A DNA stretch of 64,000 bases from Selaginella tamariscina (lineage: Eukaryota > Streptophyta > Lycopodiopsida > Selaginellales > Selaginellaceae): assembly GCA_003024785.1 (NCBI GenBank), contig PUQB01000027.1:814046-878045 (forward strand). The letters are read 5' to 3'. Positions 1 through 64,000 of this stretch are shown here, piece after piece. The translations under genes and the position numbers were made by a program. Positions within the stretch are counted from its first letter, which is position 1. Every line of letters begins with the position of its first letter. The notes beneath the pieces are model-generated. The model saw nothing but the letters and a program-made list of their open reading frames with translations, had not been told where the DNA came from and made no database searches.

Positions 1-1130
1 CTTATACATTATTTTCACTCTAAATCTACATTAAAAAACAGTTTTTTTGATGATTTAATTTATAATATATTAAGTAAATATACATAATTCAATTAACATA
101 TATACATAACAAAACGTATTTACATCAAAGTAAATTATTATAAATAAAACCTGAATCTACCCTAGTTATACTCGTAGTCTTAATTAATGAAGATATATAC
201 AAATCAAAGGGTAAACAGTTTATATATATATTCATGACAATCGAATTTCACTTTACAATATCCCTTTTTCAAATATATAGTGCTATTTCAAAGTAAATGT
301 ACAATTAAAAATTTTCAATTTGAATTTAAAATTAAATTAGATATAAATTAGATTTTAAATCACCATGAAAACATTTTAGTTAATTTCATTTAAATGAAAT
401 GATGAAGATATTTTTTAAATAGAAAGTGAGATGTTATTTGCACTTTTCGACACATTTTTACCCGCCACATTCCTGACCTGCATATATAAAGAAACATATA
501 TTAAACATGCTCATATATATATGTATATATGTTGTATGCATACACACACGTCTATGTGTGTATGTTAAATATCCATCTTTCCATGGTTACATGTTTGTAT
601 TCTTCACTTTCTCTCTTCTTGTTCCTCACTCAGCTGAGTTGTTTATATATCCCTTCTACGATGAATATATTATATATATATAGTATTAATTTTAATTATA
701 TTTCAATATCAATTAGATTTGCCATTTATGAGTTTTAACATATTAAATTTCATTAGCAATAAATGAATTATATAACATAAAACCAAATTACGTACAAATA
801 TCCTTAAGAGAACAAGGGAAGAATTCATAACCTACGTATATATCCTCAAACTTTGATTTAACACTTCATTGTATTAAATGTTCAATATTTTAAATTAGAA
901 AAATTAATTTAATATATTCGTAAATAGTATTAATAAAAAAGTGTTAGTAAATGTCATTATTTTTATATAACTTAGAAATGAAATTATTAAATTCTTATTG
1001 ATTTTTCTAAATGATATTATATGTCAATTTGAAATTTCTAAGGGCAAATGTACATTCCAGGAATATATATGTAATTCTCATTAAGAAAAACAAATTTTTC
1101 CATTTAGATATGCATTTAAAGAATGTTTGT
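1..1130 (-). repeat. dispersed AT-rich repeat A, copy 1 (inverted)
   Basis: Reading the minus strand from 1130 down to 1 follows 49230-50990 closely. For example, the tract around 400-480 matches 50296-50345, and 60-180 matches 50880-50990. The same family recurs at 54420-55102. The match continues on the far side of about 1.5 kb at 2646-2835, so this copy is interrupted. No coding capacity or terminal structure was seen. Confidence 0.75.
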
Positions 1131-2645
1131 ATATAATATTTATGAATACAATGTTCCATACAGAAACTATATATAATAGTGAGATAAATATTACTACTGA
1201 TACACAATATTATTTACTTTTCAGAAAATGATATATGTGTATAACTTATGAATATCTTAAAGTATATATTTACACTTTGAGAAAATATATGAAGCATATA
1301 CTGGAGTTTAGAAATTGCACTGTCAAGTTGCTGTTAATGTTTTAACTGTTTGATTATTTGATTTTGTTTATTTGATTTTCATTTTTTTCTACTGTTTTCT
1401 TGTTAAAGGTAATTTAACTCTTTTTTTCCTAAATTAATTAATTTAATTAAATAAATAAACTAGTCATATTCTTAATAAACACTGATAATACATCACACCT
1501 TGTTACTGGTCCAAAGTATGCACCGGTGATGGTTTTAAGATAACAATATAAATAAATATTTTACTTATTAATAAAAATAAATAAAACATGATGATATTAA
1601 TCTTATATATAGGTTCATACATGCAAAGTTAATAAATAACATGTGAAATGTTAATATAAGTGTAAAATCTTAATATTAAAATTAAAATTTTACAATTTAA
1701 CAAAAAATAATTTATTATAAACCTTGATGGTTATTTAAGAGTTTTAATTAAAAGTGTTAATTAATGAATTTATTAAATTTCATTAAAAAAAGTTTATGCT
1801 TTGTTATTTATTTTTAAAACCATTCTCTTGCTTTTTTTTAATCATGAAATATTAGTTTTCTTAATTCTTTTTTTAAAATATTCTGGTTGTTCATTAAAAG
1901 TATTTTTAGTAAACTAAAATACTTTAAAAGTACCTTTTTCTTAAATTTCATTCTTACACACGATATTTATTTTTGGTTTCATTAAAATTATTTTTTTCTT
2001 CTTAAATTTAAATCCTTTTTAATTCTTTTTAGTTATTTTTAAGTTTTAAATGTTTTACTTGCACTTTTAACATTATCTTATTATTAATAATTATAAATGT
2101 ATAGGTATTTATTTTTTTGTTGTTATTATAACAAATTATAAAAGGAATATGATTGAACAATATTTAACTTTAAGTACTTCCCAATTAATTTTTATAGATT
2201 TCGTATTATTTTATATTTTAATATATTTATTTAAGTTCCATTAAATTTTAATAGTCAAGTTTTCTTTTTTGAATTACTTTTATTTTTTTATTGATTTCTT
2301 TTGAAGCTTTTTCAAAACTTATTTTTAATTTTTTAATTCACCTGCTGCTACTTCTTCACTGCTCTTTCCAACTCCATATGCTCCAGCCGCGCTACTTACT
2401 CTGGATTTAACTGTATTGTGTTGTTCAAGAACAACACATTTTTTTATCTTGTTTAAAATGGATTTAAAAATGTTTAATTTTTTAATTGTTCATTTATGAA
2501 AATGTTTGAATTTTTTAAAGAAGCATATATATATATATTTATGTTAGGATGATTGTGTTAATTAATATAGAGTTTTATTGAAGTATATTATTTTGTTTTT
2601 ATATTTGAGAAGTCCTCATATTTTTTTAAGCTATTAAAGTTTAAA

Positions 2646-2835
2646 AATGTTTGTAAATTAAATTTAAATAATTTCTAGTTAGCTTATGTTTTTAGACTTC
2701 TAATTTGTTTCTTTATAATAATATTTAGTTATTAAGATTTTAATATATCCTCAAACAAATAATTTTAAAAGAAACAAACATATTAAAATCATAAGTAGTA
2801 AAATGTATTGTAATTTAAGTGATTATGTTAATAAA
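2646..2835 (-). repeat. dispersed AT-rich repeat A, copy 1 continued
   Basis: This is the reverse complement of about 49060-49230, including the shared stretch around TCTAGTTAGCTTATG. It is the displaced remainder of the copy at 1-1130, separated from it by 1132-2645. Confidence 0.7.
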
Positions 2836-3869
2836 AAATATAAGGTAATGAAGTTTAATTAATAATTATTTAAATTAAATATTTCAATAATAATTTTTTT
2901 ATAGTTTATTTTACGAAGATGTTACTGTTTCATTTCAAGTTTATTATGAAAATGAAAATATGTAAAGACTTTTCTAAATAGGTGAGAAAACAAATTTATT
3001 TATTTAATTAATGTTAATATCAAACACACAATGTTATATTAGATGTATAATTAAGAACATAAAAAAAGATTTTAAAATAAAAAATTAAATTTATAAAATT
3101 TAGAATTTATATGAAAAAATTCAAAAAATTTCATTGAATTATTTCATATTATTTTTTTAATTTATTCATTTTGAAATCATTTGTTCAAGTTAAATCAATC
3201 CAACATGTATTTATGCAAGAATAAAGAGGTGTATGAATAATTATAAGGATTTTATAATTAAATTATTTTTTAGAACCTAATGTTTAACAAGATAATAATA
3301 TTAATAATAATTAAACTTTTGATTCAGCTATTGGTACAACAATAAAGCATATTTTAACATGTAATAAGGCTCTTAGCATATACATCCCTCTTAAATACAT
3401 AAGTTTGTTAAGGAATGTATATATTAAAGAACTTTATTACATATTAAAACACAAACCTTATTATTTACACTGAAGACCAAATTATAATCTCAATTAAAAG
3501 TTGTCCAACTTAATAATTTATAAGAACTTATCGATTGATGTTTTCGTCATAAAACTAAATCAATAATTTTTTTACTCTATAAAACAATAAATTTAATGAA
3601 GTAAAATATAAAACTTTAATAATAAAGAACAATCATAATTATTTTTAAATCAAAACTGAAGAATATAACTAATTAATACTTTATAATTTATTGCATCAAA
3701 AAAATCATCTACAACTACCTGTATATTCATTGAAGTAGTACATTCTTGAAACCATATTCTTAAACTGAGTTTCAGTGCTGACTAAACACACCAAACAAAC
3801 CTCTTTAACAAGCTTGTGCATCTTGCAAAGCCCTTCAAAATTTAATGCTTGAGGACTTTTCCAAGCGGT

Positions 3870-4345
3870 CTCAACTCAAACCATGCAGCAGGATCCCAAC
3901 ACCTTCTTAATGGTGCAGATATCACGTGTGCATGTGCCAAACTTGTCTCGGATCTATGATATAACGGCATTTACGTTGTCCATTATAGACACGTCTAAGA
4001 GCCGTCTATACGTCTTACATTTCTGTACAAGAAGCAAGTAGACCGTACCACCATCCTCCAGCTCACACAAGCCAACTCATCTGAGTCCACATCGTCGAAT
4101 AAGAACTTGCTCAAAATCATAATACCCTGCTAGAATTGTACAGCGTCCGTCATTAGTTGCCTCAACCTGTCCTCCTCCAGAAGGAAACCCTCTCCCGGGA
4201 ATTCATCAATGGGACGGTGAAGAACCAAACTCATATCTTCAATCTGGAACAAGGCTCTAATCCACACGCGCCATTCAATCTAGAGCTCCAGATTGGAGCT
4301 CTAGATTGAATGGCGGCGTGTGGATTAGAGCTCCATCTGTTCCAA
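3870..4345 (-). pseudogene. decayed protein-coding remnant, family unknown
   Basis: Read on the minus strand, about 4300 down to 4060 keeps one frame for some 75 codons with a single stop. It contains stretches such as IEWRVWIRALFQIEDM and RPIDEFPGEGFLLEEDRL. After a frameshift, another frame continues (KTYRRLLDVSIMDN) with further stops down to about 3880. The region is clearly richer in G and C than its surroundings, as expected of former coding sequence. I do not recognise the family. It lies just upstream of Ty3 element 1 and includes a long hairpin (4254-4332) made from its own sequence. Confidence 0.5.
4254..4332. repeat. long near-perfect inverted repeat (hairpin)
   Basis: The two arms of about 37 bp (4254-4290 and 4294-4332) pair almost perfectly around a 3-nt loop. 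The arms contain GGCTCTAATCCACACGC and CATTCAATCTAGAGCTCC and their complements. One arm is coding sequence of the neighbouring gene remnant, so the hairpin is an inverted duplication of a piece of it. A transcript would fold into a stem of the size seen in young plant small-RNA precursors, but no transcript is shown here. Confidence 0.75.
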
Positions 4346-4944
4346 CACAAACGAACCCTACACCAAAGACATCCCTAATCTCCAAACTGCCACGTGTACC
4401 CGTGCATTATTGACACATCATCAAAGCTGAGTTTCGATTCCTGCAGCATTTGACCTTGTTCAAACATACAATAAACCAAGTGTGAGTTGTTCCTCCGCAC
4501 AGCCACACATATACATGCCCCAAGCCAGTGTCTTCCCATGGGAAACACTTCATATATTATTTAAAAACTCATTTAGTCAGGATCTCGAGATGACAATTAT
4601 TAAACTTTTAATTATTTTCTCTTTGACAAAATTTAAATCAATTTGCAGGCTAATTTATTGTTATGTTTAAATTAGCTTAGTCCCGTATATATCTTAATGT
4701 AACCTACATATTTACCGTAGTTACTTTACATACTTTAAAAAGTTTATAATATATAAAAGTAATATATTATAAACAGAGTTAAATTTGGAATTTACTTTAG
4801 TTCCATTTTGAAATCATTAAGAAACTTTTTATGATTACATTTTCTTAAATAAAATAAAAATGTACATCGAAAACGTGAATGTTTGCTGACGTGGCATTAT
4901 AATTATCACATCCCATCTGTATTTTTTTATAACATTATATACAT
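4346..4944. other. AT-rich spacer before Ty3 element 1
   Basis: No gene is visible. The stretch 4672-4730 carries one copy of a short repeat (tatatcttaatgtaacctac and following) that recurs twice at 11608-11811. The last four bases, ACAT at 4941-4944, are repeated after the 3' LTR and look like the target duplication. Confidence 0.55.
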
Positions 4945-5146
4945 TGTAAATACTGTATATTAGGTAACATACCGTATATAGCATGTGTATATACACACAT
5001 GCGTAGTGACACATGGGTGGTGATCTGGCCCCCATGTGTCAGTGCCACGTGTCACATGTGTGCCACATGGCAGGAGGTCTCCTGTATATAAGCAGGGTTT
5101 TTGTAATTGAATGGGATCTGACATTTTCAATATATCTGCTCTTTTA
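4945..5146 (+). repeat. 5' LTR of Ty3 element 1
   Basis: It begins TGTAAATACTG and ends CTCTTTTA, aligning with the 3' LTR at 10631-10880 (which ends CTCTTTCA). It contains the stretch CACATGGGTGGTGATCTGGC and a TATA-like box (GTATATAAG, about 5083-5091). It is 202 bp long and lacks the 48-bp duplication found in the 3' LTR. Confidence 0.88.
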
Positions 5147-5147
5147 T

Positions 5148-5165
5148 TGGTGGAAGTTGGGTATC
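5148..5165 (+). other. primer-binding site of Ty3 element 1
   Basis: TGGTGGAAGTTGGGTATC begins one base after the LTR. The TGG matches a tRNA CCA end. The first seven bases equal those of element 2's primer site, which matches tRNA-Ala; the rest differs, so this site is either decayed or specific for another tRNA. Confidence 0.6.
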
Positions 5166-5197
5166 CCTTTCTTTTGCCTCTTCCTTTTCTTGTTTCC

Positions 5198-7260
5198 ATG
5201 ACAATGAATATGGAGACGGCTTTTAGCATTATTGCTACTGCTATTGATGCACAAACGAAGTTGTTGAAGCGCTTTGTTGAGGGTTCGTCCTCATCTTCCC
5301 CGCCTGAGCCTCCTGCCGGGGGATCTGCTTCTAGTGCTCCTTTGTCTTCTTCACAGGCCACAAATCCGAGGGTTCGACCTCGATCTTTTTGTGGTGATCC
5401 GGGAGATGATGTATACCATTGGTTTGATCATTTCCAGGTTATTGTTCGTTACCATGGTTAGGATGAAGCCCGTGCTCTAAGAGAATTCCCTACATGTTTG
5501 GAAGGCCCTGCGCTCAAGTGGTATTGTCATAGTTTTTACTATGACTCAACCCTTTACTTTAGGGTTTGACTGTTGTTACCTACCGAGTTGTGTGACGAAC
5601 CCTAGATGTAGTAGGAAACAGGCCCATTTAGTGCACTTGGGTATCTGGTGATGGTCCGGCCGGGTGTCATTAGGTATTTGCAAGAAACTCTAGGTGAAGC
5701 TAGAACTTACCTTCTAGAAACTCTCCCCCGGTTTGACGTTCTAGGTTATAAAGTATAGCTTGTCAAAATAAGGGTTAGGGACACTCCTAGGGTTGACCTA
5801 ACCCTAGGGTTGCCCTAACCCCACGCCCTAATACCCCCGGTTAGGTTTAGGGTTAGGTTAGGACAACCAGTTTCTTTAAGGGCTGGCATTTCCGTGCCAG
5901 CCCACTTACTCATTTAGGTAAACAGGGGGGGGGGGGGGGGTCCGTCACATAAATAAGGTAGAGTATATATAGTGAGGCTTCCTGGGTTCAAAAGAGAGCT
6001 CGTTAACCTCCTACCGGTGCAAGCTAAGCTTGTGTCGTCAAGGTGCAACCCTCTGTTGTGCCGCCCAAACTTCCACACGACAGGGGTACAACCCACCCTA
6101 GGGTTAGACTATCCTTATCGTTGGCAGGATCTTGCCTTTGAGACAAGGGCACGTCACTTCCAAGGAGTTAGCCAGATTCCTTGGTCCGAAAACCTGCTCG
6201 CAAGCTCAAAGGTATTGCCCGAGTTCACGTTCCGCAGGACTAGTGGTTGAGGCCTTGCTCGGCCGCCTCAACCACGCCAAGCTAGGAACGACACCTAAAG
6301 CTCGGCTAGTCCGTGTATCCTGATCCACAAGGTGAGTCTCGTTCGTGGGCTTAGTCAGTTAGGGGTTGGAGTTCCTAAGGCTTGGGTTCCTAATACGGGT
6401 TATTTTACCAGATTCCGTGGGGTTTCCAGAGAGGGGATTCCAGGGTTGGCACCTGGCAAGCCGCCTTTGTGGCACCAGGTAAATACTCTGACATGTATAA
6501 TGGATTGGCTGCGGAGATTCAAGCCAATAGTAATCGGTTAACGGAATGCCTCAAACGTACGTTTGGCAAAGTTGAGGATTCAGATGATGCTTTCCAACAA
6601 CTGCATGCGATACGACAACATCCTGGTGAGTCTGTTATGCGGTTCAGTATTAGGTTCGGGGATTTAGTTCGGCGTGCATATCCTAACATGCCTGAGCCCA
6701 TTAAGCTCGGTATGTTATGGCCAACTATGCGACCCGAACTTGTTCGATTCGTTCGGGCTCTTCGTCCTACCACATTGGAGGAAGCTTTTGCACTAGCTCA
6801 ACGTTTTGAGTTGGTGCCTGGTGAGGGCCGTGTTCCCCTTGGGTTACCTGCTCCTCTTTCAGCGTGCTGATCCAATGGAGGTTGATGCTGCTGCATATGT
6901 GCCCGCACGACAAGCCTTTCGTGGTCGACCTCGGGGCCCACCCCGTGGACCACCTCCACGAAATCGTCCTGCACTGCTCCAGTTCCTGCCCGTGGTGGTC
7001 AAAATCCACGGATTCGTGACAGGAGGAATCGGAACAATGCAGGTCACCCAATCAAGTTCATTGTTGGGCCTGTTGGGCACCTGGACATACTTGGCGGGCA
7101 TGCGATGTGTATCCTGATTGGCGTCCACCACATCCAGGCTGGCGACCATATGTTCCGGATGGTGTACCTGTGGCGGCCATTATGTCTGATGATGAGCTTC
7201 CAGATGATGACGCTCTCTTGCGGTGGATCTGTTGCGGAAAACCAGTAATCGTACGGGCGA
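5198..7260 (+). pseudogene. gag: gag of Ty3 element 1, interrupted
   Basis: The N-terminal part runs from ATG 5198 through the conserved DVYHWFDHF region and reaches an in-frame TAG at 5459-5461. Coding similarity continues to 5524, where a solo LTR is inserted, and resumes at 6499 (DDAFQQLHAIRQHPGES, then the KLGMLWPTMRPELV region). After about 6870 the frame shifts; the zinc-knuckle area and a WRPPHPGWRP tail are still visible. Element 2 has the uninterrupted equivalent at 36254-37204, which fixes the insertion point. The product would have been the nucleocapsid protein. Confidence 0.8.
5525..6493 (+). mobile_element. solo LTR of another retrotransposon, nested in gag
   Basis: This 969-bp insert starts TGTCA and ends TGACA. 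It is flanked by GGTAT (5520-5524) and TGTAT (6494-6498), a 5-bp target duplication with one mismatch. It splits the gag codons for WY from the following sequence, as comparison with element 2 shows. It has no internal coding region of its own. It contains a hairpin at its start (5526-5545), telomere-like AGGGTT/CCCTAA stretches (5765-5865), a stem-loop at 5881-5902, a run of 16 G (5925-5940), and TATA-like sequence near 5963. It therefore looks like one LTR left by recombination between two. Confidence 0.8.
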
Positions 7261-7269
7261 CGGAGGGAT

Positions 7270-7700
7270 CCCGTGCGATGGAAACTCCACCTCCATGCTT
7301 TTTTCCGCTATGCATATCAAGGGTTGCAAGTTCCACCAAATCATCCAGTTTTCACATTTTCTGCACGAGTGAATGATGTTTCAGTCACAGTACTTGTGGA
7401 TACAGGATCTAGTATGTCTTCCATAACTACTTCTCTGGCGCATCGGTGCTCATTACCCTTGAGACGAGCAGATAAGGTCTTGCACATTTTATATGGTAAT
7501 GGGCAGTCTCGTGCAGTATCACAGTACACCACTTCGACTACGCTGGTTATGGGTGCCAACTGTAAGTTTCCCTCTGGGTCTCTTAGGGTTGTCCCTTCCC
7601 AGGTCTTTGACATCATTCTGGGATGTGATTGGTTAAAGCAGTCGAAAGGTACATGTGATTTTTCACTCTCTCCTCCTGTATTACGCTTGGAGTCTGTGTC
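7270..7700 (+). pseudogene. aspartic protease region of Ty3 element 1
   Basis: The retropepsin active site LVDTGS lies at about 7393-7410. It is followed by the flap-side sequence ILYGNG and the C-terminal motif ILGCDWL (about 7612-7635), as in Ty3/Gypsy proteases. It is in one open frame from 7273 to 7767, but no longer in frame with gag or reverse transcriptase. The role in an intact element is cleavage of the polyprotein. Confidence 0.8.
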
Positions 7701-9210
7701 TTGCAGTCTGTTCCTTTACGTCCAGAGAAGTTTGTTGCTGTTTGTATCACGCATACAGCTCCTTTGATTCCGGTCTTGGGGTGGTGTTCATCTCAACAGG
7801 TTCAAATGCCGGATCCGTCACCTGAGTGTCGAGCACACTGCATCGAACAACTTAAGAAACAGTATGCAAGTTTGTTCAAATTTGATCTGTCCCAAGGTGC
7901 ACGTGTGAAGACTCGACACTGTATACCCACCGGCAATGCAAAGCCTTTCAAAGTCCCGGTTCGACGCAGGTCACCAAAGGAGTTATCAGCCATGCGAACA
8001 GCTGTTACTGATATGATTGGTAAACGAGTGTGTCGTCCGTCACGGAGTCCATGGGCATGTGAACCTCATTTGGTTCCCAAGCCTGATGGATCTCTCCGAT
8101 TTTGTGTGGATTACCGACCTCTTAACGATGTTACCATCAAAGATGTCTATCCACTTCCGAACTCTGCCGATCTATTAGATCGTTTGGGTCAGAGTCGATG
8201 GTTTACTAAGTTGGATTTGGCATCAGGATATTGGCAGGTTCCTATGGCTGAGGAGGATATTCCAAAAACGGCCTTCCGGACACCATTTGGTCTTTACGAG
8301 TTTTTGGTCATGCCTTTTGGATTGACTTCAGCTCCTGCCACCTTTCAACGCATGATGGATGAGCTTCTTTCCGATATGCCTGATATCACTGCCGATTTTA
8401 TCGACGATGTGCTCATTCATGGGTCTGGTTCTTGGGAGGATCACATTCGTGATGTACGGCGCGTTCTTGATCGATTTCGAGAAGTTGGCCTGAAGTTGAA
8501 ACTTGAAAAGTGTGTGTTTGGTTCGACCGACACCACTTACTTGGGTTACCGTATATCTCGAGAGGGTTTACAGGTGGATCCAATGAAGTTGCGAGCTGTT
8601 CGAGAGTTCCTCGTCCCGTACAGTACAGGAAGTCCAGCGTTTCTTGGGCACGGTGCAGTACTTGGGTCGATTCATCGATCATCTCACTGATCGAACTGCC
8701 CCTCTTCGGGAGTTAGTTCGTCCACAGGTATCTTTCAGGTGGACTCGCAGGTGTCAGCAGGCATTTGACCAGTTAAAAGAGTTCCTGACAACTCCACCAT
8801 TGCTTCAATACCCAGATTTTACTCGTCCGTTCATTTTACGAGTAGATGCCTCAGATGTTGGTATTGGTGGTGTATTGATGCAAACTGATGCTGTGGATTC
8901 TTCAATTCGACACCCGGTGGCTTACATTAGTCGAGTACTCACGCCGGCTGAGCGGAATTATTCCACTACTGAAAAAGAATGCCTTGCTGCTGTTTGGGGT
9001 TTTGAACGACTTCATGCCTACTTACATGGGAGTGAAACACTTTTGGAGTGTGATCATGCTGCTGTCACTTCCTTATTAAAACGGAAGAATTTAGTGGGTC
9101 GCGTAGCCAGATGGGCATTACGTCTCCAGGTATATAACTTTAAGGTGGTGCACAGGCCTGGGCGAACAATGGTGGATGCGGATGCACTTTCTCGAGCACC
9201 CCTCTCCGAT
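7701..9210 (+). pseudogene. pol: reverse transcriptase and RNase H of Ty3 element 1
   Basis: The reverse transcriptase spans about 7807-8600, with CVDYRPLN, FTKLDLASGYWQ, the FGLYEF and VMPFGL blocks, and the catalytic FIDDVL at about 8396-8413 (F in place of the usual Y). The frame shifts near 8610. RNase H continues in another frame from 8644 with LRVDASDVGIGGVL, the YSTTEKECLA block and DADALSRAP. Two frames are needed, so no functional Pol protein can be read from this copy. Confidence 0.9.
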
Positions 9211-9269
9211 TCCACTTTGCCTGCTCATGCAGTAGCTGCAGCATTCGGTTTGATACAAGCCCCTCAGGT

Positions 9270-10500
9270 ATTCGATGCCGACTTACCATCCTTGGAACAG
9301 TGGCAGGATGCTCAAAAACATGAACCATGGACGAGGCAATTACGCGATGCGTTTGCAAATCCGTCTTCCGAACCTCGGTTTCGACAATATCATGCTCAGT
9401 TTCGACTTCAGGATGGTTTATTGTATTTTATTGGGACAAATCCAGAGGACAGATGGCGTTTGGCTGTACCCTCTACATATGTTCCACACCTTCTTCGAGC
9501 ATATCATGATTCACCTATTGTTGGAGGTCATCTTGGTCACCAACGAGTGTTGGAGAAGCTGCGCCGATCATTTTATTGGCCAGCATGCGTGGTGATGTGA
9601 TCAGGTATATTCAAAGTGTCCCACTTGTCAAACTCGGAATTCCTCTACGACTCGGGCCATGGGGTGTTGGAATCCATCAATGTCTCTCGCCCTTTTGAGT
9701 TAATTGCAGTGGATTTAATGGGACCTTTTCCACGTTCTTCTCAAGGTAACCAGTACATCATTGTTATGATTATTTAACTCGATGGGTGGAGGTTGGTGCT
9801 CTTCCGGATGCAACTGCCATGTCAACAGCTTTGTTTCTGTTCGATAATGTGGTTTTGCAGCATTCTTGTCCAGAGCGGATGTTATCAGACAATGGCCCCG
9901 CTTTCATTGCAGAGGTATTCCGAGTGTTGTGTGAGAGGTTAGGGGTAAAACATTCATTTGCCTCTCCGTATCATCCACAAACTGATGGTTTGGTGGAGCG
10001 ATTGAATCGGACCTTCAAGGGTATGATCTCGAAGTATGTGAACTTCAATCACACGGACTGGGATTGGTATTTGCGATGTTTGAGATTTGCTTATGTAACA
10101 GGCATTCAGAGTTCGATTGGTATCTCTCCATTCAAGGCATTGTATGGATATGATCCTAAGTTGCCTAGTGAATTGGGGTTATCATCGAATCTGCCACGTG
10201 CCGAGGATGCAAAGATGTGGGCTCGACATTTGGATGCTGTTTTGCCTCTTCTGCGTGCAGAGTCTGCTGAACATCTTGGTCGAGCTCAAATGCGGCAGCA
10301 ATCTTCTTACAATGCACGACATCAAATTCCACCAGATTTTGACGGTGACTTAGTCCTGGTACGTTTTCCCAATGACTGCACCTGGGCTTGCAACTGGTTT
10401 ATTACAAGTGGCTTGGTCCCTACCGAGTACTCCGAAAGGTTGGTCCTCAGGTATATCAAGTACAGTTGGTGGGATCTCATGAGGTTGAGATAGTTCACGT
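9270..10500 (+). pseudogene. integrase region of Ty3 element 1
   Basis: The H2 half of the HHCC zinc finger is present (GGHLGHQRVLEKLRRSFYWP, to about 9582). The stretch that should carry the two cysteines is shifted out of frame after 9595. The catalytic core shows AVDLMGPFP in a third frame, then LSDNGPAF (about 9886-9909) and the HPQTDGLVERLNRT block with the catalytic Glu. A C-terminal GPYRVL-like segment follows from 10388 in yet another frame. At least three breaks were seen. Confidence 0.85.
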
Positions 10501-10614
10501 GGTTCGAATGAAACGGTTTGTCGTTCGAGACTCGTTGAGTACATTTGGTCATACCTTAGATGGCCCAGCTCACACGGATCCAGGACCATCAGATCCATCA
10601 CCATCTACACAGCC

Positions 10615-10630
10615 GCAGAGGGGAGGATAA
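10615..10630 (+). other. polypurine tract of Ty3 element 1
   Basis: GCAGAGGGGAGGATAA lies directly before the 3' LTR. It is the expected primer site for plus-strand DNA synthesis. Confidence 0.8.
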
Positions 10631-10880
10631 TGTAAGATACTGTATATTAGTAACATACGTATATACGCATGTGTATATACACACATGCATAGTGACACAT
10701 GGGTGGTGATCTGGCCCCCATGTGTCAGCGCCACGTGTCGCATGTGTGCCACGTGGCAGGAGGTCTCCTGTATATAAGCAGGGTTTTTGTAATTGAATGG
10801 GATCTGACATTTTCAATATATCTAAGCAGGGTTTTTGTAATTGAATGGGATCTGGCATTTTCAATATATATGCTCTTTCA
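10631..10880 (+). repeat. 3' LTR of Ty3 element 1, with internal duplication
   Basis: It starts TGTAAGATACTG and ends CTCTTTCA, and is 250 bp long. It is longer than the 5' LTR because the 48 bp beginning AAGCAGGGTTTTTG just after the TATA-like box are present twice (10776-10823 and about 10824-10871). The two units differ by a few bases. Confidence 0.88.
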
Positions 10881-10884
10881 ACAT

Positions 10885-12009
10885 TTCCTTAACAAAGTAT
10901 AATGAATCATATTCTTAAAAAATTTATATTCTATATTTAAACATCTTAATGTTTTATAAATATAATTTCATTATAAAAATTAGGTAAAAAAAGCTATAAG
11001 ACACAAGGCAAGTAGATTTATTACATATAAAAATCATAATTGCCATTAACAATGTTATTGTGAATCTCAAGCTTAAAATATAAATTTATAAATTTTAATA
11101 TTTAATATTGAAATCATTCTATAAAATTAAAACATGTTAATATTATTTTAGACATGAACATATAATCGGTCGATTTTTAGAGTTAAACAGTCAGAGTTTA
11201 TGTTAAACATTATATATTTGAATAGGTTTAATTTAAGATTAATAATTAAGTTAAAATTTCATTAATTAATAAATTATTATTAAATAATTAAGCCCACGTG
11301 TACTATAATATATGTTAATAAGTTATACTTGAAATCTATTATGTTTTAGAGTATTAGATTATAGAATTATAAAAAATTTAAAATCATAATTCAAATATGC
11401 AAGCATGTATGTTTGTAAACTTTATTTAAGAAAATAATTATACAAATTATAATATTTATAATAATTATAGTTTAACTTACACTCGTCGGACTTTACTATA
11501 AATAATAATGCATGAGACGTGTGTATATACGGACATATATGTCTGTATATACATACGCACAGGAGAATATACTTAAGGATATTCTTACCTTATTACACAG
11601 AATTTACTTCCTATAAACCCATAATAGATTATCCTAATTATAGGATTAGCCCCTTATATACCCTAAGGTAAGCTACGTATTTACCGTAATTACCTTACAC
11701 TAATATATATATATCTTTTTATATTTGGCTATTCTATAAACTCATAATAAATTATCTTAATTATAGGATTAGCCCCGTATATACCTTAAGGTAACCTACG
11801 TAGGTTACCTTACAAGTACTATATGGCATAGTAACACAATCTGGACCGTCGACTGAGTATAATACAATCCAACGACTCAACTCGGTATACGAATATAATG
11901 CTATAAATAAGCAGAGCGCAGCTTTGTATATAAATGAGATAAAACAGATTAGGCATGAAAACTTTATTAAGTCGACATAAGAAAAAAAAATTAAAAAAAT
12001 GTTTAGTAC
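10885..12009. other. AT-rich intergenic region with short repeats
   Basis: No gene is seen. It holds two tandem copies of a roughly 90-bp repeat (about 11608-11697 and 11731-11811, sharing CTAATTATAGGATTAGCCCC) and a perfect 24-bp palindrome at 11788-11811. An imperfect palindrome lies around 11518-11555 (GGACATATATGTC core). Confidence 0.65.
11788..11811. repeat. perfect 24-bp palindrome
   Basis: The two 12-base halves are exact reverse complements (AAGGTAACCTAC and its complement). It sits at the end of a repeat unit whose other copies end in GTAATTACCTTAC instead. Confidence 0.8.
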
Positions 12010-13711
12010 CTACTGGTCAGGAGGGAAGAAGATGGCATCCTGAGTCCTGCGCGACCTTAAGTTGTGCTCAACATCCTTGTCCACGTTGAATGCCGCACAA
12101 ATAGTCTCCTTTGCAAGACTCTTCATAACTCCAGTCTTCCCCGCCATATGCGAAAACACCGGACTGCAAAGTAGTTATATAGATGTGCGACGATGTGTAT
12201 ATACGTATGTGTATGGTATAATATCCACGCTATGAATAGCCTCTCTTTCTATATATATAGATATATAGAGAGGAACTAAAAAACACACAATACTCACTTT
12301 TCGGTGGTGATAATGGAGAACCACGACATGCCCTCACTGCCAGCACGCTTAGAGACAATGTGGAAGCGTGGAACAAGGAAGAGGCATCCAGGCTGAAGAA
12401 TCTCGTCAATAACACGCTCCCCAGTGTTTCCAACAACTTGTACACGCCCACTTCCACGTATTATATATGTCACTTGGTATGCAGAGTCAGAAGAGAATCC
12501 CGGTGAGCACATGGCATACTAATATCACATCATCAGTACACATACGTGAGTGAATGTGTATTTATATACTTACAGGGTCGATTTTAACGAGGTCAGCACC
12601 GAGACCGAGATGCTTAAAGATGGGCAAGCTTTCACTCGAGACAACAGAAACCCTACCACCATTCTTCACATCCACGTCCAGTTTTGCCTCCTCACAGTTG
12701 TATGCAAAGTCGCCAAATGGAGAGTTTGAGAAGTCCGTAGGCTCTGGCATATTCACTCCCTCCTGAAAAGAAATGTTTGCATATTACATACTTGTATACA
12801 TATGTGTAGAGAGAGAGACGGCAGTACTTGAGTTTCACAATCATGGATGAAGTCTGGTTCTCCATAAGAGATTTCACATTTTCCTCGCTAATATCCCATG
12901 CCTGTGCAAGAAGTCCGTGGTAAACCCTTAAGAACTCCTGCACTTCCAGGTCCAACAAGGAAGAAATCCTGTAATGTTATACACACAATGTTATACACAT
13001 AATGTTATACACACCAGTGTGTATAACTTACAGTGAATTCTCCTGGCTTCTGGCCTTTGCTAGTGTCACCAAGGCATAAAACGCTGAAAGGAGTGGACTC
13101 AGTGTTGTACCACCAGTTTACGGTTCCATGAGGAACAGCAACAGCATCACCCTTCTTCACCACCCTCACTGTCTCGGCAGGGCTTTCCGCAAAAACAAGT
13201 CCCACCTTACCAGTCCCTATACCAAAACTCTTAGTACATATATAAAGAATTACTGTTTTTGATATTTAAACTTCTATGGTAACCCGGTATATAATCTAAG
13301 GAACGGATTATAATACATGAACTGAAAAACAATCTTACATAAAAATCACCGGCTAAAAGTCGAGATTTAAAAAAAAACACAGAAAAGCTAACAATCGCGA
13401 TTTTCTTATACTAAGCTGGAAAACAAACAAAACACAGAAAAGCTAAAAATCGCGATTTTCTTATACTAAGCTGGAAAACAAACAAAACACAGAAAAAACA
13501 ACTAAAAACAGCGATTTTGACAGATTACCTTCAAGAACATAGAAGATCTGATTCGAATCGGTGTACTTGGGAAGAAGTAAACCGCGCTCATTGAGAGAAA
13601 ACTTACAAGCGCCAATGCTAGCCTGCTTGAGAATGGGGAAATCACTGCTCCACGCTTCGTACACACCGCCTTCGTTGCGGCATACCTCCTTAGGAAGGCG
13701 CGGCCTGGATC
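12010..13711 (-). CDS. 11S-globulin-like bicupin protein (At2g28680 type)
   Basis: Six exons on the minus strand: about 13711-13529, 13216-13032, 12968-12828, 12762-12574, 12518-12298, 12163-12010, with GT-AG introns. The product is a two-domain cupin of about 357 residues, the size of Arabidopsis At1g07750 and At2g28680. Visible motifs are IFYVLEGTGKVGLVF and DAVAVPHGTVNWWYN in cupin 1, then GADLVKIDP, MCSPGFSSDSAYQVTYI, GRVQVVG and LFLVPRFHIVSK in cupin 2, ending SRRTQDAIFFPPDQ. The family's biochemical role is not established. Oddities: no ATG is in frame with exon 1, because the nearest (MASFCA) is followed by TGA; exon 3 needs one frame change; and one G is missing at the exon 3 donor. 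Family and exon structure are secure; whether the gene is functional is not. Confidence 0.9.
13379..13492. repeat. tandem duplication in cupin intron 1
   Basis: About 57 bp (CACAGAAAAGCTAACAATCG onward) occurs twice in a row with one or two differences, inside the first intron of the cupin gene. Confidence 0.8.
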
Positions 13712-14336
13712 GTCACGCACAGAATGAAGCCATTGAACAACCCTAAACGAAGAATCACCCTAAACCTCTGTTTGAATATCGAACGTGGTGAGGGATGTTC
13801 TTATAAAGGGTCCGTGCTACATATATACACGGCTGGAATTGCGAGCGTGGTACATCAACGGCTGCGAAACTACCACGTGGTGTAAATATCCACGGTTGCC
13901 ATATGAGCCGACGGCTCAGATTTTGTTCCTGATATATCTTCCTCAATCTTAGCGTTACATTAATCCTATCCCATTAAAAAAACCATAATATCATTATCCA
14001 AATTAAAAAAGGGTTAATATAGTCTTATCATTTCAACCTTATCCACTTGCTTCGTTTCTATTTGTAAACTTAATAGTTGTTATATTTAATATATATAAAT
14101 TACAGAGATTTAAACTCCAATGTTTGAATTACCTATAATATTATCATGGAAAATGATTTATAACTGATAATATTTTAAACAGCCTAAACTAATTATTACA
14201 AACTTATCATAATTACTTAAGAGTTTTATGTTTTGATATACTGAACACGTGTCGCATTCTGGATAAAACAGCCACACTGACAAATGGTTGGTTAAAACAT
14301 TTACACAATACACACCTGAATAACCGTTCGGCCACC
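13712..14336. promoter_or_regulatory. shared spacer between divergent cupin and NTF2-like genes
   Basis: This 625-bp region separates two genes pointing away from each other and must hold both promoters. The cupin side is moderately GC-rich and has CACGTGG (G-box-like) near 13874 and telo-box-like AACCCTAAA-type sequence near 13740. No reading frame of note. Confidence 0.45.
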
Positions 14337-15206
14337 ATGAATATTCCGTTAGGATTCATAGTAACGGCGAATATTCCGGCACGACGAGTATTTATTCCGC
14401 TTGTTCATAGTGTGCGTCTTCTGGCAATGGAGAGAACAGCAGGTCTGAGTATGCGTTTTCTGCACATAATTTGTGTATTTCTATTTATTAATTTAACTAA
14501 AACAGAAGGAAATAATGAAAATCCCAATATTGGTCCGCTTTCCAAAGGCATACTTCCTCACATTCTAAATCTGTAAGTTTAAATTATATACACATACATA
14601 CATATATGTGTGTGTATTATATGTTTATAATATATGTATTTTATTATATACACATACATACATAAATATTATATGCTTATAAATATATGTATTTTATTCG
14701 TTATTTTATGTTTATTCTTAGATACAACTGCAAAGCTTCAGCTGCTGACTTTGAGGTGTATGCACCCAATGCAACGTTTGAGGATCCTTTAATGCGAGCA
14801 CAGGGGTAAGTATGACATATATATAGACACACACACACACACAATCACGCACACACGTACACACGCACACACGCACACACATAGACGTGTTTTTTAACTC
14901 CATGCGCAGAGTAAAGCAGATAAAATCAGCCTTTTACTCCATTCCCAAGGTATGTATTACTTGGATATTATTAATAATAAGTGTTTTTGTAAAGATTTTA
15001 ATTTTTAATTATTTCGATATCAGTTTTATTTATTAACAATTAATTTAAAGGTGTTTAGCGAGGGAAAAATGGGGGAATATACCGTGGAAGAGCATGAAAC
15101 AAGCCCAGGAACAGGAGATATAAAATTGATAATATACAACATTACAAAATTCTGGGCCGTCCAGATTGACATGGTCTCCTTCATCATACTGAAGGTATAT
15201 ATATAT

Positions 15207-15271
<65 letters not shown>

Positions 15272-15583
15272 CGAACACACACACACACAGACATATAGAC
15301 ATGTGTATATATAACATTGCTGACATGGGAAACCTGTACCATGTATAGGTGGAAAATGGGAAGGTTGTGAGGCACGAAGACTTGTAAGTGATTAATCTTT
15401 TTGATTAGTTTAACTTCATTATTAATAGTTAATGTTTATATTGAGTAATATATAAATTATATTAAATAAATAATGATTTAAAATATAATTGGCAGATGGA
15501 ACAAGAAACCACTTAAATCGAGAGAAACAGTTAAACTACCTCTGTTGGACGAATGGCTGAAGGAGTTAGACGAGGGAATATGA
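14337..15583 (+). CDS. NTF2-like superfamily protein
   Basis: Six exons: 14337-14572, 14722-14805, 14910-14949, 15051-15194, 15349-15383, 15496-15583. All have GT-AG introns and keep one frame throughout, making this one of the few undamaged genes here. The start has a strong context (CCACCATGA). An N-terminal segment contains a hydrophobic stretch (LHIICVFLFINL) that could be a targeting or membrane segment. The conserved part includes FEVYAPNATFEDPL, GVKQIKSAFYSIPKVF and VRHEDLWNKKPLKSRETV, typical of plant SnoaL/NTF2-fold proteins of unknown function. The internal segment FWAVQIDMVSFIILKVENG is the usual sheet region. Product about 208 residues. A second possible start is ATG 14430 (MERTAGL). 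Confidence 0.88.
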
Positions 15584-15849
15584 TGATTACACATTTACTT
15601 ATGGGAAGCGGTAAAGATCCAACTAATTAAATATTAATTGCAAATGTATAATATAATGTATAATGCAGTGTAAATAATAAAAAAAGTTCAATATTAAATA
15701 TCTTTAATTATAACCGATCAATTATTAAGATATAAACATTTTGTTTATATATATATAATCTACATAAGATATATTTAATAAAAAAATATATTAATTATTA
15801 TAAGTTAAATATTTCTCTTTTAGTAAATTTAAGTATATAAAAACAAATT
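15584..15849. other. AT-rich spacer
   Basis: Non-coding, with A/T runs after the NTF2-like stop. Nothing identifiable before the tRNA gene. Confidence 0.6.
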
Positions 15850-15922
15850 TGGAGGTGAGGGGCATCGATCCCCTTACCTATCGCATGCAAAGCGATCGCT
15901 CTACCATCTGAGCTACACCCAC
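15850..15922 (-). tRNA. tRNA-Ala (UGC)
   Basis: The minus-strand sequence folds as a tRNA. The D-arm box is TAGCTCAGATGGTAGAGC. The anticodon arm reads ATCGC-TTTGCAT-GCGAT with anticodon TGC. The T stem is AGGGG/CCCCT, and the acceptor 3' strand CACCTCC is followed by discriminator A (position 15850). The acceptor stem has one mismatch at the second pair (T against C) and the T loop is ATCGATG rather than the usual TTCGA form, so the gene may be slightly decayed. No intron. Its 3' end with added CCA is the exact complement of the primer-binding site of Ty3 element 2 (36110-36127). Confidence 0.88.
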
Positions 15923-16013
15923 TTGCAAAGTATTTTTCCCGACTTATAGATATAACATAAAATCAGCAAAATGAATTACAGGACATTTACCCTAATCCGA
16001 GAGCTTGCGTGTA

Positions 16014-16131
16014 TGGCTATGGCGGTTGGCTCGTCTCTGCCGACATGGGATTGCCTGATCACATGCGGTGCGGAAGAATATTCTCGGGTTCCTGGCGGGC
16101 GCTCCTTCTACGCTCCGGTTTAATCCCAGGT
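16014..16131 (+). CDS. possible first exon of the SWIB gene
   Basis: A GC-rich island with ATG at 16014 (MAMAVGSSLPTWDC) stands out from AT-rich surroundings and has a donor-like CCAG|GTTTCC at its end. All frames hold short open stretches and none clearly matches a known domain; a frame with GFLAGAPSTLRF is also open. It could be the start or leader of the SWIB gene downstream. The approximately 830 bp to the next exon are TA-rich and non-coding. Confidence 0.35.
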
Positions 16132-16968
16132 TTCCAAAACCTTCCGTTCGGTTAAGCAGTTAAGCTTCATTTTTAATATTTTCATTTGTTATTATTGTTA
16201 TTTCTTTCATTTATAGAAACTAGCAAGATTTTCTCGACAACCCATGTTGACAGGTATGTATATATACACATATACAGTTATACATTAGATATGAAAGATA
16301 AGCTTTTTAACAATGTATGTAGTTTCATACTATTTTTCAACAGCCCATCGATATATATAGTTGTACATATACATTGTACAGATATTCGTATTAAGACAAT
16401 GTACATATGTGTCTGCCCATCAATGTGTAAAGCTTATGATGCATCATAAGTATATTATACATCTACAGTGTATACACTTTCATATACATAGTTTTATGTA
16501 TCTGATCAACAGCCCGTTCATGTATGGAGTATGATTTACATTATTCTGTATATTGAAGTTATGTATATTCATGCCCATCGATGTATTATATATATTTATA
16601 TTATGCATTACTTATATATAACTGCATAAACTATGAATATATCAACACCATAAATATATAGTTTCATATGTACAATATCTTTATATTTTCTCATGTTGAT
16701 ACAGCTACATATACATGGTAGCCCATCATTGATGGATATGTATCATGCAACATATACAGTATACTAGAGTATTTTCCTTGTTAACATCTTAGCTGCTACA
16801 TGAGGCATTCTATATATGCTAACATATATAGCACTTGTAATGGATAATAAATATACGATTTCGTAATTAGAATAGGCATCTATGAATAATTTATGGAATA
16901 CATCGTATATTATATGTCGTTTCATATGTTTCCATGTGTTATAATATATATAATATATATATATGCAG

Positions 16969-18051
16969 TGCTGTGGCGGCGAAGCAGGAAACAACGGCTT
17001 AGCAAAATGCTGCCGTGTTTCAATGAGCTCCAGAGGATAGGCGAGTCAGAGCTCCTAGACACCAGGTTAGCTAGTTGTGTGTGTGTGTGTGTTGAAGGAA
17101 CTTATGTGCATATAGGCGTGCACTTACATGTGTGTATAATATGTGTGTAATTGAGCAGGTTGTGAAGCTGGTGTGGAAGTATAATTCGGGAGAACAATCT
17201 TCAAGACCCGAATGACAAGAGAAGCATTCTGTGTAATGCGGAATTGGGCGAAGTTCTGGGAGTACAGAAGACGGACATGTTTGAATTAAGCAAGCTGCTG
17301 TCCAAGCACTTGACTTATGACGGTAACTCTCTCTCCTCTCGCTCTCTCTCACCACACACACTCTCTCTCTCTCTCATAAGAGGATGTGTGTACATACATA
17401 TGCATATGTATGCTTACACATACACACACGCACATATATAATTTTCTTTTCTAGGATCAACTGTCTCTAGATCAAAGGGGGCCAAATCCAACGGTATAAA
17501 TTCGCCGGCTCGTATATCAGAAGAATTAAAGAGCTTTCTGGCGACAAATGAAACTCACATATCGAGGACAGAGGTCGTGAAGCGTATGTGGGATTACATC
17601 AAAGCTAATAATCTTCAGGTATTAATCCATTAATTAAGTTAATTAATATAATATATATCATGATGTACAGAACATATATGCTCTATATCATGCACACGTG
17701 CACGTAGTTATGCATACATGTACTTGACAGTTTATAATATACATACTTTATGTGTTGTATAAGTATTAATCAATTAAATCTATATCTATATCTATATATA
17801 TATATATAGACACACACACTAGTATGCACTTAGTCATGTATAGTATACATATATTTATGTTATATGTACATACTGTGGCATCTATATGTGTTGTAAGAGG
17901 GACGTTTTGGTAATTATCTTAATATATATAGGATCCGGCGGATAGGAGGAAAGTGATATGTGATGCAAAGTTACGGAAGCTGTTACAGTGTGAAACTCTG
18001 CTGGGGATAAGTATAACTAAGTACTTGGCACCACACTTCATTAGAGATTAA
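16969..18051 (+). CDS. tandem SWIB/MDM2-domain protein
   Basis: Exons 16969-17065, 17159-17322, 17455-17618 and 17932-18051, with GT-AG introns, encode two SWIB domains joined by a short basic linker. Domain 1: GESELLDTRVVKLVWKY, NNLQDPNDKRSILCN, then TDMFELSKLLSKHL. Domain 2: ISRTEVVKRMWDYIKANNLQ, DPADRRKVICDAKL, then KYLAPHFIRD at the end. SWIB domains occur in BAF60-type chromatin-remodelling subunits and in plastid or nuclear plant proteins; tandem SWIB with a DEK-like N terminus is a known plant form. One extra base in exon 2 (near 17184) breaks domain 1. The 5' end is uncertain. The stop lies 49 bp from the stop of the convergent DIM1-like gene. Confidence 0.85.
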
Positions 18052-18100
18052 GCACTTGTTTATCACCTTGTTTAGCATGAGTTTAACATTTCCTTTGCTT

Positions 18101-18364
18101 CTAGTTTACCGTCAGATGTCTTAACAAAAGTTCGAATTTTGGCACTCTATTTGCTGGTAATGGACAGTTTACTATGAGTTTGCCTCTCATTGCACCTCTG
18201 TATATCGTCTGTAACATGTAATATATACCACATAAGATAATATATTTAATAGTAGTTTATAATGTGTTATACTGACCTCTACAACATCAATGAAATCCTG
18301 TTTGCTGTGAAAGGCACCAATCCATTTGGTATGATCGGGTGTTCTGCAGAACATAAGCCAGGTT

Positions 18365-18401
<37 letters not shown>

Positions 18402-18930
18402 CGATATATATACATATTATATGTAATGTTTTAAATACATTGTATATAGACTTTGCTAAAATATTATTAGTCAAATATATGGTAATTATGATTTTTTAAA
18501 TTAGTTTAAATTATATACCCGGAATCCATCTTCATATGGTGTGCATTGAAGAAGAAGATAGTGGCGGGAACGAGAGTAATATCAAAGTATTGACGTATAT
18601 TCGGATATCCTCCGCATCTATATCCACCAGTGCTATTGTTGCAAACTTTGACACCTCCCTGCACGCCTTGTTAGCTACAAAAAAATAAATAAATAAAATA
18701 AAAGCATATATAAGCAAAAAAGATATATATATATATAATGTAGTGTTCTTTTCATATATATATATATATATATAATATATATACACACGCGTACACATAC
18801 ACATGCTCACAATATCGTCAAGCTGCATACACACATGGTCCGTAGCACGCCCGAATCGAAGCACAAGGACCTTATCCAGCGTATCCCGTATGAATCTATC
18901 CACTTCCTCCTTCCTCGTCAGTGTCGCCAT
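18101..18930 (-). CDS. DIM1-like thioredoxin-fold U5 snRNP protein (DLP/TXNL4B type)
   Basis: Four exons: 18930-18811, 18674-18519, 18343-18277, 18208-18101. The reading is about 150 codons, as in TXNL4B/DIM2 proteins. Motifs: [14 protein letters not shown] at the start, [59 protein letters not shown], and [13 protein letters not shown] near the end. These mark the DIM1-like branch rather than DIM1 itself, which has a different N terminus. Known members act in pre-mRNA splicing. Two single-base breaks are visible: one base is missing at the exon 1/2 junction and one in exon 2 near 18590. Head-to-head with VHA-H. Confidence 0.87.
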
Positions 18931-19054
18931 GCGTTCATCTCCAGTAGAACCCTATTAGGGCTCCTCTGTTTCAAACAAAAGCCTAAACCTAGTTTTGTTC
19001 TGTTTTCAGCCCTAATTTCGTTGTGTTGGATCCCGCATTGCTGGAGATTCGCCA
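18931..19054. promoter_or_regulatory. 124-bp bidirectional promoter, DIM1-like / VHA-H
   Basis: Only 124 bp lie between the two start codons. The stretch contains AACCCTATTAGGGCTC and AAAGCCTAAACCTAG, telo-box-like and internal-repeat elements common in promoters of plant housekeeping genes. Both leaders must lie within it. Confidence 0.5.
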
Positions 19055-19902
19055 ATGGATTCTCCAATAGATCTCACGCGAGACCAGGTATTATATGTGT
19101 ATATGTGTTGTGCGTGCATTGTAATGTGTGTATTGATGTGTATTTGTATAGGTGTGAAGAGGATATTCCATGGGAGAATTTCCTGAATGCCAAGCTTATT
19201 ACCGGCACCGATTGCAGCTGCTAAAGCGCTACGATAACAAGCCTGAAGATGTCCAGATTGCTCTTTTAGATGAGGTATGTACGTGTAGAGTATATCTAAC
19301 TAATATATATGAATGTAATGTGTTCATGAAAAGTACATTCATATGGATAAGGAGAATGTGTGGTGTGTGTGTGTACACACACACACATACTGACAGTATA
19401 GGATATATAATATCTCCATTTATTTCTCATTTGTATGTGTGCATACACACACACACACATATATGTGTATTTACAAATATCTTTTTTCATCATATATATA
19501 AGTATTGTACTTCTCATGTTGTTTTCTACAGAATGGTGTTGCATACGTCTGGTTTTCCTTGGTTTACTAAAATAATCACAAAAGATATTGTGGAGTATGT
19601 TTGGCTCTTATTGACGAAATTTTCGGGTGAGTGTCACACATACACAGAAGGCATGAACACGCCAATACACTGTGTGTGCGTGTTCTTCACTTTCCTAAAT
19701 AAAACATACAAAACAAAAATCAGATAAATATTGCAACATTCACTCTCTCTCTCTCTGGGCTGATGAGTAATTTTTCTGTAGCACACCCGTTGAAGCATGC
19801 TGCATTGTTTCATGACGAAACCTTTACCCGGAGGACATAATCGGCCCTTTTGAGGTAAGATTATATCAAAGGTATGCATATACAATATATTGATATGCAT
19901 CA

Positions 19903-19937
<35 letters not shown>

Positions 19938-22645
19938 AGCTTTAATCATCTCGTTTTGCAGTTTGCTGTCGAAGAAAAATTGGTTCCTTCAAGAAAAGGT
20001 GCAAAATCTAACAGTCCTGCTAAGGTTGTACTTATATATGTACACAGAAAATTTGTGTGTCTATGTGGGTGTGGTGTGTGTGTGTGTGTGTGTTGTGTTA
20101 TTTATGCCTGCAGTACACGTCCGAAAGACCAAGAGCCGCTAGATGCGAGCATGAAACCGGTCCATCTAAGAAAGCTCCGAATGTTATCCAAGACGTTTTG
20201 CAAAAACTTGTTACATGGCTTCGTTCTCAGGTTTGCATTCTGTACTCAATATATGATGTTGTTATATGTAACTACATAATGTTCACTGTTCGAGTGTAAT
20301 CTTATAACTTTAATGTTAACTATATAGTTACACTGTTAATTATTATATTAGTTAAGACATCCATCACATCCAAGCCGTGCATTTCCAACAGCGGTGAGCT
20401 CTCTGGCTACTTTGTTGAGATCACAATGTCAAAGTCATGTTTGTACAACTCGAGGGCGTGAAACTACTGTCGCCATTGATTTCCCCTGCCACAACCCAGC
20501 AGTACATCCAGTTGTTCCTGTACACATACACACACACAGCGTGTGTTAGCATACAGTATATACTTGATTTTTTTACGTACATATCTTAATGATTTGTTTC
20601 AGATACTGTACGAGGCAAGCTTGTGCATGTGGCTACTTTCGTTTTATGACGTGGCTGGGAGGCTATTGCATCTACTCGAGTTTTACCTCGCCTTGTAGAA
20701 GTCTCACGAACTTCGACCAAGGAAAAGGTGAAACCATTATTTTTATACATTAGATTTGCATATGTGCATTTGTGTGTGTTTGTTATACAGATAAAGTACA
20801 CAATGTAAATACAAAAATATAGTTGTACTGCTGTAATGTGTAGCATAGTATAATACATCTACTGAACACACACACACACACACACACGTATGTATGTATG
20901 TAGTCTTATTATATGTATGTTACTTATCTGCATTGTAATAATACAGCCTACCATTAACTGCAAAAAATTCAATCAGACATATGCACACACATATTAGCGC
21001 GATTATGACTACAGGTAGTCAGAGTGGCAATACTTACGTTGAAAAACCTAGTCTCGAAAGGCAATTTTGCAAGGGATATGTAGAGCTTGGACTGCCCAAA
21101 TAATCCAAAGCTGCAAGCATGGAGTGGACGAGGTATATATCAACATTAATTAGTTAAGATTCTATATTATTGTTTAACAACTATATCAATTATAGTTGTA
21201 CTGCTGTAATGTGTAGCATGTATAATACATCTCTGAACCACACACGCACGCACACAGAATATATATATATATATATATATGTGTGTCGACTTATCTGCAT
21301 TGTTGTATGTGCAGGATTTAATAGAGGCATTCAACTTTTTGGAGGAGACATTGAAGAAGAATGTGAAACTGCTAAGCTCATTTGATAAGTATAAGCAAGA
21401 GGTGCTCTCGGGTAACCTGGACTGGACACCGATGCACAAGGAGCCGCTCTTTTGGAAGGATAATATTAAGAGTTTGAGGAAAACGACTTTCAGGTGTGTG
21501 TGTGTGTGTGTGTTGATGTTGATATGCATGGATACTGTATTATACACCGTATACATGTTTATTGTATCATAGGTGTATATGTGTCTGTGTTTCAGTTTAT
21601 ATAATACGCACACACATTCTCTATGTATGTGTGTGAATCTGTTAACCTCGGATTCAAACTATAGCAAATTTAAACTTGTACCTCTCTCTCCTCTCGCTCA
21701 CGCACACACACACAAAGTCTCGCTTTGTGTGTAACATAGACAGAGCACCCATTAACACACACGTACTCAGATATATATGTGTGTGATGTACATGTATATA
21801 TGTATATATACTTGTAAGTATACACCTTATGCATGTTTATTGTATGTGTATGTGTCTGTTCATAGTCTATATGATACGCACACGTGTATGTGTGTGTGAA
21901 TCTGTTGTATACATGTATGTGTGTGTGTGTGAGTTGAATACATGTATATATACTGATATACATCGCATGCACGCTTATTTGTATGCATAGGTGTATATAT
22001 GTCATAGTTTATAGAATACGTAGATGTGTGTGTGTGAACCGTTTACCTCGGATTCAAACTATAGCAAATAAACTTTGTACCTCTTCTCTCTCTCTCTCAC
22101 ACACACACACACCAGTCTCGCTTTGTGTGTAAACTCACAGATATATAGCACCCATTAACACACACATGTATGTACATTTATATATGTATACATACAGCAC
22201 ACAACACAGTCCACACACACGTGTGAGTGTGTTCTGTGTATGTCTGTCTGGATGTGTGTATATCCCCGCGTGTGCATGTATATGTATAATCATATACATA
22301 ATGCCTGTATATGTTGTACATGTTTACGGACACGGTATGTGAGTATGTTAGTATATATGTATACATGGAGTATAACGGGTAGGTTTGTGATCAGATACTG
22401 CGTATACTGGTGGCTATACTGGACAACTCACGCGACCCACGTACACAGGCAGTGGCGTGCCACGACATAGCACAGTTTATAAGCTACCATCCAGCGGGGC
22501 GTGGGATAGTCATGGACATGCGTGCCAAGGACCGCGTTATGCGTTTAATGAACCATGACAATAATGAAGTACGTAAGGCACTTATCTGCGTTCAGAGCTG
22601 CTTCTCAATGCCAAGTACGCAAGCTTTCTGCAAACTGCTAAATAA
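19055..22645 (+). CDS. VHA-H: V-type proton ATPase subunit H
   Basis: Eleven exons: 19055-19087, 19152-19274, 19532-19626, 19782-19854, 19962-20024, 20114-20230, 20352-20519, 20603-20727, 21015-21132, 21315-21493, 22395-22645; together about 448 codons against 441 in Arabidopsis VHA-H. Subunit H is the regulatory V1 subunit linking V1 to V0 in the endomembrane proton pump. Diagnostic parts: [81 protein letters not shown] and [19 protein letters not shown]. Most exons carry a single-base frameshift (at least eight in all), almost always a missing base and with no scattered nonsense changes. Introns are full of (GT)n, (AC)n and (TC)n, and the donor of exon 10 lies in a GT repeat. Confidence 0.92.
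20815..21315 (+). repeat. related sequence shared by VHA-H introns 8 and 9
   Basis: About 20818-20905 (ATAGTTGTACTGCTGTAATG, then an AC repeat) is repeated at about 21190-21260. Both introns also contain CTTATCTGCATTGT just before their 3' splice sites (about 20927 and 21291). One intron appears to have been copied, wholly or partly, into the other. Confidence 0.65.
21646..22165 (+). repeat. 400-bp-period tandem duplication in VHA-H intron 10
   Basis: CCTCGGATTCAAACTATAGC at 21646 recurs at 22046. Both copies are followed by the same TC/AC repeat, GTCTCGCTTTGTGTGTAA and GCACCCATTAACACACAC. The intron is about 900 bp, the longest in the gene, as a result. Confidence 0.75.
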
Positions 22646-23190
22646 TTATATATATATATATTTGTTTTATAAAACTACAATAACTAAATAATAACTCAGT
22701 GTTTGACTTATCTCTCTCAAACACACAACACACACACACACACACACACATATAGAATAAATCACTAGCCTAATTAGTTAAACAACTAAATTACTACTAA
22801 TAAATTTAATAATTAAACCAGTTAAGTAATTACAAATTTAATTTGATACGTGAAATTATATAGAAAAACATCAGCTACATAATTTAATTAGTGAGCCCTG
22901 TATTATTAATTAAGTAATAATCAAAATGGTGAAACAAATATTAATAATAGCTAATAATACTTGCTAGCTATTATTATTGTTCAATTAATATTTAATTACT
23001 ACTATGATATTATGATTTCAAAAGTATGTGAAGTTCTAACTGCAAGGTCATGATATTTTCTTTTAATTATAAATTTCAGTCTTATTAGAGTTAATAAATA
23101 TAAATTTTCGTTCAGTTTAATCAAATGGCATTAAAAATAAAAAAACCTCTGTGTGTGTGTGTGGAGAGAGCATCTCTCTCGTGTAACTCT

Positions 23191-23226
<36 letters not shown>

Positions 23227-23269
23227 GAGAACATGACAAAGCATATACATAATATTATATGATATATGA
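22646..23269. other. AT-rich spacer between convergent genes
   Basis: Non-coding, with AC, GA and TA microsatellites (22725-22750, 23190-23225). Nothing else is seen between the ends of VHA-H and the At4g37920-like gene. Confidence 0.6.
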
Positions 23270-23503
23270 TTACAAGAATTCAGTTTTAATTACATCTTTC
23301 AATACCTCCAATCTGCCGATGACAAGTGGATCCATGAGCTTCTGAGCTCTTTATGAGCGTGTTCTGCTTTTATTGTGATATGCATCTAGAATAAACTCTA
23401 TCTGCCTGTACAGTGTGTTCGGGTCCTACACATACAAGAGACATTAGCGTACATAGTGTTATGTATATATGTATGCTTACCAAATGTGTATCATTCATCA
23501 CTT

Positions 23504-23570
<67 letters not shown>

Positions 23571-25812
23571 CATAGTAACTGAAATACTTAGACACACATA
23601 TCCATGTGTCTGCATCTCACAAGCACACACTCACGTGTATAGGAGATCGATGTTCTTGCCTTCGAGTTCATCCCCTGGTGAGAAAGCTTCAGCTAGAGCA
23701 CCAAGGCGTTCTCGAGGGTCCCTATAGTAAGCAAATGTTTTAATATACGCACTTCTTTGGTACAAGCCTCTGCATATTCCCTTTGCAACATTGTAATAGA
23801 TGATACATTATATCCTTAACCTGAAACAAACGCACAAGTTGAAGATAAAACGCACATGGACGTCTTCTATGCGTGTGCGTGGTTTTGCAATAATCGATAT
23901 GTGAATGGAACAAATACATAGATAGTCATACGCAAATAAATATGATAACCACACACACACACACACACATACCTCGTCTTTCATCATTGGTGATTCTTTT
24001 GCAGAAGCCCAAGCTTTGCTAATAAGCAGCATTAAGGTTGGATCAAACTGCTTATTTCTGGCAACCTATCAATCTTATTACATGCCTGTAAAAGTGTTAT
24101 ATAAGATAATAATACGTATAAACATAGGCTTAGTTGTAAAACTCACCTCTTGTAGTGACGGTTCAATAGTCATCAACTCTGTCGAGCAGCATTCAGTGCA
24201 AATTTGTCTCCCACAGTCTTGTCATAGTCCTCCACGCTAGCCAAGCACATTGTTGCAATCTCCGCAAGCTCTGAATATATTACATATACAGTATGTATAT
24301 GTATGTACATGTGTGTGTGTGTGTGTTGTAATATATGGATATGTAACAATACACATGTGATTCTAAGTAATATATGGCATACTGCGGTACTTCTTTACAA
24401 ATCGCGTGTGTAATAATACTTACTTTCACGGCGGTCTAGGTTGCGTGGTTTGCGTCACAGAGGACACGGAGGTGCTTAAAGAAATCGCTAGTAAAATCCT
24501 TCCTTCTATTGGAAACAATCGCGTCCAGCTCTGTCTCGTTAAGCTTATCTCTTCCAGCAGCTCGTCGTGTCTCATCATCTCTTCATCCACCTATATATTA
24601 TCATGCATCTCTCTCTCTCTCTCACACACACGCACGTATTTGCTTACCTCTTTCAGTCTCCTGGATAGTTATACAAGTTACCCATTTTCCTGGGATCCTC
24701 CTCGGCTTCTGCACGGTGTTTGACACGCTCGTAGAAGTAAGGACGTATTCTCTTCCATTCCTGAAATCAAGTAGTTTTCTCCATCCTCTGGATCTGCTTG
24801 TCCACCGTGAACACACCGATCAGCTTGTCACATACCCTTCTCATGCTAACCCCTTCTCAAACTCCACGTCTTCATCCGATTCCATATTTTGCTCTTGTGG
24901 AGACCTGTCTGTTTCTTGTTCTTGAGATGAATTAGTCCCGATTTCACCGTTCTTTCCGCTGCCTGTAACACGTACACGCATACGTGGTACAGTTGTGTTA
25001 CATACGTGCGTATGCATTTTATATATCATGCTGGCAATTAAGTGTCAAACTACATACGTATATGTTGTTCTTAGATTGGGCATTAATGAATGCTCTAAAC
25101 CTTATACTTTGAAAAATGGACAACAGAGGTACAACAAATAACACAATGCCTATAAATCCAATACAAACTTTTAGGTATAGTGTTTAAGATATCGAGAGTC
25201 TTATACTAAAAGAAATGAAACATCATGTCACTCATGTAAATTATGTATATTACGATGTAAATAGCTGTAGGCAGTCGTACATATACAAACATACACTGAA
25301 GAGCATTTATGAATAATTTCATGTATAGAAACACATCTATCTATCACTATATCTATACCTACCTATATATAAGTATGTATTGTCAATATAATGCATACAT
25401 ACATACACACGTACCCGTATAATCACTGGTGTTCTTGAAATCCTCCTCCACTGGTGCATTCTGAATTGCAGCATGAGCAGATACATTCTTCCGCATAGAA
25501 AACTTGTATAGGCGCTGCCAGTCTTCTTGCTGCTATTTTTGTATTCTCCTACGTACCCATTCTGAAAACTAGCACAAAGAACGACATTCTTCTGTATGAA
25601 TCCTAGCCTCCCTGTATTCACTCTGCAGCAAATTCTGCAAATATCCGTACATATATAAAACACACACGCACACGCACACGCACATATATAATTCAAGCTT
25701 ACCTGGACACCTTACTCGAATTGCCGATGCGAATGAACTGTCTATTATTATCGCCATGGCAGTAGCAGGAGATCTTCAGCGCCGTGCCTGGTGCGCTCAC
25801 CGCCATCGCCAT
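23270..25812 (-). CDS. chloroplast protein of the At4g37920 family
   Basis: Eight exons: 25812-25703, 25634-25415, 24962-24648, 24590-24424, 24270-24147, 24065-23973, 23820-23635, 23425-23270; about 457 codons. The N terminus (MAMAVSAPGTALKISC) fits a plastid transit peptide. Conserved parts: MRRVCDKLIGVFTVDK, RIRPYFYERVKHRAEAEEDP, VSNRRKDFTSDFFKHL, LAEIATMCLASV, TLMLLISKAWASAKESPM and RERLGALAEAFSPGDELEGK, ending in KLMDPLVIGRLEVLKDVI. The family is plant-specific and annotated chloroplastic; its biochemical role is not firmly established. Several single-base frameshifts interrupt exons 2, 3, 4, 5, 7 and 8, including one exactly at the position of a lost acidic codon in exon 7. Splice sites are intact. 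Confidence 0.87.
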
Positions 25813-27885
25813 TGCATTCAAGAACCCTAAACCCCCATAAACCCTAGATAACAGAGTGGATATATACGGAATATACCCGTTTTAAAATTAAAACGTATGA
25901 TTTTTCTGATAAATTCCATAAAAATATAAATTAATGTGGAAACGTTAAATAAAAAAAAATGTACTTTTTGGATAACTAAATAAATAAATATGTTTTAACA
26001 ATGTTTTTTGCAACAAATAGATTTAATATCTGAATGTATGTTATACATAATTTACATCATATGTGTGTATACAAGAATTTTTCAAGCTTTTTACATGTTT
26101 TTTTTTTCTATTTTTTATTAATAACTGTTTAGTAAATATTATTAAAGTTTATTAAAATACTTTATTAATTTATTAAACTTTATTAATAACTGTTTAAAAA
26201 TAATATTAAAGTTTTAAATGTTTTTCATTCAATTTAGTTTAAGAAATAAGAAATAATAAAGTTTATTAAATTCTTCTTATCATTTTCCTGACAATTTCTA
26301 ATGAAAGAATTTATCTATTATATATTGATAAATATAAATTAAAATAGAAACATTAACTCATATGAAAATATAATAAAGAATGTTTTATAAAACCAAGGGA
26401 AATTTTTAGTGTGTAACAATGTTTTCGTGTATCTGTGTGTGTGTGTGTGTGTGTGTGTACAAACACACATATATAGTGTGAGTAAAACAAGATTTAATAC
26501 CTAAATGTATCTTATACTTAAATTTATCATGTGTGTGTACAATGACTGCCTACAATTATTTACATAATAATACACATAATGTACAAGAATTTTTCAAGCG
26601 TTAGTACCATAATTTAATAACTATTTTACTTTTAAATCATGTGTATAGATACGTATACATTGTGTGTGTGTGTGTGTGTCACACACAAACACACACACAC
26701 ACACATAGAGAAGAGATGTAAGATGGTTTCAAAATATTGAATTAGATCATTTAAAATAATGTTCATAAATAATGATGAGATTTATTTTTCAAATAAGAAA
26801 ATTTAATACATTAGATAATACAAGCTTAATAAGTCAAATCAAATCAAAATTAAAAAACTTGCTCATTATTAATTTTTATTGTTTTTCTTTTTAACATTTA
26901 TTTAAGTACTTTTTAAACTTAATAATGTTTTATTTCATGATTATTTTGTACATCTGTTTCTAACACACACACACACACACACACATATGTGTGTGTGTGT
27001 TGTGTGTGTGTTATTTTAAATTCCATATGTAAGCAGTCGAAATGGAGTGTGGTATACATTATATATGCCACTCTTTAACACACACACACACGTGTGTTGT
27101 CTAATATACATAGAGTGTGTGTGTTTGTTTGTGTGTATACAAGACGTAGATAAAAGATACAAAATGAAGCTTAGACGTATGTGATATGCTTGAATGTGTG
27201 TGTGTACATACATATCCACCAATATATATTCGGAATATACCTATTTAATTAGTGTTTAACGCGTTATATTTTCTAATGCATTATAACATATAGTTTGTAA
27301 ACACTCTCAATGTATCTTATACATAAGCTTTATGTATATAAGTCACACATCAAGACATATATTTACCATTGTGTGTGTCCTTCAACTTAATAACTATTAA
27401 GATTTGTTATATAGTAATAAATTCGAGTAATTGTTATTTTAATATATGAATCTTGTAAAACTATGTGCATGTATTACAATTTATATATGAATATATATAT
27501 ATAATATTATATATATATATATATATGGTAATGAAAATGATATGAATTTAACTTTAAAATTTAGTCTCACTTCATCGTTACGACGAAAATTAGCTCCTGA
27601 TTATGTGTTGTTAGATTTGACACTATATTGTAACACACGTGTATATATTATATTAGTGTGTGTGTGTGTGTGTGTGTGTTGTGTGTGTGTGTGTGTGGAG
27701 GCTTAATGAGTTTAACATATGTGTGTATATATCTATTATATATAACTACATAGAGCTTCTTTTATAGCGCTGTAGAGCTATTGCAAATTACATTATATTT
27801 TTCAAACAAATATATAATATTTATGTTTTAGTAAAATACAAAAGCTAAATGTCACAAAGGACAGTTTACACTTAAATTTCAAGTT
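25813..27885. other. AT-rich, microsatellite-dense intergenic region
   Basis: No gene. It contains long GT and AC tracts, several facing each other so that they could pair: 26436-26466, 26663-26705, 26963-27018 and 27655-27698. There is also a TA palindrome at 27485-27527. The cap side of the At4g37920-like gene (25813-25860) has telo-box AACCCTAAA-type motifs. Confidence 0.65.
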
Positions 27886-27968
27886 GTCAGGATGGCCGAG
27901 TGGTCTAAGGCGCCAGACTCAAGTTCTGGTCCTCGTATGAGGGCGTGGTTCGAACCCCACTTCTGACA
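27886..27968 (+). tRNA. tRNA-Leu (CAA)
   Basis: The acceptor stem GTCAGGA pairs with TTCTGAC and discriminator A is 27968. The sequence has the GATGGCCGAGTGGTCTAAGG D-arm of leucine tRNAs, anticodon stem-loop CCAGA-CTCAAGT-TCTGG with anticodon CAA, a long variable arm, and GGTTCGAACCCC in the T-arm. No intron is visible, although plant tRNA-Leu(CAA) genes sometimes have one. It is 83 nt and all stems look intact. Confidence 0.93.
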
Positions 27969-28071
27969 TTAATTTTAATAATTAGACATAAGTTTGTTAA
28001 TTTAGGTAACTTATACCAAACTTAAATTTGTTAATTATTAATTTAGGTTTTTCGTTTCCACTTTTTGATCA

Positions 28072-29100
28072 ATGGGAGTGCTGCGGAAGGAGACGGACTG
28101 CCACGGCGTGGCGCGGGTGATTCTCAATCGGGAACACAAGCAACGCGCTGGATGACGCTACATTTAAGGAGCTGCTACATGCTTTTCAATCATGGGACGA
28201 TCCACAGGTATGTGTACGCTTCAATTAGGTTTTCAATGATGTGTACGGTCTCTGTTTTAGCATACTGTACTGTAAGTTCTTCAATATGTATCTTTAGAAT
28301 CACACCACGCGCAGGCGCGCACACGTTGTACTAAGTTGTATTCACAAATTCATCAGGTGCGTGTAGTGGTGTTGTGCGGTAATGGAGCAAATTTTTGCAG
28401 CGGAATCGATCTTGCCACACTGAAGTCTTCATTTCATAACACTGCGAATCGTGCAAAGCTCGCCCAGTCTATTAACCAAATGCAGGAGGCAATCTCATCT
28501 CTGAAGTGCAGAAAGCCGGTAATCGCAACGTATATAAATTCTCTCTCATGTATGTATGGTCATAAACAGACCATATATACAGTACTAAACGTGTGAGTAT
28601 TAATCGTTATATATGTGTATACGACTATATTCTGTGCTACTATACGTCCATTTTAAGTATCAAGTGTACTCTATATAATATTGTTATATGTGAATAATAC
28701 ATAGAACAGTGTGTGTACACATGTACCTCTAAAATATATAAATCAATATACATACAGACACAAACACCTCTCTCTCTTCCTCACACACACACACACACAC
28801 AGTGTATATTCACTCTCTGTGCACACGCGCACGTCTCCCTCTCTCACACACAGTATATATTCACTCTCTGTGTGCAGGATACATGGAGGATGTATTGGGA
28901 GGGATAGATTTAATTGCGGCTTGCGATATCAGGTCTGCACCAAGGACGCATTCTTCTTTAAGGAGGTTGACTTGGGAATCACTGCGGATTTAGGCACCTT
29001 ACAAAGGCTTCCATTTATTGTTGGTTATGCAACAACTATGGACCTCGCCCTCACTGCACGCACGTAAGCTAAATATGCCGTATTATATACTAATTATATA

Positions 29101-29146
<46 letters not shown>

Positions 29147-29641
29147 GAGAGAGAGAGAAGAGAGGACGTCTACACGCAAAATTATATACACGATTAAATA
29201 AACAGGTTTGATGGGATACACGCTGGGAAAATGGGCCTTGTTAGCGGTGTTTTTGATTCCAAGAATGATATGGACATGAGCGTGCAAAAGCTTGCTACAG
29301 AAATTGCATCAAAGTCTCCACTCGCTGTTCAAGGTGTTTTGTGGTAGAATATATATATATATATATATATATGCTATGTTTCAAAGATATAGACATATAT
29401 AGATAAACTGCGTGGACTTATACCACACACAGACACAGTGAAATGCACACAGATATATACGGTGCTAATTTATACAGGTACAAAGACGATGCTTGTGAAA
29501 GGCAGGGACTTATCTGTCTCGCAGGGCTGGAATATATTGCGGTTCGAAACTCGCCATGCTTTCTACGAAGGACGTAAGGAGGCTATTCAGGCTATTCAGG
29601 CAGTCAACCCAGGCAAGAAGCTGTTTATTGCCAAGCTTTAA
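28072..29641 (+). CDS. DCI1: peroxisomal delta(3,5)-delta(2,4)-dienoyl-CoA isomerase
   Basis: Five exons: 28072-28207, 28357-28529, 28878-29063, 29206-29333, 29478-29641; about 262 codons. Crotonase fold: VARVILNREHK near the N terminus, the oxyanion-hole region CGNGANFCSGIDLATL, the glycine-rich IHGGCIG, the ACDIR aspartate, then KEVDLGITADLGTLQRLP, which holds the Glu and Asp expected for the isomerase branch. The enzyme shifts double bonds during beta-oxidation of unsaturated fatty acids. The protein ends in AKL, a peroxisomal type 1 signal, as in Arabidopsis DCI1. Frameshifts lie in exon 1, twice in exon 3 and in exon 5. Exon 5 also has a direct 9-bp repeat (GGCTATTCA twice). A tRNA-Leu gene lies 104 bp upstream. 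Confidence 0.92.
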
Positions 29642-29993
29642 GTAGAAAATTATGTAATTAAGCAAATAAATAACACATTTGTATATACATACGTTTCTCT
29701 CTCACACACATGCATATATACACATTTTATTTTATGTGGGTTTTAAACTTTCCATACAAAAGCCAGAATTACATACCAGTTATAACAACAAGTAGATGTA
29801 TGTGATTAACTACTTAAAAATGGATATGGAAATAAAAGCACTCATGAAAGTTTTGCATTTATCAAGTACAAACAGGTTTATACAAAAACAGCATCTCCAT
29901 CCAAAACATGACAAAAAGCAAAAACAGAAAATAAATAGGTCGTAGAATATACCTTGCCGAAATATATATATATATTATTACTTGGTATTTATT
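29642..29993. other. spacer between convergent genes
   Basis: A 352-bp AT-rich spacer that must contain the 3' ends of the DCI1 and LysM genes; AATAAA-like signals occur on both strands. No gene. Confidence 0.55.
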
Positions 29994-31574
29994 TTATCTG
30001 CCTCGGCGGCTTGTCTCTCGTGCTCGAGCCACACATGCTTCCGTCAGATGAGTCCCCGGCAGCAACCTACATACATCATGTCACTATGTATAGCATTTAT
30101 ATGTATTAATGCTCGTATGTACCATGACATTGTATATACATATACCTGATTTTACCAGGTTTTATTATATACACTACAGAAGTAATTGTTATATCGTATC
30201 TTTCACAAAATGTAGCCGAAATATAAAAAGATAAAGCATAGAGCAAATCCATTTGCAAGTATATACTATGAATTGACCAGTAGACAATGAATAAGTAGTA
30301 AAAAGCATATATTATACATAAATTGTAATACCTCAGAGGATCAGGTCCGACTTCTTTCTTGCATGCTGCATGAAGGTAAGGCCACTTTGTTGGGTCTCCA
30401 AGGTACTTCTCGCTATTGAAATATTACAATAACGATATTAGTCAGATAAAGAAATTGATTATTTCTATTAGTTTTATACCTCAATCCCCAGAGAGTGTCG
30501 CCCTCTTTGATTCTTCCCCATATCTCGCGGTTCTCCATCTTCACTGCCTCGCGTTGCTCTGCACCAACTGCTGCCACAGCCTCCGTTACTTTTTCTATAT
30601 CAAACATAGTAAACCTATCCTATCCACAGTACATATACATGTGCAAATACATACGAGGATGTACATGCACGGGCAGGTAACAAATCACCATACGAGATAT
30701 ATTAGTATATAATTGCTTTCATCTAAATATCTGCATATATTATTTCTATATGCACAAGAACATGTGTTTTATCTTCTTATTTAAGTAATAGGTACATTTT
30801 CATCAATATTAATATCTTGTCTGCAATGTCGCATGATGTGCAAAACAACATAGTATCGAAAAGACCGTCAGAGGCACTAAATCGCACATGCATTGCAACA
30901 ATCGCATGCATGTCATCAACATGGACAAATGAAGAATATGGATATGCATCAGCTAGAGCTAAGAATATACACAAAAATGCATCTTTCGGCGGATAACCAC
31001 GGATTGAAGAAGCATTGCTAGAACATAATGCAGCTAATGTCAGAGTTACGCGGAGAAAAGCGCTGAGGCAACTGTAGCTGCATTCTATGAACATACATTG
31101 CTAGAAGAGAATGTCTTTTTGGGGATTTTCACAAGAAATCCGTAGATTTCTACAAGAGCATGAAAAAATGGGTTTTTTTAGGAAATCGGTCAGATTTCTT
31201 CAACAACATACCCTAGCCATGAAAAAGCTAATCCCCCGGAAAGACAGTGGCGTTCTGCTCTAGCAAATGGCATTCAATCGGATGCTCAAACGGGCAGAAA
31301 ATCACAAGAACAGCATGAAAATACGGATTTTTCATGTGAATGTATGGGATTTCCGCAAGAACATACCCTAGCCATGAAAACAAGACAAAAGATTCCATAC
31401 CTGCGGTATCCGATGCGACTGTAGCAGCATCCTGCACAGCATGAAATGTGGATTGAACGGCGCCGGAAGAGATTGCTGGTGCTTCGGGGAGAAATCGGCC
31501 GGTTCATCCGAAGAAATCTGCTGCTGCTGCTGCCCATGCTCGTTATCGCCGCCGAACAGCTTCCACCACGCCAT
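29994..31574 (-). CDS. small LysM-domain protein
   Basis: Four exons: 31574-31401, 30594-30480, 30412-30332, 30066-29994. The start is MAWWKLFGGDNEHG followed by a poly-Gln tract. A helical part follows (AVQDAATVASDTA joined to KVTEAVAAVGAEQREAV). The C-terminal half is a LysM-like domain: IKEGDTLWGLSEKYLGDPTK, then WPYLHAACKKEVGPDP and LLPGTHL. The closest general resemblance is to bacterial YgaU/XkdP-type LysM proteins, where a LysM follows a helical segment. LysM binds glycan polymers, but no secretion signal is seen here, so the ligand and site are open. Exon 1 needs one frame change. The stop is placed at 29994 from the splice phase; other frames in exon 4 are also open. Intron 1 is about 800 bp. 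Confidence 0.7.
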
Positions 31575-32949
31575 CGCCGCTCCGCTTCGCACAGAAATGC
31601 ACAGAGAGAAGAAAACCCTATTTATTTTTCCAAACGGGTGTTTCGGATCACTCGGTGCCACATCCGCCACGTGGATGATAAATCTATATCCTGTTTATCT
31701 TCGGGTATATTCTCTTCTTAAACCATGAGTTTTATTACTAATAAGCATTAGTTTTGGGTTATCGTATAAACCAGATGTCACCTGCAGAAAATACATGGTG
31801 GCCAATGAACAGCATGACACATACGCCCCGGGTATAATGTTGTATGTCTTTTTATATATGTACATACACATTATTGATATATATACGCACATATACACAT
31901 GCATGTGTATACGTGTTCACATTATGCATTATAATCTCTATTAAGTATTGGCAGTGTCGACATCTAAATATAAAGTAAATTAAACTGTATAATTTAATAA
32001 CCCCTTAGATAGTATTAAATTATAAGAATTAATTATATATATACACATGCAACATATAATTTCTGCTCAATCTCAAGTAACTTAAACATTGAAAATGACA
32101 TATGATTTAAAACACATTAAAATGACAACTTAATTTATATAGGATATGCGGACGAACCCAATTAAAAACAAAAATTGCATGCTAAGTTATTGTTATATTT
32201 AAATTAGCTAATGCATTAAGGAAAATTTGTTTAGTAAATAAATAAACTATTTGTATATAGGTAAGAATATTCTTAAGATATTCTCTTGCGAATAATGTAC
32301 ATGGCAGCTATTTAATATAATATAATTTTAATTAAGTAACTGTATGAAATTCGTTAAGAGTTTGACGACTGTATATGTATATTATATATATATGTATGTG
32401 TATGTGTATATTGTGCTTTAAAATTAAGTTATTTGTGTGATTATACAAAGTTTATTAACATGCATTATATATTTAATGTTATTTACATTTATATGTATAT
32501 TTATATTAAAGATTTAGACAGTGGAAGACATAATTTGCTCTCGCACTCCAACATAATTTTATTAAGATTATCAAAGAATAATTAATATATTTTAAATATT
32601 TAAAATTATTATTTAAAAGTAATATTAAATTATTAGTAATATTAGAAACGTATTGTATTTATATATATAATATTTAATTGTAAATATATATTTTCAAAAC
32701 CCATAAAATCAAGCACCAAGAAGAAACTCTATAAAAATATCATTTCAAATATTATTTTATTTCCAAACAACTATAAAATTATATATACCAGTTTTATAAA
32801 CTTTAAATTTACATCACTCTCATATTATGCATATTCTCTACATTAGAGAATTAATCTAATTTAAAATTAAATATAATCCAGTGTTATTGGTTTATTATAA
32901 ACTCTAAAATAAAATACATGCTTTTAATGAATATATAAGTTAATTGTAT
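31575..32949. other. AT-rich intergenic region
   Basis: After about 100 bp of leader-like sequence upstream of the LysM gene, the region is A/T-dominated with TA tracts and no coding signal. Nothing recognisable. Confidence 0.6.
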
Positions 32950-33626
32950 TAAGCCAGGTCTAATTGAGATTTCTCATTTATAATAGGCCTTGGTCCATTC
33001 CATAGCTCAATAAACTCGCCCTTCATATATGCAGCAAACATTACAGGCCCCAACGTTGCTGGCACCTGCATATATATACATAATATATTGGGTATATATC
33101 TAAATATGGTATATTAAATAAGTAAATATTGATTTATATTAAATAAATTATATAGTTACCAAATAGAGCAGAGCAGGCTGTGCAGAGTGTGTAAGTAGAC
33201 CGGCAGCGAGGGGCCGTAACGAGGCCGAGTGCATAGCCACATTGTGCATACCATATGTATTTGTAATTTCTTAGCTCTAATCGTGATTTACGATAATCAA
33301 AACATAATACAAGTGCCAGCAACATGCCTGGTATCGCCTGCATACACATAACACACCATGTTTGTTACTCTCTCTCTCTCCCTCACACACACACACGCAC
33401 ACACACAGTAGTACGTCCGGAGATTTATAACTGTATACTTGGTAGGAAGAAAACACCGTCAGGTATGTGTGTGTGGTGTGAACTCTCTCTCTCTCTCACA
33501 CACCCACACACACACTCACACAGTAGTACATACATATATTGGTGTGGAGATATATAACTGTATACTTCCGTCAGGTATGTGTGTGTGGTGTGAGTGTGAA
33601 CTATACAGATATGCACAGGGATGCCA

Positions 33627-33665
<39 letters not shown>

Positions 33666-33765
33666 GTAGTACATGCATATATTGTATGGCGATAAATAAC
33701 TGTATACTTGTCCGGTATGTGTGTGTGTGGGAGTGTAAACTATACAGATATGCACAGGGATGCCA

Positions 33766-33796
<31 letters not shown>

Positions 33797-33910
33797 GTAG
33801 TACATACATATATTGTATGGCGATAAATAACTGTATACTTGTCAGGTATGTGTGTGTGAGTGGGAGTGTAAACTATACAGATATGCCATCTCTCCTCTCT
33901 CTCTCTCTCT

Positions 33911-33958
<48 letters not shown>

Positions 33959-34062
33959 GTACATGCATATCTTGTATGGCGATAAATAACTGTATACTTG
34001 GTATGACCGTCAGGTATGTGTGTGTGAGTGTGAGTGTGAACTATACAGATATGCACAGAGGT

Positions 34063-34103
<41 letters not shown>

Positions 34104-34209
34104 AGTAGTACATATATATATATTGTATGGAGATAAGTAACTTGGTATGAAGAAAACACCATCAGGTATGTGTGTGTGAGTACAGGCAATACATGCATAC
34201 CCACAGGGA

Positions 34210-34280
<71 letters not shown>

Positions 34281-34663
34281 GTGCATATTATGTGTGTGTG
34301 TGTGTGTGTTCGATACATACACAACACGTACACGTACACATACACACGCGTACCATGTCACCTAGGCCAAGCATGATATATTCAGCCTTAGAAGCAGCCT
34401 GACCAAGCAAGTGTCGAGGATATATGATCTTAACGGGGAGATCGAGCTTCTTAGCAACAAATGAATCGAGGAGAGGCAGCTTAAGCTTGTCTGCTACAGT
34501 ATGGACAGGATTGTTGGCTTGTTGGGTAGCAACCGACACCATTACATTCTCCCCAAATATTTCCTTTGAATAAAACACCCAGAATATGTCGTAGAAGAAC
34601 AGACTACACAGCAGCAGTGCACACACCTTCACATGTAAACAGCGTGTTTATGTATATATACAT

Positions 34664-34695
<32 letters not shown>

Positions 34696-35219
34696 GGGTG
34701 ATACTACCTTGACGTGGGAAGGCGAATGTGGGCAACAAAGGTGACACAGATAGACACACCCAGCAAGTTATTAAGCAGCCAATGCCAGAAACGAGCCAAG
34801 CCAGGAACAACCCACAAGAAGAAACCGCAAGAAGAAGCCACGATCTCTCAATCCGGCAACAGCCCAATGGAATTCCTCCTGAATCCACACAACCCAACTG
34901 CTTACAAATCCAAATTACCACCGGATTGATGCAGAAAGAGAGCGATCCGGCCGCCATAGCCGAGATGAGCAGAGTTATCATCTGAGAGAGCGAGGAGAAG
35001 AGATAGAACATGAGTATGAGAGTCAAGGAGCTCGTAATTGGGATCATGAGCGCCTGCGATGTGTCCAGTGTAATTGTAGAATGCTTGTTCTTGGCGTTTG
35101 ATTCTTCTCTCTCGTGGTATAATGCTCGTCTTGGCGGATGTGTAGACTACCAGAATGGCTGTGGCTATGAGGAGCGAGGATGGCTCTAACAGGTACTTGA
35201 GCCTCCATAGCTCCTCCAT
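32950..35219 (-). CDS. SPPL1: signal peptide peptidase-like intramembrane aspartic protease
   Basis: Four exons: 35219-34708, 34626-34354, 33337-33160, 33065-32950; about 359 codons, near the size of plant SPPL1. All three hallmark motifs of GxGD proteases are visible: YD in LFFYDIFWVFYS (about 34587), GLGD in MLGLGDM (about 34360), and PAL in QPALLYL (about 33170). Other conserved parts are MEELWRLKYLLEPSSLLI, QALMIPITSSLTLI, NVMVSVATQQANNPVHTVA, LPVKIIYPR, IPGMLLALVLCFDYRKSR and TLGPVMFAAY. The enzyme cleaves type II membrane proteins within the bilayer of endomembranes. Exon 1 and exon 3 carry single-base frameshifts. Intron 2 (33338-34353) is a minisatellite. Rated SPPL1 rather than SPP on the YSKEIFGENVMVSVA region. 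Confidence 0.92.
33365..34315. repeat. minisatellite filling SPPL1 intron 2
   Basis: About six to seven units of 120-170 bp. Each has (TC)n, (AC)n, then CAGTAGTACATACATATATT, a segment ATAACTGTATACTTG, then GTATGTGTGTGTG and GAACTATACAGATATGCACA. Units differ mainly in repeat number and in deletions. Confidence 0.85.
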
Positions 35220-35948
35220 TCCTCATCCAATTGGGTCAAAATATGTCTTATATACACGCGGATGTGTATTCGTAACTGTATGGTGTGTATACCAACGTAT
35301 ATGTATGCTATCGAATGAACATATACACTGTTAAATTATTTTACAATGAATATTTAAATAGTCACCAAATCTGGTGAAAAAAAAAATGATTATTAAGTTA
35401 ACCAAACCCTAATTTAAATTAAATTAAATTTAAAAAAATAAAAAATAAAATTAGAGTTTTGAAATGTTGCGTCTTAAACATGTACGCTAGCTTTTTAAGA
35501 TATGGTTCCTCCAAAGAGAAAATCAGGTTGACTTTAAAAAAATTATTAAATAACATATTAATAAGTAAAAAATGTACATAAAAAATTTTTAAATTAAAAA
35601 TCAAAAATTAAAAGATTAAATTTTAATGTTTACTTTTAACATTCTCGACGAGGATATATATTCTCGATAAGGTATATGTAGCATTGCTATACAGGTTTTA
35701 TTACAAAGTAATCCATTGAAATATAAAGTTAATGAAGCTGAACCGTCAAATATAAGTTAAACACAAAATAATTAAAAACATTCATGTTTGGTTCTATAAT
35801 TTTCTAAAACTTAAGTCGAACTAATCCATATATTTTTTTTTTTAATTTTACCGATTAGATAATAAGTTATTAATTTTTTAAAGTTTGAAGAAGTCAAATA
35901 TACAGTTTAAATAGTCATTAAATTTGGTGAAAAAATAATAATTATTAA
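35220..35948. other. AT-rich spacer with a paralogue of the element 2 target
   Basis: No gene. 35350-35470 (AATAGTCACCAAATCTGGTG, then an A run, then GATTATTAAGTTAACC) is a copy of the sequence that flanks Ty3 element 2 on both sides (35905-35950 and 40772-40845). It therefore shows the uninterrupted state of the target. Confidence 0.65.
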
Positions 35949-36108
35949 GGTAAGATCCATGTGTACAGCTGCATGTGCACATATTATTATAGCGTAGTGG
36001 ATTTTGATAGCCGTCGAATTGGATTCAATCTGGACCACTCGCTTTTGTATATAAGTTAGAGTTTCTGAACTAATGGATATACACATTTCTATATTCCGAG
36101 CTCTCACA
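35949..36108 (+). repeat. 5' LTR of Ty3 element 2
   Basis: 160 bp, ending CTCTCACA. It has CTTTTGTATATAAGTTAG with a TATA box. Its differences from the 3' LTR are mostly transitions that read as cytosine loss (for example CATGTG for CACGTG, ACAG for ACGG), plus small indels. Confidence 0.88.
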
Positions 36109-36109
36109 T

Positions 36110-36127
36110 TGGTGGAGGTGAGGGGCA
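36110..36127 (+). other. primer-binding site complementary to tRNA-Ala
   Basis: TGGTGGAGGTGAGGGGCA starts two bases after the LTR. It equals the reverse complement of the 3' end (acceptor strand, T stem, discriminator and added CCA) of the tRNA-Ala(UGC) gene at 15850-15922, 18 of 18 bases. Most plant Ty3/Gypsy lineages use initiator tRNA-Met, so this is a less common primer. Confidence 0.88.
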
Positions 36128-36253
36128 CCTCTAATTGTCCCTACAGAGTGCTCGGATTTGTGTCTTTTATCAATTTTTTCTGTCTTCTTAGGTCTAGCTT
36201 TTCCATTGTCTAGATCTATTCCTTTCTTGTGGATTTTGTCTCTTCTTCGTCCA

Positions 36254-37204
36254 TGAATCCACAACAGGCAAATCCCTTGTCTGTGGAGCAGTTACTCATG
36301 CAGTTGTTGGATGCCATGCGTGTGCAACTGAACAATCATTCTCAGTTGATGGCAGCATTCACAGTCCAGGTACTCCTCCTACTCATGTTGCAAACCCCCG
36401 TGTCCGGCCGGATTTCTTTCGCGGAAATCCTGGAGATGATGTGTACCATTGGTTTGACCACTTCACTGTGGTTGCCACATATCATTCGTGGGACGGTGCT
36501 CAGTGTTTGCGCGAGTTTCCTACTTGTCTTCAAGGGACGGCGTTGCAGTGGTACAATGGTCTGGACGTTGCAACTCGTGGAGATTGGAATATTCTTCCAA
36601 GATCTTCAAACGTGCATTTGGGCATGCGGACGACTGTGATGATGCTTTTCAGCAGTTGCATCGTATTCGTCAGGAGCCATCTGAGTCGGTGATGCAGTTT
36701 GGTGTTCGCTTTCGAAGCCTTTTACTGCGTGCAGAACCTAACATGTCGGAACGCATCAAGTTAGGTATGTTGTGGCCAGCACTTCGTCAAGACCTTGTGG
36801 GGCTTGTGCATGCACTAGCTCCAGTGACTCTTGACGATGCTTTGAGGCTGGCACAACGATATGAGTCGTCACCTCTCCCACTTGCGCTTCACGTGCTCTT
36901 GTTCCACTCCATGTTGGGGATGGACCTGCTCCGATGGAGGTTGAGGCTGTTGCCGCTCGTGTACCAGCACAAGGTGGGGCCCGTGGACGAGGACGTGGAT
37001 GCAGTTCGTTGTTGGGCGTGTGATGAGGTTGGACACACGTATCGGCGTGTCAACGGTTTCCCGATTGGCGTCCCCCATTTCCAGGATGGAGGCCATGGCG
37101 TCAACAACGTCCGGTTGGTGCTGCTGCAATGGAAGGTTGTGATGCGGTGGATCTTCCGGGAAACGACGAATCGCACGAGTAGAGGAGGGTCCTCGTGCGA
37201 ATAA
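36254..37204 (+). pseudogene. gag: gag of Ty3 element 2
   Basis: ATG 36254 (MNPQQANPLSVEQLL) opens the frame. A frameshift near 36380 moves the DDVYHWFDHFTVVATYH block to a second frame, and another near 36590 moves the FGHADDCDDAFQQLH to KLGMLWPALRQDLV part to a third. A zinc knuckle CWACDEVGHTYRR is visible at about 37013-37053; its last cysteine is out of frame by one base. Product in intact relatives: capsid/nucleocapsid. Confidence 0.82.
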
Positions 37205-37269
37205 ATTAGTGACCCCTCCATCTTTCTTTCGGGAGTATCATCAAGGGGTTCACTAATTTACTTCGCACG

Positions 37270-37570
37270 CCTCGTCCCATTTTTCCTTTCAGTGTTGGTG
37301 GATACAGGTTCGTTTGTCCTCTGTTTCTCAATCTGTTGCTACACGTTGCAGCCTTCATTTGCGTCGTGCGGTAGAACCAGTCTTCATTCTGTACGGCAAC
37401 GGACATACTCATGCTTGTTCGCGGATGAAGTGGACATTGTTGTTCGTGTGGATGATTGTGAGCTCGAGCTTCAATCTTTGCGGGTGGTGCCGAGTCAAGC
37501 TTTTCACCTTATTCTTGGTATGGATTGGTTAACTCGCAATCATGCCAAGTGTGACTTTGAAAAGTCTCCC
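37270..37570 (+). pseudogene. protease region of Ty3 element 2
   Basis: LVDTGS (about 37294-37311) marks the retropepsin site. The following residues split over two frames (VSQSVATRCSLHLRRAVEP in one), and the terminal ILGMDWL is at about 37513-37533. Between protease and reverse transcriptase lies a Ser/Pro/Phe-rich linker. Confidence 0.78.
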
Positions 37571-37727
37571 CCTTGTTTGACTCTCCCTCGTCTTTCTTCC
37601 ATTCCTCTTACTTCTATTCCACTTCGTCCATCTGCTTCCACCTCTGCTTCCATCACTTTTGTCTCACCCTATTTCCAACCATTTTCCCTTCATGCTCTTC
37701 CTTTTCTTCTTTGGATCCATCAGATGA

Positions 37728-39110
37728 TCGTCGTGCTGTAGTTGTTGATCAACTCAAGAAGGAGTATGCTGATCTTTTCAACTTCGACTTGTCATCTGGG
37801 GCCAAGATTGCGACACGCCACCCTATTCCAACTGGAGAAGCTAGGCCAATCAAGGTACCTGTTCGGCGTCGATCACCAAAGGAGCTCAAGATCTTACGAG
37901 CGAATGTCAAAGAGATGTTGGAGAAGGGTGTTATCCGGAAGTCTCGAAGTCCTTGGGCGTGCGAACCTCACCTTGTGACGAAGCCTGATGGGAGCGTTCG
38001 ATTCTGCATTGACTATCGCCCGTTAAATGAGGTAACCGTCTCAGATGTGTACCCACTTCCTCATACTGCAGACCTTTTGGATCGACTGGGGCGGAGCCGT
38101 TGGTTCACCAAGTTAGATCTCGCATCTGGATATTGGCAAGTTCCGATGGCTGACATGGACATTCCCAAGACTGCTTTTCGGACACCATTTGGCCTGTACG
38201 AGTTCCTGGTGATGCCTTTCGGTTTGAGCAATGCTCCAGCAACTTTCCAGCGTATGATGGACGAGGTTCTTTGCGACATGCCGGAGGTGACTGCCGATTT
38301 CATCGATGATGTTTTGATCCATTCGGATGGAACGTGGGAGGAGCATGTCGGTGATGTACGTAAGGTTTTGGATCGATGCGGGAAGTTGGTTTGAAGTTGA
38401 AGCCATCTAAGTGTGTGTTTGGATCAAAGGACACCACTTATCTGGGTTATCGCATTTCACGTGAAGGTTTGCAAGTCGATCCTGACAAACTAGTTGCAGT
38501 TTTGAAGTTCCCTACGCCAAAGTGTGTGAATGATGTGCAACGCTTTCTTGGCAAGGTACAATATCTGGGTCGTTTTGTGGATCATCTTTCAGATCGTACT
38601 GCACCGTTGCGCGCGTTGTTGAAATCGTCAATGACTTCTTTTGTTTGGTCTAAGGATTGCAAGCAGGCATTTGCAGATCTCAAAGAGTTGTTGACGACTC
38701 CTCCAGTTTTGGCGTACCCGGATTACACCCGTCCTTTCATCTTGCGTGTAGATGCTTCTGACATCGGCCTCGGGGGTGTATTGATGCAGGAGAGTACGAG
38801 TGTTCCTGGCCAACGACATCCCATTGCGTACATCAGCCGTACATTGCAGCCAGCAGAGGTGAATTACTCCACGACTGAAAAGGAGTGTCTAGCAGCAGTT
38901 TGGGGTTTTGAGAAGCTCCATGCCTACTTGCATGGTTCGCGGACGTTGTTGGAAGGCGATCATGCAGCAGTCACTTCGTTGTTGAAGCGAAAGAATTTGA
39001 TTGGGCGTACTGCTCGGTGGGCCTTGAAACTTCAAATTTACGACTTTGAAGTTGTTCATCGTCCAGGAGTTCCATGGCTGATGCTGATGCTCTTTCTCGG
39101 GCTCCTCTTC
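37728..39110 (+). pseudogene. pol: reverse transcriptase and RNase H of Ty3 element 2
   Basis: The reverse transcriptase is open from 37573 to 38394, with KVPVRRRSPKEL, CIDYRPLNEV, FTKLDLASGYWQ, VMPFGLSNAPATFQRMMDE and catalytic FIDDVL (about 38299-38316). A frameshift near 38380 moves the following GLKLKPSKCVFGSKDTTYLG and RNase H (LRVDASDIGLGGVL, YSTTEKECLAAVWGFEKLHA) into another frame that ends near 39060, just before the conserved DADALSRAP, which is found in the next frame from 39074. Near-complete otherwise. Confidence 0.92.
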
Positions 39111-40430
39111 CACCTTCTCTCTCTTCTGTTGCCCCAGAGGAACCAGTTGTTCCAGCTTCAGTGGACTTTTTGGATGAAGATTCCGTACCATCAGCAGTTG
39201 CTGTGCTTGACGTTCAGTGTCCGCAGAATGCAGAGTTAGATTTGCCGTCTTTGGATGAGGTTCGGGAAGCTCAAAAGGTTGAGCCGTGGATTCGAAGGCT
39301 TCGTGATGGGTTTGAGAATCCTGCATCACTTGCTGATGACTTGCCTTTCAGGCATTTACATTCACAGTATCGCCTTCAGGATGACCTTCTTTATTTTGTG
39401 GGGACTGATCCAGATGATCCTTTGCGGTTGGTGGTGCCTTCAATCTTCATTCCACGCTTCCTCCATGCTTACCATGACTCTCCTATTCTTGGCGGGCACA
39501 TGGGACATCGTCGGGTGATGGAGAAGCTGCGCAGATCTTTCTATTGGCCGGAGTTGCGAGGAGATGTGATTCGGTATGTGCGTAGCTGTGTGTGGTGCCA
39601 AGCTCGCAATACTCCCCCATGTGCTTCGGAAGGACGGTTGGAGTCAATTGCAGTTTCTCGTCCGTTTGAATTGGTGGCATTTGATTTGATGGGACCTTTT
39701 CCGCGGTCAACTGCTGGTAACGAGTACGTTATTATTGCTTCTGATTACCTAACTCGTTGGGTAGAAGTTGGTGCTCTTGCTAGTGCGACTGCTTCTGCTG
39801 TTGGTCAGTTTCTCCTGAATCGGGTCGTGTTTCAGCATTCTTGTCCGGAGCGAATTCTCTCGGATAATGGTCCCATTTATGGCTGAGGCATTTCATGTTT
39901 TGACATCTCGATTAGGGATACGCCACACTTTCACAAGTGCTTATCATCCTCAGACAGATGGTTTAGTGGAACGGCTCGTCAGAACCTTCAAGGGGATGAT
40001 CGCGAAGTATGTGAACTTTCAACATTCAGATTGGGATGGTTATCTGCCGTCTCTCCGATATGCTTATGTCACTGGAGTTCAAAGTTCCATTGGTACTTCC
40101 CATATAAGCTTTGTATGGTCATGACCCGGTGTTGCCAACGGAGTTGGGTTTGCCTTCTCGGTTACCCGAGCTGCTGATGCTAGGTCGTGGATCGGTATCT
40201 GACGAGCATTCTTCCATTGGTTCGTGCGGAGTCAGCAGAACACTTGGGCCGCGTACAAGTAGGACAACAACAACGCTACAACTCGCATCATCGTCCTCCT
40301 GCGGAGTACAAGGTTGATGAACTGGTGTTGGTTCGTTTTCCCAAGCTTACGGTACGTGGTTTAGCTAAGAGTCTCCTTCCTCAGGAAAGGACCGTATCGA
40401 GTGACGGCAAGTAGGGCCACAGGTTTATGA
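39111..40430 (+). pseudogene. integrase of Ty3 element 2
   Basis: The HHCC zinc finger is intact here: HDSPILGGHMGHRRV, SFYWPELRGDVIRYV, then CVWC. The core shows AFDLMGPFPRS, ILSDNGP and, after a one-base shift at about 39875, HPQTDGLVERLVRTFKGM with the catalytic Glu. Further shifts occur near 40100 and 40165. The C-terminal domain is recognisable (VDELVLVRFPK) but is broken soon after. No chromodomain seen. Confidence 0.88.
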
Positions 40431-40602
40431 GGTTCGGCACGACATTCAACCCGATCCTCCGAGATTGTACATGTACAACGGTTGAAGCATTTTGTGCAAC
40501 GGGAACAAGTTGTGCCGCCTAGATCCACCAGTGCCTCCTCCTGATGTTCCTCCAGATCCGGGCCCGTCTACAAGAGAACCCTAACCAACTTACACCCTTC
40601 CG

Positions 40603-40616
40603 AGAGGAGGGGATGA
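40603..40616 (+). other. polypurine tract of Ty3 element 2
   Basis: GAGAGGAGGGGATG precedes the 3' LTR directly, in the same position and of the same type as in element 1. Confidence 0.8.
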
Positions 40617-40771
40617 TGTAAGATCCACGTGTACGGCTGCATGTGCACATACTATTATTAGTAGTGGATTTTGATAGCCGTCGGATTGGATTCAATCTGG
40701 ACCACTCGCTCTTGTATATAAGTTAGGGTTTCTGAACTAATGGATATACACATTTTTATTCCGCTCTCACA
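40617..40771 (+). repeat. 3' LTR of Ty3 element 2
   Basis: 155 bp, from TGTAAGATCCACGTGT to CCGCTCTCACA. It is the better-preserved copy of the pair. A 29-bp remnant with the same two ends lies inverted at 52951-52979. Confidence 0.9.
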
Positions 40772-41567
40772 AGGTCAACCAAGCATTAAATTAAATAAAT
40801 TAAAAATTAAAATAAAATTAGGGTTATGAAATAAAGATATGTTAGTTTAAAAAAATGTTTTGATGGTTTATAAAAAAATCATAAGTAATTCTAGTGGCAT
40901 TAACAATATTTGTTGTCAATTTTAATTTAAAATGTAAACTTATTAATTTTAATATGTAAATCAATAGTGAAATTTATGTTTGAAGATGAAAATCTCTAAT
41001 GTATAGTTTAATTCAAAAATGTATTTTTTTTCTTTCTAAACTTGAAATTAATATGTAAAAACAGTAAATGTGCAACTGATATAACACTTAACTTAATTTG
41101 TTATAAATGAGAACTATTGTAATTTTATATTACATTTTTATGATTTGTTAAAAATGAGGTTTTGACATTTATAATGGATTTATTTAAAAATAAAAAGATT
41201 TTTAAGCATAATAAAAGAGTTATCAATAATTCAAGCATTTAGATATTGCACATTTGTAAGAATAGTGAAATGAAGCTTATTAAACATTTAAACTTCTCGA
41301 TTCGATATTAACGAAATAAATCGTAATGATCAATATAGAAGTGAATAACTATAATATAACTATTAAATAAATAAATAAGTTATAAAAGTTAAGGTATTTA
41401 ATGTTAAATAATGAGCTATAACATGTTATATACACACACATATATATTACAAAGTTTGAACAGTAATACACAAGCCCTAATTTTCAAATGTCATTACCGC
41501 GTAATTTCAAAAGCAAAGAACCGCGTAATTCCCTAATTTTAAAATCTGAAAAGCCCTAATTTTAAAC
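40772..41567. other. AT-rich spacer, right flank of element 2
   Basis: No gene. The first 70 bp continue the repeat interrupted by element 2. The last 100 bp before PNSB3 have repeated AAGCCCTAAT-type motifs that fit a plant leader or promoter. Confidence 0.55.
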
Positions 41568-41790
41568 ATGGAGTGCATAACAGTGGCACCACATGTTTTG
41601 GGATTGAGTAAATTTGGTGGTGAGAATAGAAGAAATTTAAGAAATTCTCTGGTAAATTTAATGCTTAAAAATATTAAATTGATTAATTGATAATTTCAAG
41701 GTAAAATGCTCACTTCATCTAATCAACAAGAAGTCTCTACTCCACTTATCCACCTTGAGTTCATAGCGGTATATATATATTATAGATATA

Positions 41791-41821
<31 letters not shown>

Positions 41822-42324
41822 CACACATATATATATGGCCTGTGTTTTTATACAATGTAGCCCGCTGAAGATAACGTAGATAAGGTCTCCGTGCCTAGTG
41901 GGGAGAAGTTATTAAGAAATGTGATGCTTGATAGTAAGCTGGAGCTCTATGGCTTGTATGTAAGTTTATTCACATATGTGTGCGTGCGTATATAACTCAC
42001 ACACACATATATAGGTATATAGATATTTCTCTCCCTCTATATGTGTGTGTCTGTCTGTCTATATATATATTTATTTATTTATTTATAGGTAAGGTGATGA
42101 ACTGTGGTGGTGGTGGTAGCTGTGGAACTTGTCTTGTTGAGGTACACTGGAAACACACACACACACACACACACACATATGATAAACAAAATATTTAATT
42201 ATAAGTCTTGTTGTGTGTGTGTATTAACTGTATTACTGTTTATTTAATTATAGATTTTGGAAGGAGAGGAGCTGCTAAATGAACGGACAAATGCTGAACA
42301 ACGGTACTTAAAGAAGGTAAATAA

Positions 42325-42368
<44 letters not shown>

Positions 42369-42634
42369 GCTATTGTGGTTTTTCATTTATTTATTATTGT
42401 TTATTATAGTTTTTATTTATTTATTTATTTGTTTCACAGAAGCCTGAAAACTGGAGACTTGCGTGCCAGACGATAGTTGGTGACAAATCCAACAGTGGCA
42501 AGGTAATTTTTAATAATTCATATTTAAAATAATAATATAAATATTATAATTAGTTAAACATGAATTTAAATAGTCTAAACTCGTGTTAAACACAGGTTGT
42601 TGTTCAGAGGTTACCACAGCAGAAAAGAAAATGA
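41568..42634 (+). CDS. PNSB3: photosynthetic NDH subunit B3 (2Fe-2S ferredoxin-like)
   Basis: Seven exons: 41568-41651, 41701-41768, 41861-41959, 42089-42141, 42254-42316, 42440-42502, 42596-42634. Conserved core: VPSGEKLLRNVMLDSKLELY, KVMNCGGGGSCGTCLVE, LLNERTNAEQRYLKKKPENW, RLACQTIVG and VVVQRLPQQKRK. The cysteines CGGGGSCGTC plus the later ACQ give the four ligands of a plant-type 2Fe-2S cluster. PnsB3 (NDF4) belongs to subcomplex B of the chloroplast NAD(P)H dehydrogenase-like complex, which works in cyclic electron flow. The N terminus (MECITVAPHVLGLSKFGG) suits a transit peptide. Exon 2 has one frameshift, and one base is missing at the exon 3/4 junction. Confidence 0.93.
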
Positions 42635-43008
42635 ATCCATTCACAGAGTTTTAATATGCGTGTATATTTAATGTATACACATAGCATTCCAAGCTTGTGT
42701 AGATTTTTAATAGAATAATTATAATAATAATAATTAATATTTTTATGTACACTTGATGACTATTTTCTAGCCACAAACCATATAGAATAAGCGCGTGACA
42801 TGGATGGGTGTTTTAACGTTATCCAAAGGGTAAGTGCGGGTATGCAGATCTGTAACTAGTATTATATACATATATATATATATATTCATATATATTATTA
42901 GATTATTATATATTAAATATCACATTATTCTATAAAAACTGTATAAGTATGTTATGTATGTATTATATTGCAAGCAATGAAGAAAGCGGATCCTAATAGG
43001 ACACGGCT
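42635..43008. other. spacer between PNSB3 and the receptor kinase
   Basis: 374 bp, AT-rich, with a TA tract at 42868-42890. The kinase promoter and leader must be here. No gene. Confidence 0.5.
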
Positions 43009-48557
<5,549 letters not shown>

Positions 48558-48819
48558 ACAAATTTGCGTACCAATATAATAAAATTTTTTTTATTAATTA
48601 TGTGAATCTTGTTTAATACACACATATTAACCACATTTTCAAAAATTAATAATAACTCTTCCTTCTCTTTATAAAACAATCTATATAATTTAATTATGTC
48701 CACCTAAGTGATTTAATTGAAATTAATCTGATTTAGCTTAATTTCATTTAATTTACGCAATTTATTAGCCTAACTAATGAAGGTGGGCATACATAGTATC
48801 TCTCTCTCTCTTCTCTCTC

Positions 48820-48855
<36 letters not shown>

Positions 48856-49698
48856 GCATGTTCTTGTTTATCATATATGCATATACATCCTATGTACATA
48901 TGTAAATATACATGTATACAAAAAACTCTATGTTTGATTTTTCAAGATTTTAATAAAAACTAAACTTTTACCTTAATTATGTTTTTACTTTATAAATAGA
49001 TTCAAATATTAATTTTAATAATTCAGAATTACTATTTGAGAAGTTTTATCTTCATTGAACAAATATTAACTTAAGACTTTAATATGTTCATTCTTTTGAC
49101 ATTATTTGTTTGAGGATATATGTAGAATCTTAATAATTAAATATTATTATAAAGAAAAATTAAAAGTCTAAAAACATAAGCTAACTAGAAATTATTTAAA
49201 TTTAATTTACAAACATTTTTGAATGCATATCTATATGGAAAATTTTGTTTTTCTTAATGAGAATACATATATATTCTTGAAATATATACATATATGCCCT
49301 TAGAAATTTCATTGACAAAGAAAATAAATAAGAATTTAAAATTTCATTAATTTCACTAACACTTTTTTATTAATACTATTTATGAATATATTCAATTAAT
49401 TTTTCTAATTTAAAATATTGAACATTAATACAATGAAGTGTTAAATTAAAGTTTGAGGGTATATACGTAGGTTATGAATTTTTCCCTTGTTCTCGTAGGG
49501 ATATTTGTTCATAATTTGGTTTGATATGCTATAATTTTGCTTAAAATATTCTATTCATATCTTAAAAAATAATCTTAAAAATAAATTTTAAATGCAGAAA
49601 TAACTTAATTTTTGTAGTTTTCACTCTATAGTATTGTTTATATACATAAATACAAAGGTATAAAATGCTGTTACCTTCAATCTTATATACTACTTTTG

Positions 49699-49729
<31 letters not shown>

Positions 49730-51704
49730 AGTGTGTGTGAGTGTGTGTGTTAGATATATAATTAAAATTTTAACTTGTATAAAAATTAAACCCAGCCAAT
49801 TTTATTACAGACAAAGATAAACTTATTTACTGATTAGCAGTGCCTGTGAGATTGGTCCACATTCTCGCACCTATATATTGTGAAAAAACAGTCAATATAA
49901 TTATCTTTTCAAATAGCATACAATTTATTTTACTTGCTTGTTAAAACTCACAAATGGCAATCTAATTGATATTGAATGTTTGTTATAATATAATTAAAAT
50001 TTAATACTTTTTAAAATAAATATATATAATTCGTAGAAGGGATATATGAAACCGCTATCACATGCCAACCAAGAACAACTTAGTTGAGCAAGGAAGAAAA
50101 GAGAAAGTAAAGAATATAAAACATGTAGCAATGGAATATATGGATATTCAATTATAGACTTGTGAGGAGTTTTATAACGGAAGATAACTAAGCAGAAACA
50201 TTTGCATTACACAAGTCGATTCCATGGTGTATCAATTGAAATGATTGTTATATTTTCTTTGTATTTTGATATATACAAATTAGGAATCTTATGGGTACAA
50301 ATGTGTCAAAAACTGTAAATAACATTTCACTTTCTATTTACAAAATGTCTTCATAGATAAGAAGAAAAAAATTAAAAACTAAAATGTTTTTCATGGTGAT
50401 TCAAGATAGTTATATCTAATTTAATTCCAAATTTAAATTGAAAAATTTAGAAAAAGTAATAAGGGATATATAATCATTTATATATGATACAATAATATAA
50501 GGTATTCTACATACTCTGTTAAGTATGGAATGCAAAACTGTAGTTTAAACTTGTTATTTCTTTTAAATTGCAAAATATGTCTCTTAAAAATGATAGTGTA
50601 TTAGTATATATATTGTGATATAATTAATGATGATTTATATTAATAATGTAGGTCATATGTGAAACAAATATGTTCATTTTAAAATTTTTATTTTTAATAA
50701 TTTAATAAACTGCCTCAATTTTCAAAAATACTTTATGAGAAAAATTTAGAGAACATATGGGTTTACTTAACAAACTTTCACTATCACAAAGTGAATTTAA
50801 AATTTAATTGTCATGCATATATATATAAACTATTCCTTTATTTATGTATTAAGTAAGATTGAGTATGACATGTGTCTACAGTCTAACCTAGGATAGATTC
50901 AGTGTTATTTAATATAATTTACCTCTATGTAAATACGTTTTGATACGTATATACATTAATGAACTATGTATATTTACTTAATATATTATATAACTATGAA
51001 AACAAATTAAAACATCAGAAAAATTATTTTTTAATATATATTTAGAGATGAGAATAACGTATAAATGAATGGAACATTCGAATATGACCAGATTATTTGG
51101 TATATATAAAAACATTATTTACGTACCCAAATATTAAGTTAAATGTTGTTAAGGAGGAAGTAAGGAACAATAGAGCCCGTTGGGTGGTTTGTTTCAAACA
51201 GGAGACATTTTAAGTGATGCATATATATATATATAATTTTCTTCTTTTTATTTAATTTTTTATAACACAATGCATAATCTCACGTAATTTATTCACTTGT
51301 TACTAGTTTAAAATTATATTTTCTTTAAAGTTTTGTGAATTATAAACTAGTCAAGCACTTGTTGAAATAAATACCTATTTTATTATCTTACCAGAATCGC
51401 TGTTGACCTGCACCACTTAGCTATTACTGTTTAACTGATATGTGTTACCATTTATATCCATATTTAAACTACTGACTTAATCCTAATCAAAATATTACAT
51501 AAACTAAAGATAGTGCTGAACACAACAACGTATAGATATATCAGCTAGGTATTGATGCTGGAGGACTTTTTACTATTCTCAAATAACACACACACACACA
51601 CGCGTGCGCGCACACACACATCCTTTACCTGGACATATTTTTTATATAGCATATTATTATTAATATAATAAAAAATAACATATTATTAATTACTATAATA
51701 AGAA
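48558..51704. other. AT-rich region, no genes
   Basis: Contains TC/TA microsatellites at 48800-48855 and the full copy of repeat A (49060-50990). No coding signal in the rest. Confidence 0.65.
49060..50990 (+). repeat. dispersed AT-rich repeat A, copy 2
   Basis: This is the most complete of three copies. Its reverse complement is at 1-1130 plus 2646-2835, and parts recur at 54420-55102 in mixed orientation. It has no open frame and no terminal repeats that I could find. Within it, CAATGAAGTGTTAAATTAAA (about 49433) and ATAACATTTCACTTTCTATT (about 50319) serve as anchors. Confidence 0.75.
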
Positions 51705-52950
51705 AATAACCAATTCGCTACCGCTGAGCTCAGGTAGCAACTCTTCTTTATTAAAGAAAAAAAAAAGCGGCAACCAGATTTGAACTAGTGGCCCATTACT
51801 AGATATTTTTGAACACAACGTGTGTGTGAAAGAGAGGGGAGAGAGAGGGATGGAGAGTGCACATGTTAATCTTATTGTAATTAAGTTTAAAGAGGTAAAG
51901 TAGTTATATAACACAATTATCTTATCAATTACTTTGATTTTTCTACAGAGGTTGTTGTATATATCCCAGTAAATTATATATATGTTGTATTAATACACAC
52001 ACAATAATACACACACACAACAAAATATATGTGTGTAAATTATTTTAAAAAGAAAGTATCCTATTGTAATTTATTTATTGTAATCACAAGGCTCTAGATT
52101 TAAAATAGGGGAAATTATATTTATACCCCTGAAGTTTATTGTATTTGCGTATATACTTTTAGAAAATTTATATTTACATATATACCCCTTTAAAGGTTAT
52201 AAATTTACATATATACCTTTGAAAACTTTAATCAGAATATTTTAATTTTAAAATAATAATATTAATTAAAAAAATATTTTTAATTCATAATATATACAAA
52301 TGAAATAATTAAATGTTAAATATTAAAAGATTATCATAATAAAAATGAGATATATATGTTTAATAAGTTGTATTTTGGACCTAAATATAATAAAATACAA
52401 ATTAATTATAAATTTTTATTGATTTTTAAAAAATGTATTTTAATTTTTAATTTTGAAATTTATAAAGTTTTAAATTGAAATTTCAAGAGTACATATATAA
52501 ATATAAATTTTTAAGGATATATATGTAAATATGATAAATTTTAAGGGTGTATTTAATAATTTTAAGAAGGATATGATATTGCTATATGAACTTAAACCTA
52601 AAGATATTAATGTTGTCTCATTTTAAAATTTTAAATAGCATAAACACTTCCGGTTCAAGTATGTAATAAAAGATTACTTAATTAATCTTTAATTATAAAT
52701 AATTATAAATAACCTTTATTTATTACTTAATTAACTAACTATCTTAAGTATTTATTTTCTATTATTTATAATTAACCTTACTTATTGCTTAATTAATTAA
52801 TTATCTTAAGTATCTATTGTATACTGCTTATTATTATAATTAACCTTTACTATTGTTTAATTAATTAATTATCTTAAGTATTTATTGTATACTGCCTATT
52901 ATTATAATTAACCTTTACTATTGTTTTATTAATTAATTATCTTAAGTATC

Positions 52951-52979
52951 TGTGAGAGCTCGGACACGTGGATCTTACA
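52951..52979 (-). mobile_element. 29-bp remnant of a Ty3 element 2 LTR
   Basis: On the minus strand it reads TGTAAGATCCACGTGT, the first 16 bases of the element 2 LTR, directly joined to CCGAGCTCTCACA, its last 13. All LTR sequence between is gone. Copy 2 of the duplication has no such insert at the matching place (about 56332), which confirms it as an insertion. Confidence 0.82.
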
Positions 52980-53504
52980 TATTTATATTACTAGTATTTC
53001 ACTTTAAGTATTATATATATATATATATATATAGGAACGCATAGGTGCTTATGGATGGATACAGATCAATATGGCGTATATTTATTCAATAAATAAGAAG
53101 CGTAAGAATAGTGATTACTTTGCATCTTTTTATGTTTTGAAAACTTTTATAATAGAAAACATAAAAAAATTAATGACATAGTAAAAAAATTTAAACTACT
53201 TAAACATGACATTGATATTTACAGTATCATTATATGTGTTTATACATAGACTATCCTTATATTTGTATATAAATATTCATAATGTACATATATTTAAACA
53301 TATTTATAAATACCATAAAAAATTAGTGTAATATTTATGATGTAATTTCAATTTATAAACTTGTTTCAAACTATACTTGTATAGTGTAAGTTTAATATTA
53401 AATCAATTTTATACAAAATTATGCAAATGTATAAATATTATAAAAATTCAGACATTTAAAATTCTTTCTCAATTGCAAACTATACAAAGATATCACTGTT
53501 GTTA

Positions 53505-53805
53505 GGGCGGTGTTACATGTGCCCGGGACCCGGGCCGGTCCCGGGTGTCCACATGTAACAGCAGCCTTAAAGTGGCCACCCGGCCATTTGCCCGGGCCGG
53601 GTGCACTCGGCTACGGCCGGGTGGTGAGAACCACCCGGAGGGGCCGGGTGCACCCGACTCAAATTCTGACCGTTGATTTAAAGTAAATTGATGTCAATTA
53701 TTATTATCTTAATCAACAAGGGTGATTTACATGTAACAACACCACCCTTGCCGTTAAGGGTGCCCTAGAGGCCCCGGGTGAAAATGCCCACATGTAACAC
53801 CGCCC
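53505..53805. mobile_element. Tourist-like (PIF/Harbinger) MITE, 301 bp
   Basis: The terminal inverted repeats GGGCGGTGTTACATGTG and CACATGTAACACCGCCC are perfect over 17 bp. The target duplication is TTA (53502-53504 and 53806-53808). Copy 2 of the duplication has a single TTA at 57270-57272 and no insert. The interior is strikingly GC-rich for this region, with palindromic CCCGGG clusters and a second, inner copy of the terminus (about 53727). No coding capacity. TTA duplication and GGG-type ends are those of the PIF/Harbinger superfamily. Confidence 0.9.
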
Positions 53806-54060
53806 TTAGTACTGGGCATGTGCTGTGTGATGCTGGAATGCAGGTTGTCCAACCGCAACAAAGGAAGGTTCAGTGGGAGAACATTGTAAATCACGACTTG
53901 GGCTGTTCTTGAACAAAGACCACTTTTCTTCTTCGGCAACAACAGCGGTAAATCCCCATAAAACAGCAAACAAGAATACGATTGAAAATACCGATGACAA
54001 TAACCGGAGTCTTCTTCAGTTGCCATGGACTGAGCTTCCCCAGGACTTGCCATGAAATAT
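53806..54060 (-). pseudogene. gene fragment, possibly DUF1218-type membrane protein
   Basis: On the minus strand, MASPGEAQSMATEED starts at about 54053. After a frame change it gives a hydrophobic stretch FSIVFLFAVLWGFTAVVAEE, followed by WSLFKNSPSRDLQ and PTEPSFVAVGQPAF. A hydrophobic helix ending in AEE and a later PTEPSFVAVG segment vaguely resemble plant DUF1218 proteins; this is a weak guess. The MITE sits at its 3' end. Copy 2 keeps only the last 75 bp or so (57286-57362). Confidence 0.35.
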
Positions 54061-54419
54061 GAACTAAACTAAAACATATTATAAGCATTTTCAATGCAAT
54101 AACTATATATATATATCCTGATGAATATGCAACGTTTTGTGTCAAGTTCGTCTTATTTGTTGGATTTTACTTTATTGGAAGTTGTTTACTATGTTTCTCA
54201 TGTCGTGTCAGATACATCCGATGCTGTGCACAATGTTCATACAATGTCACTATCTCTGGTTTTTGTTTAAAAACAAAATTTTTTTATTTAGATTTTTCAC
54301 ATTAAAGACATATAGCAAGTTTAAACTACATGTTTTGCATTCCATATTTAACAGAGTATGTACAGTACCTTGTATTATTGTATATTTCATAATATAAATT
54401 ATTGAAATGATTGTTATGT
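54061..54419. other. AT-rich spacer
   Basis: No gene evident. A short plus-strand open frame (54137-54397) has no coding character. Confidence 0.5.
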
Positions 54420-55102
54420 TCTCTTCGTATTATTGATTTATACAGGTATGTGGCAGGTACAAATGTATCGAAAAACTGCAGATAACATTTCACTTATTCA
54501 CTTTAAAATTATAATATATCTAAACACACACACACACATATATTATCAAAAGTAGTAATAAAATTAAAGGTAACAACATTTTATACCTCTGTATTATGTA
54601 TATAAACAATACAATAGAGTGAAACTACAAAAAGTAAGTTATTTTTGCATTTAAAACTTACTATTAAGATACAGATTTTTATTTTTCTAAGATATGGATA
54701 GAATACTTTAAATCAAAATTATAACATATCAAACCAAATTACGTACAAATATCCTTAAGAGAACAAAGTAAAAATTCATAAACTACATATACACCCTCAA
54801 ACTTTGATTTAACACTTCGTTATATTAAATGCTCAATTAAAAAAACTAATTAAATATATGTATTTCAGATTTGAATGAAGTGAATTAAGTAGGCATTTAT
54901 AAATTAAAGTCATCGTAAATAGTATTAATAAAAAAAATGTTAGTTCTTATAAATTAGAAATGAAATTATTAAATTCTTATTGATTTTCTAAATGATATAT
55001 TTCAGGACTCAATTTGAAATTTCTAAGGGCATATATGTACATATTTCAGAAATATATATGTAATTCTCATTGAGAAAAACAAAATTTTCCATTTAGATAT
55101 GA
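54420..55102. repeat. repeat A, copy 3, rearranged
   Basis: 54420-54520 matches 50246-50340 in the same direction. 54530-54760 is the reverse complement of 49502-49720, and 54730-55102 matches 781-1112 directly (so 49230-49500 inverted). It ends exactly where duplication B copy 2 begins. An inversion or two insertions must have occurred. Confidence 0.7.
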
Positions 55103-56373
55103 GGAAATAACCAATTCGCTATCCTGAACTCATTTTACACATGTAGTAACTCTTCTTTATATTAAAGAAACAAAAAGAGGTAACCAGATTTGAACTAATG
55201 GCCCATTACCGGATATTTTTGAACACAACGTGTGTGTGAAAGAGAGGGGAGAGAGAGGGATGAGAGTGCACATGTTAATCTTATTATAATTAAGTTAAAA
55301 AAAGGTAAAGTAGTTATATAACACTATTATCTTATCAATTACTTTGATTTTTCTACAGAGGTTGTTGCATATATCCCAGTAAATTATATATATGTTATAT
55401 TAATTTACACACACAATTATAGTAACAAAATATATGTGTGTAAATTATTTAAAAAGAAAGTATCCTATTGTATATTTATTTATTGTAATTACAAGGCTCT
55501 AGATTAAAAATAAGGGAAATTACATTTATACTCCTGAAATTTATTGTATTTGCCTATATACTCCTTAGAAATTTTATATTTATGTATATACCCTTTTAAA
55601 AATTATAAATTTACATATATACCTTTGAAAAACTTTAATCAGAATATTTTGACTTTTAAAATAATAATATTAATTAAAAAAATATTTTTAATTCATAATA
55701 TATTGCAAATGAAATAATTAAATGTTAAATATCAAAAAATTATACTAAAATGAGATATATGTTGTATTTTGGACTTAAATATAATAAAATACAAATTAAT
55801 TATAAATTTTTACTAATTTTTAAAAATGTATTTTAATTTTTAATTTTAAAATTACAAAGTTTAAATTGAAGTTTCATAATACATATATAAGTATAAAATT
55901 TTTAGGGATATAAAATTTTAGGGGTATATTTAATAATTTTAAGGGTATATTTAATAAATTTTTAGGGGTATATTGATGTATATTCGATATTAAGGATATG
56001 ATATTGCTAAAGGAAGAATATGAACCTAAACCTAAAGTTAATGAAGATGTTATTGTCTCATTTTAAAATTTAAATAGCATAAACACTTCCGGTTCAAGTA
56101 AGTTTGTAATAATCAAGATTACTTAATTAATTTTTAATTATAATTAATTATAAATAACCTGTATTTATAACTTAATTAACTAATTATCTTAAGTATCTAT
56201 TTTCTATTGCCTTATTATTTATAATTAACCTTTACTTATTGCTTAATTAATTAATTATCTTAAGTATCTATTGTTTATTGCCAATTATTATAATTAACCT
56301 TCACTTATTCTTTTATTAATTAATTATCTTAAGTATCTATATTACTAGTATTTCACAAAGATATAACTTTAAG

Positions 56374-56413
<40 letters not shown>

Positions 56414-57362
56414 AAGAACGCATAGGTGCTTATGGATGGATACAGGCTGGATCAATATGGCATTCAATAACCAAGAAGCGTAAGAATAGTGATTACTTTG
56501 CATCTTTTTATGTTTTGAAAACTTTTATAATTAAAAAAATAAAAAAATTAACGACATAGTATAAAAAATTTAAACTACTTAAATATGACATTGATAATTA
56601 ACCTTTACTTATTGCTTAATTAATTAATTATCTTAAGTATCTATTGTTTATTGCCAATTATAATTAACCTTCACTTATTGTTTTATTAATTAATTATCTT
56701 AAGTATTATATTACTAGTATTTCACAAAGATATAACTTTAAGTATTATATATATATTATATATATATATATTATATATATATATATATATATATTTGTAA
56801 GAACGCATAGGTGCTTATGGATGGATACAGGCTGGATCAATATGGCATTCAATAAACAAGAAGCGTAAGAATAGTGATTACTTTTATGTTTTGAAAACTT
56901 TTATAATTAAAAATTAAAAAAATTAACGACATAGTATAAAAAATTTAAACTACTTAAACATGACATTGATAATTACGGTATCATTATATGTGTTTATACA
57001 TAGACATATCCTTATATTTGTATATAAATATTCATGTGTCCATTTAATGTACATATATTTAAACATATTTATAAATACCATCAAAAAAAATTAGTGTAAT
57101 ATTTATGATGTAATTTCCATTTATAAACTTGTTTCAAACTATACTTATATGGTGTAAGTTTAATATTAAATCAATTTTATACTAAATTATGCAAATGTAT
57201 AAATATTGTAAAAATTCAGATATTTAAAATTCTTTCTCAATTGCCAACTATAGAAAGATATCACTGTTGTTAGGCATGGGGGCCTGGAATATACTGGCAT
57301 GTGCTGTGTGATGCTGGAATGCAGGTTGTCCAACCGCAACAAAGGAAGGTTCAGTGGGAGCA
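55103..57362 (+). repeat. segmental duplication B, copy 2
   Basis: A direct copy of 51705-53880 without the MITE and the LTR scar. It contains its own tandem duplication of about 375 bp (56220-56594 and 56595-56975). The two copies diverge by scattered substitutions and repeat-length changes. Confidence 0.85.
56220..56975 (+). repeat. tandem duplication of about 375 bp inside copy B2
   Basis: CTTACTTATTGC-type sequence through GAACGCATAGGTGCTTATGG and AATTAACGACATAG occurs twice in a row. It is present once in copy B1, so the event is later than the B duplication. Confidence 0.8.
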
Positions 57363-58700
57363 GTTTTAAAAAACGCATATCACTATAGCATATGAACAAT
57401 TTAGGGGCTAATAGGTATACTATGCATATTTATTAGAAAATATAGTTTGATCCAATGGTTTTGAATGCTTAGAGTTAAAGAAATTGTTAACGTGTTAATT
57501 CAAGATTATCTATTCCAAACAAAATAATATCCTACAAAACCACGTACTATTAGATGAACATCCATGTCCATATAAAGTAACTGCATATATACATGTGTAT
57601 GTATATTCTTTATTAACATGTTCGTAAATCAAATAAAATTTCAACATTTAAAAGATTACATCTCATCCTCGATTTTAACATCTTCTAATTTTTCATTTCT
57701 AAGTTCACAAAATTGTTGTCATCGAATCCCCTCGTTTGCACTTCATTTTACATCGTCTCTGTAAGATTTAGAATCGTGATTAAATCCGTAGTAAAAAATG
57801 TTATGAAAATATTTAATTATTAATTTATTAATTATTAATTTAATTTAATTATTAATTTATAACATTTTTTTACTACAACATATATCACTGTTTGGAACTG
57901 TGGGCCGCTCGCAGTTCACAAAGGCCGGCTGCTTGAATTGCAAGCAGCCGGCTCGCAATGCATCCCTTAGGCCCTAGGGAGTCACTTGTAGTTCCCAAGA
58001 GCGCTCATCAAGCAACTGTGAGAGACCGCTTGTAGTTGGGAGGAGAGAATATAATATTATAAATGATATTATACTCACACATATATATCTTAAATATTTG
58101 TACTAATATATTTCTATATATAATGAATAGCAATTTCATATATCTATATAATCTATATTTATATATTATCTATTATATACATTTAATAGATATTTGTATT
58201 AATTCATTCCTCTCTTAGTTTATAGATGTTCTGAATTTTATGGATATGCACAAGGGCCAATGAATTAAACAATACATAATAACCTGTTATATTAAATTTT
58301 AGTTATGGGTTTCGCTTATGTACAATATCTCACGTACTGATGTTACAAAGTCAAAGTTGGAGTTCTTTATTTTGTAGCCCATAGTGACCTTCACAACGAT
58401 AGTCACTAGTAACAGGTGCTCAAGCTAAAATAAATGTTCAATAACCATTTCAAACACTATTATTATGACTCTACCTTCATGTGAGTTTGAATCTTAAAAT
58501 CACTTTTAATTATATTGATTTCTGATTTCACCACATAACAAATTATTGAGATTGTAACAAGTGGGCTTACGAAGAAAGTCTAACTTCTTGATATAACAAA
58601 CAATGTCATTGGGAGTGTCGCCATTTTGGAGGCTTGGGGCCCAGGAGGCCTGGGCTCGAATATTCAAGAATATTCTAGAATATTTTGGAATATTCTTTCT
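57363..58700. other. spacer with two stem-loops and a GC-rich island
   Basis: AT-rich apart from 57890-58045, a GC-rich block of about 155 bp. 57788-57876 is an inverted repeat (arms GTAGTAAAAAATGTTAT and its complement) around an AT spacer. 57924-57952 is a perfect 12-bp stem (GCCGGCTGCTTG) with a 5-nt loop. The block may be a small transposon, but I could not find both ends. No gene. Confidence 0.5.
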
Positions 58701-58701
58701 G

Positions 58702-58727
58702 GTCGGCAGTATTGGCCTCAGTCGGCA
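58702..58727. repeat. GCCGACTGA motif at the 3' end of the ParB gene
   Basis: On the minus strand, TGCCGACTGAGGCC followed by TGCCGACC lies about 80-100 bp after the stop codon. The same GCCGACTGAG core is in each leader exon, so the motif brackets the whole gene. Confidence 0.6.
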
Positions 58728-58805
58728 AAAAAGAATTCTATTAAAACTGTTGTATTTCTTTTATTTTTTTTATATTAGCTTAATTTATTACTCAATATAC
58801 ATTAG

Positions 58806-61800
58806 CTAAAGTTTCTTCTTCATCTTAAGTAAAGCTGCAGTTCTCGAACCACCAGTTACGCTTGGACGTGGAGGTGTTTGAGTAGGTAACTCTTCTGGTC
58901 TAATGTTCTCTGCAAGCTTGTTTGTTGCCAACCTAGAGAGTTCGAAACTCTTCTCGGTTCCTATAATATTCCTTCCGAGCTCGACGGCAGCTAACAATGA
59001 TGACCCGGTTCCGGAACCAATATCCCAGACTAGGTCGCCAGGTCTACTGAGACGCTCGATCAAAAGCTGCATGAGTCGAACACTCTTCGGTTGAATCATA
59101 ATCCTGCACAAACTTCCATTAGGATAAACATAGCAAAGTACTTCCTTACCAAGCCTCCTGATAACGGTCGGCAGTGTCGACGAGGATCGTGTTCGTCAAC
59201 GCCAGAGGGTTTGGCCTCTTCGACTTCTTCTCAGAGCTTTGCAGCACCAAGAGAACTAACAAGTTATCCTGCCACATAGACCAAGTTAAACTTGAACTTG
59301 AATAGCTAGCTTACCTTAATTTTGTCACGGTATCCCCAGCCTCGTGCAAGACGCTGTAAGTCCCTGCAACCTCCAAGTTGATTACTGCAGCCGCCTGAAT
59401 CACCGCCGAAACAGAAGGAGAACTCGCGAAGACGACCATGAAACCACTCGCTGCCAAGTGCATTCCACTGAACTGCAAGGCCTCCTCAAACTTCACCGGA
59501 TCTAGCTGCACAATGTCCTTGTTGATGCTAGCACCTCCATATACAAGCTCATTGGGCAAGTCGAGGATGATGAGGTTGAAGCCGTATTCACCTACCACTT
59601 CCTGGAACAACGTTTGTGACTCAACCGTATGTAGTCTGTCAACCTGTTGTCGGAGCTTGGTGTACACCTCTGTCTGGGAAGCACCGGCTCGAAGAAAGAC
59701 CTGCTCATCTCCTCCATGTCACACACAGCTAGGTCGTAGGATCCACGGGATGCAGCCAGGGTCGGGATGAAGGTCATCAGGTCGTCCTTGATGTCCAAAC
59801 TAGCTACAAGTGGCTGTACCTCATTGATTGTAAAGTCGAATGCCGGCGGAGGTGCTGTAGAAGAGCTTGGTCCCGCTCCCGATCCCTTTGCAGGTGTAGT
59901 TGTCTTCCGCACCGTCTTCTTCATCTTGCTCTTCTTGATAGCCTCTACTTCTTCTGGCTCCCAAACAATCGCTGGTAGATCATTGCGTGCATGTCGAATA
60001 GTGTGCTCTCCCAAGCTGGTGGCTGTTGCGACGGACAGTCGAGCCAGAATGGAACATGCTCCCGTTCGAACGGTGTTAGAGCTCCTCTGCTCTTCGACCA
60101 CATGTGAGGCTCGCTTGTATGATCTGTCCACAGCTTCATCGTATGGGACGGTGTCATTTGCTTCGCCAGTATGAACCTGCAACACAAAGTCAGACAGTAG
60201 CAATGCTGGATTGAAAGCTTACCTCCATATCATCCGACGCGCATTCCTCACGCTCCAGAAACTCATTCGGCTCCATCGAATAAGTGAACCGTATGCAGTC
60301 ATGGAAGGGCTGAAAGACCAGGCACTTGCTCCGAAGTTCTCATCTCGTCAAACCAGCTCATGAAGTCGACATCCGTTCCAACTTCTTCACCATCCTCTCG
60401 CAACCCCTTAAGGATCTGAATGGCTTCCTCGCGCACAGCCTTCCAATATAAGTCCAAGGTGAACCACTTGATCCACTCTTTGTCCTGCATGCCCGGTAGC
60501 CCAAGTGTCTGTTGTTCTGCCTTGGATTCGAGACGGGTGAGCTTGTTCAGGTATCGGAGTCGCAGCATGTTTGGAATCTTCGCCTTGACATCGCATACAG
60601 CTTCTCAATGCCCATCCAGCGACACTGCTTATGAGAGATGTTTGTCACCTTCTGGAACCACTCCTCCCCCAAGTCTGGGTCTATGATGGAGAGGAACTTG
60701 TGCATACGCTTGTCATGCTTCTTGTACACTAGCTGCTTAGGTTCACCTCAACCTGTGAATTGCCCTTAGCACTGGTGACTGCTCTGTCGAGATCATCGTC
60801 GATCTCGTTCTGCACATAGAACAAGTTAAAAATTTCTTTCCTATAAATTAAATCGGAGGTTACCTTGAAAAGGATCTTGGCAGATCAGGTTCGGAAGAGG
60901 ATGCCAAGCCGTCTTTCCTGATGAACTCTCCTTCCACTTCCGCACCTCAAGACGATCAACCTCCGTGAGTGACTCGAGGATTTTCTGAGTTCACTAGTGC
61001 AGACCGCCTTTACAGCGAGGAGAATATGTGGTAGCGTTGTTTCCACAGATGTTGCTGAAGATCTGTTCAACGAAACTGTAAGTCTAAACTCTTAACAAAA
61101 AGAAAAGAAAATACTCACATGTTAATCGATTGGAACATCGAAACCAGTTGAAGAAATGTCGAGGTTCTCCGTGGAGATGAAACTCGATCGAACGCGAATA
61201 GCCCATCGCTGGTTGTCCTCTGCATCCTCTCGGTACAGCTTCTGCAAAGCCTGTAGCCTATGGTTCCCGTCCCAGCAGCTAAACTTCCTGTTTGAGAGCC
61301 TTGAAGCCCACTGTTTGTACTCCGGCTGAGTAAGAGCTTGCTCGAAAGACCGGTGCTGCTCGTACTGAATCGTGTCCTTCGACAGCTCCGATAGCTCCTC
61401 AGCAGTGAGTCGATCTCCGATGGACAGAATGAACAAGGCCGTGTTGCGTAGATAACCAGCCTTCTTCAACGATGACACCAGCCTGTCCAAGTCCCCTGGG
61501 TTCACTCGTCGAACCACCTCGTTGGAATGTATTCTGCAGATGGGCACATCAGGAGGATCACCAAGTCCCTTGATAGTAATTTTGTCGAGCAGGTTTGCTG
61601 AGCTCTCCAAATGCAGGCTCGCCGGTATGCTGTATAACTCCTTCGGCTCCTTATCGCTCTTCGCCTTCTTGCCTTTTGAATCAGCTTTCCCGCGGCCTCT
61701 CTTTTTGCTGACTGCCTCCTCCAAGTCGTCCTCGCTAGCTTCAGCTGCCTCTGTCATCTGCACTTGCTCGTTCAGGACTGCAACCTCAGCGGATGAAGGA

Positions 61801-63290
61801 GGCAACTGCGACGAGCTCTCCGGGAAATCTGTGATTGTTGGTGGAGGCTGTTCTTGCTCAACTGCTACTACTCCAGACTGAGTCACTGGAGGATCCTCCT
61901 TTGCTACATTAGATGGTTCTCCTCTCTTGCCTCGCTTCTGCTTCGATATCCTCTTCTCTTCCCGTGGCTCTTCATCAGGCGCAGTCTCTAGTAGACGTTT
62001 TGAAGCTCTCACCATTTTGTAAACTCTGGAAAGTAAACACACAAGTCAATTGATGAGGACAAAATAAAAAAACAAACAAAGATGACTAACCTTGTGGCTG
62101 CCGACTCAAGCTAGATGCTGCCGACCCTCTCAGTCGGCAGAGAGATGTAGAAGAAAAACCTGCCGACTGAGATAGTTTGTGCCGACTCTGTCAGACGGCA
62201 CTGAAGAGAAGAGAGATAATGGTGCCGACTGAGATAGGATGGTGCCGTCCCTCTCAGACGGCACAAATGGGAAGACCCATTAACTGTTTTAAAAGAAATA
62301 CTTGAGACGCAAAGAAAAAAAAAAACTAATTCAAAATACCTTGTGGCTGCCGACTGAAGAAGGATGGTGCCGTCACTCTCAGTCGGCACAAATGGGAAGA
62401 CACTATAACTCTAAAAAAAACATTGTTATACGGATACTTGAGCCGCAAAGCAAAATATAAACAAATTCAAAATACCTTGTGGCTGCCGACTGAAGAAGGA
62501 TGGTGCCGTCACTCTCAGTCGGCACAAATGAGAAGACACATTAACTCTGAAAAAAAACAATGTGATACGAATACTTGATCCAGAAAGCAAAAAATAAATA
62601 TATCGAACATACCTTGTGGCTGCCGACTGAACTAGGATGGTGCCGTCACTCTCAGTCGGCACAAATGGGAAGACCCATTAACTCTGAAAAAAAAACCTTG
62701 TGATACGAATACTTGAGCCAGAAAGCAAAAAAAACAAATCGAAAATACCTTGTTTTTGCCGACTGAACCAGGATGGTGCCGTCACTCTCAGTCGGCACAA
62801 ATGGAAAGACCCATTAACTCTGAAAAAAAACATTGTGACACGTATACTTGAGCCGCAAGGAAAAAAATAAATAAATCGACGATACCTTGTGTTTGCCGAC
62901 TGAACCAGGATGGTGCCGTTGCTCTCAGTCGGCACAAATAAGAAGACCCTATATCTCTGGAAAAAGAAATACTTTGAGCAGCAAATCATAAAATACAGAA
63001 ATTACACATACCTTGTGGCCGCCGGCTGAGCAGGATGGTGCCGAGAATCTAAATCGGCACAGAAATCTCCATTGTTATACTTGGGCGCTGCACGAATCGA
63101 GTCAAATGGATGGCGCCGCAGTGGAAACCGTAACTCTGAGATCTGAGATTGAAGAAACCCTCTGGATCTGCCGCAGTGGAAACAGATCTGAGATTGAAAG
63201 AACCCTAGCCGCAATGGAAACAGTAAACCCTATCTACCAAAAAACCCTAGCCGCAATGAAAACAGTGAACCCTACGGAATAAATGTGACA
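58806..63290 (-). CDS. ParB-like domain fused to DNA amino-methyltransferase-like domain
   Basis: Coding exons: 62025-61119 (ATG 62015), 61075-60864, 60809-60223, 60176-59315, 59268-59150, 59103-58806, all GTAA/GTGAG...CAG; leader exons lie upstream. Domain order: a Lys/Arg-rich acidic N terminus with an NLS-like KKRGRGKADSKGKKAKSDK; a ParB/sulfiredoxin-like part (VPICRIHSNEVVRRVNPGDL, SSLKKAGYL, FSCWDGNHRLQALQKL); about 350 residues I do not recognise; a methyltransferase-like part with NLIILDLPNE (motif IV position), then KSVRLMQLLIERLSRPGDLV and WDIGSGTGSSLLAAVELGR (motif I). Motif IV before motif I is the order of beta-class N6-adenine/N4-cytosine methyltransferases. DLPN departs from the usual D/N/S-P-P-Y/F/W, so activity is uncertain. 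ParB-methyltransferase fusions are known from phages and bacteria. At least five frame breaks. Introns of 43-54 nt are unlike those of neighbours. Confidence 0.75.
62091..63080 (-). repeat. tandem array of duplicated leader exons
   Basis: Units of about 136 bp repeat from 62340 to 63012. On the minus strand each has a pyrimidine tract plus CAG acceptor, a 71-nt exon, and donor CAAG|GTAT. Exons: 62956-62886, 62819-62749, 62683-62613, 62546-62476, 62410-62340, each exactly 71 nt; introns 65-66 nt between most. The first (63012 upward) and last (62283-62091, 193 nt with three hairpins) are variants. Each exon holds an inverted repeat, GCCGACTGA ... TCAGTCGGC, and several have a short upstream ORF (MGLPICAD or MCLLICAD). 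Exon length is not a multiple of three, so they are most likely untranslated. Confidence 0.8.
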
Positions 63291-63300
63291 TTAATATTTA
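63081..63300 (-). promoter_or_regulatory. probable first exon and promoter of the ParB gene
   Basis: On the minus strand this has two imperfect repeats of TTTCCACTGCGGCAGATC and several AGGGTTT/AACCCTA (telo-box) elements, common near plant transcription starts. The last part joins the first donor at 63012. Confidence 0.45.
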
Positions 63301-63556
63301 GGGTTTATTTTAAAATATGTGAATAATTGGTAAATGTGAAGATATTTCAAATCATAAAAGGTAGAAATTAAATTAAATCGGTGATACTAGAGAGGACATC
63401 ATTAAGAACACTGTGAACTGGGCAGCATAGAATTAATTATATACAAACGTGTATTCACGTTTATTGTTAACGATTGTAATTTTTTTTTGGTAAGGAAAGT
63501 GTGTTTAATCTTTTGCTTTGCTTTCCTAAACCACCGAGCTTTCTCCTTGCGTTGTC
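63301..63556. other. spacer before the last gene
   Basis: AT-rich, with a T run at 63480-63488. It must hold the promoter of the partial gene that follows. Nothing else seen. Confidence 0.5.
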
Positions 63557-64000
63557 ATGGCCAGAGTTACCTATGAAGGCATTGACAAAGATTTCCCAGT
63601 CGATGAAGATGGAAATGCTTTTGTGTTTGAACATGATCTTCACATTGCTTTCAACATTCCTTGTTGGTTCAGTATACATGTGGTTCAATTGATGTCAGTT
63701 TCTGCGAGTTCTGGAGAAGATGTGGAGTTGTTACCAGAAGGCAATGCATCAAACCAGTTTGTCTTTTACACATTGTGCCCGGCAAAGGGCCCGTTGTTCA
63801 GGTTGCGGACAGAGGAGCGTGAGGAATCCATGCTGGTGTGTCTTCTAAGAGCAGACAAATGTAGGATAGGGAAGGATCTCATTGGTTCGTCTGAAGTTAA
63901 ACGAGTCTCTGAACTACCGCAGATATACAATGGAAATGTCATTTTCGAACTTCCCCCTAAGACAGAAAGCACAGAGAAGTACTCGGGGATGAATCGCAAG
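63557..64000 (+). CDS. unknown protein, N-terminal part, runs off the window
   Basis: ATG at 63557 (TCATGGCC context) opens a frame of 148 codons that is still open at the window end. It starts MARVTYEGIDKDFPVDEDG and later has FEHDLHIAFNIPCWFSIHVV, ELLPEGNASNQFVFY, TEEREESMLVCLLRADK and VSELPQIYNGNVIFELPP. It is acidic and mainly hydrophilic, with no signal peptide and no motif I recognise. Unlike almost all other coding sequence here it has no frameshift and no intron in 444 bp, and coding-type composition throughout. It may be an intact gene or a transposon product. Confidence 0.6.
   Translation, partial: MARVTYEGIDKDFPVDEDGNAFVFEHDLHIAFNIPCWFSIHVVQLMSVSASSGEDVELLPEGNASNQFVFYTLCPAKGPLFRLRTEEREESMLVCLLRADKCRIGKDLIGSSEVKRVSELPQIYNGNVIFELPPKTESTEKYSGMNRK

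Follow-up and report, generated by a model that had tools for sequence, protein, structure and literature searches.

The putative DNA-methyltransferase gene described here belongs to an 8.3-kb DNA transposon with two genes, which is present at high copy number and recently mobile in the genome of Selaginella tamariscina. The best-supported reading, to which we assign a probability of roughly 0.6, is that the gene is accessory cargo of this Mutator-like land-plant element, and that it encodes a protein in which a ParB-like DNA-binding module is fused to an amino-methyltransferase of beta order; this protein would bind an array of sites within the element and modify the element's DNA. The window designates the whole stretch of 64,000 nucleotides that was analysed, and the positions of the features are collected in the table.

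The left end of the transposon (GAGTGTCGCC...) lies at window position 58613, whereas the other end (GGGTCTCGGC...) is reached about 2.9 kb after the window stops, at G000:C582:880941 (window-equivalent 66896); the termini are inverted, short and imperfect. Seven copies of 8.2-8.3 kb each carry 7-25 substitutions relative to their majority. Target duplications were checked in 17 copies (these seven and ten more), both ends being matched in 12; six of the 12 are flanked by duplications of 8-9 bp, two of which can be read as either 8 or 9 bp, and a clean duplication is absent from the other six, the window copy among them. A 9 bp duplication also flanks the single copy fetched of a second family, F2, the family of the window being F1. 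The codon pattern for WDGNHRL has 568 exact matches in the plant's own genome (300.7 Mb), lying on many contigs among the first 100, and the backwards pattern has none. The first-pass annotation had offered a domesticated epigenetic enzyme and a transposon gene as alternatives and had proposed a count of genomic copies; the 568 matches give a measure of that number and tell against a lone enzyme, while common ends, target duplications and near-identical copies uphold the transposon gene. An EnSpm/CACTA affiliation, prompted by subterminal repeats, was dropped because CACTACNA occurs in the window less often than chance predicts (2 found vs 8.7 expected) and the duplications are of 9 bp. A PPR gene adjoins the far end of the element, and the window also contains host genes.

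The second gene of the element, a transposase candidate, shows D/D/CxxH/TNNAE motifs (elsewhere TNNxE) by eye, together with a SWIM-like motif whose profile matches are weak (0.0087 and 0.04, both below the cut-off). The Pfam MULE profile does not match it, and a protein search with transposase residues 140-700 returned nothing at E<=0.01. Duplications of 9 bp, a transposase-like gene with putative DDE-type motifs and a SWIM-like finger, and a second gene of putative helper type recall Mutator/MuDR, from which the element differs in its divergent genes and in the unmatched MULE profile; MuDR has convergent genes, the second of which is unrelated to the one described here. The transposase candidate is conserved in F2, a family that shares the layout and core motif of F1 and shows 59% protein identity to it, the methyltransferase gene standing head-to-head with each family's own transposase. 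Over 2019 tblastx-aligned codons, the identity of F1 and F2 at the three codon positions is 0.68/0.76/0.39, a pattern that shows purifying selection as read from the aligned codons.

The ParB-methyltransferase gene occupies window positions 62015-58806 on the minus strand, from an ATG at 62015 to a stop codon at 58806-58808 (~990 codons), and is predicted from reading frame and splice consensus to contain six exons and five introns (46-56 nt). The first-pass annotation had described a spliced gene with a ParB-like segment and, further on, methyltransferase motifs IV then I, and the Pfam match and hhalign alignment given below bear this out, with introns that are predicted. Its suspicion of a faulty frame was also justified, as the reading frame of the window copy is interrupted at several points and longer open stretches occur elsewhere (in C1170 the first 857 codons, counted from the ATG; in C449 the final 601 codons). 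The ParB-methyltransferase and transposase-like genes each carry frame breaks in 7/7 copies, some of which are likely read errors. The NLS-like region that had been proposed can be recognized by eye as the stretch KKRGRGKADSKGKKAK.

Table. Features of the ParB-methyltransferase transposon in window coordinates; exons belong to the predicted gene model.
Feature	Position	Strand	Remarks
Transposon, portion inside window	58613..64000	.	homology of 7 copies ends at or within a few bases
TCAGTCGGCA site, opposite element end	58718..58727	+	just past methyltransferase gene; in 7/7 copies
Exon 6	58806..59103	-	includes motif I DIGSGTGSS (58998-59024) and stop codon
Exon 5	59150..59268	-	model exon
Exon 4	59315..60176	-	includes motif IV DLPN (59551-59562)
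Exon 3	60223..60809	-	central region; without Pfam domain; kept in family F2
Exon 2	60864..61062	-	GT-AG boundaries and frame
Exon 1	61119..62015	-	window copy frame-broken towards 3' end; uninterrupted in C1170, C449, C504, C1293
ParB-like segment	61178..61544	-	NPGDLDRL...SLKKAGYLRNT; WDGNHRLQAL; ~47-residue insertion between core motifs
Array of TGCCGACTGA/TCAGTCGGCA sites	62099..63061	.	partly ~137 bp tandem units
Divergent second gene, Mutator-type transposase candidate	63557..64000, on to ~window-equivalent 66716	+	L015:1557-4716

Along the protein, motif IV (DLPN) precedes motif I (DIGSGTGSS), which is the beta order. The C-terminal piece (58809-59195) matches the Pfam profile PF01555 N6_N4_Mtase with an E-value of 1.4e-9 and 38.6 bits against a cut-off of 26.7, and the curated cut-off is exceeded in both families (2/2). 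Phage loci with ParB were used for profile comparisons: ten were fetched, of which nine entered the ParB profile and five the methyltransferase profile, leaving out of the profiles the locus L055, whose gene crosses the record start, and out of the methyltransferase profile five stand-alone enzymes of 216-267 residues. A three-copy profile of F1, F2 and F4 aligns co-linearly with the five phage ParB-methyltransferases over 200 columns that span both motifs, IV through I; for the same alignment against the phage methyltransferase profile, the probability is 91.6 and E 8.4e-7 with one target. Taken by itself, the motif IV half does not match the phage profile significantly (96/200 shuffles equally good; probability 0.2 for the three-copy profile), so most of the score comes from the motif-I region (45 columns). 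In that region, 48 of the 63 residues compared are identical between F1 and F2. The catalytic consensus (D/N/S)PP(Y/F/W) is replaced by DLPN, conserved in F1, F2 and F4, which makes catalysis putative; as judged from this motif, catalysis could be altered or lost.

The profile searches proposed for both domains thus gave a clear result for the methyltransferase and a divided one for ParB, the Pfam ParB profile (PF02195) matching neither the piece itself nor any candidate in a six-frame search of the whole genome, while hhalign does relate the segment to phage ParB. Both core motifs are aligned with nine phage ParB domains at a score of 28.9, reached by 0/300 shuffles (best shuffle 22.2, reversed sequence 10.7). 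The F1, F2 and F4 profile aligns with phage ParB only in the WDGNHR region (22 columns). A tblastn search of the segment against phages gave one match, judged to be due to chance, and a single-sequence AlphaFold model (pLDDT 35) was too poor to use.

An array of CAGTCGGCA/TGCCGACTG sites lies between the two divergent genes, in their shared promoter region, and the far end of the element carries single sites. Five units of ~137 bp each contain a block of ~71 nt flanked by splice-like acceptor and donor sites. Exact sites number 13-14 per element in 7/7 copies and are absent from 141.9 kb of fetched sequence outside the elements. The 9-mer CAGTCGGCA occurs 13 times in the inter-gene region of F1 and 14 times in that of F2, against at most once in 500 single-base shuffles of each, and perfect palindromes of the F2 type with the same core motif are found at 1135 sites genome-wide (control 0).

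Protein searches with residues 120-930 and 640-1018 of the methyltransferase gene product found no relative at E<=0.01 among the ~8,000 best candidates from 5.8 billion proteins, nor did searches of viral contigs and GTDB genomes with a few peptide patterns. Phage records gave 295 matches at E<=1, confined to the motif-I region, the 20 best covering 7-10% of the query. Of the prokaryotic or viral origin first proposed for this nuclear gene, the nuclear location and the domain relationships stand; descent straight from a phage or a bacterium could not be demonstrated. The phage and prophage proteins compared (Lactobacillus phage CV244, AcaML1 gp25, Psychrobacter pOW20-A, Evtepia phage and Wolbachia WOVitB) share the order of ParB and beta-class methyltransferase domains and align co-linearly at profile level between motifs IV and I, but are shorter (392-428 aa), lack the long ParB insertion and the central region, and have a DPP-type motif IV in their profile consensus.

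ParB-methyltransferase cargo is already described in algal transposons (PMC12477816), so a recent prokaryote-to-plant transfer is not required. Sola1-1_Ec32 of the brown alga Ectocarpus encodes, according to that paper, a 1104 aa protein with ParB-like and N4/N6 DNA-methyltransferase domains on the strand opposite to the transposase; its authors suggested that the protein binds and marks the DNA of the element itself. As far as these descriptions allow comparison, the Selaginella element resembles it in coding for a two-domain protein of ~1,000 residues within a large DNA transposon, opposite to the transposase, and differs from it (Sola superfamily, 21.5 kb) in being Mutator-like and 8.3 kb long, in its land-plant host, its conserved site array and its very high copy number. 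Accessory proteins of this kind are also credited by PMC12477816, which cites Iyer et al. 2011 and Petroll et al. 2025, to transposons of green and red algae; these have other hosts and are compared through the citing paper's description. In the literature covered, subscription journals in part, no report was found that places this cargo in a Mutator-like element or in any land plant; the host, the carrier, the high copy number and the conserved array are apparently new relative to the algal cases, those of Iyer and Petroll being known by citation.

In the mechanism that we propose, either the ParB-like part or the transposase would bind the array in the shared promoter, and the methyltransferase would then modify element DNA to 6mA or 4mC. 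Such modification might determine expression levels, flag new copies so that the transposase recognizes them, or counter silencing by host cytosine methylation. The site array could serve the transposase instead. A more ambitious version, tentative and short of even odds, is that the ParB-like domain loads onto parS-like palindromes and the fused methyltransferase writes 6mA or 4mC on the copies, so that a sequence-directed self-marking system would distinguish self from host, resist CG/CHG silencing and allow hundreds of copies. Against any such marking, the protein might be a regulator that binds DNA and whose methyltransferase fold is catalytically dead; it would control the divergent promoter or aid the transposase by binding the array. 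Spm TnpA and the second gene of MuDR are thought to help the transposase in an analogous manner. DLPN as motif IV in F1, F2 and F4 is in keeping with such a regulator, as is the placement of the sites, arrayed in the shared promoter and single at the element's far end; the strong conservation of the motif I region and the retention of DLPN suggest constraint on the SAM site, and we regard the dead enzyme as rather unlikely.

The remaining explanations concern the origin of the gene. A plant DNA-modification enzyme, domesticated and incidentally copied by a transposon, would fit a long conserved nuclear protein with predicted introns, but is improbable given that two families hold the gene at the same head-to-head place beside their own transposase and that copies are near identical; a lone host homologue was not seen either, though one may have been missed. 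Phages and prophages are enriched in ParB and N6_N4 fusions (PMC12704722). An endogenised giant-virus or phage fragment is nevertheless very improbable, since the termini, together with the target duplications and the transposase-like second gene, denote a cut-and-paste element and the patterns used found no relative among viral contigs. The contaminant join named at the outset as a possible refutation, whether bacterial or an assembly artefact, would account for the frame breaks of the window copy and can be practically dismissed in view of the predicted introns, the pattern matches across the plant assembly, the PPR gene at the far end and the host genes of the window.

Whether 6mA and 4mC are functional in plants, and what writes them, is disputed. 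The accessory cargo described here is a candidate 6mA/4mC writer whose targets number in the hundreds, those compared being near identical, and which comes with a 9-bp site common to two families; with a defined candidate writer and a defined conserved site, the idea that a eukaryotic transposon marks itself can be tested directly. A class of cargo described in green, red and brown algae also appears to reach into land plants and onto a Mutator-like carrier.

The ParB-methyltransferase gene is a transposon gene, and the genome is rich in copies of it. A search of the source assembly (300.7 Mb, 1391 contigs) returned 531 candidates, 40 of which were scored; these 40, the window included, all match exon 1 at 100% (rounded). 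The degenerate codon pattern of WDGNHRL, the core motif of the ParB-like segment, has 568 exact matches genome-wide, and its backwards control none. Seven copies of this family (F1) examined with their flanks are alignable over 8.2-8.3 kb and end at the same points or within a few bases, with a slight difference at one end in the copies on contigs C1338 and C449; each departs from the majority by 7-25 substitutions, plus indels that total 14-116 bases. When ends were sought in 17 copies, both were matched in 12, and a target duplication flanks six of these: four times of 9 bp, and twice of 8 or 9 bp according to how a G run is read. The transposon origin that the first-pass annotation had offered as an option is thus borne out by copy number, common ends and duplications. 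The other six copies, the window copy among them, have no clean duplication, although the ends of the window copy are complete.

The annotation had described a single spliced gene with an expected frame problem. One minus-strand gene with both domains does lie there, and its reading frame is broken in the window copy; set against its sister copies in this genome, the gene can be read as six exons and about 990 codons, with introns of 56, 54, 46, 46 and 46 nt inferred from frame and splice consensus, not from RNA. Longer stretches are open elsewhere: 857 codons from the ATG in the C1170 copy, 759 from the ATG in C504, the last 601 in C449, and 389 followed by 590 in C1293. At least one break occurs in each of these four re-spliced copies, and the remaining three of the seven are also broken. 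The excess of indels over substitutions suggests that some of the breaks may be read errors. Five tandem leader units each hold a block bounded by splice-like acceptor and donor sites, 71 nt long in all five units of six of the seven copies and 65-71 nt in C1293, separated by variable spacers; for one such block the predicted folding energy is -24.9 kcal/mol (z -2.8).

In both families the C-terminal piece scores above the cut-off of PF01555 (N6_N4_Mtase); among solved structures, MboIIA, CcrM and DpnA give weaker matches. Motifs run IV then I, as first proposed, and motif IV reads DLPN in F1, in the second family F2 and in the further related copy F4, none of which has a classical DPPY-type motif. 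A profile of these three copies aligns with five phage ParB-methyltransferases along 200 columns that span motifs IV to I (probability 91.6; single-target E 8.4e-7), the score being carried mostly by the motif-I region; the motif IV half alone is not significant against the phage profile (96 of 200 shuffles as good) and reaches a probability of only 0.2 with the three-copy profile. The proposed ParB-like segment has no Pfam match and finds its support in hhalign against nine phage ParB domains, which pairs both core motifs across a ~47-residue insertion at a score reached by 0 of 300 shuffles; the three-copy profile aligns with ParB in the WDGNHR region alone (22 columns, E 1.1e-4). The predicted structure was of too low quality to be of help here.

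Coordinates of features in the window and of related copies
Feature	Position	Strand	Remarks
F1 element, window copy	58613 to G000:C582:880941
ParB-methyltransferase gene	ATG 62015, stop 58806-58808	minus
Second gene	start 63557 (L015:1557-4716)	divergent from methyltransferase gene	~1,000 codons
Leader units	62297-62965		resemble repeated ~71-nt exons with variable introns; short upstream ORF MGLPICAD in some units (by eye)
Telobox-like AAACCCTA words	63150-63330		inter-gene region, common to F2
Inverted repeat GCCGGCTGCTTG/CAAGCAGCCGGC	57900-57990		AT-rich; possibly a small non-autonomous element
Tandem repeat	56217-56975		385 bp, 2.0 copies; similar-looking repeat at 52702-52951
Ty3/gypsy-type stretch	6394-10493		reverse transcriptase 1.3e-35 at 7659-8687
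Second Ty3/gypsy-type stretch	36458-39886		by eye
L066	G000:C7:51300-55300		old F1-like copy
L065	G000:C280:288500-292500		third ParB-methyltransferase relative, more divergent, decayed

Elsewhere in the window, cupin, V-ATPase H and signal-peptide-peptidase matches exceed their cut-offs, and one of enoyl-CoA-hydratase type falls slightly short; a PPR gene adjoins the element's far end. These genes point to a land-plant host, perhaps a lycophyte.

The second gene has two inferred introns, frame breaks in all seven copies, a SWIM-like finger (CSC...CVH) and the series WVVLD...FMSDE...CLFHF...TTNNAE, which we take to resemble Mutator family motifs. Since Pfam gives SWIM alone, below threshold (0.0087 and 0.04), and a protein search found no match, Mutator-like is a reading from the 9-bp duplications and these motifs, not a profile result. 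The one F2 copy fetched (L064; 8,920 bp, 9-bp target duplication) has the same head-to-head layout, a ParB-methyltransferase 59% identical to that of F1 over 845 columns and a transposase that aligns in three pieces at 55-75% identity. Split by codon position, F1-F2 identity is 0.68 at the first, 0.76 at the second and 0.39 at the third (2019 tblastx-aligned codons, some perhaps out of true frame), as expected if purifying selection has acted.

Each of the seven F1 copies carries 13-14 exact TGCCGACTGA/TCAGTCGGCA sites, one of them past the methyltransferase stop; none lies outside elements in 141.9 kb of fetched sequence, and 17 of the 18 near-matches (at most one mismatch) in the window fall inside the element, with 1.6 expected by chance. 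F2 bears the same core at the equivalent place as perfect palindromes, CAGTCGGCATGCCGACTG, which number 1135 genome-wide (control 0); among the matches listed, all eight palindrome contigs have an F2-type WDGNHRL 0.92-0.93 kb from the nearest palindrome, on the expected side. The inter-gene regions of F1 and F2 contain the 9-mer CAGTCGGCA 13 and 14 times, and none of 500 single-base shuffles of either region has it more than once; the remainder of these regions is alignable in short stretches only, a telobox-like AAACCCTAGC word being one.

As a kind, ParB-methyltransferase transposon cargo is already known: PMC12477816 describes Sola1-1_Ec32 of Ectocarpus, with a 1104-aa ParB and N4mC/N6mA methyltransferase opposite a transposase, refers to further cases in green and red algae, and suggests that such elements mark their own DNA. 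F1 shares the domain pair, the size of about 1000 residues and the opposite transposase; the carrier is Sola there and Mutator-like here. Our literature search, in which the algal works are represented through PMC12477816 alone, returned no report of a land-plant host, a Mutator-like carrier, such a copy number or a conserved site array.

In L065, tblastn has no match past residue 752, so motifs IV and I are not matched. In L066, C-to-T changes affect 22% of CG (69/312), 15% of CHG (54/370) and 4% of CHH sites (39/1030), a bias such as plant methylation at CG and CHG would leave and a likely footprint of host 5mC silencing. Judged by this biased decay in the one old copy examined, older copies are probably silenced by 5mC.
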